A stretch of 64,000 bases of DNA from Planctomycetales bacterium (GTDB taxonomy: Bacteria; Planctomycetota; Planctomycetia; Planctomycetales; Planctomycetaceae): the NCBI GenBank assembly GCA_026400835.1, contig JAPLOA010000079.1:62001-126000 (forward strand). Direction: 5' to 3'. The notes beneath the pieces are model-generated. The model was given only the letters and a program-made list of their open reading frames with translations. It was not told the DNA's origin and did not search any database. A program made the translations under genes and the position numbers. Each line of letters starts with the position of its first letter. The first letter of the stretch is position 1. Below, in pieces: positions 1 to 64,000 of this stretch.

Positions 1-34
1 TCATATATCGGTCATGCCAGACCCGGAGAGATCC

Positions 35-1504
35 ATGAGCGAAAATCAGAACGTTGTCGGGGGATACGAGCTGAAGAACTGTGTCGCAAGCGGCGCTTCG
101 ACACAGATTTGGGAAGTTGCGCAGCAAGGAGCGACCACTCCATTTGCCATGAAACTGCTCCTGCCGGATGCATTTAAAGACCCGGAAGCCAAGGCTGTTC
201 TCAAGCACGAATACAAGGTTGGATCGACCTTTGAGCATCCAAGTCTCGTGCGATTGCATAAGCTGGAAGTGACCCGGGACCACGGCTTCTACATTATGGA
301 CTACTTCCGTGCCCCCAGCTTGAAAGCCCAGATCTCCGCAAATCTGGCCGAGACACAGAGTCGATTCAAAAAAATTGCCGAAGCGGTGTGTCAGGCTCTG
401 GTTCACATGAATGAAAAGGGCTGGCTACATCGCGATATTAAGCCCGATAATATTCTTGTCAATAAGACGGGTGAAGTAAGGGTGATCGACTTTTCCCTGT
501 CGACGAAACTAGCCACGGGCCTGATGAAGCTGCTCTCTGGCAAGCAAAAGGCAATTATGGGAACGCGAACTTATATCGCGCCGGAGATTATTCTGAAGAA
601 CCCTCCGACTGCACAGTCTGATATTTATAGTTTAGGGGTGACGTTTTATGAAATTGTTACGGGAAATCCACCATTTGCGGGAATGAGCCCCAGCGATCTC
701 CTCAAAAAGCACATCAGCGAATCGCCAGCTCCGCCCTCTCTTGCTAATCCTAATGTAACGCCCGAGCTGGATGCTGTAATCCTTAGAATGCTGTCTAAGA
801 AACCTAAAGATCGTTATGCGGAAATGCGCGAAGTTATGTCTGCGCTTCGTAACGTGAAGTGCTTTAAGGAGGATCCGTTCGAACTGTATGAACGCAAAGT
901 AAAGGAGGCGAAGGCGAACGAGAGTTTGAGTGTCGACAAGCGACTCGATAGTCGCGCTGACGCCGACCGTGTTTCTCGCGGGATCGCGGCTCCGGCAAAG
1001 CCAACAAAGGGCAAACGCATGACGGCGCCGATTGGTGAAATGGAAGCTGTAAAGAAGATTGGGGCGGGGAAAAACGTGGCTCCTGCAGCACAACCGCAAC
1101 CTGCTGCCATACCAATGATGCCTGCCATGATGCCCGGTATGGTCCCTCAAATGCCATACGGGATGCCGCCACAAGGAATGCCGGGAATGATGTATCCGGG
1201 AATGATGCAGCCGATGATGCCCCAGGTTCCAATGATGCAGCAGCCATTTCCTCCTGCAATGGCGGCCCAACAGCCTGTAAGCCCTCCGGGAATGACGCAG
1301 TCTCCGCCGAATTCTGTGGTTGCACATGCTAGTTCGCAACCAGTCCCGGCGGGAGTACTCACAGGGCAGCTTGCCGCCACTCCGCCGAAAGAGAACGGCG
1401 TAAAGAATGTGCAACTTCCATTGGATCGCAGATCGGCAAAGTCTTCACCGCCGGAAGTTGCAGAAGATCTTGACTTTATGACAGACCTTCCTGATATCTC
1501 GTAG
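35..1504 (+). CDS. Serine/threonine protein kinase with Met/Pro-rich tail
   Basis: Predicted Hanks-type kinase that phosphorylates Ser/Thr residues of unknown targets, probably in the cytoplasm since no convincing membrane segment is seen. An ATG lies at 14, but the ATG at 35 has a good ribosome site (GGAG, six bases before), giving 489 residues. Counting from the ATG at 14, the ATP lysine is in AMKLL (about 47), the catalytic loop is HRDIKPDN (139-146) and the APE motif is intact (YIAPE). The metal-binding motif is DFS instead of DFG, and the glycine loop is degenerate. After about residue 290 comes a hydrophilic linker, then a low-complexity stretch of Met, Pro, Gly and Gln encoded at roughly 1110-1265. 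accA follows 79 bases downstream on the same strand. Family call is firm; substrate is unknown. Confidence 0.93.
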   Translation: MSENQNVVGGYELKNCVASGASTQIWEVAQQGATTPFAMKLLLPDAFKDPEAKAVLKHEYKVGSTFEHPSLVRLHKLEVTRDHGFYIMDYFRAPSLKAQISANLAETQSRFKKIAEAVCQALVHMNEKGWLHRDIKPDNILVNKTGEVRVIDFSLSTKLATGLMKLLSGKQKAIMGTRTYIAPEIILKNPPTAQSDIYSLGVTFYEIVTGNPPFAGMSPSDLLKKHISESPAPPSLANPNVTPELDAVILRMLSKKPKDRYAEMREVMSALRNVKCFKEDPFELYERKVKEAKANESLSVDKRLDSRADADRVSRGIAAPAKPTKGKRMTAPIGEMEAVKKIGAGKNVAPAAQPQPAAIPMMPAMMPGMVPQMPYGMPPQGMPGMMYPGMMQPMMPQVPMMQQPFPPAMAAQQPVSPPGMTQSPPNSVVAHASSQPVPAGVLTGQLAATPPKENGVKNVQLPLDRRSAKSSPPEVAEDLDFMTDLPDIS

Positions 1505-1583
1505 ATTTCCCGATCATCATATTTTACCTTTAATCACCATGATTCCCGGACTTGTTCTTTGTCAAATTCATTAGCATTTTCAT

Positions 1584-2639
1584 ATGGCGGCAAATTCCCT
1601 AAACTCCCTGCAAGCCGCCTCGATGGATGGCGTCAATCTTGGGGTTCTCACTGCGGGAATGGTTGTATTCATGGCTGTGCTGCATCAATTGTCCTTCGAA
1701 AAACCACTCTACGAACTCGAAGAGCGCCTTTTAAAGCTCGAATCTCAGCCAGATCCCTCGCCAGCCGAAAAAGAGAGCATGCGGAGGATGCGAGTCGAGC
1801 TTACGCAGATGACGCGCGAGCGTTACTCAAATCTCGATCCTTGGCAGACTGTTCAGGTTTCGCGCCATCCGGACCGCCCTCAAACGCCAGATTATCTGGA
1901 ACTCGTGTTCGATGAATTTGTCGAGTTGCATGGGGACAAGGCTTTTGGTGACGATCGAGCGCTTATCACCGGGTTTGCCCGGTTGGCTGGCCGGAAGGTC
2001 ATGTTTGTAGGTCATCAGAAAGGGCGAAATCTGAAGGAGCGGACTGAATGCTGTTATGGTTGCGCTCATCCCGAGGGCTATCGGAAAGCCATGCAAAAGA
2101 TGGAAATGGCCAGCCGATTTGGACTTCCGATTATTTGCCTGATCGACACTCCAGGCGCCTACCCCGGAATCGGAGCTGAGGAGCGAGGCCAAGCTTACAA
2201 CATTGCGGTCAACCTGCGAGACATGTCGACCCTAGAAGTCCCGATTATCTGTGTGGTGATTGGAGAAGGTGGCTCGGGAGGAGCGCTTGGTATTGGAATG
2301 GGCGACCATGTTGCCGTTCTCGAATTCGCGTATTATTCCGTAATCAGCCCCGAAGGATGTGCCGGAATCCTCTGGAAGAGTTCGAGGCACGCTGACAAGG
2401 CCGCACGGGCCTTGCGGTTTACGAGCAAAGACCTGGTCGAATTGGGCGTTGTCGATGAGGTTGTTCCAGAGCCGCTTGGCGGTGCGCACAGGGATCACTT
2501 CAAGATGGCCACAACGCTTAAGAGCCGGCTGATTGAATCACTTCAAGGGCTTGAGTCGCTGTCGAGTGCGCAGCTATTGGAACGCCGTTACCAGAGATAT
2601 CGTCGCATCGGCGTCTTTCATGAGAATGGACCCGTTTAG
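1584..2639 (+). CDS. accA: Acetyl-CoA carboxylase carboxyltransferase subunit alpha
   Basis: Transfers the carboxyl group from carboxybiotin to acetyl-CoA together with AccD, making malonyl-CoA for fatty acid synthesis. The protein follows the AccA family over its whole length: LSFEKPLYELEERL near the start, then GHQKGR, APEGYRKA-like HPEGYRKA, DTPGAYPGIGAEERGQ, IGEGGSGGALGIG, SVISPEGCAGILWK and EPLGGAHRD. With the ATG at 1584 it has about 35 residues more than the Escherichia coli protein at the N terminus; a later ATG at 1671, directly before the conserved region, is a reasonable alternative. No clear ribosome site decides between them. accD and accBC are not in the window. The kinase gene upstream is close enough for co-transcription. 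Confidence 0.96.
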   Translation: MAANSLNSLQAASMDGVNLGVLTAGMVVFMAVLHQLSFEKPLYELEERLLKLESQPDPSPAEKESMRRMRVELTQMTRERYSNLDPWQTVQVSRHPDRPQTPDYLELVFDEFVELHGDKAFGDDRALITGFARLAGRKVMFVGHQKGRNLKERTECCYGCAHPEGYRKAMQKMEMASRFGLPIICLIDTPGAYPGIGAEERGQAYNIAVNLRDMSTLEVPIICVVIGEGGSGGALGIGMGDHVAVLEFAYYSVISPEGCAGILWKSSRHADKAARALRFTSKDLVELGVVDEVVPEPLGGAHRDHFKMATTLKSRLIESLQGLESLSSAQLLERRYQRYRRIGVFHENGPV

Positions 2640-3056
2640 CGATTGGGTTTTTCCTGCCGTTGCTCTCTCACCATAGTCAGCGTGATTGATGACAACGTCG
2701 CGTTTGGTGGTAATGCCTGATTGGTCAGTGCTGTGCTTCGGATCCTTGCCGTTTCTCCGGGACCGAACCTCGCGCTGACCGCAAGCGGGCAGGGTGACCG
2801 GTCCTCAAAGCTGGCGGTCTTGCCCCCAAGCCAACATGTTTTCGATCTCGCCTGAGCGATCTACCTCAGCTCGGCTGGGCGGAGATTATGTCACACAAAG
2901 TCTGCCCGAAGAGACCCGGAGTCCAGACGACCCGAGAGCAGAAAACAAGCACACTCAACGTCCGATAATGTCCGTTATGTGAAGTTAATACAGAAAAACC
3001 GCTGTTTTCCAATGGGCGGAAAGACCCACCCAAGGATCCGTGGATCTGGCTGATCC
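2640..3056. other. Intergenic region between convergent genes
   Basis: 417 bases lie between the ends of accA and the CvpA gene. I find no supported gene, RNA or strong terminator hairpin here. A 62-codon reading frame at 2794-2982 has no ribosome site and no recognisable motif and is not called. Confidence 0.5.
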
Positions 3057-4313
3057 TCAGTTCCGGCCATAGCTATTTGAGGTGTCGACAGCGCCGCTGA
3101 GGCGATTCCGCAGGTCCCGGTCCAGCCGATCCATCAAGATACCCGCCTTAGACAGTTGTCTCACAATCCGGTCGTCGAGTCGAGTGTTGACGTCGGTCGA
3201 TGGATCCGGGTCTAAGTTGAGTCCGATCGCGTCCGCATGCCAGTCTTCGAGAACACGTCGCTGCACGAGACTGGGCACACCCGCCAAGTAGCGTTTCGTA
3301 TTCGCCGCGACATCGTCCCTTTGGCTGTAGATACCCGCGATCTCACTGAGCAGGGTGGTTTCTGTCTTTCCCAATCGAGCCGCGGGGTGAGCTTCAGGGC
3401 TCATCCCCTGCCCCCCTGCTTCAGTTCTTTGTCGAAGAAAATCGTCGAGCACTACCCCCGCATTTTCAGGAATCCCAGTTCCCAGTCTTTCCAGCAGGCG
3501 TTGCTTTTCCTCAGGGGATGAGCTTCGAAGTGAATCCATCGCCTGCTGAGTGAGTTCGCGACGCAATTGTGCTGGCACACGGCTCAACAGATCCTGCAGG
3601 GATGGAGTGGCGATTGTTACATCTCGATCTCGGGGCCGATTCTTTGGAGAGTAATTGCCTGTACCCGGGTCAGGGAAGTACTTTGAAAGATCAAAGTCGT
3701 CATCGAGACCGTTTGACCCCGCGAATGAGCCATCGCCAAATGTATCCGCGTCGGATGGTGTGGCACCATTCAGGTCGTCGCCGACTGGCTGAAGACGGCG
3801 GTTGAATTCGTCAATTACGTTTTGAACTGTCGGAACCGTATGCTCCGGGAGCATGGGGATGACATGCTGCGACAAATTCAGAATATGAGCGGTTGCCAGT
3901 CCAGAGTACGTTTTGCTTACGATCAGACGCATGGGTTCTGACATGGTTATGGCAAAAAATAGCCCTGTCATGCAAATGATTACGCCCTTGATGAGCCCCA
4001 GAACTCCACCAAGGTGTTTATCAAAATCAATGACTCGGGCTTTCTCCATCCAACTGCTGAGCATGCCAGCGGCCACAAACGAGACACCACAGAGTCCAAC
4101 ATAGACCACAAGCATCGCAATCCACTGTTTTAAGGGTGGCGCGACACCGATCATTGGTTCAATGGCTGGAGCGAGGGTGCCGGAGAACTTGAAGCACAGG
4201 AGAAGTGCTATCACCCAGGCAAGTTGCGACAGCAATCCGCGCGACGCCCCCTTGACCATGCAATACAGCAGCACGGCAAGAACAACGATGTCGACGATCT
4301 GGTGTGAGTTCAT
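3057..4313 (-). CDS. CvpA family membrane protein with long hydrophilic C-terminal region
   Basis: The first 135 residues contain four predicted membrane segments (about 7-25, 30-50, 65-88 and 103-125) with the CvpA-type pattern VDIVVLAVLLYCMVKGASRG followed by a glycine-rich third and fourth segment (GGVLGLIKG). CvpA proteins are inner-membrane proteins linked in Escherichia coli to colicin V production and envelope maintenance; the biochemical role is not known. At 418 residues this one is more than twice the usual family length of about 160-180: residues from about 140 on are soluble, rich in charged residues and helices. It is the last gene of a minus-strand run (OMP-like protein to CvpA); dtd ends 82 bases upstream. 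Family call good, function of the tail unknown. Confidence 0.82.
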   Translation of the reverse strand: MNSHQIVDIVVLAVLLYCMVKGASRGLLSQLAWVIALLLCFKFSGTLAPAIEPMIGVAPPLKQWIAMLVVYVGLCGVSFVAAGMLSSWMEKARVIDFDKHLGGVLGLIKGVIICMTGLFFAITMSEPMRLIVSKTYSGLATAHILNLSQHVIPMLPEHTVPTVQNVIDEFNRRLQPVGDDLNGATPSDADTFGDGSFAGSNGLDDDFDLSKYFPDPGTGNYSPKNRPRDRDVTIATPSLQDLLSRVPAQLRRELTQQAMDSLRSSSPEEKQRLLERLGTGIPENAGVVLDDFLRQRTEAGGQGMSPEAHPAARLGKTETTLLSEIAGIYSQRDDVAANTKRYLAGVPSLVQRRVLEDWHADAIGLNLDPDPSTDVNTRLDDRIVRQLSKAGILMDRLDRDLRNRLSGAVDTSNSYGRN

Positions 4314-4395
4314 TCCCGTCTTCCCTGACTTTCCGGAATACTCTGGGCCGCGGAGTATAGAATGATCAGGGTTTTTAGGAAAAGACCGGTCCGGT

Positions 4396-4845
4396 TCAAA
4401 ACAGTTTTCGGCTGTCGAGAAGCAGAGTCACCGGACCATCGTTGAGCAGCCTGACCTCCATGTGGGCCTGAAAAGTGCCTGTTTCGACAGTGAGCCCCAG
4501 CTGGCGCAAGTTGTCTGCCAGCTTCTCATAGAGCACTCGGGCCTTTTCGGGCCGCGCAGCCTCCACAAAACTTGGTCGGCGCCCTTTTCTGCAGTCTCCA
4601 ACCAGAGTGAACTGACTGACGAGCAATACGGCACCCTGAACATCTGCCAGCGAGAGATTCATTTTTCCATCAGGGTCTTCAAAGACTCTCAGCCCAGCCA
4701 CTTTCTCTGCGATCCAAAAAGCATCCTTTTCGTCGTCCGGATCGGCCACTCCCACCAGAACCAAAAAGCCGCGTTCTATTCTGCCAACTACAGTTTGATC
4801 CACAGTGACAGACGCCTCGGAGACTCGTTGAATGACTGCTCTCAT
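4396..4845 (-). CDS. dtd: D-aminoacyl-tRNA deacylase
   Basis: Hydrolyses D-amino acids (and glycine mischarged on tRNA-Ala) from tRNA, a cytoplasmic proofreading enzyme. The start is taken at the ATG giving [13 protein letters not shown], which matches the family start exactly; a 17-codon upstream extension to 4896 is open but not conserved. The product is then 149 residues, normal length. Both signature motifs are present: SQFTL at 77-81 and N-D-G-P-V-T at 135-140, which together form the chiral-proofreading active site across the dimer. It sits 60 bases downstream of thiO on the same strand. Confidence 0.95.
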
Positions 4846-4905
4846 TGGGGGCGAGGATTCCCGTGCCAGGCTGGAAACTGTATGAACACAACGCAATGGG
4901 GTATT

Positions 4906-6051
4906 TCAGGAAACTGCGGCAGCTTGCGAGTTCCGGGTGGACAAAAAGCGATCGGCCGTCAAGCCTTCCAAGGAAATAACCGTTTCACTTCCGCAAATCA
5001 CATCCGCAAGAATCGCAGCAGTGCCCGGCGACATTTGCAGGCCCGAACGGAAGTGCCCGGCTCCGACAAATACGTTTGAGAGTCCCGGTACTGCTCCAAG
5101 GGCGGGGAGTTCATCCGGCGATGCCGGGCGAAGTCCGGACCAGCATCGCACAACTTCTGCATGTCGTAATGTCGGAACGAGCGATACCGCGAACTCCAGC
5201 AGTTGTGCAATGCCCTCGGCCGTATTCTTCTTTTCGAATCCAACATCCTCTTGTGTCGATCCAACCAGAATCAATCCATCCTGTCTTGGCACAAGATACT
5301 GCCGACCATGTTCGATGACGCAGTTGAATGGAAGTTCAGGCAATTGCAACTGAACAATTTGACCACGGATTGGTCGGACAGGGATTTCAACTCCCAGAGA
5401 TTGGAGAATCGACGTTGACCATGAGCCCGCAGTAACACAGAGCGAGGAGAAGGAGAGGATTCGATTTGGCAGTCGGGCGTGCACGATTCGATTGTCAGCC
5501 GCGACGAGATTAACGTCGCTCACATGTTCGATAATCTCGACACCTTTTTGCAGACATGCTGCACTCAGTGCCTGAAGATGACGTGGATTCCGGACCTGTG
5601 CAAAATCGGGAAGGTAGACCGTCGACTCAAACGTTGGATTCAGATCCGGGACATATTGAATAGCCTCATTGCTTGTTGGCAAATGAAAGCGTACCCCTTC
5701 ATCAGTCCAGGCCTGAGAGTGAGTCCGGAACAGATTGCCTTCATCCTTATTGAAAACATTCACCGCCCCGCAGACTCGATATCCGTTGTCGATTCCCGTC
5801 TGTTCCAGCAGCCTTTGACTGAAGTCAGCCCAAAGGCTGTGACTATAAGATCTAAGTCGAGCCTCTGGTGTTGCTGCATTCTGAAGGTTGCCCGGTGGCA
5901 ACATTCCTGCACCGGCCCAGGAAGCTTCTTTTCCCAGAGCCTGCCGATCCAAAACGCTGACTGATAAGCCTTTGTCTGCGAGACACAGTGCTGTGGTTAA
6001 CCCGATTACTCCGCCTCCCACAATCAGGACGTCAGGCTGGTGGAGAGGCAT
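4906..6051 (-). CDS. thiO: Glycine oxidase ThiO (FAD-dependent)
   Basis: FAD enzyme of the D-amino-acid oxidase family; ThiO oxidises glycine to iminoglycine for the thiazole part of thiamine. The dinucleotide-binding motif VGGGVIG lies at residues 11-17 after a short start (MPLHQPDVLI), followed by the GKEASWAGAGMLPP segment that is typical for ThiO, and the C-terminal GLRPASPDELPALG and GHFRSGLQMSP elements. Length 381 is normal. No other thiamine genes are near, so the assignment rests on sequence pattern; a related FAD amino-acid oxidase is the alternative. Confidence 0.88.
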   Translation of the reverse strand: MPLHQPDVLIVGGGVIGLTTALCLADKGLSVSVLDRQALGKEASWAGAGMLPPGNLQNAATPEARLRSYSHSLWADFSQRLLEQTGIDNGYRVCGAVNVFNKDEGNLFRTHSQAWTDEGVRFHLPTSNEAIQYVPDLNPTFESTVYLPDFAQVRNPRHLQALSAACLQKGVEIIEHVSDVNLVAADNRIVHARLPNRILSFSSLCVTAGSWSTSILQSLGVEIPVRPIRGQIVQLQLPELPFNCVIEHGRQYLVPRQDGLILVGSTQEDVGFEKKNTAEGIAQLLEFAVSLVPTLRHAEVVRCWSGLRPASPDELPALGAVPGLSNVFVGAGHFRSGLQMSPGTAAILADVICGSETVISLEGLTADRFLSTRNSQAAAVS

Positions 6052-6125
6052 CTGATAAAATACTCCGCAGCGGGGACTTAGGGTGGACCATGCTGAAGGG
6101 CAGGTCTCTGCCAGCAGGCCTCAAA

Positions 6126-7364
6126 TCATTTCTCTCCGATGCAGTATAGTGATTCCTTGCGCTCTGAACCGTCTCCCGATGAAGTTCTGATAAACAGCAT
6201 TCCGTCAACGGCTGCCAGTGATGCGAAGCCGGAGGTTCCAAGCTGATTCTTTGCAACCTCAACATACTTCTGTGGGTTTGCTTCGAATGCCCAGGTGGTC
6301 CCGGCTTCATTAGTGGCAAAAATGATGTTTCCAACGATGAGGGGAGATGAAGAAACAGGCCCCTGTAAGCGGTGTTTCCACATTTCGCGGCCGGTTTTTG
6401 CGTCCCAGCAATAGACAATCCCGGTATCGCTGAATGCATACAGGTATCCCTTATGAACCACCATTGACTGCTCATAGCACTTGACTTGATTTGACCAGGC
6501 AACTCCGGATCCATCTGCCTTAACGGCAACAGTTTCCGCGTCCGGGTAGCCTCCACTGGCAAAAATCAGGTCGCCTTCCCACACACATGTTCCACACGTG
6601 GCCATTGTGAGACATTCAGTTTTCCATAGCAGTTTCCCGGTCGCGGGATCGTAAGAAGCGATCATGTGCAGACCACTCAGCAGCAATTGATCACGGCTGC
6701 CGATATTTGCCACAATCGGAGAAGACCAGTTGAGGAATTTCGGACGCTGCTGTTCCCAGATCAGCTCACCGTTCGACAGCTTCACTGCTTTGACCCATGC
6801 CACGGTGTCGCTATCCCCGGATACGATCAGCGCGTCCTTGTGAATAGTTGGCGATGCTGCATATCCATACTCGTAGGCTTCAGGACGAAAGCCACCGATG
6901 TCTTTACGCCAGATAATTTTTCCTGCCAGACTTAATGCCACTGCCTCGACTTTTTCGTGGTGGCTGAAGGTCGCGAAGATAAACTTGCCGTCTGACGCGA
7001 TCGTGGATGATCCGTGTGTGTTCTTCGAATGGATCGGCGGGAAGCCACCTTTGCTGATGTCCGTCGCCCAAAGTTGCTTACCATTGGTGCGATCGTATGC
7101 GATCACGCTTTGGGTCTGAGTTGCTTCAACGGCCGTGCTCAGAAAGACACTGTTTCCGACGATAGTGGGCGACGCATGACCACGGCCGGGGACACTGGCT
7201 TTCCATACAATGTTTTTCGACTCACTCCACTCAGCGGGAACGGTCTGCCCAGCAGCAGCGACGTTGTTATGGTTTGGGCCGCGCCATTGAGTCCAGTCTC
7301 CGGCGATTCCTGACGACATATTCAAAAGCAGACAGATACAGACACTCAAATATCGCATGCACAT
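6126..7364 (-). CDS. PQQ-binding-like beta-propeller repeat protein, secreted
   Basis: A secreted beta-propeller protein of the PQQ/quinoprotein-like fold common in planctomycetes. The ATG at 7364 is chosen because GGGAGG lies seven bases before it; an upstream TTG at 7379 is less likely. The protein (about 412 residues) starts with a signal peptide ending near SSGIAG, then DWTQWRGPNHN, the usual opening of this family. Blade repeats with tryptophan-docking-like pattern recur: NGKQLWATD, AGKIIWRKD, NGELIWEQQ, TGKLLWKTE, TGREMWKHR. No Asp/Glu dehydrogenase active site can be pointed to, so an enzymatic role is not supported. The thiO start lies about 75 bases downstream. Confidence 0.88.
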   Translation of the reverse strand: MCMRYLSVCICLLLNMSSGIAGDWTQWRGPNHNNVAAAGQTVPAEWSESKNIVWKASVPGRGHASPTIVGNSVFLSTAVEATQTQSVIAYDRTNGKQLWATDISKGGFPPIHSKNTHGSSTIASDGKFIFATFSHHEKVEAVALSLAGKIIWRKDIGGFRPEAYEYGYAASPTIHKDALIVSGDSDTVAWVKAVKLSNGELIWEQQRPKFLNWSSPIVANIGSRDQLLLSGLHMIASYDPATGKLLWKTECLTMATCGTCVWEGDLIFASGGYPDAETVAVKADGSGVAWSNQVKCYEQSMVVHKGYLYAFSDTGIVYCWDAKTGREMWKHRLQGPVSSSPLIVGNIIFATNEAGTTWAFEANPQKYVEVAKNQLGTSGFASLAAVDGMLFIRTSSGDGSERKESLYCIGEK

Positions 7365-7530
7365 ACCAGCACCTCCCAATTCACGTTAGCTCTCGGCAAG
7401 CCGTCAATCTCAGGAAGTGTCGTCAACCTTTGCGGGACGTCAAGCGATGCACCAGCGCTTCTGGCATTCCGCTTGAAACCACAGCGTCACTGGATTTACA
7501 CGGGGTACATGATCTCTAAGTGGCTTTATC

Positions 7531-8181
7531 TCAGTAAAACGCGGTGTCGTGACACAGCTCAAGCAGCGAATGAATGTGACGATCAGCCAGATTGGTGGCA
7601 ACAACCCCTGGACGCAGGATCTGAATCGTGGAGATACCCAGACGTAAGCCAGCATCGATCTCGTTGGTTGCACTGTCACCAACGATCAGCAGATCTTTGC
7701 GATTCCAGTTCCTTGATAGAAGCAGGTCCGAGATAATCGCTGCCTTTCCCAGGCAGAAATCGTCGACAGCGTCGATGTGAATTTCATCAAAAAGCTGAGT
7801 GATTCTGAGGGCTTCGATTTTGGCTCGCTGGAATCTTCGATAGCCGGAGGTCAACAGGCAAAGCAGATGTCCCTGATTGCGAAGTATTTGAAGCGACCTC
7901 ATCACATCCGGATAGGGGACTAGCGGCTGGTCGAAGGATACTGTTTCCTGCCAATCGTTCCAGATGGCCAGGAAAGTTCGGGGCAGTGAGTAGCGTTCGC
8001 ACACTACCGAGAAGGGAGCATACCATATGTCGTTGATCGCTTGCTCCAGCACTTCTGAAGACACAGCATGACACTCCGCATTCGCCTGTCGCAGGCGGGA
8101 ATGCAGACGACCGGTAAGCTCGGCAGGAATAGACCGAGTATCGAAGAGCGTGTTGTCCAGATCCAGAATGAAGATCGTCAT
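7531..8181 (-). CDS. HAD superfamily hydrolase (phosphatase-like)
   Basis: HAD-fold hydrolase, probably a small-molecule phosphatase, of 216 residues from the ATG at 8181. All four HAD motifs are visible: motif I DLDNTLFDT (D7 and D9), motif II LLTSGYRRF, motif III lysine in LGKAAII, and motif IV GDSATNEIDAG. An alternative TTG at 8199 would make the start overlap the stop codon of the upstream gene (TTGA), which would couple the two; the ATG is favoured because the conserved strand begins right after it. Closest overall pattern is the phosphoglycolate phosphatase / pyrimidine nucleotidase-like group; substrate cannot be told. Confidence 0.88.
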   Translation of the reverse strand: MTIFILDLDNTLFDTRSIPAELTGRLHSRLRQANAECHAVSSEVLEQAINDIWYAPFSVVCERYSLPRTFLAIWNDWQETVSFDQPLVPYPDVMRSLQILRNQGHLLCLLTSGYRRFQRAKIEALRITQLFDEIHIDAVDDFCLGKAAIISDLLLSRNWNRKDLLIVGDSATNEIDAGLRLGISTIQILRPGVVATNLADRHIHSLLELCHDTAFY

Positions 8182-8195
8182 CGACAGCTCATGGA

Positions 8196-9458
8196 TCAAT
8201 AACTGAACTGAAGACCTGCGTTGCCACCATGCGCGATGATTTCACCGTGTGTGTCGGCATTAAAGGTTCGCGTCCCGAAGGTGGGCCCCGTAACACCTGC
8301 ATATTGCTCCGGAGAAAGAGCGACGCCGTAGATGTAGGTCAATTCGTAGCCGCTAATCAGACTCCAATGATCACTCAGTGGAAAGTTTGACTGCAGGCCA
8401 ACACTACCAGCAAAGGCCAGTTGAGACTTCGTATCCGTAAACGTTCGGCCGTATGTTGAGGAGTCGCCACCTGGTCCCATGTCGGTGCCAATATAGGTTT
8501 CCGACACACTGGCTTTTACCTGATTGTGATAAGCCCCAGCCTTTGCAATTCCATCAATAGTCCAACCCTTCCAGTACATAAACTGTTCACTCAGAACCAC
8601 CTGGGCACCATTCAGGCTGTTTGATGTGCGGGCATCATGAAACATCTGGAGAGTGTCTGGCAAAGTGGAAGCATTTGAAGTCTCGTCTTCAAATCCATTG
8701 GCAGTTCCTGCGACGTGGGTGAGGCCGCCGAAAGTGATCAGACTGTTGTGCGAGATTCCGCCATTTGGAGCGGCCACAGTGAGGGCTCTCAGGGAACCTT
8801 CAATTCCAACACTGGCAATTTCATCAAGGCCGATATGTCGATACCCAAGTCCGATCTGAACCCGTGCTTCCGGATCTTCAGTTACTACGTTCACCTCGTA
8901 TGACTGCATAATGCTGCGATAGAAGACCGAGTATGTCGGAAGATCGTCGGCAAAACCGCCAACCGGCCCCAGTCCTTCAAATTCGTCCGCATCCCCTCCC
9001 ATTCCGGCGGATGCCGCGGCGTGCAGACTTTCAAAGCCCGTCGTAAGATTAATCAGATTTGCACCGGCCCATGGTCCCCCAATCCCTTCGTCGAAGGCCA
9101 ACCCAGTGGTTAGTGTCCCTGTGTTCAGAAAATTCCACCCGCCGTAGTCTGAAAAAATTGCTTCAACTCGAACGCCTTCACTGTGGTAACCCAGGAATGC
9201 CTGAACGCCTGACTTATAGCCAAAGTCTGCCGCGCCAAACCCGACGTTCGCTGAATCCGGCCCGGCTATGAAGGCTCCGGGGTTTACGAAATTGGTATCT
9301 CGAGTGGTGAAAAGATACTGAGCGCCAGCAGAAAAATAGGATGCAGGTTCCGCAATCGCATAGAGCGAATCCTGACCGGAAGTTTTGGCAGAGCAGAGGG
9401 ACAGCAATAACGGGGCAACAGCCAGTTTCAACCACATATTACGGGGCATGACAAACAT
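8196..9458 (-). CDS. Secreted outer-membrane beta-barrel-like protein
   Basis: 420-residue protein with a signal peptide (about 1-30, ending near AKTSGQ) and then Gly-, aromatic- and Asn-rich alternating segments (VRVEAIFSDYGGWNFLN, QIGLGYRHIGLDEIAS, LISGYELTYIYGVAL) typical of beta-barrel strands. It ends in LQFSY, a C-terminal aromatic residue as in many outer-membrane proteins. The pattern is close to the planctomycete BBP7-like outer membrane family, but that family name is my inference. It heads the minus-strand run down to CvpA, and its stop abuts the HAD gene start. Function unknown. Confidence 0.75.
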   Translation of the reverse strand: MFVMPRNMWLKLAVAPLLLSLCSAKTSGQDSLYAIAEPASYFSAGAQYLFTTRDTNFVNPGAFIAGPDSANVGFGAADFGYKSGVQAFLGYHSEGVRVEAIFSDYGGWNFLNTGTLTTGLAFDEGIGGPWAGANLINLTTGFESLHAAASAGMGGDADEFEGLGPVGGFADDLPTYSVFYRSIMQSYEVNVVTEDPEARVQIGLGYRHIGLDEIASVGIEGSLRALTVAAPNGGISHNSLITFGGLTHVAGTANGFEDETSNASTLPDTLQMFHDARTSNSLNGAQVVLSEQFMYWKGWTIDGIAKAGAYHNQVKASVSETYIGTDMGPGGDSSTYGRTFTDTKSQLAFAGSVGLQSNFPLSDHWSLISGYELTYIYGVALSPEQYAGVTGPTFGTRTFNADTHGEIIAHGGNAGLQFSY

Positions 9459-9964
9459 CCTGTGTCTTCAAGGCATCCTGAGGCAGCGCCGGGGCATCGC
9501 GCGTGCATTTTCTTTTCACCTGATTCTTTTCGAGATCCAGAACGCGACTTCTTCAGGGCAAGTCCAGGAAGATCGGCCCAAACTGCTGCTCCAGATCATA
9601 GGGGACGTGTTTTTGCCATTATGCCGAATGTGAGGGCAGTGAACTTGTGAAGTGATTAAGCGATTCGAGAGTCGCATTTGATTACGGTGTGTTGCGAATC
9701 TGCATCACTTATCCACCGCTGTGGCAAAAAAGCAACAAGGTGGGGGTGTCTTTGCATCAATGAGTGTTGGCTATTGACAACAATCGAGGCGTGTCCGTGT
9801 TGCCTTCCTGTCTTCAGATGTTGCTTTGATGTGGCACGACAGCCTTCTACGCGCCAGTAATCTGAACCTGCACAGAAATCGTCAGGATTCTGCGTCCTGA
9901 AACAAAGTCCAAAGCCAGGCTTCGTGGCATCCATTCCGAAACTTCGTACGGACTACCGCCGTCT
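9459..9964. other. Intergenic region between divergent genes
   Basis: 506 bases separate the OMP-like gene (-) and the DUF1570 gene (+), so promoters for both should be here. A TTGACA occurs near 9774 on the plus strand but I see no matching -10 box at normal spacing. No supported gene or RNA. Confidence 0.45.
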
Positions 9965-11230
9965 ATGCCGTTTGCTGCCATAAAACTTTTTCGATTTTCT
10001 ATGCGAGGCCGACGCCTAATCGTTCTTCAATTGGTCGCTACGACTATCTCGGCACTTGTTTCCGGAGATGTCGCCTGGGCCCAGTCGAAGTCGCGATTAC
10101 TCGAAGTTAAGGATGAGTCTCAGACTTATACCGGAAAGATTGTCGCGAAGGACGCGGAACGATGTTTTCTTATGGATGAGTTCGGCGTATTGACTAGTCA
10201 TCACATCTCTGGACTGACATCATTTCGAGTGATCGGCGAAAGTTTTCATCGAGTCGCGCCATCCGAATTTCGCAAACAACTTCTGACAGAGTTTCGATCG
10301 GATTATGACATTCACGTGTCGGCACATTACGTCGTCGTAGGAAAAAAGGGCAAGGCAAAGGCCTACTCAACTTTGTTCGAGGAGATCTACAGGCAAGTTG
10401 ATGCGTTTTACAGCATTCGAGGATTCGAGACATCCGCTCCGGAATTCACGATGGTTGCAATCGTCCTGAATACTGTCGATGAGTTCAAAGAGTACTGTGG
10501 ACGTGACCAGATGCTTTGGTCTGAAGACCTGAGGGGATATTATTCGCTCAAGTCAAATCGAGTCGTGTTGTATGATAATCCTGTCAAGTTGAATGCCGAT
10601 AACGCACTAACTGCAGTTAGCAAAGGATCTATTTCATCAACCAGTGCGGATGTCCCGGGGCCGGATAAACTGACGCTGGAGAATCTGGCCACAGATCAGG
10701 TCACCCTGGCGGCGATGTTGAATGGTGTCGCGGGTGAGACGGCAGACACAATCGTTCATGAAACGACTCACCAGGTCGGCTACAACATCGGAATTCATTC
10801 GCGAATCGGTGAGACGCCAACATGGGTGATTGAAGGACTGGCCACAGTTCTGGAAGCACCAGGAATTCGTGTTCGAGGATCATCCGATGCGGCTGCCAAA
10901 ATCAACAGTGATCGACTCAACTGGTTCAGCACCGATTACGAATCGCGCCGTCAGCCGGGCGATCTGGCACGCATCGTTGCTGGCGACGAAATGTTTCAAA
11001 ATCAGGCCCTGGATGCTTATAGCTCAGCGTGGGCATTCACATATTTCATGACTGAGAGTCCCGCGCGTGCTCGTTCATACACTCGGTATCTTCAGATTCT
11101 GAGAGAACGCGATCCTTTGCAGCACTATACCGCAGAAGAGCGTCTGAAAGACTTCCAATCGGCTTTCGGTGATGTTTCGAAAGTTGAAATGGATTTCCTT
11201 CGATCAATCGACCGACTGGAAACACCCTGA
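9965..11230 (+). CDS. DUF1570 domain protein, putative zinc metallopeptidase, secreted
   Basis: 421-residue secreted protein with an N-terminal hydrophobic signal (about residues 15-38, ending near VAWAQ). The C-terminal half carries the DUF1570 pattern: a HETTH motif at 265-269, fitting the HEXXH zinc signature, followed by PTWVIEGLATVLEAPG, where the downstream Glu could be the third zinc ligand as in gluzincins. The first 100 residues look like an SHD1-type beta domain (TYTGKIVAKDAERCFLMDEFGVL). The family is uncharacterised and peptidase activity is inferred only from these residues. It stands alone on the plus strand, convergent to a DUF1501 gene. Confidence 0.82.
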   Translation: MPFAAIKLFRFSMRGRRLIVLQLVATTISALVSGDVAWAQSKSRLLEVKDESQTYTGKIVAKDAERCFLMDEFGVLTSHHISGLTSFRVIGESFHRVAPSEFRKQLLTEFRSDYDIHVSAHYVVVGKKGKAKAYSTLFEEIYRQVDAFYSIRGFETSAPEFTMVAIVLNTVDEFKEYCGRDQMLWSEDLRGYYSLKSNRVVLYDNPVKLNADNALTAVSKGSISSTSADVPGPDKLTLENLATDQVTLAAMLNGVAGETADTIVHETTHQVGYNIGIHSRIGETPTWVIEGLATVLEAPGIRVRGSSDAAAKINSDRLNWFSTDYESRRQPGDLARIVAGDEMFQNQALDAYSSAWAFTYFMTESPARARSYTRYLQILRERDPLQHYTAEERLKDFQSAFGDVSKVEMDFLRSIDRLETP

Positions 11231-11354
11231 TCACTTTTGTGCTGATGCCCGGTGCCCTGCCCTGCTCTGGCATTCATTTACTGGTTTCAACAACCCGACA
11301 AGAACGCCTCTCTCAGGACGTTTACAACGGCTTCATTCATTGACTTAATGATCT

Positions 11355-12740
11355 TCAGGTGCTTTCAACGCCATTGTATAAGGCTTCAATAACTTTCCCC
11401 TCGTTGAGATGTACCGGTCGACCAATTCGGTCATGGACGATGGAGTGCGGCTCCAGGCCAAGAGCCTGGTAGACTGTCGCTCCAATGTCGTCCGGCGAGT
11501 ATGCCGCAGAGTCTGGGTAGGCGGCAATATCATCAGTTCGACCGATGACCTTCCCCCCCTGCACTCCTGCTCCAGCAAACAGCCCGGTGAAGCATGGGCC
11601 CCAGTGATCTCGACCGCCCTCCTTGTTGATTTTTGGGGTTCGGCCAAATTCGCCCAGCAATATGACCATCGTATCAGGAAGACGACCGCTGGACTCAAGG
11701 TCATCCAGGAGAGCGGCTACTGCTTGATCAAGTGGTGACAACAAGCGGCCCTTGAGTGTTGAAAATATTGCCTGGTGACTGTCCCAATTCTGGACTGGCC
11801 CCATATTGGCCTGAACGATCGGAACACCTGCTTCCACCAGACGACGAGCCAACAGGAGAGACTGGCCAAACGGGTGTCTTCCATAGGCGTCGCGAACACT
11901 TGATGGCTCACGATGCATTTCAAAAGCTTGTGAAAGCTTACCTGAGGACAGCATCGAGAACGCCAGTTTCTGGTCTTCGTTCATTCGACAGGCTGCGGCA
12001 TCCCTGGAAACCGCAGCCGTCTGATCAAGACGGCTCAATAACGATCGCCGCTGTTCAAGGCGGACGGCATCAATCCCCTGAGCAAGCGTCAAAGCATCAA
12101 CTCTGAACTCTGCTGACGATGGATCACCGACGATCTGCCACGGATCGTACATGGGGCCAAGAAAGCCCGCATGCTGCCCCGGCCACGTTAAAGGTGATGA
12201 CATCAGGAATGTCGGCAGGTTAACACCACTCGGGATACCATCAGTTCGAGGTCGCAGGTATTCGCAGCCAGCGGAATAACAGGGCCAGTCATCACGTGAG
12301 GCAACTTTATCGAAGAACGCACCTGGCTGCAGATGTCCGGTCAACACATGATGCGTAGACATCAGATGATTGTTATCTTTGTGCGACAGGCTGCGAATTA
12401 AAGCATACTTGTGGGCTCTTGACGCCAGTTTCGGCAGGTGTTCACAGATCACTGTTCCCGGAATTGGAGTCTGGATCGGATTGAATTCACCACGAATCTC
12501 CAGCGGAGCATCTGGCTTCATGTCAAACGTGTCGTGATGACTGATGGCACCGGTGCAAAAAACAATGATCAGCGATTTTGCCCGTGACCGGATCTCGTTA
12601 TTGCCCACCCCCGCGCGGGCTGAAGTTGAGTTCATGAAGGAACCCAATCCAAGTCCAAGCAAACCCGATTGCCCCAGCTGCAGCAAATGTCGGCGCCGGT
12701 TTAAATGCGATTCCAGCGAGTGTAACGGTTTTCGATTCAT
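11355..12740 (-). CDS. DUF1501 domain protein with twin-arginine-like signal
   Basis: 461-residue protein of the DUF1501 family, abundant in planctomycetes and related to alkaline-phosphatase-like sulfatases; activity is unproven. The N terminus has NRRRHLLQLG followed by a hydrophobic glycine/leucine stretch, which fits Tat export. Family landmarks are present: FCTGAISHHDTFDMKPDAP, HLPKLA, LIRSLSHKDNNH, the GEFGRTPKIN and GGRDHWG motifs and VYQALGL near the end. Unlike the second copy (49752-51170), no DUF1549/DUF1553 partner lies beside it; it is flanked by a convergent DUF1570 gene and a glycosyltransferase. Confidence 0.92.
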   Translation of the reverse strand: MNRKPLHSLESHLNRRRHLLQLGQSGLLGLGLGSFMNSTSARAGVGNNEIRSRAKSLIIVFCTGAISHHDTFDMKPDAPLEIRGEFNPIQTPIPGTVICEHLPKLASRAHKYALIRSLSHKDNNHLMSTHHVLTGHLQPGAFFDKVASRDDWPCYSAGCEYLRPRTDGIPSGVNLPTFLMSSPLTWPGQHAGFLGPMYDPWQIVGDPSSAEFRVDALTLAQGIDAVRLEQRRSLLSRLDQTAAVSRDAAACRMNEDQKLAFSMLSSGKLSQAFEMHREPSSVRDAYGRHPFGQSLLLARRLVEAGVPIVQANMGPVQNWDSHQAIFSTLKGRLLSPLDQAVAALLDDLESSGRLPDTMVILLGEFGRTPKINKEGGRDHWGPCFTGLFAGAGVQGGKVIGRTDDIAAYPDSAAYSPDDIGATVYQALGLEPHSIVHDRIGRPVHLNEGKVIEALYNGVEST

Positions 12741-12825
12741 CCCCCGAGTGTACTTTCGCGATCAGACTTGAGGAAACGTCATTCTCGTTCGCTGTCAGTT
12801 TTCATGCATATTACACGAAGTCAAT

Positions 12826-13992
12826 TCAACTTCGACGACTATCGTTTCGCTGCTCACTGGCGACTTCGTAAAGTCCCAGCGTTCTTTCCAGCATTGCTGA
12901 TTTTTCAAACCGATTGACACCAGGAATGCATAAGTCTGTCCTGTCAAGAACTTGACGAACTCGGGCTGTCAATGCCCCGAAATTCTGACACTCCACTGCT
13001 CCCTCGGGGAACTCCGCTGCAAGAATTTCCGCAACACCTCCATGGCTGTAGGCCACAACAGGTGTGCCAACAGAAATGGCTTCTGCAACGGTGCGTCCAA
13101 AGGACTCTGGCGTCGAAGATAAGCACAGAACGATTCTGGAGATAGAGTAGATCTCGCGGACGTCGGATCGATGCCCGGTGAAGGTTACGTGGTCGTTTAG
13201 TCCCATCGTCGCAATCATCTGTCTGATCTCTTCCTGATAAGCTGACTTTCGAGGATCAACATCCCCTACGATCAGCCCGTGAATATCGTGATCATGAACT
13301 CGAAGTTCGCCTACAAGCCGGATAAAATCGAGATGCCCTTTCAAGCGAGAGATCCGCCCCACAATTGCCAGAATTTTCCTGTTTGCAGCCGCAGGGAATT
13401 GATGGAAAAAATCCGATTCCCACGCCATTGTTGGTCGAAAGCCCAGAGGAAACTCTGCCTGATCGATTCCACGATGTATTACATGAAGTCGTTCGGCTGG
13501 CACAAAGGAATAGTTCTGGCGGATGTAGTCAGCGACTGAATCCGAGACTGCGACCACATGCTGACCACGGCACATAATGCTGCTGTAGGAATTCACAGAA
13601 TAGAACCCATGGACGGTCGAGACCAGCGCAGGCCGACGAGACACTGGCAAGCTTTTCCACGCGGCAAAAGTAATCCAGCCCGGCATCCGGGAATGGATAT
13701 CAACCACGTCAACGTTCTGCTCAAGCAGAAATCGTCTGAGCCAGGGAATATGACGCAAAGTTAATGGTGACTTCGTGCCCAGATCCTTTTGAACATGTTC
13801 GCTGCCGAGTTTTGTGAGTTCGACGACCTTCCGCCCGCCAGCAGAGACTACAATTGAGCGATGGCCTGCCGCAACCAACGCCTCAGCGACTTCAATGACA
13901 CCACGCTCGGTGCCGCCGCTTTCGAGTGCGGGAAGGACCTGCAACACTATAAGCCTACGGCGACCGGTGTCAGCAATCTGGCCATGGGGCAT
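12826..13992 (-). CDS. Glycosyltransferase family 4
   Basis: GT-B fold glycosyltransferase of the GT4 family, cytoplasmic or peripheral to the membrane, likely transferring a sugar from a nucleotide sugar to a lipid or polysaccharide acceptor. Evidence: N-terminal VLQVLPALESGGTERGVIEVA, the STVHGFYS segment, VGRISRLKGHLDF in the middle, and the C-terminal ESFGRTVAEAISVGTPVVA with the E-x7-E motif, followed by HGGVAEIL. Length 388 is normal. The upstream 92-residue gene ends four bases before its start, so the two are one unit. Lipopolysaccharide or exopolysaccharide synthesis is the likely setting, but no other glycan genes are adjacent. Confidence 0.92.
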   Translation of the reverse strand: MPHGQIADTGRRRLIVLQVLPALESGGTERGVIEVAEALVAAGHRSIVVSAGGRKVVELTKLGSEHVQKDLGTKSPLTLRHIPWLRRFLLEQNVDVVDIHSRMPGWITFAAWKSLPVSRRPALVSTVHGFYSVNSYSSIMCRGQHVVAVSDSVADYIRQNYSFVPAERLHVIHRGIDQAEFPLGFRPTMAWESDFFHQFPAAANRKILAIVGRISRLKGHLDFIRLVGELRVHDHDIHGLIVGDVDPRKSAYQEEIRQMIATMGLNDHVTFTGHRSDVREIYSISRIVLCLSSTPESFGRTVAEAISVGTPVVAYSHGGVAEILAAEFPEGAVECQNFGALTARVRQVLDRTDLCIPGVNRFEKSAMLERTLGLYEVASEQRNDSRRS

Positions 13993-13996
13993 TCGC

Positions 13997-14275
13997 TTAG
14001 CCTCGCTTCAGAATCCCCTTTTCCAGTTCTTCAACCACCTTGGCCAGCACTGCTGGATCCTTGGCTTGCATGACATGGTCAATGCGAGTCACTGGAATCT
14101 TCATTCGCGTCATCAACTCTTCAGCGGACTCCCACATTTTTGCCTGCTTCTTGGGAGGAGCGAGGTAGAGATTGGTTACCAGTTCGCTTAAACGCTGCTC
14201 GTCGATCTGATCCTTGTTGTCGTAGTATCGTTTGATGACTTTTTGCTGATAAGCGCTGTAGTCGCGATCGGCCAT
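13997..14275 (-). CDS. Small conserved alpha-helical protein upstream of GT4
   Basis: 92-residue soluble protein, strongly charged and mostly helical in appearance (DRDYSAYQQKVIKRYYDN, EELMTRMKIP, LAKVVEELEKGILKRG). It has no signal peptide, membrane segment or cysteine. The clear codon structure and the four-base gap to the glycosyltransferase start indicate a real gene and co-transcription. I do not recognise a named family; function unknown. Confidence 0.75.
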   Translation of the reverse strand: MADRDYSAYQQKVIKRYYDNKDQIDEQRLSELVTNLYLAPPKKQAKMWESAEELMTRMKIPVTRIDHVMQAKDPAVLAKVVEELEKGILKRG

Positions 14276-14470
14276 CGTCTGAGTCCAAATGGAACATTCG
14301 GAAAGTTCAAATTACCGAGGTATTCGGCAACTCGCAGGGTCTGTCTTCGCACGGACTCCAACAGATCATTAGTTTTTCTGACCAATCGGGATTTGCGGTT
14401 GAATTTTCAACGAGCAACTGGTGAAAACTGTCGGTGTACTCCGCGAAAAGAGCAACTTCCGTCAAGGAAA

Positions 14471-15595
14471 TCAGCTCTTTCGCTTATAAAAAGGCAAGCC
14501 AGTCACTTCGGCTGAAACCATTGCACCCCGAATGTTGATCTCCACCTTCGTTCCTTCGGCGGCAAATTGGTGAGGAATGTAAGCCATGGCAATGACTTTC
14601 TGCAGCGTAGGTGAAAATGTGCCTGAACTGACTTTGCCAACGGGTTCTCCCTCAACCAGCACCGGAGAATCTTCCCGCGCAATCCGGCGACCTCCAAGCA
14701 AGAGGCCAACTCGAGCCATTCTGAGTCCCGCGGAACGGATTTGCTCCAACGCGGCTTTTCCAGTGTACTCCGGCTTATTGAACTTGACGGCAAATCCAAG
14801 GCCAGCGGTCAGAGGATCGATGGTCTCATTGAGTTCGTGACCGTAAAGAGGCATTGCGGCTTCGAGTCTAAGTGTGTCCCTGCAGCCCAAACCTGCTGCA
14901 ATAACTCCCAGGGGCGAGCCTTCCTCCATTATCTTCTGCCATATCCGCTCGGTTTCATGGGCCGACACAATTATTTCGAAGCCGTCTTCACCGGTGTATC
15001 CGGTCCTTGATACCAACGCAGGTGAGTCCAACAATGTCACGTCCGCAGTTGTGTAATACTGCATCTCTTCAAGGGGCAAGGAAGCGACACGCCCCAGCAA
15101 CTCCAACGCCCTGGGCCCCTGCACTGCAATCATGCCAGTATGCAGAGTCGCGTCGGTAAATTCAATGGCAGCAAAACCTGCAGAATTTGAAAACCAGTCG
15201 ATGAGCTTTTCGCGGTTTGAGGCATTAACAACCAGTTCCCACCGATCGGGAAGGCGATAAACCAGAACATCGTCTAATATGCCGCCGTCTTTTCCACACA
15301 CCAGCGAATATCGAACATCGCCGACCCGGAATTTCGATGTGTCGTTTGTCAGAATGCCATTCAGGAATTCTGCAGACAAGTCGCCGCGAAACTGCAGGCG
15401 TCCCATATGGGAAATGTCAAAGAGCCCTACAGCGTTGCGGATCGCAGAGTGCTCATCGACAATCGAGGAATACTGAACCGGCATGTCCCAGCCGGCGAAG
15501 TCTACCATCCGACCATTATGCGTGTGATGCCACAAATTCAGAGGAGTCTTACGCACGAGCGGACCTGTCGTTAGTTGTGTGACATCCTTCACCAA
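14471..15595 (-). CDS. gcvT: Aminomethyltransferase, glycine cleavage T protein
   Basis: T protein of the glycine cleavage system: takes the aminomethyl group from lipoylated GcvH and passes the methylene to tetrahydrofolate, releasing ammonia. The 374-residue product matches the family: HTHNGRMVDFAGWDMPVQY, RNAVGLFDISHMG, ILTNDTSKF, GYTGEDGFEI, GLGCRDTLRLEAAMPLYGHEL and FSPTLQKVIAMAYI. There is no ATG before the conserved region; TTG at 15595 or GTG at 15592 are the start choices. gcvH and gcvP are not in the window. It lies 105 bases downstream of sdhB, possibly with its own promoter. Confidence 0.95.
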   Translation of the reverse strand: MVKDVTQLTTGPLVRKTPLNLWHHTHNGRMVDFAGWDMPVQYSSIVDEHSAIRNAVGLFDISHMGRLQFRGDLSAEFLNGILTNDTSKFRVGDVRYSLVCGKDGGILDDVLVYRLPDRWELVVNASNREKLIDWFSNSAGFAAIEFTDATLHTGMIAVQGPRALELLGRVASLPLEEMQYYTTADVTLLDSPALVSRTGYTGEDGFEIIVSAHETERIWQKIMEEGSPLGVIAAGLGCRDTLRLEAAMPLYGHELNETIDPLTAGLGFAVKFNKPEYTGKAALEQIRSAGLRMARVGLLLGGRRIAREDSPVLVEGEPVGKVSSGTFSPTLQKVIAMAYIPHQFAAEGTKVEINIRGAMVSAEVTGLPFYKRKS

Positions 15596-15700
15596 ATTCC
15601 TGAACAGTGCAAATCCGAAACTCGCAGTCGCACGTTCGTTGATGACTCAAATGCTGCCCAGAATTTCAGCGAGCCACATCAGAGGCCGCCTGATCAGGAT

Positions 15701-16465
15701 CTAATTGCCAGCAAGAATCGATGCTCGCAGATACTCTCGATTAAGTCTTGCGATGTGAGAAACGGAGACCTCAGCAGGACACGCGGCTTCGCATTCGGAC
15801 GTGTTCGTACACGACCCAAAACCTTCTTTGTCCATCTGAGCGACCATATTCAGCACTCGTGCGTTACGTTCGGGATGCCCCTGTGGAAGCACGGCCAATT
15901 GGGAAACCTTTGCCGACACAAAGAGCATCGCTGAAGCATTCTTGCAGGCTGCGACGCAAGCTCCACAGCCAATACACGCCGCCCCATCCATGGCAACTTC
16001 CTGCCTGACGCCGGGAACGAGGATCGCATTGCCATCGGGCGCATTACCAGTGTTGACCGAGACAAACCCACCAGCGGCAATGATTCGGTCAAAAGCAGAT
16101 CGATCGACCACCAAGTCGCGCAGAACAGGAAACGCCGATGCTCGCCAGGGTTCAATCGTGACCGTGTCGCCGTCACTAAAGCGTCGCATGTGCAATTGGC
16201 AAGTCGTGGTTGCATTGTCCGGGCCATGAGCCTGGCCATTGATCATCAGACTACACATGCCACAAATCCCTTCGCGGCAGTCATGGTCGAAGGCAACTGG
16301 TTCTTCCCCCTGAGCGATGAGTTGCTCATTCAGAACATCCAGCATCTCAAGGAAAGACATGTGAGTACTGACACCGCTCAGTCGATACGTTTTGAAACTG
16401 CCTCCGTCGTTAGGCCCTGATTGACGCCAGACCCGGAGGTTCAAATTCAGTAGATGATTGCTCAT
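15701..16465 (-). CDS. sdhB: Succinate dehydrogenase iron-sulfur subunit
   Basis: Electron-transfer subunit of succinate dehydrogenase/fumarate reductase, carrying electrons from the SdhA flavin to the membrane subunit. Cysteine clusters for the three iron-sulfur centres are visible: CREGICGMC for the 2Fe-2S centre, [11 protein letters not shown] and the distal [16 protein letters not shown] for the cubane-type centres. Length 254 fits the type-B (Bacteroidetes/Epsilonproteobacteria-like) enzymes. The start ATG is two bases downstream of the sdhA stop, so translation is probably coupled. Third gene of the sdhC-A-B operon. Confidence 0.96.
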
Positions 16466-16467
16466 GA

Positions 16468-18399
16468 TTATTTGTAACTCCTGGTCGATGGCTTAACGTT
16501 TTCGAAGACCAGCGGTTCCTTATGCAAAATAGGCTCCTGTTCAGTGCCACGGTACTCCCATGCACCGACGTACGAGAAGTCTGCGTCGTTACGAGCGGCT
16601 TCGCCTTCTTCTGTTTGATATTCCTCGCGGAAGTGTCCACCACAGGACTCTTCACGATGTAGGGCGTCAGTGGCCAAAAGTTCTGCAAACTCCATAAAGT
16701 CGGCTACTCGGCCCGCTTTTTCAAGACTTTGATTCAGTGTTGTTCCGGAACCCAGAACTCGAACATCCCGCCAGTACTCATCTCTGAGACCACGAATTCT
16801 ATCGATCGCCTCTATAAGACCTTTGCGATTTCGAGCCATTCCGCACTGATCCCACATCAACAGTCCTAACTCTCGGTGGAATGAATCGACCGACCGCTTG
16901 CCCTGCACTGCTATCAACTTGTTGATCCGATTCTGCGCCTCCTGCATCGCCTGCATACAGGCCGGGTGATCATCCCGAATCTTATCCAGTTTCGATGTGG
17001 CGAGATGATCGCCTATCGTGTACGGGAGCACAAAATAGCCGTCGGAGAGCCCCTGCATCAACGCACTGGCTCCGAGACGATTTGCACCATGATCGGAGAA
17101 GTTTGCTTCACCAAGGACATACAGGCCGGGCACGTTACTCATCAAGTTATAGTCAACCCAGAGCCCGCCCATTGTATAATGGACCGCAGGGAAGATTCGC
17201 ATCGGCTGCTTGTATGGATCCTCCGCCGTAATCTTGTTGTACATATGGAACAGATTGCCATATTTCTTCCTGATCACGTCCTCGCCATCACGTTTGATAG
17301 CGTCACGGAAGTCAAGAAAGACGGCAAGACCGGAATCACCCACGCCATTCCCGGCATCACATCGTTCCTTCGCCGCGCGAGAGGAAATGTCTCTTGGGGC
17401 AAGATTTCCGAATGATGGATAGCGTCGTTCCAGATAGTAATCTCGCTCCGCGTCCGGGATCTGATCCGGAGAACGCTTGTCACCCTTCGCCATCGGAACC
17501 CAAACACGGCCGTCGTTTCGCAGACTTTCGCTCATCAGAGTCAGCTTGGACTGATAGTCACCGCTGACGGGGATGCAGGTCGGATGGATCTGCGTATAGC
17601 ATGGGTTGGCAAACAATGCACCCTTCCGAGCACATCGCCAGGCGGCCGTGACATTACAGCCCTTCGCCATCGTCGACAGGTAATAAACATTTCCGTAACC
17701 ACCAGTACAGAGCACAACCGCATCAGCAGTATGGGTCTCAAGCTGACCAGTCGTAAGATTCCGCACCACGATCCCACGAGCAAGACCGTCAACAACGATC
17801 AGTTCAAGCATTTCTCGCCGAGCAAATAACTTGATTTTGCCGGCCCCCAACTGCCGCATCATCGCCTGATATGCACCCAGAAGAAGTTGCTGTCCGGTTT
17901 GACCACGGCAGTAAAAAGTTCGAGAAACCTGAGCACCGCCAAACGAGCGATTTGCCAGAGTTCCACCGTACTCGCGAGCAAATGGAACGCCCTGAGAAAC
18001 GCACTGATCGATGATGCTTGTAGAAACCTGAGCAAGCCGATGCACATTCGCCTCGCGCGCGCGGTAGTCTCCCCCCTTGAGAGTGTCGTAGAACAACCGC
18101 CAGACGCTGTCGCCATCGTTTTGATAGTTCTTGGCAGCATTGATTCCACCCTGCGCAGCAATACTGTGGGCTCGCCGTGGGCTGTCCTGAAAACAGAACG
18201 CCTTCACGTTGTATCCCAACTCTGCCATGGAAGCGGCAGCCGAACCACCAGCCAAGCCTGTGCCAACAACAATCACAGTAAACTTGCGTTTGTTAGCCGG
18301 GTTGACCAGTTTGAGATCAAAACGATGCTTGTCCCACTTCTGCTGAAGCGGGCCGTCGGGAACTCGCGAGTTCAGTGTGTCACTTGCCACGCGAACCAT
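16468..18399 (-). CDS. sdhA: Succinate dehydrogenase flavoprotein subunit
   Basis: Catalytic FAD subunit that oxidises succinate to fumarate in the citric acid cycle. The N terminus carries [20 protein letters not shown] for FAD binding; [15 protein letters not shown] contains the histidine that links covalently to FAD; the capping and active-site region follows ([43 protein letters not shown]). The C-terminal domain holds the [10 protein letters not shown]-type helix and [17 protein letters not shown]. Length 643 is normal for the type-B branch. Placed between sdhC and sdhB. Confidence 0.97.
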
Positions 18400-18477
18400 G
18401 GGAAGACCTCGAAAATTTCTTGAAACTGTTCTGGCTGACCACTAACCGACGACTCTGACGATCAGAGTCGCAATTCA

Positions 18478-19230
18478 TTATCTTCCGCCAATCGCCCATA
18501 TAACGAGACTGATGAATCCAGCCGCCAAAGTCCATGCAAGTGCGATGCATAGCCAGTGCAGAATAAAATTCCATCGTTTGTGATTGATGCCCAGAGTCTG
18601 CAGAGCACTACGGATACCGTGGGAAAGGTGAATTCCCAACGCAACAAGACCGACCGTGTAGATGAATGCCCGCGAGGGAGTCGACAGGACTGCTTTGACT
18701 GCCTGATACTCATTATCCACTATTTTTTCGGCGTTCAGGGCCGGCGTATAATCGACACCGGGACCAACCTTCAACTTCATATCAATGATATGACACACGA
18801 GAAAAAACAGAACGACCAGCCCTGTCACCATCATCCAGGAAGATGCACCACCGGGCAGAATAGAAACACCCTGCTTCGTTTCCTTGATGAAATAATCCTT
18901 ACTTCTCGCGACTTTGTTCAAAGCACCGGTGGAAACGGCCAGCCCGATGTGTAGCGCAAACATGGCAAACAGCCCAATTTCAGCAGCGGCCAGAATAGGC
19001 CCAAGACTATGCAGCGTATGCGCGTAGTCATTGAACGATTGCTCACCCGCATACAGTTTCAGATTCCCAGCGAGATGAGCGACCAGGAAACCACAGAGAG
19101 ACAGTCCGGAGATCGCCATCAGAATCTTTTGCCCAACCGTGGTTGAACAGACTTTGATCAGCGAACCCAGTCCGGGAACTCTGGAGAGGATCTGAGCCGG
19201 CAGGCTCAACGTTCGAAGCAGAGCGTCCAA
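18478..19230 (-). CDS. sdhC: Succinate dehydrogenase cytochrome b subunit
   Basis: Membrane anchor that holds haem b and passes electrons to the quinone. It is a single 250-residue anchor with five predicted membrane segments, as in type-B succinate dehydrogenases (Bacillus, Wolinella, Bacteroidetes), not the SdhC/SdhD pair of Escherichia coli. Histidines in membrane segments (LVAHLAGNL, FALHIGLAV, LVCHIIDM, GIHLSHGIR) are the haem ligands and quinone-site candidates. There is no ATG at the right place; TTG at 19230 gives the longest match, so the start is uncertain. First gene of the operon; a good -10 box is upstream. Confidence 0.92.
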   Translation of the reverse strand: MDALLRTLSLPAQILSRVPGLGSLIKVCSTTVGQKILMAISGLSLCGFLVAHLAGNLKLYAGEQSFNDYAHTLHSLGPILAAAEIGLFAMFALHIGLAVSTGALNKVARSKDYFIKETKQGVSILPGGASSWMMVTGLVVLFFLVCHIIDMKLKVGPGVDYTPALNAEKIVDNEYQAVKAVLSTPSRAFIYTVGLVALGIHLSHGIRSALQTLGINHKRWNFILHWLCIALAWTLAAGFISLVIWAIGGR

Positions 19231-19327
19231 GAGTCACGCTCCTCCCGCGGAAATCAAGGTTAGGAAAACACGTCATGAAAGGCGATAGAGAAGATCGGAG
19301 TTCCGATTGATTCCGAATGCCCGCCGG

Positions 19328-19333
19328 ATTATA
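19328..19333 (-). promoter_or_regulatory. Probable -10 box of the sdhCAB promoter
   Basis: On the minus strand these six bases read TATAAT, a perfect consensus -10, about 98 bases before the sdhC start. The -35 at 16-17 bases upstream is poor (TTGCAG). A TTGACA lies further up, but 37 bases from the -10, too far to pair with it. Confidence 0.4.
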
Positions 19334-19715
19334 GGCCCCTGAGTTTGAACTGCAACAACCGCGAGCAACTTGTCAACTTCTCGCAGATTTCGAAATCTTT
19401 TGTCTCAATACCGGGCGATCACTTACGCTCCTATTCGCCACGATGGTATCCGCTCGGGCACATTCTGCCGAACTGGACCCGAATCACATAACGCGGGCAA
19501 GCCCCTTGGCACATTGCTGGTAAACAGACGTTCGTTAACATTGGTCATCTCATCTGCGATACGAATTTTTTGGACTCACTTTGATTCCACGGCAGGCTTT
19601 GTAACCTGTTGCTGTGTTCATGTTAGGTTGCGGGCGAACATGGTTAATCCTCTGTCGATTCTGCAACCACTGTTTTTAATTGGTTCCACTTTTATCGTAT
19701 CAGGAACGGCCTTCG
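19334..19715. other. Intergenic region between sdhC and phosphoglycerate mutase genes
   Basis: Divergent control region; apart from the minus-strand -10 box at 19328-19333 I find no supported gene or hairpin. A plus-strand TTG at 19680 would extend the mutase frame by twelve codons but lacks a ribosome site. Confidence 0.4.
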
Positions 19716-20924
19716 ATGACCGACATTCATGATTTGACACGACGATTGCAGCGTGCTTCTGATTCAAAAATCGTACTCTATGTGGCTGATGGTCTCGGTG
19801 GCCTGCCGCTGCAGCCGGGTGGAAAAACAGAACTGGAAACTGCCAATACACCCAATCTGGATGCGTTAGCGCAACGAGGTGTTTTGGGGATGAGTATTCC
19901 TGTCCTTCCGGGAATCGCCCCGGGAAGCGGGCCGGGCCATTTGGGATTGTTCGGGTATGACCCCCTGAAGTACGACATTGGCCGAGGAGTTCTTGAGGCA
20001 TTGGGAATCGACTTCGCCCTGACTGATCGTGATGTCGCAGTTCGAGGCAACTTCTGTACGGTTGATGACAACGGAATCATCACAGATCGCCGAGCAGGAC
20101 GCATCTCCAGTGACATTGCAGCCAAGCTCTGCGAAAAAATCGACAAGATCACCATTCCAGGTGTCGAAGTCTTTGTGCGTCATGTGAAGGAGTATCGGCT
20201 GGTAATCGTGATTCGTGGCGATGGACTTGGAGGCAGCGTCAATGACACAGACCCTCAAAGAACCGGAGCCGCTCCACTAAAGCCACAGGGGGCTGATTCG
20301 GCTTCGCAAAAAACAGCCGAGATTCTGGCCGAGTTCATACGGCAGGCTGCAATTATCCTGAAAGATGATGCACCAGCGAATCTGCTCACGATGCGGGGGA
20401 TTGCGAAGATGCCTCCGATACCAAAATTTCAGGAAGTCTACGGAACTCGAGCAGCTGCGATTGCGGTGTATCCGATGTACCGTGGCCTCGCACGCCTTGT
20501 CGATATGGAAATCCTGGATGCAGGACACACGCTCGACGATCAGATGAAGTGCCTGGAAGAGAACTGGTCGAAATACGACTTCTTCTTCATTCATTTCAAA
20601 TACACGGACAGCACTGGTGAAGACGGAAATTTCGACGCGAAGGTAAAACGAACGGAGGAATATGATTCGGCGATTCCGCGAATCAACGCTCTCAAGCCGG
20701 ACGTCCTGATTATTTCAGGAGACCACAGTACTCCCGCAAAGATGAAGTCTCATAGTGGCCATCCGGTCCCGACTATGCTTGTTTCTGACATTTGCCGCTT
20801 CGACGGATCAAAGCAGTTCGGTGAGTCGGCCTGCCGAGTCGGCGAACTGGGAATGTTCGAAGCCAGGTATTTGATGCTTCAGGCTCTATCCCATGCAGGG
20901 CGCCTTGAGAAGTACGGCGCTTGA
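19716..20924 (+). CDS. apgM: 2,3-bisphosphoglycerate-independent phosphoglycerate mutase, archaeal type
   Basis: Interconverts 3- and 2-phosphoglycerate in glycolysis and gluconeogenesis without a bisphosphoglycerate cofactor. The 402-residue protein is of the alkaline-phosphatase superfamily ApgM type rather than the longer bacterial GpmI: it opens with LYVADGLGGLP (metal-binding Asp), then ETANTPNLDALAQRG, PGIAPGSGPGHLGLFGYDP, RGNFCTVDDNG with the DRRAGRI element, and near the C terminus ISGDHSTPAKMKSHSGHPVP with metal-binding Asp and His. The ATG at 19716 starts the conserved frame. No glycolytic neighbour is present. Confidence 0.93.
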   Translation: MTDIHDLTRRLQRASDSKIVLYVADGLGGLPLQPGGKTELETANTPNLDALAQRGVLGMSIPVLPGIAPGSGPGHLGLFGYDPLKYDIGRGVLEALGIDFALTDRDVAVRGNFCTVDDNGIITDRRAGRISSDIAAKLCEKIDKITIPGVEVFVRHVKEYRLVIVIRGDGLGGSVNDTDPQRTGAAPLKPQGADSASQKTAEILAEFIRQAAIILKDDAPANLLTMRGIAKMPPIPKFQEVYGTRAAAIAVYPMYRGLARLVDMEILDAGHTLDDQMKCLEENWSKYDFFFIHFKYTDSTGEDGNFDAKVKRTEEYDSAIPRINALKPDVLIISGDHSTPAKMKSHSGHPVPTMLVSDICRFDGSKQFGESACRVGELGMFEARYLMLQALSHAGRLEKYGA

Positions 20925-21235
20925 TCGATGCTCAATGGAATGGTGCGTTCCCGTGTTAAAAACCGCGAACGCACTTCTTCGAAGACGGCTGCCCCGTTCG
21001 CAGCAATTGCCGTTCATATCCACCGCCATTCACATCTATCGCATCGACCAGCCGTCAAATCAAGTGGACTACTCAATGGCCATGACACAAGGATACTTGC
21101 CCGAGGCATATCCTTAGTGGCATCTCCTTAATATTCCTTAATTGGCTGTCGGATCAGAACTGTATTTTCTGTCATTGAAAACGCTCTCCCCTGCTCTGCC
21201 ACCCGACTTCCATCTGTTTGATTGTGTAGAGAACG
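20925..21235. other. Intergenic region between apgM and acpS
   Basis: 311 bases with no supported gene. Nothing resembling a terminator with a T-run was found; the acpS promoter should be in this stretch but no clear boxes are seen. Confidence 0.4.
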
Positions 21236-21622
21236 ATGATACTCGGCATTGGAACTGACATTGTTGAGATTGAGCGGATCCGCAGCATGATCGAGCGGCA
21301 TGGCGATCATTTCCTGCAGAGATGCTACACGTCAGTGGAAATTGAGTACGCGATGCAGCATCGAGATTCAGCCGTTCGTTTTGCCGGGCGCTGGGCTGCA
21401 AAAGAAGCCGTCGTGAAGGTACTCGGCACTGGATTCGTCCAAGGGATCACTTTTCACGATGTGGAGATCATCGCACTCCATACCGGGCAACCAACAGTAA
21501 AACTTAGCGGCGAGGCTTCGCGGATAGCGAGCGAACGAAAGATCGCCGAGATCCTGATCACCATTTCACATGCTCGCGAATACGCAACCGCAACCGCGAT
21601 CGGTCTCAGCGCAAATCAATGA
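21236..21622 (+). CDS. acpS: Holo-[acyl-carrier-protein] synthase
   Basis: Transfers the 4'-phosphopantetheine group from coenzyme A to the serine of apo-ACP, activating it for fatty acid synthesis. The 128-residue length is standard. The opening GIGTDIVEIERI holds the magnesium-binding Asp (D8) and the second signature FAGRWAAKEAVVKVLGTGF holds the Glu (E57). The last seven bases overlap the end of the convergent gene on the minus strand. Confidence 0.96.
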   Translation: MILGIGTDIVEIERIRSMIERHGDHFLQRCYTSVEIEYAMQHRDSAVRFAGRWAAKEAVVKVLGTGFVQGITFHDVEIIALHTGQPTVKLSGEASRIASERKIAEILITISHAREYATATAIGLSANQ

Positions 21623-21885
21623 CCAGCTTTATCCGCTGCATGGTCTGCCGCTTCGCCCTGCTCCGCACCTGACCCGTAGGCGTTGTCAGCGATGATCGAT
21701 GAATGAGTCCACCATCCGGCAATTGCCATCGCAAAGATGGTGTACAGGAATAGTGCGGACAGCATCTTTCCAATCGCGCCGCCAGCCGTCACATCATCCG
21801 CAGAAAACTGCTCGACTTCCACTGCAGAAAACAGTGGAGCGTCCTGTGAGGCAGAAGCAGCGTCGTGGGAAGCATGGTCTGACAT
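21616..21885 (-). CDS. Small single-pass membrane protein
   Basis: 89 residues from the ATG at 21885 (MSDHASHDAAS). A hydrophilic N-terminal part with SAVEVEQFSADDVTAGG precedes one predicted membrane helix (MLSALFLYTIFAMAIAGWW), and an acidic/His-containing tail follows. The N-terminal hydrophilic, single-helix layout could fit a small accessory subunit of a membrane complex, but no family is recognised and no partner gene is adjacent. It is convergent to acpS with a seven-base overlap at the stop codons. Confidence 0.6.
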   Translation of the reverse strand: MSDHASHDAASASQDAPLFSAVEVEQFSADDVTAGGAIGKMLSALFLYTIFAMAIAGWWTHSSIIADNAYGSGAEQGEAADHAADKAGH

Positions 21886-22153
21886 GGATCGAGTTCTCTC
21901 GGTAACAAAAACAGATAAATTCGGGTGACTGCCAAGGACATCGGCTCCGAAAAGCATAGCACGCAGCAGAAATGTTGCGAATCCGGGCTGGATTACTCAA
22001 CTTCAGTTTTCAGGAATTGGAATCAACTTGATCGTTGCTCAGGGGCTGGCGGCGAAGGCTTAAGCCTTTTCCAAAATTTCCGCTTGGCTAAGCCCGGTTC
22101 ATAGCATTGATGAGTCCTGAATACTCCACCGGTTGGCTTTCTCACAGAAGATG

Positions 22154-22987
22154 TCAAAGTCCCAGCAGTTCCCCAAGAATGTTGCTGGAAGGATGCGGGT
22201 GCCCCTTGTATTGACGGAACCCTTCCCCGAATTTCGCACCAATTTCGTGCCCTCGTTGACTACTCCAGCGTTTGCAGGCGTCGAGGTACTCGTCCATGCC
22301 ATGCTGTCGGCGTAACCATTCGCGTTGGCTGGCATGGCATGCCAAAGCGTCGAGCTTCTCCGGGAATTCGTCACTGACGTCGATTACAAAGTCCGTAGGA
22401 ATTCTATTGCCAAAGTGATCAATTCCTTCGATCGGATCAACGTAATAGAGCCAGGGGATCTTTTTGGTGGGAGGTGCGGGATCCCATTGGCAAGTTCGGT
22501 AATTTGGCACCGATGCACTGAAACAGGCATCGCGAACCAGGGCGCTGGTGATTTCGTGATCGTGCATATAGTCGATCGGCGGGGCTGTCAGAATAATGTC
22601 GGGGGCCGTGCGGCGAAGAAACTCGGCCATACGTCGGCGGCTGTCGTTGTCGAATACAATCGAGAGGTCGCGGAATTCCAGACAGTAACATTCAGCCTGA
22701 ATAATGGCTGCTGCCTTACGGGCCTCTTCGCGGCGTATCGCAGCGATCTCTTCACAACTATGCTCGGCGCTTCCGCAGTCACCCGGGGTCATTGTGGCAA
22801 CGGAAACTCGACACCCTAGTTTAACCAGCCTCATCAGTGTGCCAGCGCACTGGAATTCGATGTCGTCTGGGTGAGCATGGATGGCAAGCACATGTAACTG
22901 CCCGGGGTCGACCGCAACTGCCGTTTTTGAAGAAGTCACGTGGTAGTATCCTTTAAGAACATCTTTATCAGAGCTGTTGACGACCAC
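22154..22987 (-). CDS. PIG-L family deacetylase
   Basis: Zinc-dependent N-deacetylase of the PIG-L/MshB/BshB fold, which removes acetyl groups from N-acetylglucosamine-type substrates. The zinc motif AHPDD lies at residues 38-42 and the second ligand region HDHE at about 142-145, with the PPIDYMHDHEITS context usual for the family. 277 residues is normal. The assigned start is a GTG at 22987; a shorter start is possible. The substrate could be a glycoconjugate or a bacillithiol-like precursor; the context does not decide. Confidence 0.88.
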   Translation of the reverse strand: MVVNSSDKDVLKGYYHVTSSKTAVAVDPGQLHVLAIHAHPDDIEFQCAGTLMRLVKLGCRVSVATMTPGDCGSAEHSCEEIAAIRREEARKAAAIIQAECYCLEFRDLSIVFDNDSRRRMAEFLRRTAPDIILTAPPIDYMHDHEITSALVRDACFSASVPNYRTCQWDPAPPTKKIPWLYYVDPIEGIDHFGNRIPTDFVIDVSDEFPEKLDALACHASQREWLRRQHGMDEYLDACKRWSSQRGHEIGAKFGEGFRQYKGHPHPSSNILGELLGL

Positions 22988-23210
22988 AAACTGGTTTCAG
23001 GAGTGGAAACACCAGTGAGTCTCCGTGTACGAAGGCTATCGAAACATGCTGACCGATTCCACAAACAGGAACCAGAGCAACGAACATGCCACTGCATGCG
23101 GTTCCTCGCAAATTCGTATTTCCACAAAGTCGGTTTTTCGATAGAACCAAAGTCGATGCCCAAGGGGTAAATTCAAGAGATTAGGCCGACGCAGCGAAGG
23201 ATCGACGTTG

Positions 23211-24545
23211 ATGTCCATGATTCGATTTCAGCAACTTTCTGGTTCTTTGTTAATTGCCGGAGCGATTTTGGGCTGCGGCACTGGCGATCAGAGCGGTGTT
23301 TCCGAGACGCCAGCAAATGCTTCGGAGAAACGCCCTCAAGAAATCCAGACTGCTGAGGAAACTCCTTCTCCCGGTAAGTCGGTCAAGGCGATTACGGCAT
23401 CCATCGAAAGCCCCGCCAAAGCGACAGTCGGTGAAAGCAATCCCGGGAGTACAGATTCAGAAAAAACGGCCGAAAAATCGCCATTTCCTGATGACGATGC
23501 CACAAAGACTTTGAAGGAAGTTCAGCGTCTCCGAATCGCACCACTGCCTGCGGCTACCAAGGACGCCAGTGCTGCACGCCGTGAACGAAACGAGCGAATC
23601 GTTGAAATGGCAACGAAGGTGCTTCGCATGACCATGGACGAGGAAAGTCGCAAACCACAGTTCCATCAGGCGATCGGACAGCTGCTGGAAGCGAGATTCC
23701 AACTCGCGATGTTGGGTGGTAAGGCTGAAATCGATCAGCTTTACACGGATGTCCAGGCACTCAACGATCGCGATCCGAAGTCGGTCGCAGCGGCTGAGGG
23801 TGTCTACACGATCGCAAAGTTTGCTCACACCCAAGCTGGGTTACATGGTAAAGCTCAACCAGTCTGGTTCGAGACATTGTCGCGTTGGGCTCGCGAATTC
23901 GCAGACCGTTTCCCTGAGCAGACACAGCGAGCGGTCAGCCTGTTGTTCGGAGCCGCGCGGAGTTGTGAATTGCACGCTAATGCAACAGACGATGGTGAAC
24001 TGTCTAAACGGCTGATGACCGAATGTAAGCTTTGCTACACGACCCTGGCAGAAAAGTTTAGCAAGACAGAACAGGGGCAGAACGCTACTGCATCTTTGCG
24101 TCGGCTGTCTCTTGTCGGGCAGCAATTGTCACAATTCTCCGGCCCCACGGCTGATGGTGGATTTGTTTCTGCAGACGACTTTCCGGGAAAACCTACACTG
24201 ATCTACTTCTGGGAGTCAGACAGCCCGGAATTCTCTGAGGGGCTACTCCCTGTGCTCGAGAAGATTCGGTCCCAATGGCCTTCTGATCAATTGCGTATCG
24301 TTGGTGTCGCCCTGGATGAAGACGAATCGACATTGAATTCTTTCATGGAGATGAACAATGTCCCGGGTCAGCAGATCTTCTTTCCGAATGCTCAGCAAAG
24401 ATCCTGGGACAGCCCGCTGATTCGATTCTGGGGGGTTGCGCGTGCCCCATCGGTATGGCTAATCGATTCAAAGGGCAATGTGGTCAGTACAACGGCGACA
24501 GCCAAAACCACGCTTAAAGAACTGCAGTCCATGCTGAAGCCGTAA
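23211..24545 (+). CDS. Lipoprotein with TlpA/peroxiredoxin-like domain lacking the CXXC motif
   Basis: Predicted exported lipoprotein: the N terminus has a hydrophobic signal ending in GAILGC, a plausible lipobox, then a Ser/Thr/Glu/Pro-rich linker to about residue 110. The middle is helical. The last 140 residues follow the thioredoxin/TlpA fold (FPGKPTLIYFWESDSPEF, IVGVALDEDESTLNSF, FWGVARAPSVWLIDSKGNVV), with the cis-proline region in APSVWLI. The usual WCXXC redox pair is replaced by WESDSPEF, so disulfide chemistry is not expected from this domain. ATG at 23211 has AAGGA upstream. Convergent to the thioredoxin gene, which has an intact CGPC. Confidence 0.8.
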   Translation: MSMIRFQQLSGSLLIAGAILGCGTGDQSGVSETPANASEKRPQEIQTAEETPSPGKSVKAITASIESPAKATVGESNPGSTDSEKTAEKSPFPDDDATKTLKEVQRLRIAPLPAATKDASAARRERNERIVEMATKVLRMTMDEESRKPQFHQAIGQLLEARFQLAMLGGKAEIDQLYTDVQALNDRDPKSVAAAEGVYTIAKFAHTQAGLHGKAQPVWFETLSRWAREFADRFPEQTQRAVSLLFGAARSCELHANATDDGELSKRLMTECKLCYTTLAEKFSKTEQGQNATASLRRLSLVGQQLSQFSGPTADGGFVSADDFPGKPTLIYFWESDSPEFSEGLLPVLEKIRSQWPSDQLRIVGVALDEDESTLNSFMEMNNVPGQQIFFPNAQQRSWDSPLIRFWGVARAPSVWLIDSKGNVVSTTATAKTTLKELQSMLKP

Positions 24546-24571
24546 TGGCCGACGTTTCAACTTGCGACAGA

Positions 24572-25528
24572 TCATTGCCTGCGAATGTCCTCGATCTGAT
24601 GCGCCTTCAGCGCGCTGCGAATCTCGATATACTGCAATGGAGATTTCTTAAAGAGTTCACGATTCTCCTGCGACTTAAATAGATAAAGCCGCTGGTCGAA
24701 GAAGGCACCATACTGAATCCGGCCCGCAATGGCCTTGCCCTCTTTTGTAAGAACAATAGGATCACAGCCCAAGTCTTGTGGAGCGTACTTAACGGGGTTC
24801 TTTTGAAACTCGTCGCGATCAGATTCTGACGCAAATCGATAGCGAATATCGCGATAGTCGGCGACGATCGAATCCAGGCCGGGCGTCCATTCTCGCGCAT
24901 CGTGGAGTCGGACCGGACAATACCCATCCAGTCCCATTATGAGCAACTCGCTCGTTGGTTCAGGATTCTCAGGCTCTGGCTTCACTGTCTTTTCGGAATC
25001 GCCTGCGACAGGTGGCTGAGGGGATGCAGTTTGCGATGACGAATCCTTCGGATTCGGAACGGGCTCGTCATTGCTCTTTTGCTTCTCTTCTTCGCCTCGA
25101 GGCTTAACCTTGACCTTGGTTTTGCCGCGTTCTGCCGTGTCCCTCAAAAGAGAAACGTACGCTGCCCGACTCATGTAGCCAATGTTCAACGTTTCTATCG
25201 TCCCGTCGGCGAACACGACAACGTCACGCGGCACCGTTGACGCTTCAAACCTTGCGGCCAGATCCGGCTCTTTAGTTACGTCAATTTCTAAGGAAGCTAA
25301 TCCGGAGGACAAAGCTTTCTGAACATCAGCGTGCTGGAAAACATCTCGGTCCATCCGCTGGCAAGGCCCACAGTACCAAGCCTGAAAATGCAGAAAAATC
25401 GGTAGTCCATCTCTCTCAGCCGCAGTGGATGCTTCGGCATAGTCGGACTTCCACCCTCCGTGCTGGGCGTGACATGACGCCGCCGAAGAGATGATCATGA
25501 TTCCGCAGGTAAGAAACCAAAAACGCAT
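24572..25528 (-). CDS. Secreted thioredoxin-like protein with YHS-like C-terminal repeats
   Basis: 318 residues. Signal peptide (about 1-21), then a thioredoxin-like domain with WYCGPCQRMD, the redox motif CGPC at 53-56, and a conserved STVPRDVVVF cis-proline segment. A Lys/Glu/Pro/Ser-rich linker (about 145-185) leads to a C-terminal part with LDGYCPV and two SEXXREXFXXXPXXY-like segments (SESDRDEFQKNPVKYAP and SQENRELFKKSPLQY), which fit YHS-type metal-binding domains. Likely periplasmic; it may couple thiol chemistry to metal handling, an inference. Stops 26 bases from the convergent lipoprotein gene. Confidence 0.83.
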   Translation of the reverse strand: MRFWFLTCGIMIISSAASCHAQHGGWKSDYAEASTAAERDGLPIFLHFQAWYCGPCQRMDRDVFQHADVQKALSSGLASLEIDVTKEPDLAARFEASTVPRDVVVFADGTIETLNIGYMSRAAYVSLLRDTAERGKTKVKVKPRGEEEKQKSNDEPVPNPKDSSSQTASPQPPVAGDSEKTVKPEPENPEPTSELLIMGLDGYCPVRLHDAREWTPGLDSIVADYRDIRYRFASESDRDEFQKNPVKYAPQDLGCDPIVLTKEGKAIAGRIQYGAFFDQRLYLFKSQENRELFKKSPLQYIEIRSALKAHQIEDIRRQ

Positions 25529-25890
25529 GTGAATTCGCTCCGAAGAAAACCGGCGACTCAGAAGTTGAGCTGCTTCCGAACAGTGAATGTGCTGGAGGCC
25601 GATTTACGCACCTGCATTCGGCTATCGGCAAGAACAGCGACGTGGTCAGCAGTGCTCGGTAATGATTTGCCGGAATCCGTTGTGATGTCGCATAAATTGT
25701 GATTTCAGGGACTGCTCAGTTACGGTGGGATTAAACGAATCTAGCGGTCAGGCAAAAGTTGTTTCGCTCAGGCTGTGACCATCCATCCCATCCATTGTTC
25801 AGACTACCCTGCACTGCCTTGCCGTCTTTTGATTCATGGCGTTGAATCCGAATTCCGCACAATCGGCATGACCAGCAGTATTCATTGAAT
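25529..25890. other. Intergenic region between divergent genes
   Basis: About 360 bases between the thioredoxin gene (-) and the HDOD-GGDEF gene (+). Promoters of both should be here, but I cannot point to clear boxes; no gene or RNA is supported. Confidence 0.4.
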
Positions 25891-27615
25891 ATGGGCAAAT
25901 GGGGTAAATCGATCCGCAAGTTGCTGGGCATTTACCCGATAGCGATGCTGCAAAAATGCAACCGGCCTCATTCCTGTGCCAGGCTGATAGTGTGTCGAGG
26001 TAGTTCCCTGTCGATTATTCCTCCGGAGCAGATCGTGCCTTATTCCCTTGAATCCATTCTCGCATCAGAGCGAATTCCCAGCCTTCCGGAAGTAGCGGCC
26101 CGAATTGTGGAGATCGCTCGCGACCCAGATCCAAACTATGACCAACTGATTGAAACAATCCGTACCGACCCCGCGATCGCAGGACGTATTCTGAAGACTG
26201 CCAACTCTGCGTTGCTTGGCATGAGAACTCGGGCAAATTCCATTGAACAGGCAGTGCCTCGACTTGGGACCACGATGGTTCGCACCCTTGTACTGGGATT
26301 TTGCCTGGCCGAATACCAGAACCGTAAGTCATTCAACTTACGTCGCAGTTATCAGATGGTGTGGCGCGAATCCTTAACTCAGGCCGCTGTTGCCGAAGCT
26401 CTGGGGGAGCGGCAGGGAGGTAAGGTGGATCCCGCAAACTGGTTCCTGGCCGGGCTGCTTCAGGACATTGGCCGACTTGCGTTACTGCATACCTGCGGCG
26501 AAGCCTATGTGGAAAACGTGCTGGAGCCGGAGGACGAACGTACTCAGCGCCAACGGGAGCAGGAATGGCTGGGATTTACTCACGTGGAAGTAAGCCAGGG
26601 CTTGTGTCGAAAATGGAATCTGGAGAGTGAATTCATCGATGCAATCGGCGTTCATCATGCATTGGCTCACAGAGTGGTGCCACTCAAATTCGTATCCAGC
26701 ACCTCCTTGCCCGCAGCCTTGATCACGGCAACGCATGTCTCTGAATACCTCGAAGAGGTCAGCCACAATCTCAGTTGCAGCAGAGAACATATCGAACGAC
26801 TCCTGATACAGGTCTTTGCATTGCGTCCCAATGATGTTTTCCGCGTCCTTGCCGATATCGATTCACGAGTCGGAGAGCTGAGTGCAACATTCGGAATTGA
26901 TGTCGGTAGACCTCCGGCCCTGGAATCCATTCTGGCAGAAGCGCAGGAATTACTGGGACAGATTGCGCTGGCTGGCCAACTGCGACTTGTGAATGCAAAT
27001 CCTGGGATCGAACGCCTCGAGAGAATTCGACTCGAAACGGCAGAGTCACTGCATGTGAGAGAGGCCGCATGGAAGGATAACCTGACTGGCGCCTTCAATC
27101 GCGGCTGGCTTGAACCTGCATTGAGTTCCGTTATCGATCAGGCTCATCAGCACCAGGTTCCCATTGGGCTGCTGTTGATTGATCTTGATAACTTTCGAGG
27201 GCTCAATCAGGAAGCGGGCCCACAGTTCTGCGATATGCTGCTGCAGAAGGTGACAGTAATCCTGCGTGAGTGTGTTCGACTTTCTGACTCTGTCGTCCGA
27301 TACGGTGGCGATGAGTTTGTCATCATTCTCAAGGACGTGAATTCGGATATGCTCACAATGGTCTGTGATCAAATTCGCAGCCGAATCCGGTCAGAACTTT
27401 CGACAAAAGATCCGTTGAGACAAATTACGTGCAGTATTGGAGTAGCGTACTACGCGCCGCAGAATGGAATTGCAGTGCGGGCAGATTCATTGATACGCGA
27501 GACTGATAAATCTGTCTCCGCAGCACGGCGGAAAGGTGGAGATCAGGCCGTCATGACATTCCTTGAAGGCGGAAAATGGACGACGCAGGTCCTTGAGGCC
27601 GCAATTGCCAAATAG
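25891..27615 (+). CDS. HDOD domain / GGDEF diguanylate cyclase fusion
   Basis: Signal-transduction protein of 574 residues from the ATG at 25891. An HDOD domain occupies roughly residues 45-260 (SILASERIPSLPEVAARIVE, DPAIAGRILKTANSALLG, WFLAGLLQDIGRLALL), followed by a helical linker and a C-terminal GGDEF domain (about 385-565). The active-site GGDEF at 472-476 is intact, and an RXXD product-inhibition site (RLSD, 463-466) lies exactly five residues before it, so an active, feedback-inhibited c-di-GMP synthase is expected. No membrane segment is seen. The HDOD part may sense or scaffold; its ligand is unknown. Confidence 0.92.
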   Translation: MGKWGKSIRKLLGIYPIAMLQKCNRPHSCARLIVCRGSSLSIIPPEQIVPYSLESILASERIPSLPEVAARIVEIARDPDPNYDQLIETIRTDPAIAGRILKTANSALLGMRTRANSIEQAVPRLGTTMVRTLVLGFCLAEYQNRKSFNLRRSYQMVWRESLTQAAVAEALGERQGGKVDPANWFLAGLLQDIGRLALLHTCGEAYVENVLEPEDERTQRQREQEWLGFTHVEVSQGLCRKWNLESEFIDAIGVHHALAHRVVPLKFVSSTSLPAALITATHVSEYLEEVSHNLSCSREHIERLLIQVFALRPNDVFRVLADIDSRVGELSATFGIDVGRPPALESILAEAQELLGQIALAGQLRLVNANPGIERLERIRLETAESLHVREAAWKDNLTGAFNRGWLEPALSSVIDQAHQHQVPIGLLLIDLDNFRGLNQEAGPQFCDMLLQKVTVILRECVRLSDSVVRYGGDEFVIILKDVNSDMLTMVCDQIRSRIRSELSTKDPLRQITCSIGVAYYAPQNGIAVRADSLIRETDKSVSAARRKGGDQAVMTFLEGGKWTTQVLEAAIAK

Positions 27616-27654
27616 TTTTTCAATGGTTTAAGACCTGACGACATCGAACCACGC

Positions 27655-28764
27655 CTAACGTTCTTTTTTTGAACGCCCGGATGGAATAGGTATCAATTCG
27701 GGCGTTCTTTTCTGTCCACTGCCGATCTCAGCATCTGCTGGAGGCCCCTCGGCACCTTCCCCAAACAAAGCCAGATTCCAGTCGATGGTCAGCAAGAGAT
27801 CAAAGCCAGGATTCTGTTCTTTAACCTGACAGGAACAAGCACCGCATAAAAACTCAGTCAGATCGTGGATCAAATCTGCGTTTAATTGTTCTCCGGGGAT
27901 CACTTCAAGAACGCGTCCCCGCCCGAACACAGGAACGATCAGCGGACTCCCTTCCCGAAAAGCGTCTATTTTGAGCCCGGAAATCTGTCGGACCAGATAC
28001 TGTTCTTCTGGGTCATTCGGGTTGATTTCAAGCACGGAAAACTGAAGTAGCAGAGGAACCTCTGAATAGAGTTCTGAGCCTGGCAGTCCGATGCCCTCCG
28101 GTAACTCAATGCGTCTTGGTAGTTCTTTGCACTGAGTATTCAGGAGTTCTCTGACTTTCGCATTTCGCTGCTCATCTGATGATCGAAGCATGAGCCAGAC
28201 GATCGAGTCTCCTTCCTGAAGACGTCGCAGGAGTTGGCTTCTGGCCGGAGAACGCAAAAGATTAGAAGATCTGAGCTCCTGAAGAGATCCATACCAATGA
28301 TTGATGGTCTGCCCCTTCCCTTTCAGTGACCGGGCCACAGCTGCCGGTGGCAGCAGATCCGTTTTTTGCTTCGTCGTAATCCATAGGTCTCGAAGCTCCG
28401 GATCATTTGTTTGATTAATGTCGACGCGAAGCACGTTAAGATTCGCGGCACCGCTCTTCAATATGGACTCCTGTTCGAGCTCTTTAATCATCATTTCATC
28501 GTCAGATGAAAGCGGTTGTTCGAAGAAGACAACAAGCTCGCAGACGTCGGACTTCCATCTCTCAAGTGCAAATCGAAATACGGGAATGTTACAGGCCGCC
28601 ACAATCGATGTACTGGCGAGAACGATTAAAGCCGCGATTCCTGACTTCCACAGCGTTCTTCCAGAAAAAAATCGACACCAGCGTTTTTGCACACTGTCTT
28701 TAGCAGACGGAGTCGCGGATTGGCCAGACAAACTGTTCGATGGACTCATGGTGTTCGTAATCAT
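27655..28764 (-). CDS. Planctomycete-type conserved lipoprotein, unknown function
   Basis: 369 residues. A membrane/signal segment (about 42-58) ends in VAACN, a lipobox-like cysteine, directly followed by IPVFRFALERW, a segment I associate with an uncharacterised planctomycete lipoprotein family (recollection, not searched). The rest is soluble; one cysteine cluster (CGACSC) lies near 325. Several acidic/aliphatic beta-alpha patterns (LNVLRVDINQTNDPELRDLW) could fit a thioredoxin-like fold, but no redox motif supports that. It is the last gene of a three-gene unit, with only three bases after the EamA transporter stop. Confidence 0.7.
   Translation of the reverse strand: MITNTMSPSNSLSGQSATPSAKDSVQKRWCRFFSGRTLWKSGIAALIVLASTSIVAACNIPVFRFALERWKSDVCELVVFFEQPLSSDDEMMIKELEQESILKSGAANLNVLRVDINQTNDPELRDLWITTKQKTDLLPPAAVARSLKGKGQTINHWYGSLQELRSSNLLRSPARSQLLRRLQEGDSIVWLMLRSSDEQRNAKVRELLNTQCKELPRRIELPEGIGLPGSELYSEVPLLLQFSVLEINPNDPEEQYLVRQISGLKIDAFREGSPLIVPVFGRGRVLEVIPGEQLNADLIHDLTEFLCGACSCQVKEQNPGFDLLLTIDWNLALFGEGAEGPPADAEIGSGQKRTPELIPIPSGRSKKER
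27671..27711 (+). terminator. Probable terminator for the HDOD-GGDEF gene
   Basis: A nine-base perfect stem (27671-27679 with 27699-27707, GAACGCCCG paired with CGGGCGTTC) is followed on the plus strand by TTTTC. It sits 55 bases after the HDOD-GGDEF stop, inside the 3' end of the convergent lipoprotein gene. The loop is long (19 bases), so efficiency is uncertain. Confidence 0.5.
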
Positions 28765-28767
28765 CTC

Positions 28768-29673
28768 TTATCCTCTCGACAGGCTCAGAACGTAAACTCC
28801 GACCAGCATACTGAGGATACAAACGGCTTTGGGCAAGGGATTCTTTTCTCCGTAGATTCTGACTCCGGCGATAAATGCAATCACGATCGAAGTTCTTCGA
28901 AGCGGAGAAATGACCGAGATCAATCCTCCTGGCGTTTCAATCGCAGTGAAGTAAAGAAAGTCGGAGACAAGCAGCAGGATGGAGATCACGGGGATTGACC
29001 AGCGCCATTGAAAGGGAGTCGTCGTGCGCCCTTTAAAGTACCAGTGCGTCACCAAAGGAGTCATGACCAGCACAAGATACACAGAGAACCATGCCTGAAC
29101 AGTCGCAGCATGCAGATGACAGTTCTGTAGCAGGAACTTATCGTGCAAGGCACTGCAGGCCCCAAGCAGCGTTGCGATCACCATAAAGCCAACCCAGCGG
29201 TTCCTGTGGAAGTGAATCCCCTCCTTTCGCCCTACCAGCGAGAATGCGTAGAAGGAGATCAGTATGATGGTGATCCCGCCCCACTGCCACAAATCGGGCC
29301 GTTCGCTTAAGAAAACAACTGCAATCGTAATCGTCCAGAGTGGGCTGCTTGCTCGAATAGGGGCGGCAATCGACATTGGCAGATGTTTAAGAGCAAACGA
29401 TGCGAAGATCCAGGAACTGCCTGCGATCAGCGATTTCAGGAACAACAGAATGTGCCCCGTTCCTGACAGCGATTCAACCCGCAGAAAATGAGCCGGTACT
29501 CCTGTGGGATAGAATTGAGAGAACAGGATCAATGGAAGCCAAAGACTCGCGGCAGTCAGAACATTAAAAAACAGAACGGGAGGGACGGCATTCTCTTTCA
29601 GCGAAACCTTCTTGGCGATTTCATAGAATCCCAGAAAAACGGCCGAGCATAAGCTGAGCAGGATCCATGTCAT
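28768..29673 (-). CDS. EamA/DMT-family transporter
   Basis: 301-residue inner-membrane protein with about ten predicted helices in two homologous halves, as in the drug/metabolite transporter superfamily. Family-like elements: SSWIFASFALKHLPMSIAAPIRASSPLWT at the end of the first half and the matching TAIETPGGLISVISPLRRTSIVIA in the second. Such proteins export amino acids, nucleobases or sugars; the substrate cannot be read. It lies ten bases downstream of the 977-residue secreted protein and three bases upstream of the lipoprotein gene. Confidence 0.9.
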   Translation of the reverse strand: MTWILLSLCSAVFLGFYEIAKKVSLKENAVPPVLFFNVLTAASLWLPLILFSQFYPTGVPAHFLRVESLSGTGHILLFLKSLIAGSSWIFASFALKHLPMSIAAPIRASSPLWTITIAVVFLSERPDLWQWGGITIILISFYAFSLVGRKEGIHFHRNRWVGFMVIATLLGACSALHDKFLLQNCHLHAATVQAWFSVYLVLVMTPLVTHWYFKGRTTTPFQWRWSIPVISILLLVSDFLYFTAIETPGGLISVISPLRRTSIVIAFIAGVRIYGEKNPLPKAVCILSMLVGVYVLSLSRG

Positions 29674-29683
29674 TGCAAGCGTT

Positions 29684-32617
29684 CTACTCAGGGCTGTTCA
29701 GGGGCAAAGATTTCTCGTCGCCTGTAAGTCGCATCGGCTCAGACGATTGCAGCGTTGGTATGCGACGAATCTTCAGGTCGTCTATATGCGCTTCTTCAAC
29801 TCCGCTTTGTCCCATCAGGCCCATAGTTACAGAGAATGATGTTGATGAACTGACCGGGCGAATCATCTCAAATTTGGTCCATTCGGATTCCAGTTCCGTG
29901 CGCACGCTGTTCTCAGGACCAAGCTCAGAGTCGAAGATCACAAGAGGACGCTTCGATTCAGGCGACGCAGTTCGCCCTTTTCTAACTCGTCCGCTGACAA
30001 TCATCACGTCTCCCGCATTTACCTCTATAGGTGGCGTTGTCACCGTGATCGGCATTGAATCATCGCGTGAGAGTCGGTTTGACTCGGGGTTTGCATACCA
30101 GGCAATCAATCGCAGAACCTTCCCCGCGCGGGGATCCTGTAACACATCGGCGGTTGCCGAGCAGGGCGACTTTGGTGCAATGCTGAGGTTCCAGCCTTCC
30201 TGCGATGCCGAGCGGAGGTTCTCAAAATCGCCCGATGGCAGAAGATTATCACTGAGACGGTGCTGCTGTTGCTCAATGTAGTGAACCAAACGCCAGTGAT
30301 CGGGAAGCGTTGCGAACGATATGGTGTGTGGAGACGACGTCGGCGAGCTTAGATCTGCAATGGCAAGTTTCCAGCACTCCTGTTGAGCCAGTCTGGCAAA
30401 TCGCATGGAGTCACGCGCTCGCTGTGCGGCCTCATGGAAGTCCTGATTCTTCAGCTCAAACTCAGCTCGATCCAGCATCTGTTTGGACTGCGACATCAGA
30501 GCATCGACCTGAGGTGAGACAGTATGCTCGTCCCGCAGGAGTTCGAGAGTTTCCAGAACTCGCAGATACTTCAGAGAAGCCAGCTCCGTCGTTCTTGCGG
30601 CAGCCCGCGGGGCCATCGTGTGAATTTGCTTTTCCAGCCCGGGAATCAGTACCGCAGGGTTGGAACAAATCACCAGCGCCGCGCTTTGATCGAAGTTCTT
30701 AATCTTTAGTGACAGGCCGCCTGCCGTCACTTCCCGAGGAAGCCCACTGATACCTGTCGTGGAGATCTGCCACGCGGAAGAAGTTTCCGACGCAGCCACG
30801 ATCAGATTGACTTCCGGCTCAAATAGAGGGCCTGGAACAAACTGCGAGACGTTATCCCACGCTGTTGCGAGAATCAGAGTATCCCCGTTGCCATTAATGA
30901 CAACGGCATCATGTGTTGAAGGCCCCTCGGCGCCTGCGACCGCTGCTCCAGCCGTTCGGCCTCCGAGAGCAGAATTCAAACGTGATCGCGTGTCACGATT
31001 TCGTGAAACTGATTTTTGTTCGCCCTGATGAAGTGCGAGGTAACCTTCAATTCTGCCGCGAGCCAGAAAACGTTCCAGCAGTTCAATTTCCATGCAGGCA
31101 AGCTCGATAGCAATGGCGGTTTCACGATCCGCACTATTGTCGATTTGCAGAGCATGCGTTTTCCAGAAGCCTATACCCTTATAACCGGCAGACAACGCCG
31201 TGTAGACACCCTGTTGAATCTGCTCCGGTTCCAGAAACGTCTGACGAAGTCCCAGATCTTCTCGCCAGGCTCGCTGCAATGCCGATGGCTCAGTTTGAAC
31301 CCATGTCCACGGGCAGGAAATCTGGCCCGCATTCTGTTGGCGACGGATCAGCAAGTTTCGAAGAGAGCCAAAGGAAATATCTCGCCCAACAACATGCCGC
31401 CCAATTCCAACAAGGTCGATTTCCCGAGCAACTGAACCTTCTGACCCGGTGACATCAGCTATCTGCAGTCGCTGATACCTTCTGTCAGCGCTGCGAACTT
31501 CGCGAGACCATGCCAGGAGATGAGGTTGCTCCTCGGGAGAAACTCGAGTTCCTGTCAGCCAGGCTGACACATGAGGATACTGCTGATCGAGAGGTGGAAG
31601 TGATTGCAGCAGACGCGTGTAGTCCCCGGGTTCGAATTCGGGATGGGGAGGGGTCGCGATGACGGCAATTCCTGCTTCATACAAACTCCTGGCACGATCC
31701 TGATCATTACTGTTCGGAACCCAGACGGAGTTCAGGCCGATTTGGTTCAGTGTTTGAATATGCTCGGCATGATCCGGAGCCATCCTCATGATGACGGGTT
31801 TATGATCAAGCATGAGTCCTCCCAGCTCGACGTCGACAGGGACAAACCGCCTTTCGTTCTCCAAAGGTGAGGATCCAGGAGACGATTCCGAAACAAGCTT
31901 AATGAGAGACTCGGCAGGTGCGATGGTGGGGCCGGAGTAAACGACACCGAGGTCAAAAAAAATCTCACCAGGCGTCGCCTCTATGAACAGTACAAGACCT
32001 GTAATTATTGCCTGCTGCATGCGGATATCTGAGCTGTTTAACTCAGCGCGAACACGTCGAGTTTGTGACTCAATCACTTTCTTTGTGGCTTCCACATGGA
32101 GAGTCTGCCACTGATCGGCCGCTGATAGTTTTTCACCGGGCAGAATAAGCTCAAGGGGCTTACCCGTTCTTGGATCAGCATAGTTTGGCAGCACCACCAG
32201 TAACCCCAGTTGAATGCCAATCACAGACGAATGGATCTCGACAGAGGCCTTGTAGTCATTGTGAACTACCGATGCAGGCACACGAGTTCGGATTTGAAGA
32301 TCTTCGGGCAAACGAGTGTTCAGCAGTCGAAATCGCTGAACCGCCACGCCGTCATGGGTTGCGGGCTTTTGCTCAACCCGAGTGTTCCTTTGGGTTCCGA
32401 CAACGGCCCACTTTGAAGGAACCGTTTCAGACAATGTCTCGCCGGCTGCAGTGAATGATGCCAGCGTGAGCCGCAAAATTACAGTTAACGTGAGAAACTT
32501 CCAACAGGAACGACGTCCGGCGAAAGCACTCCACGGACCGAACGTGACAGGCCTTCGGCTGTTCGCATTTTGCGGACGCTGTCGTTCGATTGAGGGATGA
32601 GAATCAGCTGACAACAT
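29684..32617 (-). CDS. Large secreted protein with glycoside-hydrolase-like central region
   Basis: 977 residues, with an N-terminal signal/anchor (about 40-58). Region 60-280 looks beta-rich; 280-530 follows a TIM-barrel-like order (LGGLMLDHKPVIMRMAPDHAEHIQ, LNQIGLNSVWVPN, AGIAVIATPPHPEFEPGDY, GYKGIGFWKTHAL), as in proteins related to glycoside hydrolases, without catalytic acids that I can assign; a helical part (about 690-760) and a carbohydrate-binding-like C-terminal beta domain (NLLPSGDFENL to HIDDLKIRRI) follow. First gene of a compact operon with the EamA transporter and lipoprotein. Substrate unknown. Confidence 0.75.
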   Translation of the reverse strand: MLSADSHPSIERQRPQNANSRRPVTFGPWSAFAGRRSCWKFLTLTVILRLTLASFTAAGETLSETVPSKWAVVGTQRNTRVEQKPATHDGVAVQRFRLLNTRLPEDLQIRTRVPASVVHNDYKASVEIHSSVIGIQLGLLVVLPNYADPRTGKPLELILPGEKLSAADQWQTLHVEATKKVIESQTRRVRAELNSSDIRMQQAIITGLVLFIEATPGEIFFDLGVVYSGPTIAPAESLIKLVSESSPGSSPLENERRFVPVDVELGGLMLDHKPVIMRMAPDHAEHIQTLNQIGLNSVWVPNSNDQDRARSLYEAGIAVIATPPHPEFEPGDYTRLLQSLPPLDQQYPHVSAWLTGTRVSPEEQPHLLAWSREVRSADRRYQRLQIADVTGSEGSVAREIDLVGIGRHVVGRDISFGSLRNLLIRRQQNAGQISCPWTWVQTEPSALQRAWREDLGLRQTFLEPEQIQQGVYTALSAGYKGIGFWKTHALQIDNSADRETAIAIELACMEIELLERFLARGRIEGYLALHQGEQKSVSRNRDTRSRLNSALGGRTAGAAVAGAEGPSTHDAVVINGNGDTLILATAWDNVSQFVPGPLFEPEVNLIVAASETSSAWQISTTGISGLPREVTAGGLSLKIKNFDQSAALVICSNPAVLIPGLEKQIHTMAPRAAARTTELASLKYLRVLETLELLRDEHTVSPQVDALMSQSKQMLDRAEFELKNQDFHEAAQRARDSMRFARLAQQECWKLAIADLSSPTSSPHTISFATLPDHWRLVHYIEQQQHRLSDNLLPSGDFENLRSASQEGWNLSIAPKSPCSATADVLQDPRAGKVLRLIAWYANPESNRLSRDDSMPITVTTPPIEVNAGDVMIVSGRVRKGRTASPESKRPLVIFDSELGPENSVRTELESEWTKFEMIRPVSSSTSFSVTMGLMGQSGVEEAHIDDLKIRRIPTLQSSEPMRLTGDEKSLPLNSPE

Positions 32618-32945
32618 TGAACATCCGTGTTCATTCTGTCTTTCAATCTTAATCCGCCACAGACTGTCTGCAGGGAGTCAGAATGCTAGCGAAAGTCGCA
32701 GTTTTTACCGAGCCCAGATTTACGGATCCGTCTGGCGAAGTGCTGGTTTCTCCGGGGGTGGTCAGGCTGGATTTACAAAAAATTGCCCGGTCGTGAGAGA
32801 ATGGTGAGATTCTCCGTCAGACGTTGCAAAAAAACTCATGTCAGCCCGGCTATTTGCTTGTGATGAAGAATCACGGCGACAAGAATCTTCAGCATTGCCC
32901 GCGATGTCCCAATTCACGGACTCCCCCCTTCCCAGGATGTCTGCC
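32618..32945. other. Intergenic region, divergent
   Basis: About 330 bases between the 977-residue protein gene (-) and a small coiled-coil protein gene (+). An open stretch upstream of 32946 (from 32838) reads in frame but lacks conserved character and a ribosome site. No promoter boxes could be assigned. Confidence 0.4.
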
Positions 32946-33239
32946 ATGACAGTTCAAAAGCGATTTAACGACACCGAGGCCGAAGCTTTACCAGTAGAAA
33001 TGCTGGAGTTGGGGCGTTTGATAGATTCTATGAAAGGACCGGAGAGAGAAAATCTGGTTTTGGCTTTCAACCGAGTCTCTGATTCAATCCAACGTCGCCG
33101 ACGAATCCTTAACCTTGTTCAGGAAGCGTTGTCCCAACTTCGACTTGACGTCAAATATCTGATGTTTGACCTGGAGACGACACGTCGAGAACGAGACCAA
33201 CTTCAGTCGCAACTGGAAGAAGAAGATACTGGATTCTGA
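32946..33239 (+). CDS. Small coiled-coil protein
   Basis: 97 residues from the ATG at 32946, chosen because AGGA lies eight bases before it. The protein is soluble and almost entirely helical with heptad-like spacing (MLELGRLIDSMKGPERENLV, LRLDVKYLMFDLETTRRERD, QLQSQLEEED), so a dimeric coiled coil is likely. No family recognised. Its transcript runs into the strong hairpin at 33338-33385. Confidence 0.65.
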   Translation: MTVQKRFNDTEAEALPVEMLELGRLIDSMKGPERENLVLAFNRVSDSIQRRRRILNLVQEALSQLRLDVKYLMFDLETTRRERDQLQSQLEEEDTGF

Positions 33240-33337
33240 TAGTCCCGGCCGCAGTGATTTCGATAGATGCGAACCGCCTGGACGGCAAAAAGGCGGTTCC
33301 AAAGACATCTATGGCACGTGCAACTAAGGTTCTTTGA

Positions 33338-33385
33338 AGCCAAATAAAAAACGCCACAGGTTACTGTGGCGTTTTTTATTTGGCT
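33338..33385. terminator. Perfect bidirectional intrinsic terminator
   Basis: Two 22-base arms (33338-33359 and 33364-33385) are exactly complementary around a four-base loop. The GC-rich inner part (ACGCCACAG with CTGTGGCGT) is flanked by an A-run on the left and a T-run on the right, so it works as a terminator on both strands. It lies between two convergent small genes, about 100 bases after the plus-strand stop and 26 bases after the minus-strand stop. Confidence 0.93.
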
Positions 33386-33411
33386 TTGTGGTTCACCGAG
33401 TGAGTGCAACC

Positions 33412-33723
33412 TCAGGCGATGTCGAACGACTCTGCACCATCATCACTAATCTCGTCGTCGACAATAAGATTGCCAACGCTGCCGGGTCCGTGATCATAAC
33501 AGTCGTCTGAATGCCACAATGGAAGACCGGCTGCATAGCGAGCCGCAAGCATCATGACCTTCTCTTCAGAACCAGGCTTGGCCGCCGTTGGAGAAGCGGG
33601 ATCAACACCCAACGACCGCAACTCTTCCTCAAACCCGGCATCCAGATCGCTCAGGAATTCGTAGCCTTCAATTTCGGACAAAGATTCAAGTCCAGCATCG
33701 GCTTCGGAATACATAAAAGACAT
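33412..33723 (-). CDS. Small acidic protein, unknown function
   Basis: 103 residues, strongly acidic at both ends (EADAGLESLSEIEGYEFLSD and VDDEISDDGAESFDIA), without signal or membrane segment. The start ATG has GGAG seven bases upstream, and the gene is followed by a strong terminator, which supports expression. The middle has PGSEEKVMMLAARYAAGLP, which could be a short helix-rich motif. No family recognised. Confidence 0.65.
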   Translation of the reverse strand: MSFMYSEADAGLESLSEIEGYEFLSDLDAGFEEELRSLGVDPASPTAAKPGSEEKVMMLAARYAAGLPLWHSDDCYDHGPGSVGNLIVDDEISDDGAESFDIA

Positions 33724-34064
33724 TCAAAGACTCCAGTGGGGTGCAAACCGGTTGCAAAAATGTTGTCATCGATCCTTCACCTCCGTCCCTGGAGATTTTC
33801 GCTTTGGAGGGCCGCCACTCACATCGACTTGTTCCGGCAGTTAACCTTTGAACAAACATACGAGGGGGCACAGCCCTTTCCAACGTGCGAAACCGTTGAA
33901 TCCCTCCGCTGCGGGATTTTTGAATCCCCGGTGCGGAATGTCAACAAAAATTCATGATCACTAAATGTGATTCCAATGATCCAGTCGCTTTCAAGAAATC
34001 AGCCGAGTGACCTTGAGACTGAACCTTCTCCCACTTGTCCTGCAGACTGCCCAAATTCCAAGTT
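33724..34064. other. Long leader region of the small acidic protein gene
   Basis: 340 bases with no supported gene. It contains the candidate promoter at 33916-33944; the leader between this and the gene at 33723 is about 190 bases. No known riboswitch fold is recognised. Confidence 0.35.
33916..33944 (-). promoter_or_regulatory. Candidate promoter with overlapping palindrome
   Basis: On the minus strand TTGACA (33944-33939) is followed after 17 bases by AAAAAT (33921-33916), about 190 bases upstream of the small acidic protein. A palindrome, GGGATT-N4-AATCCC at 33913-33928, covers the -10, which would suit an operator. Sequence pattern only. Confidence 0.35.
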
Positions 34065-34373
34065 TTAGCTTGCGAGTGGATCATTCCTGAAACTGATCAC
34101 ATGTTCTCGAAGAGCTGTCATGAGCGATACGGAAAAGCTGGTGACTTCGAAATGCTCCTCTGATTTCCGCGTCGCGATCAAGTTTGCCCCATCAAGCCAC
34201 CGCATTGACAAACGTCCTCGCAAGAATGCCAAAATCAACAGGACAAGAAACCAGCAAACAAATAGACCCATCACTCCAAAGAGTTCCTTTATCAGTTCGC
34301 TGCAGGCCGTCAGGCCAATTGCAGGTAGTACTGCCCACTGAAGCCACTTCCATTGTTGGTACTTTTGAGCTGA
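34065..34373 (-). pseudogene. Distal half of a membrane-protein gene, cut off by an in-frame TAG
   Basis: Directly after the amber stop at 34374-34376 the same frame stays open for 102 codons to a stop at 34065. The reading, beginning SAQKYQQWKWLQW and continuing into two hydrophobic helices (AVLPAIGLTACSELIKELFG and LFVCWFLVLLILAFLRGR), ends in a cytoplasmic-looking DGANLIATRKSEEHFEVTSF segment. This is the expected continuation (third and fourth helices plus tail) of the upstream half. A GTG at 34274 could reinitiate only its last part. Either a nonsense mutation or a sequencing error, or a readthrough codon. Confidence 0.6.
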
Positions 34374-34835
34374 CTAGGAGACTTTCAGGTAGACTCGAGG
34401 TGTGTTCAATTCCACAGCAAGATTGATCAGCATGGCGACGAAAGCCCAAACTCCCAGAAGAAAATAGAGAGGAATTGCCTCCTGCGGGCTATTTCTTCCG
34501 ACAACCAGATAGATCAACAAGAGAATTCCCAAGGGAATCAGAAGCAGGCCTGTTGCAAGATGTCGCAGTGTTCGGAGCCCATCACTGGGGGCGAGCACTT
34601 TCAATGTAAGAACGCGAAGGTCGTCGGATTGCCCTGTGACGAGGCAAAACTGCGGCAGCGTGACATTGGATCGACAAAGAATTCCGTTCTCGGTCAGTTC
34701 GAAATCCCGATTCTCCGTATTAACCTGCACTGCCTGATCGGGAACCTCCTGTGGCGGTGCATAGGGATTGTCACTTTGAATTGGGCTACCCGCCTTGCGT
34801 CGCAGATTGTCCGGATTATTGAGGCTGCTTTGCAA
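34374..34835 (-). CDS. Membrane protein with NPYAPP motif, proximal half
   Basis: 153 residues up to a TAG. The start is the TTG at 34835, overlapping the upstream gene by 20 bases; there is no ATG. The N terminus carries SDNPYAPP, a motif common at the start of planctomycete membrane proteins, then a soluble region (ELTENGILCRSNVTLPQFCL) with a Cys pair-like layout, then two membrane helices (HLATGLLLIPLGILLLIYLV and YFLLGVWAFVAMLINLAV). The family normally continues with a basic loop and further helices, which here occur after the stop codon in the same frame. Function unknown. Confidence 0.62.
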   Translation of the reverse strand: MQSSLNNPDNLRRKAGSPIQSDNPYAPPQEVPDQAVQVNTENRDFELTENGILCRSNVTLPQFCLVTGQSDDLRVLTLKVLAPSDGLRTLRHLATGLLLIPLGILLLIYLVVGRNSPQEAIPLYFLLGVWAFVAMLINLAVELNTPRVYLKVS

Positions 34836-36636
34836 GCTCTTTTGCTGTCTCGATCAGACGCCTTTGACGGACAGCAAGGTCATGAACCTGCTTCTTCAGC
34901 GAAGGAAGATCTTCACTGGAAGCTGACTGGAGCAGACCGTCAACTTGTTTTGTTCGTCGATTCACCTGCAGTTGAAGATTTCTCAGCATCTTGATTTCAG
35001 CCATCAGTTCAACGAGTCCTGGTTTCTGCGGTGGACCCTCCTGTTGTTGGCTTTTTTGCTGCTGTTCCTTCATCTCCTGCATTTCTTTTTGTGTTGTCTC
35101 GATCAACTGTTTGAGCGATTCAATAATGTCATTTTGTACTGACTGAGTCAGATCTTCGACCTTTGATTCCTGCAGCCATCCCGAAACTGAGCCCATATCA
35201 GCTTCGATGTCTTCAACGGCCAGCAGGATCGAAACTGATGTGCCATCTTCCCGTAGCAGGTTCACCGTCTGTGCACATTCACTGGCGAGTTCCGTCTGTT
35301 GTTGAGCCAATGCGCGACACTGCCCGTAGTATTGATCGAGCCATTCTTTCTGAGGCGTTGCTGCGAGGCTAACGGTGCCTTCATGAATCTGAGTCTCTGC
35401 AGCCAGCATTCTCTGGAATCGGGCTTCCAGCGAGGCCAGCAGCATCTCCTTCTCTTCCTCACGAAGCTGCTTCAGCATCTCTTCCAGCTCTGATGCCGCT
35501 TCATGCAACTCCTCAAGTGCTTCGTCTTCGTGCTCCAGGGCCTTTTCTCGCTCCTGTTCCTTCAATTCCTCAAGTGCACGCTCCATTTGCTGCTGTGCGT
35601 TCTCGAGCTGCTCACGACCCGGAGTCTTTTTGGGTTCATCCTTGCCGGACTTTTCTCCGGACTTACCAGCCGACTTTTTCTTGCCAGATGACTTCTGCTC
35701 AGACTTTGAGCCGGAGCCTTTTGATTTGCCGTCCTTCGATTCGCCATCCTTAGGCTCGCCATCTCCAGGCTTACTGTTCGGAGCACTGTCGCCTTTGGGC
35801 TCGCGGTCACCCTTTTTCTTGTCTTCCTGATCTTTGCCCTCGGGATCCGTCCCTTCAGTATCGCCATCTTTCTTCTCTTCTCCCGGCTTGCCATCAGTCG
35901 GCTTTCCTTTGGCCGACTTGCCATCCTTTGATTTCCCGGTGCTTTTCCCGTCCGATTCCTCTGAACTGTCCGGATCCCTGGCTTCGTCGTCTTCTTTGTC
36001 GTCGCCCTGCTCTGCTTCAGCTTGCTGGTCGTCGTGCTCCTTCATCGAGTCCAGTGTCTTCTTGGCACCTTCGAGAGCTTTTTGCTGGCCGGGAGCTGCA
36101 TTCGAAGGAGCTTCAGAATTCTGTGTTGAAGCTCGGGCTGATTTTTGTTCAGCCAATATGCTTCGAACATCCTTCAGCAAGCCGTTGAGTCTTTCCTGCT
36201 CACGTTCAACACTGCTGCGACGGTCTTCACTTTGCAGCAACTTCAGCAATGTTTCGAGACTGGCAACGATCTCAGTCTGTTTCTCGGTCGCCGTCCCCAG
36301 TTCGCTCTTGCTGAGTAACTCAACAACCTTCTCAATATCTTCTTTGACCTGATCCTCGCGTCCTTTACCAATGGCACGTCGCAGCAGATCGGCTCGCTCC
36401 GGATCCTGACGTCCAAGGATATCGGCCATCTGAGTCAGCATTCGTTCAAAGCGAGCATACCGCCCGCTGATCGCCAACGCATCGTCACGCAGATCCTTAG
36501 GTGTCACAACCTTTGGGGGCACTGTTTTCTTGTCGGGTTCCGAGTCCGATGATTTTGGCTCCTGAGCAACGACGCCAAACCACATCCACAAACAGGTACA
36601 AAAACTTGCCGCAAAGATCATGCTGCGAATATTCAT
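34816..36636 (-). CDS. Secreted/periplasmic coiled-coil protein with charged low-complexity region
   Basis: 606 residues. Signal peptide (1-24, ending VVAQ), then helical segments (about 45-160), a 150-residue low-complexity stretch of Lys, Asp, Gly, Ser, Glu and Pro (about 180-325), and long coiled coils (ALEELKEQEREKALEHEDEA and LEEMLKQLREEEKEMLLASL) to the C terminus. Start ATG has GAGGAT eight bases before it. It is 104 bases downstream of a large membrane protein with a similar coiled-coil tail and overlaps the next gene. The pair resembles the DUF4175-like unit linked to MoxR/DUF58 clusters in planctomycetes (inference); no MoxR gene is here. Confidence 0.75.
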   Translation of the reverse strand: MNIRSMIFAASFCTCLWMWFGVVAQEPKSSDSEPDKKTVPPKVVTPKDLRDDALAISGRYARFERMLTQMADILGRQDPERADLLRRAIGKGREDQVKEDIEKVVELLSKSELGTATEKQTEIVASLETLLKLLQSEDRRSSVEREQERLNGLLKDVRSILAEQKSARASTQNSEAPSNAAPGQQKALEGAKKTLDSMKEHDDQQAEAEQGDDKEDDEARDPDSSEESDGKSTGKSKDGKSAKGKPTDGKPGEEKKDGDTEGTDPEGKDQEDKKKGDREPKGDSAPNSKPGDGEPKDGESKDGKSKGSGSKSEQKSSGKKKSAGKSGEKSGKDEPKKTPGREQLENAQQQMERALEELKEQEREKALEHEDEALEELHEAASELEEMLKQLREEEKEMLLASLEARFQRMLAAETQIHEGTVSLAATPQKEWLDQYYGQCRALAQQQTELASECAQTVNLLREDGTSVSILLAVEDIEADMGSVSGWLQESKVEDLTQSVQNDIIESLKQLIETTQKEMQEMKEQQQKSQQQEGPPQKPGLVELMAEIKMLRNLQLQVNRRTKQVDGLLQSASSEDLPSLKKQVHDLAVRQRRLIETAKELAKQPQ

Positions 36637-36740
36637 AGTGATCTATCCTCAGGAGTGGTTCTCCTGCCCTGCTTCAACCTGGCGGTCAGTATTTCACATA
36701 CAGTTCAGCTGTTGGTCTTGGTTTACACAAATGCTGATCA

Positions 36741-39194
36741 TTACTTCAGGATATCATCAATGAGCTGATTCTTTTGCAGCTTTTTCGTTTCGTCCCGGTT
36801 CTTCTGCAGTTCATCAAGGATGGCCTTCAGATCACGGAGAGCCTCATGAAACTCAGCCATATCTCGAACATTCTCCAGAACCACCTTCAGAGCCAAGATG
36901 ACCTTTGTCACCTCTGCATTCGCATTCGCGACAAGCAATTCCGTGGGCTGTCCATCCTGCGCGGCGACTCTCAGGGCACTGACGGCTCGGTCGGCAGAAG
37001 GTAACATCTCTGCACTGACAACCTTTAGAGGATCCACGATGGATGATCGCATATTCTCGGCCAGCTGCTGTGGAGGCACGGCGTTGTTGATCAACTGGCG
37101 GACGACTTCCTCAAAGCCTTCAATGATGGAACTCAGCTCGTTAGCCTGTCGACGCAAATTGTTGCCACTGCGCGTCGCACTGGTATTCAGGCTGACTCGA
37201 TCCTCCTGAACCGCGTTTGCCCCCGCCTCATCGACTCTCGCAGCAACATCCTTGTGGAACAGCAAGTCGTTGTTGAGTTCTTCCAGTTGGCTGATCACTT
37301 CCTCAAACCGCCCACGCAGAGCAATCTCACGCGTGTAGAGCAGCGACAGAAGCTCCTCGATGCTGACAATGCGAAACAGCATAGGCTCGCCACGAGTCAC
37401 ACCCGGGGCCGGAAAGATGTTAGCATCTGTAGCCGTGATTGACAGCGTCAGCGTCTGCCCCTCCGACAGTTCCAGCACCTGAACATCAAACAGTTCGTAC
37501 GCCTCAGTCTCACTACGGCGAAGTTCGAAGTCGGTCGTGTTTTTGTCCGGAATTAAACGAAACGGCCTCGGTCGCCACGTTGATTCATCGTCGACAAGAA
37601 ACTCAAAAGTTGCCGACTTCAATCCGTAGTCATCCTTGATTCTGCCAGCAACCGGAATCTTGGCGAATCGCGTGATAGCATTGTCGATGCCAGTCAGCTG
37701 GGCCACAACAACTGGCGGCTTGTCTTCCAGCCCTTGCACTCGAAGTGTCTCGGGGCTGACTGTCATGACATCGTCGACGTCATGCAGAAAGAAACGCAGG
37801 TTGGCATTCGAGGGGATCTTCAGAACATCCAATTCTGCAGTCACTGGGACAGTTGTTGTGTCCGGTTCTGAGCCACTTGAGGCGACAGTCTCTTTTGCCG
37901 TTTCAGGCAGTGGTGAGGTAATTTCAAATCGAGCAGAAAAGGCCATCCCATCCTGAGTAATCAGTTTTCTTCCGTTGGAGTCTGACGACTGCGAGTCTCT
38001 CATGGTCAGTGTTGAACCATCGTGGTCTCCTGAGAGCTCAAACTGATCGGAAACAATTCGCACGCCTCGCAGCGCCTTGCTGGAGGTTGCCGTCAGTTCA
38101 AATAATGTTCCGATCGGCAACTGAACTTCACTGCCATTGACGGAAATCGACGTCTCGCGCTGCTGATTCCAGCCGGTGTATTCAGGGTAAACACACTTCA
38201 GCACTATCCCATCAATCCCAGGCGGATTTACCACATCCACATGATAGGGCGTTCGGCTGCGATAATCGCCAGCCAGCAGTTCCACAATGATCGGTTCCTG
38301 CAGACGCGTCACAACAAAGCGAAACTTTCGGTTCGATGATGATGTCGGAGAAACGTACGTTCGACTTCGTGAACCATCTGCTCTGACAACATCGACTCGA
38401 ACACGGTCCGGAACGATCCAATCCTGCCCTTCAGTGGGACCACCGTCAGGGACAAACATCTCAAGTTCCAGATCAGCCCCGCGCGGATGACGATACAGAA
38501 GTTGATCATCCGCCGGAACAAATTCGACAGCCCTGTCGCCCGGCTGAGCAATCGCGACCATTTTCAGATCTGTGGTTCGTTCATGGTAGGTTTCATCGCA
38601 AAGAACAAATGCACTCCACCAGCGAGTCAGCAGTTGCGGCTGAGCGATGGCTGTAACGAGCAAAGACAACAGCAACCCGCCCGCGAAGAGACTCAACCGT
38701 TTGACTGATGAAATGTCGAAGATTTCATCAGAGACAACGGTCTCCGCGAGTGCTTCTGCTTCGTGAATCGACCTTTCCAGCATCGGACGTGTCAGCGGCC
38801 CCTCAACTGGCAAGCCTTTTGATGTTTCGATCGATGTGATCAGGCGATCCTGGAACTGCGGAAACCTGCGTTCCAGAATCAACGCGATGTCCAGGTCACG
38901 AACGCGGCGCAGGAGCGGAAAGCAAACGCGACTCGCCAGAAGCCATAACACGGCGGGCAGCATCACGCCCAACAGGATTGCTCGAAGACCGACAGGAAGC
39001 TCGAGATGCTGAAGCAGAAACCAGCCAATGTCCAGAGTGGTGGTCACCCAGAAGACCACGGCCGCAAAACACACCGTGAGCAGGACACCAGTGGCCACGG
39101 CATCACGCCGCAATCGAAAACGCACGCGCCGGATCAGTGCTTGAACTTTCGGCGGAATCGAAATTTGAGTGACTGTTTGAGTCGGTGAAGACAT
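36741..39194 (-). CDS. Large membrane-anchored protein (DUF4175-like)
   Basis: 817 residues from the ATG at 39194, preferred over a GTG at 39239 because GGGA lies just upstream and the frame before it is not conserved-looking. Two N-terminal membrane helices (about 35-60 and 70-95) are followed by RDLDIALILERRFPQFQDRL, a third helix near 165-185, and a long beta-rich periplasmic region with Ig-like stretches (DVVNPPGIDGIVLKCVYPEY). The C-terminal 150 residues are helical (ELLVANANAEVTKVILALKV, FHEALRDLKAILDELQKNRD). The layout fits DUF4175-type proteins. Probably an envelope-associated complex with the downstream coiled-coil protein. Confidence 0.72.
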   Translation of the reverse strand: MSSPTQTVTQISIPPKVQALIRRVRFRLRRDAVATGVLLTVCFAAVVFWVTTTLDIGWFLLQHLELPVGLRAILLGVMLPAVLWLLASRVCFPLLRRVRDLDIALILERRFPQFQDRLITSIETSKGLPVEGPLTRPMLERSIHEAEALAETVVSDEIFDISSVKRLSLFAGGLLLSLLVTAIAQPQLLTRWWSAFVLCDETYHERTTDLKMVAIAQPGDRAVEFVPADDQLLYRHPRGADLELEMFVPDGGPTEGQDWIVPDRVRVDVVRADGSRSRTYVSPTSSSNRKFRFVVTRLQEPIIVELLAGDYRSRTPYHVDVVNPPGIDGIVLKCVYPEYTGWNQQRETSISVNGSEVQLPIGTLFELTATSSKALRGVRIVSDQFELSGDHDGSTLTMRDSQSSDSNGRKLITQDGMAFSARFEITSPLPETAKETVASSGSEPDTTTVPVTAELDVLKIPSNANLRFFLHDVDDVMTVSPETLRVQGLEDKPPVVVAQLTGIDNAITRFAKIPVAGRIKDDYGLKSATFEFLVDDESTWRPRPFRLIPDKNTTDFELRRSETEAYELFDVQVLELSEGQTLTLSITATDANIFPAPGVTRGEPMLFRIVSIEELLSLLYTREIALRGRFEEVISQLEELNNDLLFHKDVAARVDEAGANAVQEDRVSLNTSATRSGNNLRRQANELSSIIEGFEEVVRQLINNAVPPQQLAENMRSSIVDPLKVVSAEMLPSADRAVSALRVAAQDGQPTELLVANANAEVTKVILALKVVLENVRDMAEFHEALRDLKAILDELQKNRDETKKLQKNQLIDDILK

Positions 39195-39239
39195 GTTGTC
39201 CCTGCATCTGTTCCCGACTGGCGTTGTCCCCCCGGACAC

Positions 39240-39556
39240 CGTCAGTCTGACGGGAGTCTATGCTGTCCCGGCAGGCAGAGAAAGAGACGCCTTTCAGATT
39301 CCGTATCCCAACGAGGTTCTGCATTTTCTCAGGCCGCTGTTCTATTCAGGAGCAGAACACGGCCGGATTATGCCCTGAATCGTTTTACAAACAACCGCGA
39401 GTTCGTCGCAATGACGATTGAATTTCCTCTAGAATTCTTGTGTTGATGCAAATCCACGGATCCAATGGTATGCCAAAGACCGAACAGGAATCGACTGTTC
39501 TCCGGAATGCTCATTCCGACCGTGTGTCCAATCCATGTTAGTCCCGAGAGCGAACG
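39240..39556. other. Intergenic region, divergent
   Basis: About 320 bases between the DUF4175-like gene (-) and the SHD1 gene (+). No gene or clear promoter box found. Confidence 0.4.
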
Positions 39557-40492
39557 ATGAATTCCAAATCCATAGCTGCCCTGCTTGTCGCCATTTCCTG
39601 TCTCGTGTCAGAGACTACGGTCGCACGTGATTGGACCGACGCAACTGGCAAACACAAGTTCTCAGGAGACCTGATTGCCGCCAGCCCTGAAACGATCCTG
39701 CTGCGAGGAAAACGCAAGACACTTGAGGCGTATGTCGTTTCTGAACTCAGCGAAGCCGATCAGGCGTTCGTAAAGGAGTATTTGGAGTCAAAAACGGATG
39801 ATGTCGCTCCGGAGAAAATGCAGACCTGGACTGGTCGAGAAGGAGTCAGTCTCCGCGGTCGAGTGATCGGTTACGGAACACGAACACTTGAGATCACGAC
39901 TCAGTCTGGAGCAATCCAGGTCAACAAGACACCATTGAGCAGAATGGACGAGATCTACAAAAAAATGATGCCAAAGATTGTGGCAGAGTTCGACGACAAT
40001 TCGGTGAATACGGAAGCTGATCTTGCGCTCTGGGGACGCAAGCTGAGAGGAAAAGAGAAATCCTTCACTGTTGACGGCGTCCTGATGGAACTTGAAAACG
40101 GTGAGAAGATTGCAGTTCCTTTGTTCCTGTTTTCAGAAAAGGAACGCGAAGTTCTCGAAGCCGGCTGGGACACATGGAAAGCAGAAGCCACCGAAGAGGA
40201 CGAGCGAAACCGTGAAAGCTTTCTAGCCGAGGCCTCTGCGGCCGAGTACCACCGTAATCAGGAAGCTGCCGCTCAGGCCAATCAACAGATTCAGTTGATG
40301 CAGTTGAGCATGATGGCTGTAAATGCCGGGTTCGCACACATCTGGCAAGTCCAGATGACGCCTCGACCGGGCGTTCGTGCTCGACCGATGGTTGTTATGG
40401 TCCCTGCACAAAACAGTGCACAAGCTCAGACCCTCGCGGCAGAAAAGTATCCCGCTTTCGTACCCGGCGCAACGGCTCAGGTGAGTTATTAG
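39557..40492 (+). CDS. SHD1-domain secreted protein
   Basis: 311 residues. Signal peptide (about 1-23, ending VARD) followed by the SHD1 pattern DWTDATGKHKFSGDLIAASP and ELSEADQAFVKEYLESK, a beta-barrel module shared with eukaryotic SLA1 and expanded in planctomycetes. A second similar unit follows (TWTGREGVSLRGRVIGYGTR with LSRMDEIYKKM). The C-terminal third is helical with Gln- and Ala-rich parts and ends in a Pro/Val/Met segment. Function unknown; SHD1 in eukaryotes binds NPFXD-type peptides, not shown here. Its last 270 bases lie opposite another open frame. Confidence 0.8.
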   Translation: MNSKSIAALLVAISCLVSETTVARDWTDATGKHKFSGDLIAASPETILLRGKRKTLEAYVVSELSEADQAFVKEYLESKTDDVAPEKMQTWTGREGVSLRGRVIGYGTRTLEITTQSGAIQVNKTPLSRMDEIYKKMMPKIVAEFDDNSVNTEADLALWGRKLRGKEKSFTVDGVLMELENGEKIAVPLFLFSEKEREVLEAGWDTWKAEATEEDERNRESFLAEASAAEYHRNQEAAAQANQQIQLMQLSMMAVNAGFAHIWQVQMTPRPGVRARPMVVMVPAQNSAQAQTLAAEKYPAFVPGATAQVSY

Positions 40493-41113
40493 GTTTCGAA
40501 CACAAATCGCCTGCAAACGGTAGATCCCATACCCTTCCGCGTGCCGTAAGCTGATGTCCGCCAATGTGACCCCTTCCTGCCTGGAAAATAGGTCGTTCGA
40601 CGCGTCGGTCGGTCTCACCGAAGCGAGTTGCGTTGTCAAACCCTGAATCGTAGGTTGGACATTCTTGTCCGACTGCGGTTGTGGAGAATCAGGGCGGTCC
40701 GCCGCGTCCACGGTTAGGAATTGTGACGCTGAAACCTCGCGGCATTCAAAGCAATTAGCAAACGCGGATACAAATTCACGTACGTCGAGAGGCTGATCGT
40801 CAGGCCATGAGAAAACTCTACCGGACGATTCGAACGAAGCATTCTCCTCCTGTGGCAGCAGTGTAATCGAATAGCCGGCCTGCTGTGCAGGTTGCTGTAA
40901 GTCATGCAACAACTGCCAGGGAGATTCGACACCATGATCCGATTGGATGCTACATGGAAGATCTCGAACGTTCGACTGGAAGTGCCATCTCCAATCCGCC
41001 TCAGGGTTCAGAGTATCTTGTCGGCCACCTAAAGAGGCTTGGGCATCTGTTGCACCAAGCAGCAAAAGGAATTGCTGTAGCGTTGATCCGGACGGTGATT
41101 CATCTTTTGACAT
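40223..41113 (-). CDS. Unknown protein downstream of toxin/immunity pair, 3' end antisense to SHD1 gene
   Basis: 296 codons, of which the first about 207 lie in otherwise empty sequence and the last 90 run antisense through the SHD1 gene. The N-terminal part looks protein-like (TLQQFLLLLGATDAQASL, EADWRWHFQSN, PWQLLHDLQQPAQQAGYSIT, EFVSAFANCFECREVSAS); the antisense tail is Arg/His/Leu-rich as expected for a shadow. In a neighbouring frame a double stop TAATAA lies at the junction near 40490, so a small indel may have removed the true stop. 43 bases downstream of the probable immunity gene. No family recognised. Confidence 0.45.
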   Translation of the reverse strand: MSKDESPSGSTLQQFLLLLGATDAQASLGGRQDTLNPEADWRWHFQSNVRDLPCSIQSDHGVESPWQLLHDLQQPAQQAGYSITLLPQEENASFESSGRVFSWPDDQPLDVREFVSAFANCFECREVSASQFLTVDAADRPDSPQPQSDKNVQPTIQGLTTQLASVRPTDASNDLFSRQEGVTLADISLRHAEGYGIYRLQAICVRNLITHLSRCAGYESGILFCREGLSLCTVLCRDHNNHRSSTNARSRRHLDLPDVCEPGIYSHHAQLHQLNLLIGLSGSFLITVVLGRRGLG

Positions 41114-41156
41114 CAGGGCAATTCTAAACGGCTAAATCCTGGAACAAAACAGCTCA

Positions 41157-42152
41157 TCAGAATACGGCATCCGCGAGTTCTGGATAGCGATCTTTTGCCC
41201 ATGCGACAGCCTTATCCAGCCGCGGGTCAGATAGCCGAACGACTTTGTCTGGCAGATGATCGAATGGAGCCTCCAAGACTGGATGCGAGAATATCGGCGT
41301 CTCCTTCCCCATATCTTTTCGAACACGATAAATCGTAAGTATCTCTACCGGGACAATGATCCACGGGTTCGGCGAACAAACTTTCCATAGGCGCATAACT
41401 CGGGAGTCGACAAGTCGATCCTCGCACATCCATTTCAGGGTAGTCTCAATGTCCGCAGGATCGTCCCAAGCTTCGAGTATGGGAGCATACGGCCCCAAGG
41501 CGGCAAACTCTGGCTGATCCGGTAACTCAAGAGGCCGCCCGAGCCTTCGCCCCACCAGTCTAAGTAACATCGAATCGAGTCCGACTAATGAGTAGTTGTA
41601 AAGTGTTCGCACCGCGTTTGGGTTCTCGTCGGGCGAGGTAAATTGATTTTGCGATTGAGCTATTGCCTCAGGTGACGGTTTCACGGTGCGGTGCGTCCAG
41701 CTGATCGGCAAAATGCTTGAGAAAAGCAAGTCTGCCAACGCAAAATCTTGCATCAAAATGGCGCAAGCAAGCAAACGTACTCCGTCAGGGAAATTCGTAT
41801 CGGTGCTTCTTAACTCAGTCTTTTGGAGTTCAAGTAGCCAAACGGCCTCTGACAGAATCTGAAAGCGGCAGCCCAACCAATACCTCTCCCAGCCTCTGGA
41901 GTCGCCTTTCAGCAACGCGAGCCTGCCATTGTCTACTTCGAAATCTCCGAAGTACAGGCAACTGGAACGGATAAGGTTCCAGGGCTGCGTCCCCGAACGG
42001 CGCATCTGCTTCGGCACCCGACCCGATAAGGCATGTGAAAGGCGTTCTTCAGCTCGCCCCAAAGCGTATCGATCAAGATCCTGCAGACAAAGTTCTCCGG
42101 CAGCGATTAACTGTCGACGGCCACTGGATTGCGCCGCATGTTCATGTGTCAT
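41157..42152 (-). CDS. Probable immunity protein paired with the toxin module
   Basis: 331 residues from the ATG at 42152, which overlaps the toxin stop in an ATGA arrangement; an ATG two codons upstream (42158) is also possible. Soluble and mostly helical (LDRYALGRAEERLSHALSGR, FQILSEAVWLLELQKTEL, LDSMLLRLVGRRLGRPLELP), no signal peptide. Overlap with an upstream polymorphic-toxin C-terminal module is the usual arrangement of a cognate immunity gene; that is the basis of the call. The helical layout is loosely like Imm49-type immunity proteins, a guess only. Confidence 0.6.
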   Translation of the reverse strand: MTHEHAAQSSGRRQLIAAGELCLQDLDRYALGRAEERLSHALSGRVPKQMRRSGTQPWNLIRSSCLYFGDFEVDNGRLALLKGDSRGWERYWLGCRFQILSEAVWLLELQKTELRSTDTNFPDGVRLLACAILMQDFALADLLFSSILPISWTHRTVKPSPEAIAQSQNQFTSPDENPNAVRTLYNYSLVGLDSMLLRLVGRRLGRPLELPDQPEFAALGPYAPILEAWDDPADIETTLKWMCEDRLVDSRVMRLWKVCSPNPWIIVPVEILTIYRVRKDMGKETPIFSHPVLEAPFDHLPDKVVRLSDPRLDKAVAWAKDRYPELADAVF

Positions 42153-42892
42153 GGCCATGGTGTCTCCGATATTCCACGTAATCCTTCGTTAATCCGTACA
42201 ATAAAGCCACCACCAAAATTTCCATCCGTGATTGCTTCGCGAAGAACGCTTTCGACGACGGTCGTCCCCGGAGAAAGATTATGTGGAGCCCAATGACCTC
42301 GCCCCGATTGTCTCGCGTCGAAAAGCTCCTTAAGGATTCTTCCCGCGTTGGCTGCCGAACCTTGACGCTGAAGTTTTGACAACGCTCCCCAACTGCGTGT
42401 ACGCGCCTTAACTTCCGCGATGAAAATCTGACCGGTCTTTCGATTTCGCAGCACCATGTCGATTCCATGGCCGCTCGCATTTCGGATGCTACCGACAACG
42501 TCAAAACCCTTCCGCTTAAAATGCTTCCCGGCCTGCTTTTCCCACATTCGCCAGTCACAGGTATTGTGAACCAGCACGCCATCTTCGCCGACGTAGAAGA
42601 CGTGTTCTCCGTCGACTTCGATGTTGTATACGGTTTCGCGATTGGGGCGAAGCGGGGTACTGCAAGGCTCGTCTCGGCGGAGCGAGACGGCTACGTTGGT
42701 TGATCTCGGAGCGGCATCGCGACGTTCAATGAATATTCGTTCTGAGGCCGCTCGAACATAATTCGAATGTCCTGCCCTGCAGGCCCGGTTGGCAGGATCT
42801 GCAGCGATTGGCTCGGTCTGGTGACCGGTCAAAACAACGAGACCATCCCCAACAGTGCATCGAGGAGGACTTCGTGATTCTGGACAGACCAA
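42149..42892 (-). CDS. Truncated polymorphic toxin: end of HINT domain plus PD-(D/E)XK nuclease-like toxin
   Basis: The frame is 247 codons from a TTG at 42892, but codons before about 82 read through a REP-like repeat, so the supported coding part is roughly 42149-42649. It starts with ETVYNIEVDGEHVFYVGEDG and VLVHNTC, the exact type of C-terminal end of a HINT (intein-like) pretoxin domain, with the HN cleavage site at 109-110. After it comes a compact domain with GHGIDMVLRNRKTGQ and IFIAEVKARTRSWG: Asp145, Glu160 and Lys162 fit a PD-(D/E)XK nuclease core. In intact toxins a long secreted N-terminal part precedes this; here it is missing. Probably an orphan or decayed module. Confidence 0.72.
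   Translation of the reverse strand: MVCPESRSPPRCTVGDGLVVLTGHQTEPIAADPANRACRAGHSNYVRAASERIFIERRDAAPRSTNVAVSLRRDEPCSTPLRPNRETVYNIEVDGEHVFYVGEDGVLVHNTCDWRMWEKQAGKHFKRKGFDVVGSIRNASGHGIDMVLRNRKTGQIFIAEVKARTRSWGALSKLQRQGSAANAGRILKELFDARQSGRGHWAPHNLSPGTTVVESVLREAITDGNFGGGFIVRINEGLRGISETPWP
42653..42795. repeat. REP-like repeat, copy A
   Basis: 143 bases. The first 53 match 43005-43057 at 51 positions; the rest matches the second copy at lower identity (roughly 85 percent by eye). It contains a hairpin at 42670-42689 with seven-base stem CGTCTCG/CGAGACG. Lies inside the 5' part of the truncated toxin frame. Confidence 0.8.
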
Positions 42893-42923
42893 AGTAGCCG
42901 TCTCGCTCCGTCGAGACGAGCCC
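42888..42923. repeat. REP-like repeat, inverted partial copy C
   Basis: About 36 bases corresponding to the reverse complement of the hairpin end of copies A and B, with hairpin 42899-42918 (CGTCTCG-N6-CGAGACG). The truncated toxin's TTG start falls inside it. Confidence 0.75.
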
Positions 42924-43220
42924 TTAATCTTTTGTCTGCAACACTCGATGCAGACCGCTTCGTGTGTACGCGTCGTGGAAGTCTACAGGCCTGATGGCTG
43001 CAGGCGGGGTACTGCAAGGCACGTCTCGGCGGAGCGAGACGGCTACTTTGGTTGATCACTGAACTACGCGATGCGACGTTTCAATGAACGTTCGTTCCGA
43101 GGCAGCTCGAACATATCTCGAACGTCCTGTCCTGCAGGCCCGGCTGGCAGATAAAGTCTCGGCAACCACCGTTGAAATATTGATGGATGACTAGGGTCCA
43201 TCGGCTAAATCAACAGGCTG
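42893..43220. other. Gene-free repeat region
   Basis: 328 bases between the truncated toxin and the end of the PSCyt-WD40 gene, mostly made of the repeats B and C and a 70-base unique spacer. No gene is supported; short open frames here are repeat-derived (VAVSLRRDEP and mirrored forms). Confidence 0.6.
43005..43150. repeat. REP-like repeat, copy B
   Basis: 146 bases in the same direction as copy A, 352 bases further on, with hairpin 43022-43041. The two copies plus the inverted fragment C fill the gap between the toxin remnant and the PSCyt-WD40 gene. No transposase is nearby. Confidence 0.8.
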
Positions 43221-44663
43221 TTATTGGACATTCTGCCAATGAAGTTGACCGGCGGAGTCACCTGCAAGGATCTGTTGATCACCGTTGGCGAAAACGGACC
43301 GTAATGGGACTATGCGAACAGAACGCTTCTGATTCAGTTTTGTGGATTCGCCGAGAATCGAATAGGAGGCTTTCGGACTGCCGTCGGCGGACCAGATCCG
43401 AATTTGGCCATCTCTTCCGCAGGTCACCAGTTCGCCAGCGGTACTAAATGACGCATCCAGGACGCCATTCGCGATCTTGCCATACATCCCGGCAGGACGT
43501 ACTGGAGGATGGGCCTCGGGTTTTGATATCGCCGGCCAGCCTTTTGAAATCTCCCACCAGACAATCAGACCGTCTTCACCACATGAGGCCAGTATCTGGC
43601 TGTCTGATCGCCAGGCCAAAGCTTTGATTGCACCCTTGTGTTCAGAAAGCGGTAGTACCACGCCTCCACTTGTCGCATCCCAAAGATGAATATTGCCAAC
43701 TCGATCTGCACTGGCGAGAAGTTTCCCGTCCGGACTGTAGGCGACCGCCGTGATCCAGTCCGTATGTTTGACGAGTGTTTGCTGAAGTGTGCCGTCGCTT
43801 GTTGAGAACACTTTGATCGCTCGACCAGATCCTCCAACCGCCACAAACTTCTCATCCGGTGAAATATCTGCGGCCATGATGGCGTCTGTTTCATTGCCAA
43901 TTTCAGCAAGACGACTTCCCATTTTGACGTTGTATAGTACTGCTGAGCCGTGTTGTACCGGGCGACCTCCAGCGGCTAGTAGAACCGTTCCTGAGGAGTT
44001 AAATCGCAGCACGTGCGGTTCACCTTCGGGGAACGGCACGGAACCGATCACTGTTCGCGTCACTGTGTTAATAAAGTCGATTCGTTCGTAGTTGGCAATG
44101 GCTGCCAATTCTCCACGAGGACTCGCAGCAACAGCAAGAACAGGAAACGGACGATTCAACTTGATGGATGGCAACGCTGGCAGGTTTTCTGGCAGCGGAG
44201 CCGGGCCATCAACCGCCGCTTTTGCGGAAGGAACAAAGTTCATCTTTCGCGCCGGGACAGCCGCGCTTCCGCGGTTCTCTTTCAGACCCGTGTCAATCCA
44301 TTTTCGGATCATGGCCACATCGTCTGCCGGCAGAGGATCATTGTTCGGAGGCATCCGCTCTGCGGGATCCTCTGCCGTGATGGCCTGAAACAGGCGACTG
44401 CCGTTCGAGCGTTCCGGAATGAGCACTTCTCCGCCACTACCGCCCTTTATTGAAGTCGCAAAACTCGCAAGATTCAGACCAGCCTCCTGCTTCGACTCAC
44501 CATGGCACTGAAAACAGTGCTTGCGAAATATCGGCGCAATGTGGTCGTCGTAGTTGACCGAGATCTTTTCATCACCATTGGCTTCGATGGCAAAGAAGAG
44601 CAGCAACATCATTGTGCAACGGGCGGTTCTCTTTGTGTGAAGCGTCAGCCGTTTGGTCGTCAT
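43221..44663 (-). CDS. PSCyt-type c-type cytochrome domain fused to WD40 repeats, secreted
   Basis: 480 residues from the ATG at 44663 ([12 protein letters not shown], then a signal segment ending near IEANGD). The N-terminal planctomycete cytochrome C domain has HCFQCHG (CXXCH haem site), the [10 protein letters not shown] lead-in and [22 protein letters not shown] (distal Met). From about 175 on come WD40-like propeller blades ([71 protein letters not shown]). A TTG at 44747 would overlap the preceding gene stop but adds an uncharacteristic extension. Last gene of the DUF1501 module. Periplasmic electron-transfer or scaffold role is inferred. Confidence 0.9.
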
Positions 44664-44743
44664 GATCAATGCCTGTGGGTACGGTGTATTCCAACACTTC
44701 ACAAAATCGATGTGAAGAAGAGCGACTGAATGCCACGGGTTCT

Positions 44744-46975
44744 TCAATGGTTGAACACGAACTCTGTCGAATTCAAAAGACTCCAGAAGATGTCTTCATA
44801 GGCCTGTGGGTCTGAGACATTTTCGCCGATCAGTTCCTTCAAAGCTGTTTGCTCAAACGGCGTTGGTCGGCGGCAAAGTGTGCGAATATAAAGTTGTTCA
44901 ATGATTTCATCGGGCGGCAACTTCGATTCCAGGAGGCGGGCAATGTGAGCATTCGCTGAAATTCTGTCTCGAACTGTGTCGCCCACGGCCAAGTGAAGCG
45001 TTTGCGATAACGTCGGTTCCTTTTTTGTTTCGCAGGCACAGACGGTTCCTCGACTTGATCGGCCAAACGTTGCAAAAAATGGATCGCCAAAATGAGGTCC
45101 CTCGGTATCGCCAGCTTCACGCGGGTAGTATTCGATCGCCTTTGTTCCTTCCGGAAATCCGTTAAACCGTCGGTCGACGCCCGTGACCATGACAACGGAG
45201 TCCATCAGCACATCGGCCCGCAATCGCCGCAGATGCGCGTGAGAAAACTGGCGAGTATCACGCTGATTGGAATCGTTGGGTTTCGCACTCAACTGGTATG
45301 TGCGAGAGTTGCAGATGTCTCTGACGAGACTTCTGAGATCGAATTTGACTTCAACCAGTCGTTGCGACAGAGCATCCAGCAGAGGACCATTGACCGGCGG
45401 ATTGCTGGCTCGAACATCATCTACGGGTTCGATGATGCCTCGTCCCATTAATTGTGCCCAGATTCGGTTCGCCAGATTGCGACTGAACAGTTCGTTTTCC
45501 GGAGCAGTCAGCCACGACGCCAGTGTCGTGCGAGGATCACCGCCTGCTGATACCGGATTGATTCCGCCCAACACTTTCGCCGGCATGGGACGGCCATCCA
45601 CGATGTGTCTCGCCGGAGGAGCCGAAAGATCACAATAGATGCGGCGCTCACGAGGCTCCACACCAGACTTTCGCTTCATGCCTGTAAAGAAACTGACGAA
45701 GCTGTAGTAGTCATCCTGAGTCCAGCGATCAAACGGATGATTGTGGCACTCGGCACACTGAATCTGGACACCGAGAAATACCTGAGAGAAGTCTGCCGCA
45801 AAGGCTTTCGGATCGAACTGGGGTTTGTGAACCAACATGGTGTAGAGATTCACTGGACCATTTGTCAGATTGCTGCCGGACGAATCGACCATCTCTGCGA
45901 CAAATTCATTCATCGGCCGGCCCGATTCAATCTGCTTATGAATCCACGAATAGAAAGCATCGGCCGCTTTGATGTCAGTGGCATCCGGAGCATAGTTTCC
46001 GCCGATGATCCTTAACTGTTCCGCCCAGAGAGCCGTCCAGTAGTCTGTAAAGGCATCGTCAGCGAGCAATTGATCAATCCTGATGGCTCGCTTATCCGGT
46101 CGATTATCAGCCGTAAATGCCTGAAATTCTTCCAGCGTTGGAGTGCGTGCGGCAAGATCGAGTGTCACTCGTCTCAGAAAGGTTGCATCGTCGCAAAGTT
46201 CCGACGGAGCAATTCGCAATTTCTGAAGACGGTCGAAAACAAGTTGATCAATGTAGTTCGCTTTCGGTGGATCTGGCCATGCGAAGTTATCATTCTCGGG
46301 CAGCACAATGACTTCTGCGCCGACGGTGAATCGACTGAACCGAGCAAACACGTGCGTATCGCCCGGACCAACGGCTGTGATGTTTCCATTCACATCGATT
46401 CGCGCCACGCTTTCGTTGTTGGAAAAGTAGCGGGCCAGTCGCGTCACGTCGCGCGAAGAGCCATCACTGGCATGAGCGGTCACGGTTGCGGCTTCCTCGA
46501 GCCTCGAGGCTTTAAACAGATAGCGTTCCTTCGATAGCACCACTGATGTGGTTACGGGAACGTCACCAGTGTCATCCGGCGCACCGGCAGCAATCCATTG
46601 CAGAAGTGTCTGGTGGTATTCACTGTCCTTCGAAAAAAGCTTTCCTCCAGAATGCGGGACAGCTCCAGTCGCCTTCAGAAGCAACAGGCTCTGTTCCGGT
46701 ACTGCAGGGTTGACTCTTCGTCCCGGGATCTCATTGACGACGCGTTCGTAGTCGCCACTGGCGTCGTAGCCAAACAAGGAAAGCATGAATCCATCTTTGC
46801 CACGAGCGGAACCGTGACAGGTTCCTGCATTGCAGCCGGCTCGAAACAGAATGGGCATGACATCGCGGCGAAAACTGATTTCGTCTGCGACCAGATCACC
46901 GGCGCAAAGAATTGTCAGCAAGCATCCCACGCTGAAACATCGCACGAATCTGAAACATTGAACTCTGTTTGTCAT
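44744..46975 (-). CDS. DUF1549/DUF1553 protein with Big2-like domain and haem motifs
   Basis: 743 residues with a signal segment (about 12-30). The start is followed by [23 protein letters not shown]-type sequence containing a CX4CH motif (CNAGTCH), an unusual haem-binding spacing seen in planctomycete cytochromes. A bacterial Ig-like (Big2) domain follows ([40 protein letters not shown]). Then DUF1549 ([38 protein letters not shown]) with [14 protein letters not shown] (CXXCH), and DUF1553 ([39 protein letters not shown]). Second-last gene in the module; partner genes on both sides share the strand. Confidence 0.92.
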
Positions 46976-47084
46976 ACCTGTTCTCGGTCCACTAAAGGCG
47001 TCAGCCGGAGTCTGTTCCGGCGAACGTGCCAGAGTATTTCAAATATGTTTTCAACGGCCAGCCAAAAGTCGTTGGCCGCGGGAG

Positions 47085-49688
47085 TTATTCAAGTCTTGGA
47101 TCGATGCGAAGTGTTCCATTTCCGGTTCGCTGTCGAATTTCCTGACCAACACTTTCCACTGTGATTTCGCATGAGACGCCGCGAACGCTGCCCAGCAGAG
47201 CTTCGTTCGTGGCCTCAATTTCAAAGGAGACTTCTTTACTGTCACGAGTCAGCATCGGAAGGGGTGCCAGAACGTTAACGCCACGAGGCAATCCCAGCAG
47301 TTTGATCGAGGCACTACCTTCAAACGGACTTTTGTGCTGAATGGTCCAGTTGTACTTCTTTCTTTCGCCACGCCGAACCGTCTGCGGTTCACTGCTGAGC
47401 TCCACGAAGGGTTCGGCAATGATCAATTCAACCAGCGGAGAGGAGACTCGTATGAGACCTGTGCCGAGGTATGCATCCAGATCGTCTCGAGTTGTGGATG
47501 CAGAAAGAACAATCGGACACTTTCCGAGAGGGGCATTGAGATCTCCCGTGATATGCAGAACGGCCTCGTTAACTCCCGCAGGAATGATCTGTGCTGGCTG
47601 GACAGAAACGCCGGGGGGAACCCAGTCGCACTGGATTTCTACCGGATCATTGAATCCTTCTTGTCGAATGATCCGCACGGGAATCCCCAGTTCTCCGCCT
47701 CGGACCAGAGCGGCCTGTGGAGCTGAGATTTCCACGGAGAACGGCGCTGGCTTTGTGACAGCAAAGACAAATTGATCGAGCCTTACCGTGCGCCACGCAT
47801 CGCCTCCAGAGTGATTAATGAACGGGATCATCTGTTGTGAACGACTCTCAAGCTGCACGTTCGGATCGACAGATTTTGCTTCCAAAGTGATCAATGCCGT
47901 GCCAGGCTGGGAACCTTCATCCGCGACGAATTGCACAGGCCACATTGTTCGTCCTGCGGGCACTCGGCCACTCACCATTGTCACGCCATTCGGAAGCCCG
48001 TTCGCGATAAGCTCGAGTTCACTCTGGAAAGTGGTGCCCTGCCCTCGCGGTAAACTGACATTGACTGTCCAGCGATTGCCTTGGGGAACGACGAGGCCAC
48101 TGGTTCGAATACACTCTTCCCAGTCAAACGCAGTACTCATCAAGACGGTATGGACAGAATCAACAACGCGTTCAACTTCAATCCGATAGACCGCAGTTGC
48201 CCCACTCACTCCGTTCGTATCCGAGACTTCAATCATGTAATCACCGTCAAGCCGAGGCTGCCAGATGACGGATGGATCGAGAATTTCTTTGAGGCCGCCT
48301 CCACTCCGAAAACTGGTCCCAAACACATCGCGATCAACCAATGAACAATCATCGGCTTCCAGTTCGGGCTCTCCCTGAACGCCCACAGAATCAACCGGGC
48401 GAATCCTGATCGTTGGGTCAATCGGTGAACCCAGCGTGGCTGCATAAACACGAACACGCCAGCGATCCTGCTTGCTGACCCTGACATGGAAGCTGTCGAC
48501 ATCACCGCGTTGATCAATCCGTCCGTTCAATGCGACTGGCAGGGACTCGGCAACCGTGAACGCCGCCTGTGTATCCTCCATCCGGTTCTGCAGGTGACTC
48601 GATCGCAGGAGAATTGGTGACGGAGCTTCTCCGAAGTACTCAAAGGTATTGCCGGAAGCCCATTGTGACGGTGGAATTTGAATCGTCTGCTCGTAGAGGC
48701 CTGCGGGATCTCCAGCCAGTTCAACAATTTGCTGAAAGCCAGCCGTGCCACCCAATGGATACGCGATCAGCGGACGTCGATTCGTTCCAATGTGCAGACA
48801 ATAGTCTTTGTCAGCGGGCGCAAAGAGAGATCGCCTTACCTCAACGAAAACATCCTGGTTGTCTATAGCGAGGACTGACGCCATCGGGTCCTGAAGATGC
48901 AGTGAGTTATCATCATTGGCGGACAACTCGCGCCCGGACGCATCCAGAATTCGAACGGTCAGATCATAGGCGGAATCACCATAATGGATATCAGCAATCC
49001 TGACCGAGTCCACCTCTGCCGACAGCGTCTGGCCGGCCGCAACGGTCACTCGATAAACATCCACGTCTCCACGAGCACTCGCTCCCATGCAGCCTCGTAC
49101 AGTTGTATTTGGCGACACGGACGTTGCTGTCGTAATCGTGTCGTTGGAGTTATACCCCTGCTCGTTTTCGTCGATCATCGTGAAGGGCGAAACATGAAAT
49201 GTTCCCAGCGAAGTGATCTCTTTATCTGTTCGGATTCGAAAAGGATGTTCGCCCGGCACGCAGTCTGGTGCGATCTCGAATACACAGCGAATCTGTTCTT
49301 CAATACGACCGGCGTGAGCCAATCCGATTGGGTGAGCAAGGTTGGGCAGTACTTCAATGTTGATGGCTCGAATGCCCGGCTTATAAAAGACGACTTCGCG
49401 AGCATCCTTCAGGCACATTCCCTGAACAGTCACTTCGACCGTCGTGCCCCGTTGAGCCATACGTGGACTCGTGGACCCGATGTGCAGCAACATGGCTCCG
49501 GCGCAAAGTTGCCCCGGGAACAGCAGAAGAACCAGCGTCAAAGAAGCCAGACATCGGACGATCGAAACAATAGAAGGTCTGGTTGTTTTGCTCTGAAGGT
49601 GGATCACGCGGGACGCTGCTCCGGGTTCCGGCCGAAATCGATATGCCAGTGGTGTCATCAATTCATTTCCCTCAGCGGAGGTGATCAC
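47085..49688 (-). CDS. PPC (pre-peptidase C-terminal) domain secreted protein
   Basis: 867 residues, with a signal/anchor near residues 40-62 (LASLTLVLLLFPGQLCAGAM). It is made of beta domains: an IPT/TIG-like N-terminal one (SPRMAQRGTTVEVTVQG), then PPC-type domains with the typical YRVTVAAGQTLSAEVDSVRI, DSAYDLTVRILDASG and DGDYMIEVSD strings, and a further Ig-like C-terminal part with PFSVEISAPQAALVRGGELG. No enzyme motif is seen; role probably adhesive or structural. Lies between the DUF1501 and DUF1549/1553 genes, a conserved planctomycete order. Confidence 0.83.
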   Translation of the reverse strand: MITSAEGNELMTPLAYRFRPEPGAASRVIHLQSKTTRPSIVSIVRCLASLTLVLLLFPGQLCAGAMLLHIGSTSPRMAQRGTTVEVTVQGMCLKDAREVVFYKPGIRAINIEVLPNLAHPIGLAHAGRIEEQIRCVFEIAPDCVPGEHPFRIRTDKEITSLGTFHVSPFTMIDENEQGYNSNDTITTATSVSPNTTVRGCMGASARGDVDVYRVTVAAGQTLSAEVDSVRIADIHYGDSAYDLTVRILDASGRELSANDDNSLHLQDPMASVLAIDNQDVFVEVRRSLFAPADKDYCLHIGTNRRPLIAYPLGGTAGFQQIVELAGDPAGLYEQTIQIPPSQWASGNTFEYFGEAPSPILLRSSHLQNRMEDTQAAFTVAESLPVALNGRIDQRGDVDSFHVRVSKQDRWRVRVYAATLGSPIDPTIRIRPVDSVGVQGEPELEADDCSLVDRDVFGTSFRSGGGLKEILDPSVIWQPRLDGDYMIEVSDTNGVSGATAVYRIEVERVVDSVHTVLMSTAFDWEECIRTSGLVVPQGNRWTVNVSLPRGQGTTFQSELELIANGLPNGVTMVSGRVPAGRTMWPVQFVADEGSQPGTALITLEAKSVDPNVQLESRSQQMIPFINHSGGDAWRTVRLDQFVFAVTKPAPFSVEISAPQAALVRGGELGIPVRIIRQEGFNDPVEIQCDWVPPGVSVQPAQIIPAGVNEAVLHITGDLNAPLGKCPIVLSASTTRDDLDAYLGTGLIRVSSPLVELIIAEPFVELSSEPQTVRRGERKKYNWTIQHKSPFEGSASIKLLGLPRGVNVLAPLPMLTRDSKEVSFEIEATNEALLGSVRGVSCEITVESVGQEIRQRTGNGTLRIDPRLE

Positions 49689-49751
49689 CAGATACGATGC
49701 CGCATAGGTTTTGTCGAAGAGCGAAGACCAGCCATTCGGCAGGACGTACGT

Positions 49752-51170
49752 TTAGATCAGTCCTCTGGCAAGTTTGCCATCTTTGATGATCTCAATCGGT
49801 CGCGTACCGAAGGCCACAAGCTCTTTGTTGGCGTCGATTCCGAGCTGGTGATAAGTCGTGAACAGCAGATCTTCAAGCACCAGAGCATCGCGGGATGGTT
49901 CCGCGGCAGTCGAGTCACTTGCGCCATAAATCAGTCCGCGAGCAAATCCACCGCCGGCGAGGAGGTTTGAGTAGCATCGAGCCCAGTGATCTCGACCATT
50001 TGTGGAGTTTACTTTGGGAGTTCGACCAAACTCTGACGTGACCCAGAACAGTGTCGTGTCCAGTAAGCCTCGCTGATCCAGATCAGTGACGAGTCCGGCA
50101 ATCGCGTGATCCAGTGCCGGCATCTGATCGAGACAGTTGTTTCTGACGTCGACGTGCGAATCCCAGGCCCCATAGGTGACAGTCACAAAGCGAGTGCCTG
50201 CCTCAACAAGCCGCCGGGCAAGGATCAGACGTTCGGCGAGTCCCTTAGGATGAAACTGATTGTCCGGACCTCGCAATCCGACAACATCTCTCCCGTACAA
50301 TTGAAATGTCTCTTCGCTTTCGCCGTCCAGCGTGAAGGCGGTCTGAGCGGAGGCCGAAGTCAGAAGCGTGTAGGCTCGCTGATAAAAGTTGTCCATCGTC
50401 TCCAGCGTAGCCGGGTCCGCTTCCAGTTCGCGAATCTGTCGCTCAATTACATCGCGAGCAGATTTGCGGCGAGAAAAGCGGTCTGCTGTCACACCATCAG
50501 GAATCGAGAAGTCTCTGACCTTGAATCCTTTCTGCCCCGGGTCCGCGTTGAGATCAAACGCTCCATAGGTACTGCTCAGGAAACCCGTGCTGCCGGCAAA
50601 ACTATGATTATTGGGGATTGCGATATAGGGCGGAAGTTCACCACGAACGCCAAGCTCATGCGAGATCACAGAGCCCATTTGAGGATAATCGATCACGGCC
50701 GTGGGCGTGTAGCCGGTGAACAGATGATAAGTCGCCTGCTGATGATCCGGAATTCGGCCGACAAGACTTCGCACGACCGTGATCTTGTCGGCGATTGCAG
50801 CGGTCTGAGGCATGTTGTCACTGAAGATGTCGCCATTCTTTGTCTTCGTGACACCAAACGAGCCACGATACTCCACTGGAGCTTCAGGCTTTGGATCAAG
50901 CGATTCCTGCTGTGGCCAGCCACCGCCCAGATGAAGCTGAATAACACTCAGCGCTTTTGCGGGAAGTTTGGTTTTAGAGCCAACAGCAGAGAACGCCTGA
51001 TTGGTCGATTCATCAGCCCGACCTTCGAGCGTCAGCAAGTCCCCCAACGAAAGTCCCAGTGCGCCGCAGATTCCTGCCTGCACGGCATTTCGACGAGACA
51101 TTTGACGAAACCCGGAACAGCCTCGCGGATCGATGGCTGTATGACATGAATCATGACTGGACATTGGCAA
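49752..51170 (-). CDS. DUF1501 domain protein, probable Tat substrate
   Basis: 472 residues. A Tat-like signal [17 protein letters not shown] lies at about 24-42. Family landmarks follow: [60 protein letters not shown] and [18 protein letters not shown]1501 proteins are sulfatase/phosphatase-like but unproven. It is first in the four-gene minus-strand unit (DUF1501, PPC, DUF1549/1553, PSCyt-WD40), with 63 bases to the PPC gene. Confidence 0.93.
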
Positions 51171-51333
51171 TCTCCTGTTGCGGACCCCGTCAGATTATTC
51201 TGCTGAAACGCTGGTCTGTCCAACAAGAAAGGGCTATTGCCGCAAAGTTCAAGGCCAGCCAGTCAGCGAGTAAGTCCGTCAGTCATCGGGATGGCGAATG
51301 CAGGAAATGAATTCAAAAAAAGATTAGATGTCG

Positions 51334-51663
51334 CTATTTCGCTGGCAGGGTCCGTACGAAGGTCAAAGAGAGATCGATCCAGCGAGTCAATTGTTGATCG
51401 CTGTCGATCCCATCCTGCCCAACGATAATCCAGCCTTTCATTGGTCGACCGGTGAGATCCATCTCGCGGATATCCGGTTCCGTCAGTGCAATTTCGGCTC
51501 GCTCGACACCCAATCGTGCGATCAACGAGTCGTTCCAGACGGCGACCAGCATGTTCCTATTCAGCAGAAAGCAGACTCCACCAAACATCTTCTTCTCTGT
51601 TATCCCCCGGCGTCTGGAAAGCACATATCGAATTCGTTCCACGAGTAACTTCGAAGCAGCCAT
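51334..51663 (-). CDS. TfoX/Sxy N-terminal domain protein
   Basis: 109 residues matching the TfoX N-terminal domain: ERIRYVLSRRRGITEKKMFGGVCFLLNRNM, VAVWNDSLIARLGVERAE and MDLTGRPMKGWIIV. In Gammaproteobacteria TfoX/Sxy activates competence genes with CRP; stand-alone N-domain proteins like this are widespread and their role is unknown. No competence gene is adjacent. Confidence 0.85.
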   Translation of the reverse strand: MAASKLLVERIRYVLSRRRGITEKKMFGGVCFLLNRNMLVAVWNDSLIARLGVERAEIALTEPDIREMDLTGRPMKGWIIVGQDGIDSDQQLTRWIDLSLTFVRTLPAK

Positions 51664-51747
51664 GGAGTACTCGAGGCCTGAATGAGGAGTTGCCAGCGGA
51701 ACGACACAAGTGGAATCTGCTGCACCGAACTCAAGACCGGCTCTTGT

Positions 51748-52701
51748 CTATTTAGCTGGCTGGCCTACCGGCTGAAAAACTGTCAACAACGGGCGATGGT
51801 CACTCGTCTTGTCACTGTCTGGAAAATCTCCAGGCCGCACAACGACATTGGAGACACCATTCCATTTTTTTGCATCGTTGGCCACAAACACGAAATCCAG
51901 GATCGAATCCGGATAACGGTCAACTCTTCGATCCTTGATCTGGCGATCATCAGACCAGTTGGAGTCAACCAGAGGGTTAGGCTTTAACCAGGTCCAGACA
52001 TCTTCTTCCATCATCGCCTGAAATCCAGGATTACCCTGTTGAGTTTTGAAATCGAAGTCAAAATTGAAATCTCCGGCTGCAATGACTGGCTCACGAGAAT
52101 CCATCGCCCATTGACGCAACATTCGAGCCTGCTCAGTCCGCAGATCTGCTTCTCCTCTTGCCAAATGATTGGCGATCACCCAGAAGGTTGCTCCGTTCGA
52201 CTTGAAAGCCAGCTTTACCGCAAGTGGCGAACGAGCACGCAGGGCTCCGGGTTCTGAAGCGTCCGCAGGATTGGTAAAGTTTCCTTTTAAGCCGCCGTGG
52301 CGATGGATTTCGAGGGCATCCCGAATCTCGAATTTTGAAGTATCAACAAGCAACATCAAACTGTCTGTGTCGCTGAATCCTCCGCTGGCAGATGTTACAA
52401 AATCAACAGTCGTGCCAAGCCCTTCCGCCGCCGCGGACTGAAACCGATCGACTGTTACCGGTTCAACTTCGCTCAGAACCAGGATCGAAAAACGAGTAGC
52501 CTCAGTGGCGGCCATTTGACGAATTTCAGCGGCAATCGTGGCCGGATCGCTCACCGGTGGCTGTCCCGGACGATTGCTTTCGACGTTCCAGGACAGGATT
52601 CGAAATTCATCCGCTCTTCCCGACGAGCAGCAACACAGCAGGCACAAAAGAGCTAATCCAAAGCTTTTCAATTTTTGCTCCAACAACAGAAGGTACATCA
52701 T
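51748..52701 (-). CDS. Endonuclease/exonuclease/phosphatase family protein, secreted
   Basis: 317 residues with a signal peptide (about 10-30, CLLCCCSSGRADE). The EEP fold motifs are in order: ILSWNVESNRPGQPP, LVLSEVEPVTVDRF (metal Glu), FWVIANHLARGEADLR (active His), AAGDFNFDFDFKTQ (Asp-Asn) and DFVFVANDAKKW, SDHRPLLTVF (C-terminal Asp-His). Such secreted members act as nucleases or phosphodiesterases; the substrate cannot be read. Two cysteines in CCCSSG could allow lipidation, uncertain. Confidence 0.88.
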   Translation of the reverse strand: MMYLLLLEQKLKSFGLALLCLLCCCSSGRADEFRILSWNVESNRPGQPPVSDPATIAAEIRQMAATEATRFSILVLSEVEPVTVDRFQSAAAEGLGTTVDFVTSASGGFSDTDSLMLLVDTSKFEIRDALEIHRHGGLKGNFTNPADASEPGALRARSPLAVKLAFKSNGATFWVIANHLARGEADLRTEQARMLRQWAMDSREPVIAAGDFNFDFDFKTQQGNPGFQAMMEEDVWTWLKPNPLVDSNWSDDRQIKDRRVDRYPDSILDFVFVANDAKKWNGVSNVVVRPGDFPDSDKTSDHRPLLTVFQPVGQPAK

Positions 52702-53035
52702 CAGGCCGAACTGCCGTTGATGTTGATCGAAAATGATTGAGGAAACGTGAAGATCCCGACTGTCGGACTCGTTTGAGTGAAAACATCCCGGGATTGACCA
52801 TCAACACACGTGGGGAGGCTGTCAGTCTGACATCGACATTGAGCGTGAAATGGCAGAGCAGACATCTTGAACGGTTTTGATCCGTCCGGAAAGTCGTAGA
52901 GTTTACTCTTGAAGAATATCCTGCGACAACGTGCACACAGATTCACTCCCAACGTTTAGCCAGTACAAAGTCCATGGCAGGTTTGATTCAGGAATGATCT
53001 CTGGGACGTTCGATTCTGAAAACAGGTATTGCGAT
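52702..53035. other. Intergenic region, divergent
   Basis: 334 bases between the EEP-family gene (-) and the esterase gene (+). An open frame upstream of 53036 continues from 52931 but has no signal peptide logic. No clear promoter box. Confidence 0.4.
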
Positions 53036-54037
53036 ATGAATCGTTTTTCCCTCTTATTGCTCAGCCCACTCATCGCCATCTGGCTCAGTCCGCTGTTGGC
53101 TGCTGCCGACCCTCCAAAGCCGACAAAGGTCTTCATCCTGGCCGGGCAATCCAATATGGAGGGACAAGGAATCATTTCCGCAGACCCAAAGCGTAACGGT
53201 GGCCAGGGCAGCCTTGAGTATCTCGTGCAGTCTCCCGAGTTCGCGCAGAACTTTGGACATCTCAAAACGGCGGATGGGAAATGGGTCATCCGAAACGACG
53301 TATGGATTACGTATCTTGATCGAAGTGGACCTCTCACAGTCGGTTATGGTGCAGAATCAGATCGGATCGGCCCTGAGCTGGGTATCGGCTGGGTGCTTGG
53401 CGAGTCACTTGAAGAACCAATCCTCCTGATCAAATGCGCGTGGGGAGGAAAGAGTCTGGCCGTCGATTTTCGTCCGCCGAGTTCAGGCAAAGTTTCTTAT
53501 TCGTTGGGAGAGAAACAGGATGCCGAAATCGCTGCCGATCCTTTAATCGTTGGAAAATACTATCGAGAAATCCTGACGATCACGAAGGCCACTCTGGCGA
53601 AGATCGACGAGTTTGTACCTGAGTCAAATGGTCGTTATCAGGTCGTTGGTTTTGGCTGGCATCAAGGCTGGAACGATCGTATCAGTGACAAGTTCAATGC
53701 GGAATATGAATCCAACATGGTCAACTTCATTCGAGACATTCGCCGGGATCTGGGAACGCCCGCCCTGCCCTTCGTCGTTGCTGAAACGGGAATGACGGGA
53801 CCAACGGAAACTCACCCGCGAGCACTCTCACTGATGAAAGCACAGGCGGCGGTTGCGGAGTATCCGGAGTTTCAGGGCACTGTCGCCTTCGTCGGCACCA
53901 AATCATTCTGGCGTCCGCAGGAACAATCTCCCAGCGGACAGGGATATCACTGGAACTCAAATGCGGAAACCTATTATCTCATTGGCGAGGCTATGGGTTA
54001 CGCTATGAGAGAATTGCTTGTACCCTCACCAGAATGA
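53036..54037 (+). CDS. Sialate O-acetylesterase-type SGNH carbohydrate esterase, secreted
   Basis: 333 residues from the ATG at 53036, chosen because a clear signal peptide (MNRFSLLLLSPLIAIWLSPLLAAADP) starts there. The SGNH-like motif FILAGQSNMEGQG carries the nucleophile Ser; ILLIKCAWGGKSLAVDFRPP and GFGWHQGWNDR are the later blocks of the family. These enzymes remove acetyl groups from sugar residues in sialic acids or plant/algal polysaccharides. The stop codon overlaps the ATG of the downstream DUF4838 gene (ATGA), indicating coupled expression. Confidence 0.9.
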   Translation: MNRFSLLLLSPLIAIWLSPLLAAADPPKPTKVFILAGQSNMEGQGIISADPKRNGGQGSLEYLVQSPEFAQNFGHLKTADGKWVIRNDVWITYLDRSGPLTVGYGAESDRIGPELGIGWVLGESLEEPILLIKCAWGGKSLAVDFRPPSSGKVSYSLGEKQDAEIAADPLIVGKYYREILTITKATLAKIDEFVPESNGRYQVVGFGWHQGWNDRISDKFNAEYESNMVNFIRDIRRDLGTPALPFVVAETGMTGPTETHPRALSLMKAQAAVAEYPEFQGTVAFVGTKSFWRPQEQSPSGQGYHWNSNAETYYLIGEAMGYAMRELLVPSPE

Positions 54038-56652
54038 ACAGGTCAGGGTTCGGTGGCCTTGGATCTCGTCTCATTACTGTTGGATTCTTTAAGAGCGAAA
54101 AAATGGTTGCTCGCTGCATACTGGTCTGCTTGCTGGCCTTGAGTTCCCAACTGCAAGCTGAAGACATCACGTTGTCGAAGGATGGTCGCACAGACTATGT
54201 CATCGTGACACCGACAAAGCCAAGCCCTGAGGAAGTCACTGCCGCCGAATGGCTATCAGCGGCTTTGAAACAGGTGACCAACGCAGACTTTAAGATCGTT
54301 AACGAAGACGATCCTGCCGCCACCGCAACAAGCCTCTATGTTGGTGCAACACGGGCAGCCAATCTTGCGGGCTTTGACAAGGCTGGCATGAAGCCCGAGG
54401 AATGGTACGTTCGAATTGCGGCACCGTCGATCATCCTCGCCGGAGGGCCGCCGCGAGGGACGATCTATTCTGTGACTGAGTTTCTGGAACAGGAAGTTGG
54501 GATTCTGGTACTGGATCCTTTCACCGAAGTTGTGCCGAATCGCCCAACACTGACGTTGCCGGCAGTCGAGAGAACCGGGCGCCCTGCTTTTCCTGTTCGG
54601 CAAATTTTCACCGGGTTTCCCTATGGCTATCCGGCTCAGGATGGCCGACTGACGGAGAAGTTTCGTGTCTGGAACAAGAACATCATCGACGGTCGAGAAG
54701 CGGTCGGTGGCCACGCCAGAATGATTCCGACGGGCGTGCATTCCTTCGGCAACTTTATTTCATCAAAGGAGTTCGCAAGTACTCATCCGGAATACTTCGG
54801 AATGGATTCGACAGGTAAGCGAATCATCGACGACATGGGGACTCCGTCTGCATGGACACAACTCTGCATGACCAACTTCGATGTGCGCCGGATCGTTTTG
54901 GAACGAGCCAGAAAGTTCCTGCAAGACGACCATGCGGCGGCCAGCACGGAAGGACGAACACCTGCAGAGTGGCTGGTGTTGTCACAAAACGACAACACAG
55001 CGAACCTTTGCCTTTGTCCTGATTGCAAGGCTGTGATGGAACGCGAGGGTTCAGAAAGCGGACCGCTCATTGAATTCGTGAACCATGTTGCGAGCGGCCT
55101 AAAAGAGGAATTCCCGAACGTTCATGTACAGACGGAAGCCTACAATTTCACCCTGAATGCACCTCTAAACTTACGGCCGGAATCGAACGTCGTTGTGCGA
55201 TACTGCGACAACTATGGCATCTCCGATCTGACTCATCCGTTGAGTCATCCGCGCAACAAAAGAATGATGTCTGTGTTCGCTGGCTGGCAGCAGAAAGATT
55301 GCAAGCTTGGAGTTTGGGATTACTGGCGAGTCTTTCAGCAACATCCGCCTGGATTCTTCGCTCCATCAACGAATGTGCGGGCAATCTCGGAAGATGTAAA
55401 GATGTTTCAGAAGTCAGGAGTAGAGCTTGTCACGATCGAGATCGAAGATCTGTTCGGCGCGGGCATCAACGCAGAACCTGTGAGCGTCGACTTGCAGTCG
55501 TTCATGCCATTGCGAACGTGGATTGGTTTGAAGCTGATCGATGATCCTGCAAAGAACCCTGATTTGCTGGTGGAAGCATTTTGCGACGGCTATTACGGTC
55601 CGGCCGCAAAGCCGATGCATCAATTGCTGAAGAAAATCGAACATCGACAAGCCGATCTTTCTCTTCGCGTTGTGGATGTTCAACGGCAGGTCTGGGCCGA
55701 AGCATTTTGTGACAGCGAATTCTTTGCGGATGCGTATCGCTGGCTTGATGAAGCGATGCGGCTGACAAACGAAGATCCAGTCCGACAGACTCATGTTCGC
55801 CGGGAGAGAATTGTTATCGACTCGGTATTCTTATGGCTGGAATCACATCTTCGTGGCGGCCACACTGCTGAATCGCACGGCTTTCCTGCACGCGAAGAGA
55901 TTCTGCGCCGCCACCGCGAAGACTGGGACCTCTACATCGCGACCGTCTTTAACGAAGACGGTCAGAAACTGGCAAGGCCCTTCATTGAGAACGGGCTGGT
56001 TCTGATGGAGAAACTAATGCTCGAGGATACCGAATTTGAACATCGCCCGGTGGCCATCTCTGATGCCGATGTCACTCTCGATGGTCAGTTGAACGAAGCA
56101 TTCTGGGGGCTCAGCAAACCAGCTCGAATGGTACCGCGTGATCCAGCTCAGGCAAACGAGAATCCAACCAGCATTCGTCTCGCATGGACACCAGAAGCTC
56201 TCTACGTCGGAATCGACCAGCCTGCTGATCAGGTTTCCGCAAATCTCGGAGTCACCTTGATGGGGGCGGATCGCAAAGGCGTTCAACTGTCGCTGTATGC
56301 CGCGAGAAACAATGGTCCCCAATCACTAAATGCCTACTACTACGACTACGATGAAAACGGTGGACTGCGGGTCGTTAAGGATCGAAAGGCACACAGCCAG
56401 TCGGCGGGGCACGTCACCGATGCTCGTGTGACCAGCGAACTCCGCTTTCTTTGGTCTGATATCGACGCCACCATCGGGCCACAGGCTGAGGGTGTTCTTC
56501 AGCAGGACTTCTTCTTCAATATTGAATCCTATCCTTTGCCGGATTCAAAAGTACCCAGCCATGTGAGCAGTCCCTGGCTGCTCGGAACCTCTCCAACATG
56601 GCATTCTGGCTACTACAAGCGGCTGCGAATCGAGCACGCCCCGAAGAATTAA
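54034..56652 (+). CDS. DUF4838 domain protein with CBM9-like C-terminal domain, secreted
   Basis: 872 residues; an ATG at 54103 (MVARCILVCLLALSSQLQAED) begins the signal peptide, so this may be the true start, although the ATG at 54034 overlaps the esterase stop. An alpha-glucuronidase-like N-terminal domain (TPTKPSPEEVTAAEWLSAAL, GGPPRGTIYSVTEFLEQEVG) leads into DUF4838 (FGMDSTGKRIIDD, LSQNDNTANLCLCPDCKAVM, NVVVRYCDNYGIS, GVWDYWRVFQQHPPG). A C-terminal region (DADVTLDGQLNEAFWGLSKP, IRLAWTPEALYVGIDQP) looks like CBM9. DUF4838 proteins are uncharacterised relatives of glycoside hydrolases; glycan degradation is the likely role. Confidence 0.88.
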   Translation: MNRSGFGGLGSRLITVGFFKSEKMVARCILVCLLALSSQLQAEDITLSKDGRTDYVIVTPTKPSPEEVTAAEWLSAALKQVTNADFKIVNEDDPAATATSLYVGATRAANLAGFDKAGMKPEEWYVRIAAPSIILAGGPPRGTIYSVTEFLEQEVGILVLDPFTEVVPNRPTLTLPAVERTGRPAFPVRQIFTGFPYGYPAQDGRLTEKFRVWNKNIIDGREAVGGHARMIPTGVHSFGNFISSKEFASTHPEYFGMDSTGKRIIDDMGTPSAWTQLCMTNFDVRRIVLERARKFLQDDHAAASTEGRTPAEWLVLSQNDNTANLCLCPDCKAVMEREGSESGPLIEFVNHVASGLKEEFPNVHVQTEAYNFTLNAPLNLRPESNVVVRYCDNYGISDLTHPLSHPRNKRMMSVFAGWQQKDCKLGVWDYWRVFQQHPPGFFAPSTNVRAISEDVKMFQKSGVELVTIEIEDLFGAGINAEPVSVDLQSFMPLRTWIGLKLIDDPAKNPDLLVEAFCDGYYGPAAKPMHQLLKKIEHRQADLSLRVVDVQRQVWAEAFCDSEFFADAYRWLDEAMRLTNEDPVRQTHVRRERIVIDSVFLWLESHLRGGHTAESHGFPAREEILRRHREDWDLYIATVFNEDGQKLARPFIENGLVLMEKLMLEDTEFEHRPVAISDADVTLDGQLNEAFWGLSKPARMVPRDPAQANENPTSIRLAWTPEALYVGIDQPADQVSANLGVTLMGADRKGVQLSLYAARNNGPQSLNAYYYDYDENGGLRVVKDRKAHSQSAGHVTDARVTSELRFLWSDIDATIGPQAEGVLQQDFFFNIESYPLPDSKVPSHVSSPWLLGTSPTWHSGYYKRLRIEHAPKN

Positions 56653-56694
56653 CGTCAGGCTCCAAACGCTGTCTTCTGCAGCACTGGAGCTAAC

Positions 56695-59600
56695 CTACTT
56701 GACGCGAAAGAAATGTTGTGCTCGTTGACCTGAAGCCAGCTCATGCACACGCATTTCCCAGACACCTTGCTGGTCGTTTGAGGCGATATCCAGCGTCACC
56801 GTCAGACGCCCTTCTATCGCAGTGTGGTAGCCGCTGAATTCAGAAAGTCGCCCTTCCGCATCGAACACCTCAACGTGAACGGGAATCACTGCGTTAACTG
56901 GCTGCTCATCAGAGTCCAGTATCTGAACATTACCTGTCCACTGTGCTCCGCGGGCGCTCTCATCAGCGCCTGTTACTGAGGCTTTTGAGATTGGCTTTTC
57001 GACAGCCATCAGCAGTTTGCCATCACACGGACCGAGTGTGACCGGAATCGTCAGAGCACCGGTTCTCTCATCACGCTGAAACGGAACAGCCTGACGAGTC
57101 ACCAGATCGTAGATAGCGGTTGCGTTCGAATTCAGTCGCACGTCGGCTGCTGTCGGGACGCCTTGTTCGTGAACCAGTCCATACTGGCCCACATAGTCGC
57201 CGGGTTCACGAGCATCGTTGACCAGAAAAACGTAGTCGGCTGAACCAGCACGGCGACAATGAGGAACCACGTTTGGTGATGTGGTCTCAACAACTCGCTG
57301 ATATCGAGCGTCCAATAAGTCACGAATCTCCGCCGCCAGTTTCAATAACTGAGCTTTATCGGCCGTTGCGTCTTTCTGACGTCGAAACGGCACCAGCTTG
57401 AAATCTGCCTTGATGGCCGGACACAGGTTCGAATCACCGATCACGATACCGCCCAACTTCTGGAACGCATGGATCTCGTCGACCACTGGCTGAGTCAGGA
57501 CTTCGCAGTCGGAGAGAACCAGAACCTTGTAATCCTTGAGCCCATCACGCAGTACATGTTGTTCGTAAATCACTTCCGGCTGCAGATGAGCATGCTGCAG
57601 AGCAAAGTAGACATCTGACTGCCAGCCGCCGGCATATCCCCACGTACTTTTCGAAGTAAAGGCAAAGGTCGTAAAGCTTTCCAGAAACGCTACGTCACTC
57701 TTCGCCGCTGGGATCTGACGCAGTGCCGGTCCCAGGGGCTGCACAACATCGTGAATCAGTCGAGTCAGCTCATGCTGCAACTGAGGATGCGTGTACTTGT
57801 AAGCGTGGCTGCCGTCAGTGGGCACCAGAGAACTCCAGCCGTGATACATGATGCCTTCGACCGGCCGCGCGATCTTTGTCCAGAACGCTTCACGCAGATG
57901 ATGGGGATGAATTGAGAAGAAGCTCGTATTCGGATCTTTGTCAGCCCACTTCGCCGGGGAGTCTCCATCACGCGGTGACTTCTCCGCAGGCGCTGTTGTG
58001 GAGCGGTACCAGAAGAGCTGAGTCATCTTCATCACTCGCGCTGCAGGTTGGCGTCCTCCAGCCATGGCGAACAGTTCATCAACCGGCAAAGACATTCGCA
58101 GAGGATCCGGATCGGTATATGTCCACTGTGAAAGAACATCTACCTCGCCGCCGCTGCCCCACAATGGAGGACAACGCACCACTGGATCATTAAACGACCA
58201 CAAGTCCTTCCGGTGCGACTGCGAATGCATCCCTCGATGCACAGCCGAATGAGCAGCGTTCCACCCATCACCGACCGACCACCACCAGCGATAGAACTGC
58301 AGTTGCGGATTATCCTCCGGGATGACTCGATCGGACGGAAAATCTTTTAGAGTTGTATAACTCGGAGGATACTTCGACGTCACCCATTCCGGAAACTCGG
58401 CCGTCGGACCGAACGCCTGACGATAAGCCGCGAGGTCCGACTCCGAGAACGAAACTTCGCTTTCATCGCGGATTTCTGAGTTCGCCAGCACTCCTTCAAA
58501 CGCCGGATGATCCGCATAAGTCTTCGCGATCGACGCGCCAGCCATTTCGAATGCTCGCAGCACTTTGGGGGCGTTTGGAGTCAAAGCTTCTCGTTTGTAC
58601 GTCTTGCCTTCTCGATCGACCTGCAAGTGTTCCGTCAGATAACCGGCGAAGTACGAGGGCGACGTCGCCGCAAGAACTCGAAAATCATTGACCAGCGCGG
58701 TGTCCAACATTTCGATTGCTGCGGGAACTCGTTCCGGTCTTAGCATCGAAACCGGAACGTCTGATGAGGTCGCCGCTTTGTAGTCCACTTCCCCGCCGAG
58801 GCAATGAGTAAAGCCGATCTGCTTCAGTCGCGGCAGTTCGGTGACAACATCCGTCACGCCGCCGATGCCCCACATCACGACCGGCATTCTGTGCGGCAAC
58901 TGACGAGACACCAGATGAATCGTCGTGGTCTCTGTAAACTGTCGTGACGGCTCGCCAGGAACTGTCACGTTCAGCATCACGGGATATGTGTCGGGGCGAA
59001 GAGCTGTATCGAATGTAAACTCCGCAATGTGAACGGAGCCAGGAGCAATCTCCGGCAACGCAGCCTGTTGAACGGCGTGGCCTTCGATGATGGCCTGCAA
59101 CGTCGCTCCTGTAATGGGTTTGGGACTCAGATTACGAATCGATGCGGTCCACTTCGGAGCGGGCTCAAATCTCACGAAAGCCTTTCGAGGCCAGTCAGAC
59201 TGAATGCGTACCTGTCCGAATTCGCGAACGCCGCTGGTCAGTCGGACTTCATCGATGTAACCCGGAAAGCCTGGAAAACTACTGCCCAGTCGATCGCCGA
59301 TTGAAAGGGCCATGGAACCCGCCGAGATCGCTCCTCGTCCCGGGGCATCTGCACCACCCAGTGATTCCCCATTGCGAAAGAAGCGAACCTTCCCTTTGCC
59401 ATCGTATGTGGCGGCCAGATGAACCCATTCATCGATCACGAACGAAGCGGGTTCGGAAAGGAAGTTCTGCGACTCAGAAGAAAAGCCGAGGGACAAAGTC
59501 AGTCGCCGCTGTTGCTTGCCATCGGCCGCACCGATCGAGAGCTGATAGTCATCATGACCAGCGTATTTTTTATCGATCAACACCGACCAGTCGCGCTGCG

Positions 59601-59988
59601 TGAATTCGGGCTTGGGCTTGATCCACAATTCGAATGTGAATGCTCCGCCGGGCGACAGACGCGGTGAGTTGGCAACGATGAAGCCATGAGACTGATCGGC
59701 TTCCGGATATCCCGCAAACGACTCGAAAGCACCTCTGAACTTCCCGTCGGAAGCCAGTCTTCCATTGCGGATTTCTCCATTGGGATTCTTTCCCGAGGAA
59801 TCAATGCCATCTTCCGAATCAAACTTCCACAACCCCAGCAAGTGCGAGCCAGTTGCGTTGGTGCCTTCGTACGACTGTTCCCACGGTGTCGCCACATCGT
59901 CTGCCTGAGCTGATAGCGTTGCAAACAGCGTCAGGCTAAGAAACATGAATCGTGAAAGAAGAGGAACGACCAGATTTCGTTGCGGCAT
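56695..59988 (-). CDS. Secreted LamG-domain protein with GH42-like catalytic region
   Basis: 1097 residues from the ATG at 59988, which has AGGGG six bases upstream. Signal peptide (about 1-30, ending SAQADD). A LamG/concanavalin-type domain follows (FTFELWIKPKPEFTQRDWSV, EWVHLAATYDGKGKVRFFRN, PGYIDEVRLTSG). The middle follows a TIM-barrel pattern (MPVVMWGIGGVTDVVTELPR, IGFTHCLGG, AFEGVLANSEIRDESEV with a candidate acid in NSE). The part DYKVLVLSDCEVLTQPVVDE with LGGIVIGDSNLCP resembles the trimerisation domain of GH42 beta-galactosidases. Beta domain at the C terminus. Convergent to the DUF4838 gene. Substrate unknown. Confidence 0.8.
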   Translation of the reverse strand: MPQRNLVVPLLSRFMFLSLTLFATLSAQADDVATPWEQSYEGTNATGSHLLGLWKFDSEDGIDSSGKNPNGEIRNGRLASDGKFRGAFESFAGYPEADQSHGFIVANSPRLSPGGAFTFELWIKPKPEFTQRDWSVLIDKKYAGHDDYQLSIGAADGKQQRRLTLSLGFSSESQNFLSEPASFVIDEWVHLAATYDGKGKVRFFRNGESLGGADAPGRGAISAGSMALSIGDRLGSSFPGFPGYIDEVRLTSGVREFGQVRIQSDWPRKAFVRFEPAPKWTASIRNLSPKPITGATLQAIIEGHAVQQAALPEIAPGSVHIAEFTFDTALRPDTYPVMLNVTVPGEPSRQFTETTTIHLVSRQLPHRMPVVMWGIGGVTDVVTELPRLKQIGFTHCLGGEVDYKAATSSDVPVSMLRPERVPAAIEMLDTALVNDFRVLAATSPSYFAGYLTEHLQVDREGKTYKREALTPNAPKVLRAFEMAGASIAKTYADHPAFEGVLANSEIRDESEVSFSESDLAAYRQAFGPTAEFPEWVTSKYPPSYTTLKDFPSDRVIPEDNPQLQFYRWWWSVGDGWNAAHSAVHRGMHSQSHRKDLWSFNDPVVRCPPLWGSGGEVDVLSQWTYTDPDPLRMSLPVDELFAMAGGRQPAARVMKMTQLFWYRSTTAPAEKSPRDGDSPAKWADKDPNTSFFSIHPHHLREAFWTKIARPVEGIMYHGWSSLVPTDGSHAYKYTHPQLQHELTRLIHDVVQPLGPALRQIPAAKSDVAFLESFTTFAFTSKSTWGYAGGWQSDVYFALQHAHLQPEVIYEQHVLRDGLKDYKVLVLSDCEVLTQPVVDEIHAFQKLGGIVIGDSNLCPAIKADFKLVPFRRQKDATADKAQLLKLAAEIRDLLDARYQRVVETTSPNVVPHCRRAGSADYVFLVNDAREPGDYVGQYGLVHEQGVPTAADVRLNSNATAIYDLVTRQAVPFQRDERTGALTIPVTLGPCDGKLLMAVEKPISKASVTGADESARGAQWTGNVQILDSDEQPVNAVIPVHVEVFDAEGRLSEFSGYHTAIEGRLTVTLDIASNDQQGVWEMRVHELASGQRAQHFFRVK

Positions 59989-60459
59989 GATCATCCCCTT
60001 TTTCGGCGCCGATTTTCGGCTGTGTGTCGGCATTCAATCTCAGAGCGTTAACCAGTTCTCGATGACTATGGGAACCGAGGCCTGTGAATTCAAGTGTACG
60101 CAGTCCGGCGCGTGTCCCTGGGCGAGTGGGATTTTGCGACTTATCGCAACCTCCAATGCAATCCGTCCTGATATCGTCGGGTTCTTTCTTCGACGGATCA
60201 GCAATGCAAAGCTACAGCCTCCTGACTCAACGTTCAACCGACTGCTTTTTTCGAGGACAACGTCACGCCAGCAGTATTAGAATCCCCTTCCATGCTATCC
60301 AATTTGTTAGATCAACAACCCACGTTCCGGTGCCTCGATTGATAAAGCCAAAACGCTTCTCGGCCAATCACAGAGTGACATTCTTCGCTTGATAGTGCAA
60401 CTGCGCTTTGTTGCAATGTGAGATCAAATGGATGGATCAACTTCCGGAGATCGCTAAAC
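59989..60459. other. Intergenic region, divergent
   Basis: About 470 bases between the LamG/GH42-like gene (-) and the alpha/beta-hydrolase-like gene (+). No supported gene or RNA; promoter boxes could not be assigned with confidence. Confidence 0.4.
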
Positions 60460-61527
60460 ATGATTTGCCATCGCCACTTCCGCGTGTTCTCTTGTTTGAT
60501 TATCGCAACGCTTGCTGCGGTGACTAATGGTGCGGAGCCGGAGCTGAAGTTTAAGGACAAGACGCCACAGAAGTATGAACTGAAAGCTCGTGCGAGCCAA
60601 ATTGATCCGGCGACAAAGCCACATCCGGAGATTGAATTTGTCTTCGAGAAAGATGGGAGGCCGCAGGATCTTCAGAATGCCATTGTGGATACTCGCGTGG
60701 CTCCGCAGGGCAAGCTGGTGATCTGGCTCATGGGACACAGTCCCCAATTGTTCGAACGAGTTTCCGGATATGGGCTGCATGCCATTCAGGTGCATTATGC
60801 CAATGGCTGGTTCGGAAAATTTGGTAAGGAGCCTGCTCCGGAGGATGAGTATTTCCTTGGGAAGATCCGACTTGAAGCGGCCACCGGAGAAGACTTTAGT
60901 GACGTCGTCTCCATCCCGAAGCCCGATGGGATGATGGAGCGAGCCTTTCGGTTCGTGGAGTGGCTCGATAAAGAAAATCCGCAGGGACAATGGCGATACT
61001 TCATTAACAGCACCAACGATGGGCTGCGTTGGGATCGAGTGATCATGGCGGGAAGCTCCCATGGTTCCACGACGGCTGCTCGCTTCGCAAAACATCAGAA
61101 AGTTGATCGCGTTGTTATGTTCTGCGGGCCGCGTGATCAGTACGAAAGCTGGCAGGGTCTGCCATCGGTCACCGAGGCGAATCGATTCTTTGGCTTCAGT
61201 CATGTGCTCGATGGTGGCTGGAGTGGTGATCACTATTGCCGAAGCTGGCAACTGCTGGGGCTGTCGAAGTTTGGCCCGATTATCAATGTCGATCAGGTGC
61301 CAGCCCCTTTCGGGAATTCGAGGCGTCTGATCACAAACGCGGATGTCAGGAATGACGAGAAGCGGGCTCACAGTTCCGTCGTCCCAGGCGGTGCTGCAGT
61401 CAAGGATGCGTCAGGTAAATTCCTTCATGAGGCTGTCTGGCACTATCTATTCAACCACCCTGTTTCGAAAATCGGGGAGCCTGTCCCGCCTGATTCAGAC
61501 TGCAGGCTGGATCTTCGAAAAAAGTAA
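60460..61527 (+). CDS. Secreted alpha/beta-hydrolase-like protein
   Basis: 355 residues from the ATG at 60460, which has GGAG about ten bases upstream and opens a signal peptide (MICHRHFRVFSCLIIATLAA, cleaved near TNGAEP). The central block KLVIWLMGHSPQLFERVSGY, then VIMAGSSHGSTTAARFAKH with a GXSXG nucleophile elbow (GSSHGS) fits an alpha/beta-hydrolase. VVMFCGPRDQYESW contains a candidate Asp and the C-terminal HEAVWHYLF a candidate His. An esterase role is inferred; it is close to a BPSS1187-like family (recollection). The FG-GAP gene starts 27 bases downstream on the same strand. Confidence 0.75.
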   Translation: MICHRHFRVFSCLIIATLAAVTNGAEPELKFKDKTPQKYELKARASQIDPATKPHPEIEFVFEKDGRPQDLQNAIVDTRVAPQGKLVIWLMGHSPQLFERVSGYGLHAIQVHYANGWFGKFGKEPAPEDEYFLGKIRLEAATGEDFSDVVSIPKPDGMMERAFRFVEWLDKENPQGQWRYFINSTNDGLRWDRVIMAGSSHGSTTAARFAKHQKVDRVVMFCGPRDQYESWQGLPSVTEANRFFGFSHVLDGGWSGDHYCRSWQLLGLSKFGPIINVDQVPAPFGNSRRLITNADVRNDEKRAHSSVVPGGAAVKDASGKFLHEAVWHYLFNHPVSKIGEPVPPDSDCRLDLRKK

Positions 61528-61554
61528 GCATCCTTTTCTACTCGCGAGCCATCT

Positions 61555-64000
61555 ATGAACTCGTTGCGCTGTGTGCTAAGACTGCTCGCCATCCTGGCAT
61601 ACCTCGCTGAAATCGCTGTCTGCCACGCGCAGCCGAACGTGGAATTCGGTGCGCTGACGGAATTGCGAACGGACTCAGGCCGTCTGTCTTTCGGAACCAT
61701 CGTCAGTGCGGATGTTGTCTCATGGTCAGCGCCGGATGCTCAGGACCTGCTTATTGCTCGGCTTTGGGATGGCGTTTATCTTTATCCCTCGATGGACCTG
61801 CAGACCATCGGTGAACCGATTCGACTATGCGATCAGCTTGGGCATGTTGTGCTGATGGTTGAGCCCGTTGATTGGGACGGCGATGGACGAGAAGAAGCCG
61901 TCGGGACGGATCGTCAGGGAAACATCTCCTGCCTGAAACGTGTGGGCGAGTTTCCGAACATCACGCTTGAGGTCGCTGCGAAACCGCTACTGACAAAAGA
62001 AGGGTTGCCGTTCAATATCCCGTTCGTCAATCCGAAGTATCGACTGGCCGAACATCCGGAATTGATCTGGCCGCAGAACTTCAATTACACATACCCAACC
62101 GTGTATCGTCCACAGAATTCGACGCGTGCCGATCTGATCATTGGTGACTGGGGCGGCGTACTCTGGCATCTGCCGCATGTTGACACTGACCACGGGCTGC
62201 CAGTGTTCGCAGGGGCAGATTATAAGAAGCGTGATGGCGTTGATTACGCAAGGCCGCAACACTTGCTGAAGGATGAGAATGGTCAACCTCTGCTGATTGG
62301 TGAGGGAACGGAGAACGGTATTCGCTATCCGGGCGGTGCTTCTCGACCAGTGATGTACCGCAACGCCGAGACGAACTCCGACGACCTGATTGTGCTGAGC
62401 GGCATGGATGGAAACCACATTCGTTATTTGCAGCGAGCCGGAAACGGGGCCGAGAACGAACCCGTGTTTCGTGATCTCGGGGAGCTGACTATTGAGGATC
62501 TGCCGGATGATGGTTACGACGCGTACAACTATCACGCGGTGCTGGCCGTGTATGGTGAGGGACCGTGGCCGAACTTGCTGATTTCACGTGGTTGTGATCT
62601 TGCTGTCTGTCGCAATCTGAAGCGGGCCGGACCGGTTCCGAAGTTCCGATTTGAACGCTGGATCAGTGGGCAGAATGTCACCACTCGCGGCTACAACTTC
62701 ACCGAAATTCTGACCGACTGTCAGGGACGTCGCTTTCTGCTGGAAAACGATTCGCACTGGACGTTCCGCGAGTTAACGGTCGTCGACGGGCGGCCGAGGT
62801 TGTCGTCTTCACGATTTCCACTGCTGGATCAGAACGGAATCTTCAAGGTCGACGGTGGCACGGACATCCAGCATATGACTCGCTGGGGCTTTCATCGAGC
62901 AGCGTTATGGGATTACGACGGAAGTGGTCAGCAGCATTTAGTCGTCGGCACTGACAAGGGCTGGCTGTATCTGCTGAGACCGGAGAAGCCTCTGGGAGAA
63001 AATGATCGCTTCGAATTCCGCTCCTTTGGGCCGTTGAAGGACACCCGTGGAGAGATCATCCGCATTCATCATCGCGCGGTGGCTGCTCCGTTGGATCTGG
63101 ATCATGACGGGCGACTGGATCTCGTGCTGGCTGGAGCGACCTACGGTGCCAATGATCCGAATCCCGGCAGCGGAGTTTATTTCGTCCGAAACGAGGGCGA
63201 GACAGACGATCACACGCCGATTCTTTCTCCACTGCAAAGACTGGAAACCATCGGCCATACTCATCCGGATTTCCAAAACCTGCACGGTCAGTTGCAGTCG
63301 ATCGTGCTGCCGGGGCAAAAGGAACGAGTTGTCGTAGTGGGTACTCAGACCGGCGACAATTTCCGCAGCTATGTCTATCGGCCCTCTCAGGATCGCCTCG
63401 CACTGCAGCATACCGGCTTAGTACTGCCTCCGATTTCCATCGAAGAACGATTGCTGGATCTGAATGATGATGGCACGCCGGAATACATTCAGAGCGGCGG
63501 AGAAACGTTGATCGCGAAATACGCTCCGGTAGTTTTTCAGACACCCGAGAACTCCACCAAGTTTCAAGTCACAATCGACCGAGGAGCCGATGTTGGCCAG
63601 AACTTCGGATCACTGTTTGAAGTGCAGAGCGAAGACGGTTCAATCACGATCGGAGCCGGTTTTCAGAACGGCTATAACACTCGCTATCGAGCCGATCGGC
63701 ATGCTGTTCAGTTTTTCGTGCGATCGGCCGATGGTGGTTTGACGGAAAGCGAAAGTAGTGCCGACGTCGAGTTACTGCCGCGTCCGAATAATCTCTGCGG
63801 AACCTATCTCTACACTCTTGATGATGTCGTGTATTCGACTTACGGCGGCGTCAGAGCCTGGAACCCGGACGAGAAACAGTGGCAGGCGGCTCCGAACGTC
63901 GGTGGAACCGAAGAAGCTATGCGAGTCGGTTCGGGCCTGCTGACGTTTGGCGACAGCACCGTTCAATATGATGGTCGCACGATTCTTTCAAAACCCTCCA
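61555..64000 (+). CDS. FG-GAP/VCBS repeat secreted protein, runs off the window end
   Basis: Open from the ATG at 61555 to the window end, over 815 codons without a stop, so the gene is incomplete. It starts with a signal peptide (MNSLRCVLRLLAILAYLAEI, then AVCHAQ). Calcium-binding FG-GAP/VCBS loops recur: DWDGDGREEAVGTD near residue 105, DYDGSGQQHLVVGTDKG near 455, LDLDHDGRLDLVLAG near 515 and LDLNDDGTPEYIQSG near 635, with WGGVLWHLPHVD and similar blade ends between them, indicating a beta-propeller. Likely extracellular binding or adhesion; co-transcribed with the hydrolase-like gene 27 bases upstream. Confidence 0.85.
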   Translation, partial: MNSLRCVLRLLAILAYLAEIAVCHAQPNVEFGALTELRTDSGRLSFGTIVSADVVSWSAPDAQDLLIARLWDGVYLYPSMDLQTIGEPIRLCDQLGHVVLMVEPVDWDGDGREEAVGTDRQGNISCLKRVGEFPNITLEVAAKPLLTKEGLPFNIPFVNPKYRLAEHPELIWPQNFNYTYPTVYRPQNSTRADLIIGDWGGVLWHLPHVDTDHGLPVFAGADYKKRDGVDYARPQHLLKDENGQPLLIGEGTENGIRYPGGASRPVMYRNAETNSDDLIVLSGMDGNHIRYLQRAGNGAENEPVFRDLGELTIEDLPDDGYDAYNYHAVLAVYGEGPWPNLLISRGCDLAVCRNLKRAGPVPKFRFERWISGQNVTTRGYNFTEILTDCQGRRFLLENDSHWTFRELTVVDGRPRLSSSRFPLLDQNGIFKVDGGTDIQHMTRWGFHRAALWDYDGSGQQHLVVGTDKGWLYLLRPEKPLGENDRFEFRSFGPLKDTRGEIIRIHHRAVAAPLDLDHDGRLDLVLAGATYGANDPNPGSGVYFVRNEGETDDHTPILSPLQRLETIGHTHPDFQNLHGQLQSIVLPGQKERVVVVGTQTGDNFRSYVYRPSQDRLALQHTGLVLPPISIEERLLDLNDDGTPEYIQSGGETLIAKYAPVVFQTPENSTKFQVTIDRGADVGQNFGSLFEVQSEDGSITIGAGFQNGYNTRYRADRHAVQFFVRSADGGLTESESSADVELLPRPNNLCGTYLYTLDDVVYSTYGGVRAWNPDEKQWQAAPNVGGTEEAMRVGSGLLTFGDSTVQYDGRTILSKPS

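What the first reader, a model, noticed from the sequence alone, without database searches (positions are those of the whole stretch)
34065..34835. In-frame amber codon splitting a NPYAPP membrane-protein gene
The 153-codon frame ends in TAG at 34374, and the same frame then runs on for 102 codons with two more hydrophobic helices and a cytoplasmic-looking end, as expected for one continuous protein. This could be a recent nonsense mutation, an assembly error, or programmed stop-codon readthrough. The context around the stop is otherwise clean, without frame change.
Basis: seen in the sequence. Interest (0 to 1): 0.5.

Follow-up and report, generated by a model that had tools for sequence, protein, structure and literature searches.

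The report
Planctomycete membrane gene with premature stop
In this planctomycete an uncharacterised membrane-protein gene carries a stop codon in its middle where relatives carry an ordinary amino-acid codon; it looks like a recently inactivated gene, which is an ordinary event.

Summary
On the minus strand (34835 to 34065) a 153-codon frame ends in TAG (34374-34376), and the same frame runs on for 102 codons to a TAA. The two parts are one gene. A sister genome of the genus (G015) has a 93% identical orthologue between the same neighbours, open from end to end, with a leucine codon at the TAG. In 22 of 25 more distant relatives that alignment column is V, L, I or M, and none of the 25 stops there. 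A profile built without window and sister still recognises the part after the TAG.

Best explanation: a recent nonsense mutation in a fast-evolving, probably dispensable gene. Nonsynonymous differences from the sister are 13 of 27, against 377 of 1612 in 28 other genes (p = 0.005). The sister's probable start codon is also missing here. Nothing positive supports readthrough or recoding: RF1 is present, TAG is a shared ordinary stop in 6 of 6 testable neighbours, PylS gives only sub-cut-off matches, and no credible UAG-reading tRNA was found. Assembly error is unlikely (two adjacent bases differ; no frameshift in accepted genes over about 41 kb aligned to the sister), but reads were not available. 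Ordinary as a kind.

The parts
34377..34835 (-). Proximal part of the disrupted gene, 153 codons from a TTG: NPYAPP motif, C...LP..C..TG pattern, two hydrophobic segments
   Evidence: 91% identical to the sister over residues 2-153
34374..34376 (-). In-frame TAG; a leucine codon in the sister, V/L/I/M in 22 of 25 distant relatives (R in 2, Y in 1)
34065..34373 (-). Distal part of the same gene, 102 codons plus TAA (34065-34067): one strong hydrophobic segment and the conserved C-terminal motif region
   Evidence: independent profile match of 21.5 bits
34791..34793 (-). Codon 15: the sister's first in-frame usual start codon lies here; the window has no start codon at this place
   Evidence: 5 of 25 relatives have Met in this gappy column
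34816..36636 (-). Upstream neighbour (606 aa, no Pfam match), whose end overlaps the listed start of the disrupted gene by 20 bases; same order in the sister

Best explanation
A recent nonsense mutation has broken a single gene for a small membrane protein of unknown function (about 190-280 aa in relatives, NPYAPP family of planctomycetes). Shown: the frame is continuous, relatives have a sense codon at the stop, and the distal part belongs to the same family. Inferred: ribosomes stop at the TAG through RF1, giving at most a 153-residue product without the distal hydrophobic segment and C-terminal motif; the gene is dispensable, so the lesion was tolerated; and the lesion is young, since there is no frameshift and both halves show the same ratio of nonsynonymous to synonymous change.
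For: Sister orthologue open across the whole length, 93% identical, no indel, same neighbours. TAG column hydrophobic in 22 of 25 relatives, stop in 0 of 25. Distal part recognised by an independent profile. Of 27 window ORFs whose stop codon falls in a sister block, this is the only one whose stop faces a sense codon; the other 26 face a stop. N:S differences 13:14 here against 377:1235 in 28 other genes, Fisher p = 0.005; its dN/dS of 0.30 is the highest of the 29 accepted genes, the next being 0.27. Sister's probable start codon absent in the window. F to L at residue 238, a column with F in 16 of 25 relatives. RF1 present; TAG an ordinary stop shared with the sister in 6 of 6 testable ORFs. 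The gene is not universal: 44 of 59 genomes gave no match at E <= 0.01. Another family member, in G005, has an internal TGA.
Against: Two adjacent bases differ from the sister at the stop codon, so at least two changes (possibly one per lineage) are needed, not one. The raised dN/dS may only reflect a fast-evolving family (16-26% identity to the 25 distant relatives), and there is only one close orthologue. dN/dS is equally low in both halves (0.302 and 0.297), which would also fit a full-length protein still under selection. Column 238 has L in 4 of 25 relatives too. No reads were seen.
Confidence: 0.82

Rival explanations
1. Assembly or base-calling error: the gene is intact in the organism and the TAG is an artefact.
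For: The sister and relatives are intact; reads were not available and the genome is a draft of 112 contigs.
Against: Two adjacent bases differ, unlike a single miscall. No accepted gene in about 41 kb aligned to the sister has a frameshift or another unmatched stop. The substitution pattern and the missing start codon also point to a gene under relaxed constraint.
Confidence: 0.11
2. The UAG is read through, by programmed readthrough or a suppressor tRNA, so that the full-length protein is still made.
For: The distal half is open, recognisable, and has the same dN/dS as the proximal half. ARAGORN calls one tRNA with anticodon UUA in an array on contig C6; such an anticodon could read UAG by wobble (recalled).
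Against: The stop is not conserved in the sister or the 25 relatives. RF1 present; TAG is an ordinary shared stop in 6 of 6 testable ORFs. PylS matches stay far below the cut-off, as in controls. No CUA anticodon among the ARAGORN calls in 42 loci that cover the 64 tRNAs found. The UUA call is doubtful: the covariance model fits a longer tRNA with a long variable region (2018-2101), below the gathering score. Limits: only 150 of 287 tRNA candidates were scored, and at least one array tRNA (5050-5120) had no ARAGORN call.
Confidence: 0.04
3. Gene fission: the two frames are made as separate working proteins.
For: Usual start codons occur in the distal frame (GTG and ATG at codons 188-189).
Against: The first of them lies 34 codons after the stop and inside the distal hydrophobic segment. 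None of the 25 relatives or the sister is split there.
Confidence: 0.03

Closest known systems
Bacterial pseudogene made by a nonsense substitution (general kind)
   Same: In-frame stop in an otherwise collinear gene, sense codon in orthologues, no loss of downstream sequence, raised nonsynonymous share
   Different: Nothing that sets it apart; both halves are still well preserved, so it would be a young case
Programmed stop-codon readthrough or UAG recoding (general kind, including pyrrolysine)
   Same: Open frame of the same protein continues after a UAG
   Different: The stop is not conserved, no dedicated decoding machinery was found, and TAG works as a normal terminator in neighbouring genes
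NPYAPP membrane-protein family of planctomycetes (my label; no Pfam or NCBIfam match for the read-through frame)
   Same: N-terminal NP(Y/F) motif, C...LP..C..TG pattern, hydrophobic segments, C-terminal motif region; directly after the same upstream gene in the sister and in G003, G006 and G008
   Different: The relatives aligned are open through the position where the window has TAG

Membership tests
Nonsense pseudogene | Premature in-frame stop at a position where intact orthologues have a sense codon | tested here: met
   Sister has Leu; 0 of 25 distant relatives stop there
Nonsense pseudogene | Homology continues past the stop | tested here: met
   93% identity to the sister over the whole length; independent profile match
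Nonsense pseudogene | Relaxed selection after the lesion | tested here: inconclusive
   Gene-wide nonsynonymous share raised (p = 0.005), but equal in both halves, in a fast-evolving family
Nonsense pseudogene | No full-length product | not testable with these tools
   Needs proteomics or ribosome profiling
Programmed UAG readthrough or recoding | Stop codon conserved in orthologues | tested here: not met
   Sense codon in the sister and no stop in 25 relatives
Programmed UAG readthrough or recoding | UAG-decoding tRNA or PylS present | tested here: inconclusive
   PylS only below the cut-off; no CUA anticodon seen; one doubtful UUA call; 150 of 287 tRNA candidates scored
Programmed UAG readthrough or recoding | TAG not used as an ordinary terminator (for genome-wide recoding) | tested here: not met
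   RF1 present; 6 of 6 testable TAG-ending ORFs also end in TAG in the sister
NPYAPP membrane family | Conserved N, P, C, P, C and G positions (N23, P24, C54, P61, C64, G68) in the N-terminal part | tested here: met
   Alignment A1 of 27 sequences
NPYAPP membrane family | One uninterrupted protein that includes the distal part | tested here: not met
   Interrupted by TAG in the window only

The most novel reading that the evidence does not exclude
The TAG is tolerated because the cell reads some UAG codons, for example through the tRNA array on contig C6 that also carries a second EF-Tu, so that the full-length protein is still made.
Probability: 0.03. Interest if true: 0.6.

Novelty: new member of a known kind. 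Interest (0 to 1): 0.08.

Why it matters
It matters mainly for annotation: the two open frames should be recorded as one disrupted gene, not as two proteins. It also shows that genes of this fast-changing planctomycete membrane family can be lost. If readthrough were shown instead, it would point to stop-codon suppression in a planctomycete, which would be surprising.

Tried and rejected
Rejected: orthologues ending at the same position (0 of 25 aligned relatives and not the sister); a frame change near the stop (the alignment is ungapped through the gene); genome-wide recoding of TAG; a UUA suppressor tRNA (doubtful, not fully excluded); the distal half as a separate gene.

Led nowhere: the read-through frame has 0 Pfam and 0 NCBIfam families. 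Scanned singly, members of A1 give 26 Pfam families matched by one or two of 27 members each, best E 9.2e-5, which I read as generic membrane-segment matches. Best PDB sequence match E = 0.12. The genome-contig scan returned only the sister. No structure was predicted: relatives from genome-search loci are not among the inputs the tool lists, and I did not send them. A paper search for 'stop codon readthrough' with 'Planctomycetes' listed 2 papers, and one for tRNA array, bacteria and EF-Tu listed 4; I saw listings and abstract openings only, and none of the titles describes such a case.

Rows dropped: the profile contained the window's own sequence, so its scores for the window are not used; one search repeats the test without window and sister. 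Of 35 ORFs, nine were not aligned: the window's own two ORFs (the read-through frame stands in for them), three overlong ones (one each in L034, L031, L014) and four partial or duplicate ones (L048, L049, L017, and one in L005). For the selection comparison, 30 of 44 window ORFs had a sister block; ORFs 19370-19732 and 33511-33957 were dropped as spurious (sister stops inside, and a frameshift in the first), and gene 33412-33723 was added, which gives 28 others. ORF 32838-33239 has a sister stop at codon 13, read as a start listed too early, and was kept.

Full report
Observation. The window lies in a draft planctomycete genome (G000, 7,578,519 bases, 112 contigs, listed as 99.99% complete; window = C34:62001-126000). 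On the minus strand a frame of 153 codons starts at a TTG (34833-34835) and ends in TAG (34374-34376). The same frame is open for 102 more codons and ends in TAA (34065-34067). Hydropathy shows two hydrophobic segments before the stop and one strong one after it, so the claim of two distal helices is only partly borne out.

One gene, not two. The nearest relative held, G015, has the same gene between the same neighbours. Its contig has the length and position of CANHVD010000007.1, titled MAG Planctomycetaceae bacterium isolate RE-26jul17-197. The sister gene is 93% identical over the read-through length, lies in an open frame of 255 codons, and has a leucine codon where the window has TAG; two adjacent bases differ. 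There is no insertion or deletion in the gene. With the read-through frame as query, 15 of 170 genomes of the family match at E <= 1e-6, window genome included; of the 18 matches listed, only the window's own has a stop inside. With the proximal part, 15 of 59 genomes match at E <= 0.01; of 28 matches listed, one, in G005, has an internal TGA. In an alignment of 27 sequences the column of the TAG holds V (12), L (6), I (3), R (2), M (1) and Y (1) in the 25 members other than window and sister. A profile made from those 25 alone scores the distal 102 residues at 21.5 bits; the best of 200 shuffles reaches 6.1.

Mutation. Differences between window and sister in this gene are 13 nonsynonymous and 14 synonymous; in 28 other genes of the window they sum to 377 and 1235 (Fisher p = 0.005). 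The gene's dN/dS of 0.30 is the highest of the 29 accepted genes, the next being 0.27. The two halves have the same ratio (0.302 and 0.297), so if the stop inactivates the gene, it did so recently. The sister's first in-frame usual start codon (codon 15 of the window frame) is absent in the window; the only usual start in the window before the NPYAPP motif is the TTG. At residue 238, after the stop, the window has L where the sister has F and the 25 relatives have F (16), Y (4), L (4) and V (1). These points fit a gene being lost. The evidence from selection is modest, because the family evolves fast (16-26% identity to the 25 distant relatives) and there is only one close orthologue. The two-base difference at the stop means more than one substitution since the common ancestor.

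Error. Of 44 window ORFs, 30 could be aligned with the sister over about 41 kb. No ORF accepted as a gene shows a frameshift, and of 27 ORFs whose stop codon falls in a sister block only this one faces a sense codon. Two adjacent differences are unlike a single miscall. Reads were not available.

Readthrough or recoding. RF1 is present above the prfA cut-off. In 6 of 6 other TAG-ending ORFs whose stop lies in a sister block, the sister also ends in TAG at that place. PylS gives two matches far below the cut-off, like most control genomes. A covariance search found 64 tRNAs, with 150 of 287 candidates scored. ARAGORN on 42 loci that cover these 64 called no CUA anticodon. It called one tRNA with UUA, in an array on contig C6. 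There the covariance model prefers a longer tRNA with a long variable region (2018-2101; 28.5 bits, gathering score 47), and the minimum-energy fold is not a cloverleaf, so that anticodon is doubtful. At least one array tRNA found by covariance (5050-5120) was not called by ARAGORN, so its anticodon was not read.

Verdict. Nonsense mutation in an uncharacterised planctomycete membrane-protein gene (0.82), ahead of assembly error (0.11), readthrough (0.04) and fission (0.03). It is ordinary as a kind. What the family does is unknown: the read-through frame has no Pfam or NCBIfam match and the family profile no PDB match better than E = 0.12. In G003, G006 and G008, members lie directly after the relative of the gene at 34816-36636, as in window and sister, and in tandem. 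The protein may therefore act with that operon; this is inference.

Noticed on the way. Contig C6 of the same genome carries an array of 21 ARAGORN-called tRNAs with a second EF-Tu gene inside it. This copy is above the EF-Tu family cut-off and 65% identical to the genome's other EF-Tu. Of the other 17 genomes of the genus, 12 show one match at E <= 1e-50 (64-66% identical where listed), 5 show none, and none shows two. Of 22 related loci on viral contigs, 13 lie on contigs of 192-619 kb. It bears on the finding only if its tRNAs read UAG, for which there is no good evidence.

Noticed in passing
G000:C6:1652-5206 (L123; contig of 15,421 bases): Array of 21 ARAGORN-called tRNAs with a second EF-Tu gene (3138-4313, 391 aa, 65% identical to the genome's other EF-Tu) inside it; none of the other 17 genus genomes shows two EF-Tu matches at E <= 1e-50. 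Related EF-Tu genes occur on 22 viral contigs, 13 of them 192-619 kb long. It may come from a large mobile element or phage (inference).
   Followed up: partly
G000:C83:32420-34251 (L124:4421-6252): A second cluster of 11 ARAGORN-called tRNAs on the minus strand.
   Followed up: no
window 18991-40491 against G015:C7: Synonymous divergence from the sister is patchy: 0.07-0.12 in genes between 19680 and 32617, 0.22-0.36 in 32838-33239 and 33412-33723, 0.06-0.12 in the disrupted gene, then 0.26-0.33 from 34816 to 40489. This could reflect recombination.
   Followed up: no
G003:C264, G006:C133 and G008:C282: Members of the NPYAPP family stand in tandem directly after the relative of the gene at window 34816-36636.
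   Followed up: partly
window 33337-33384: Terminator-like inverted repeat between two converging genes (32838-33239 plus, 33412-33723 minus), kept in the sister, which also matches it in the opposite orientation.
   Followed up: no
G005:C41:17253-17573: Another member of the same family with an internal TGA in the matched stretch.
   Followed up: no
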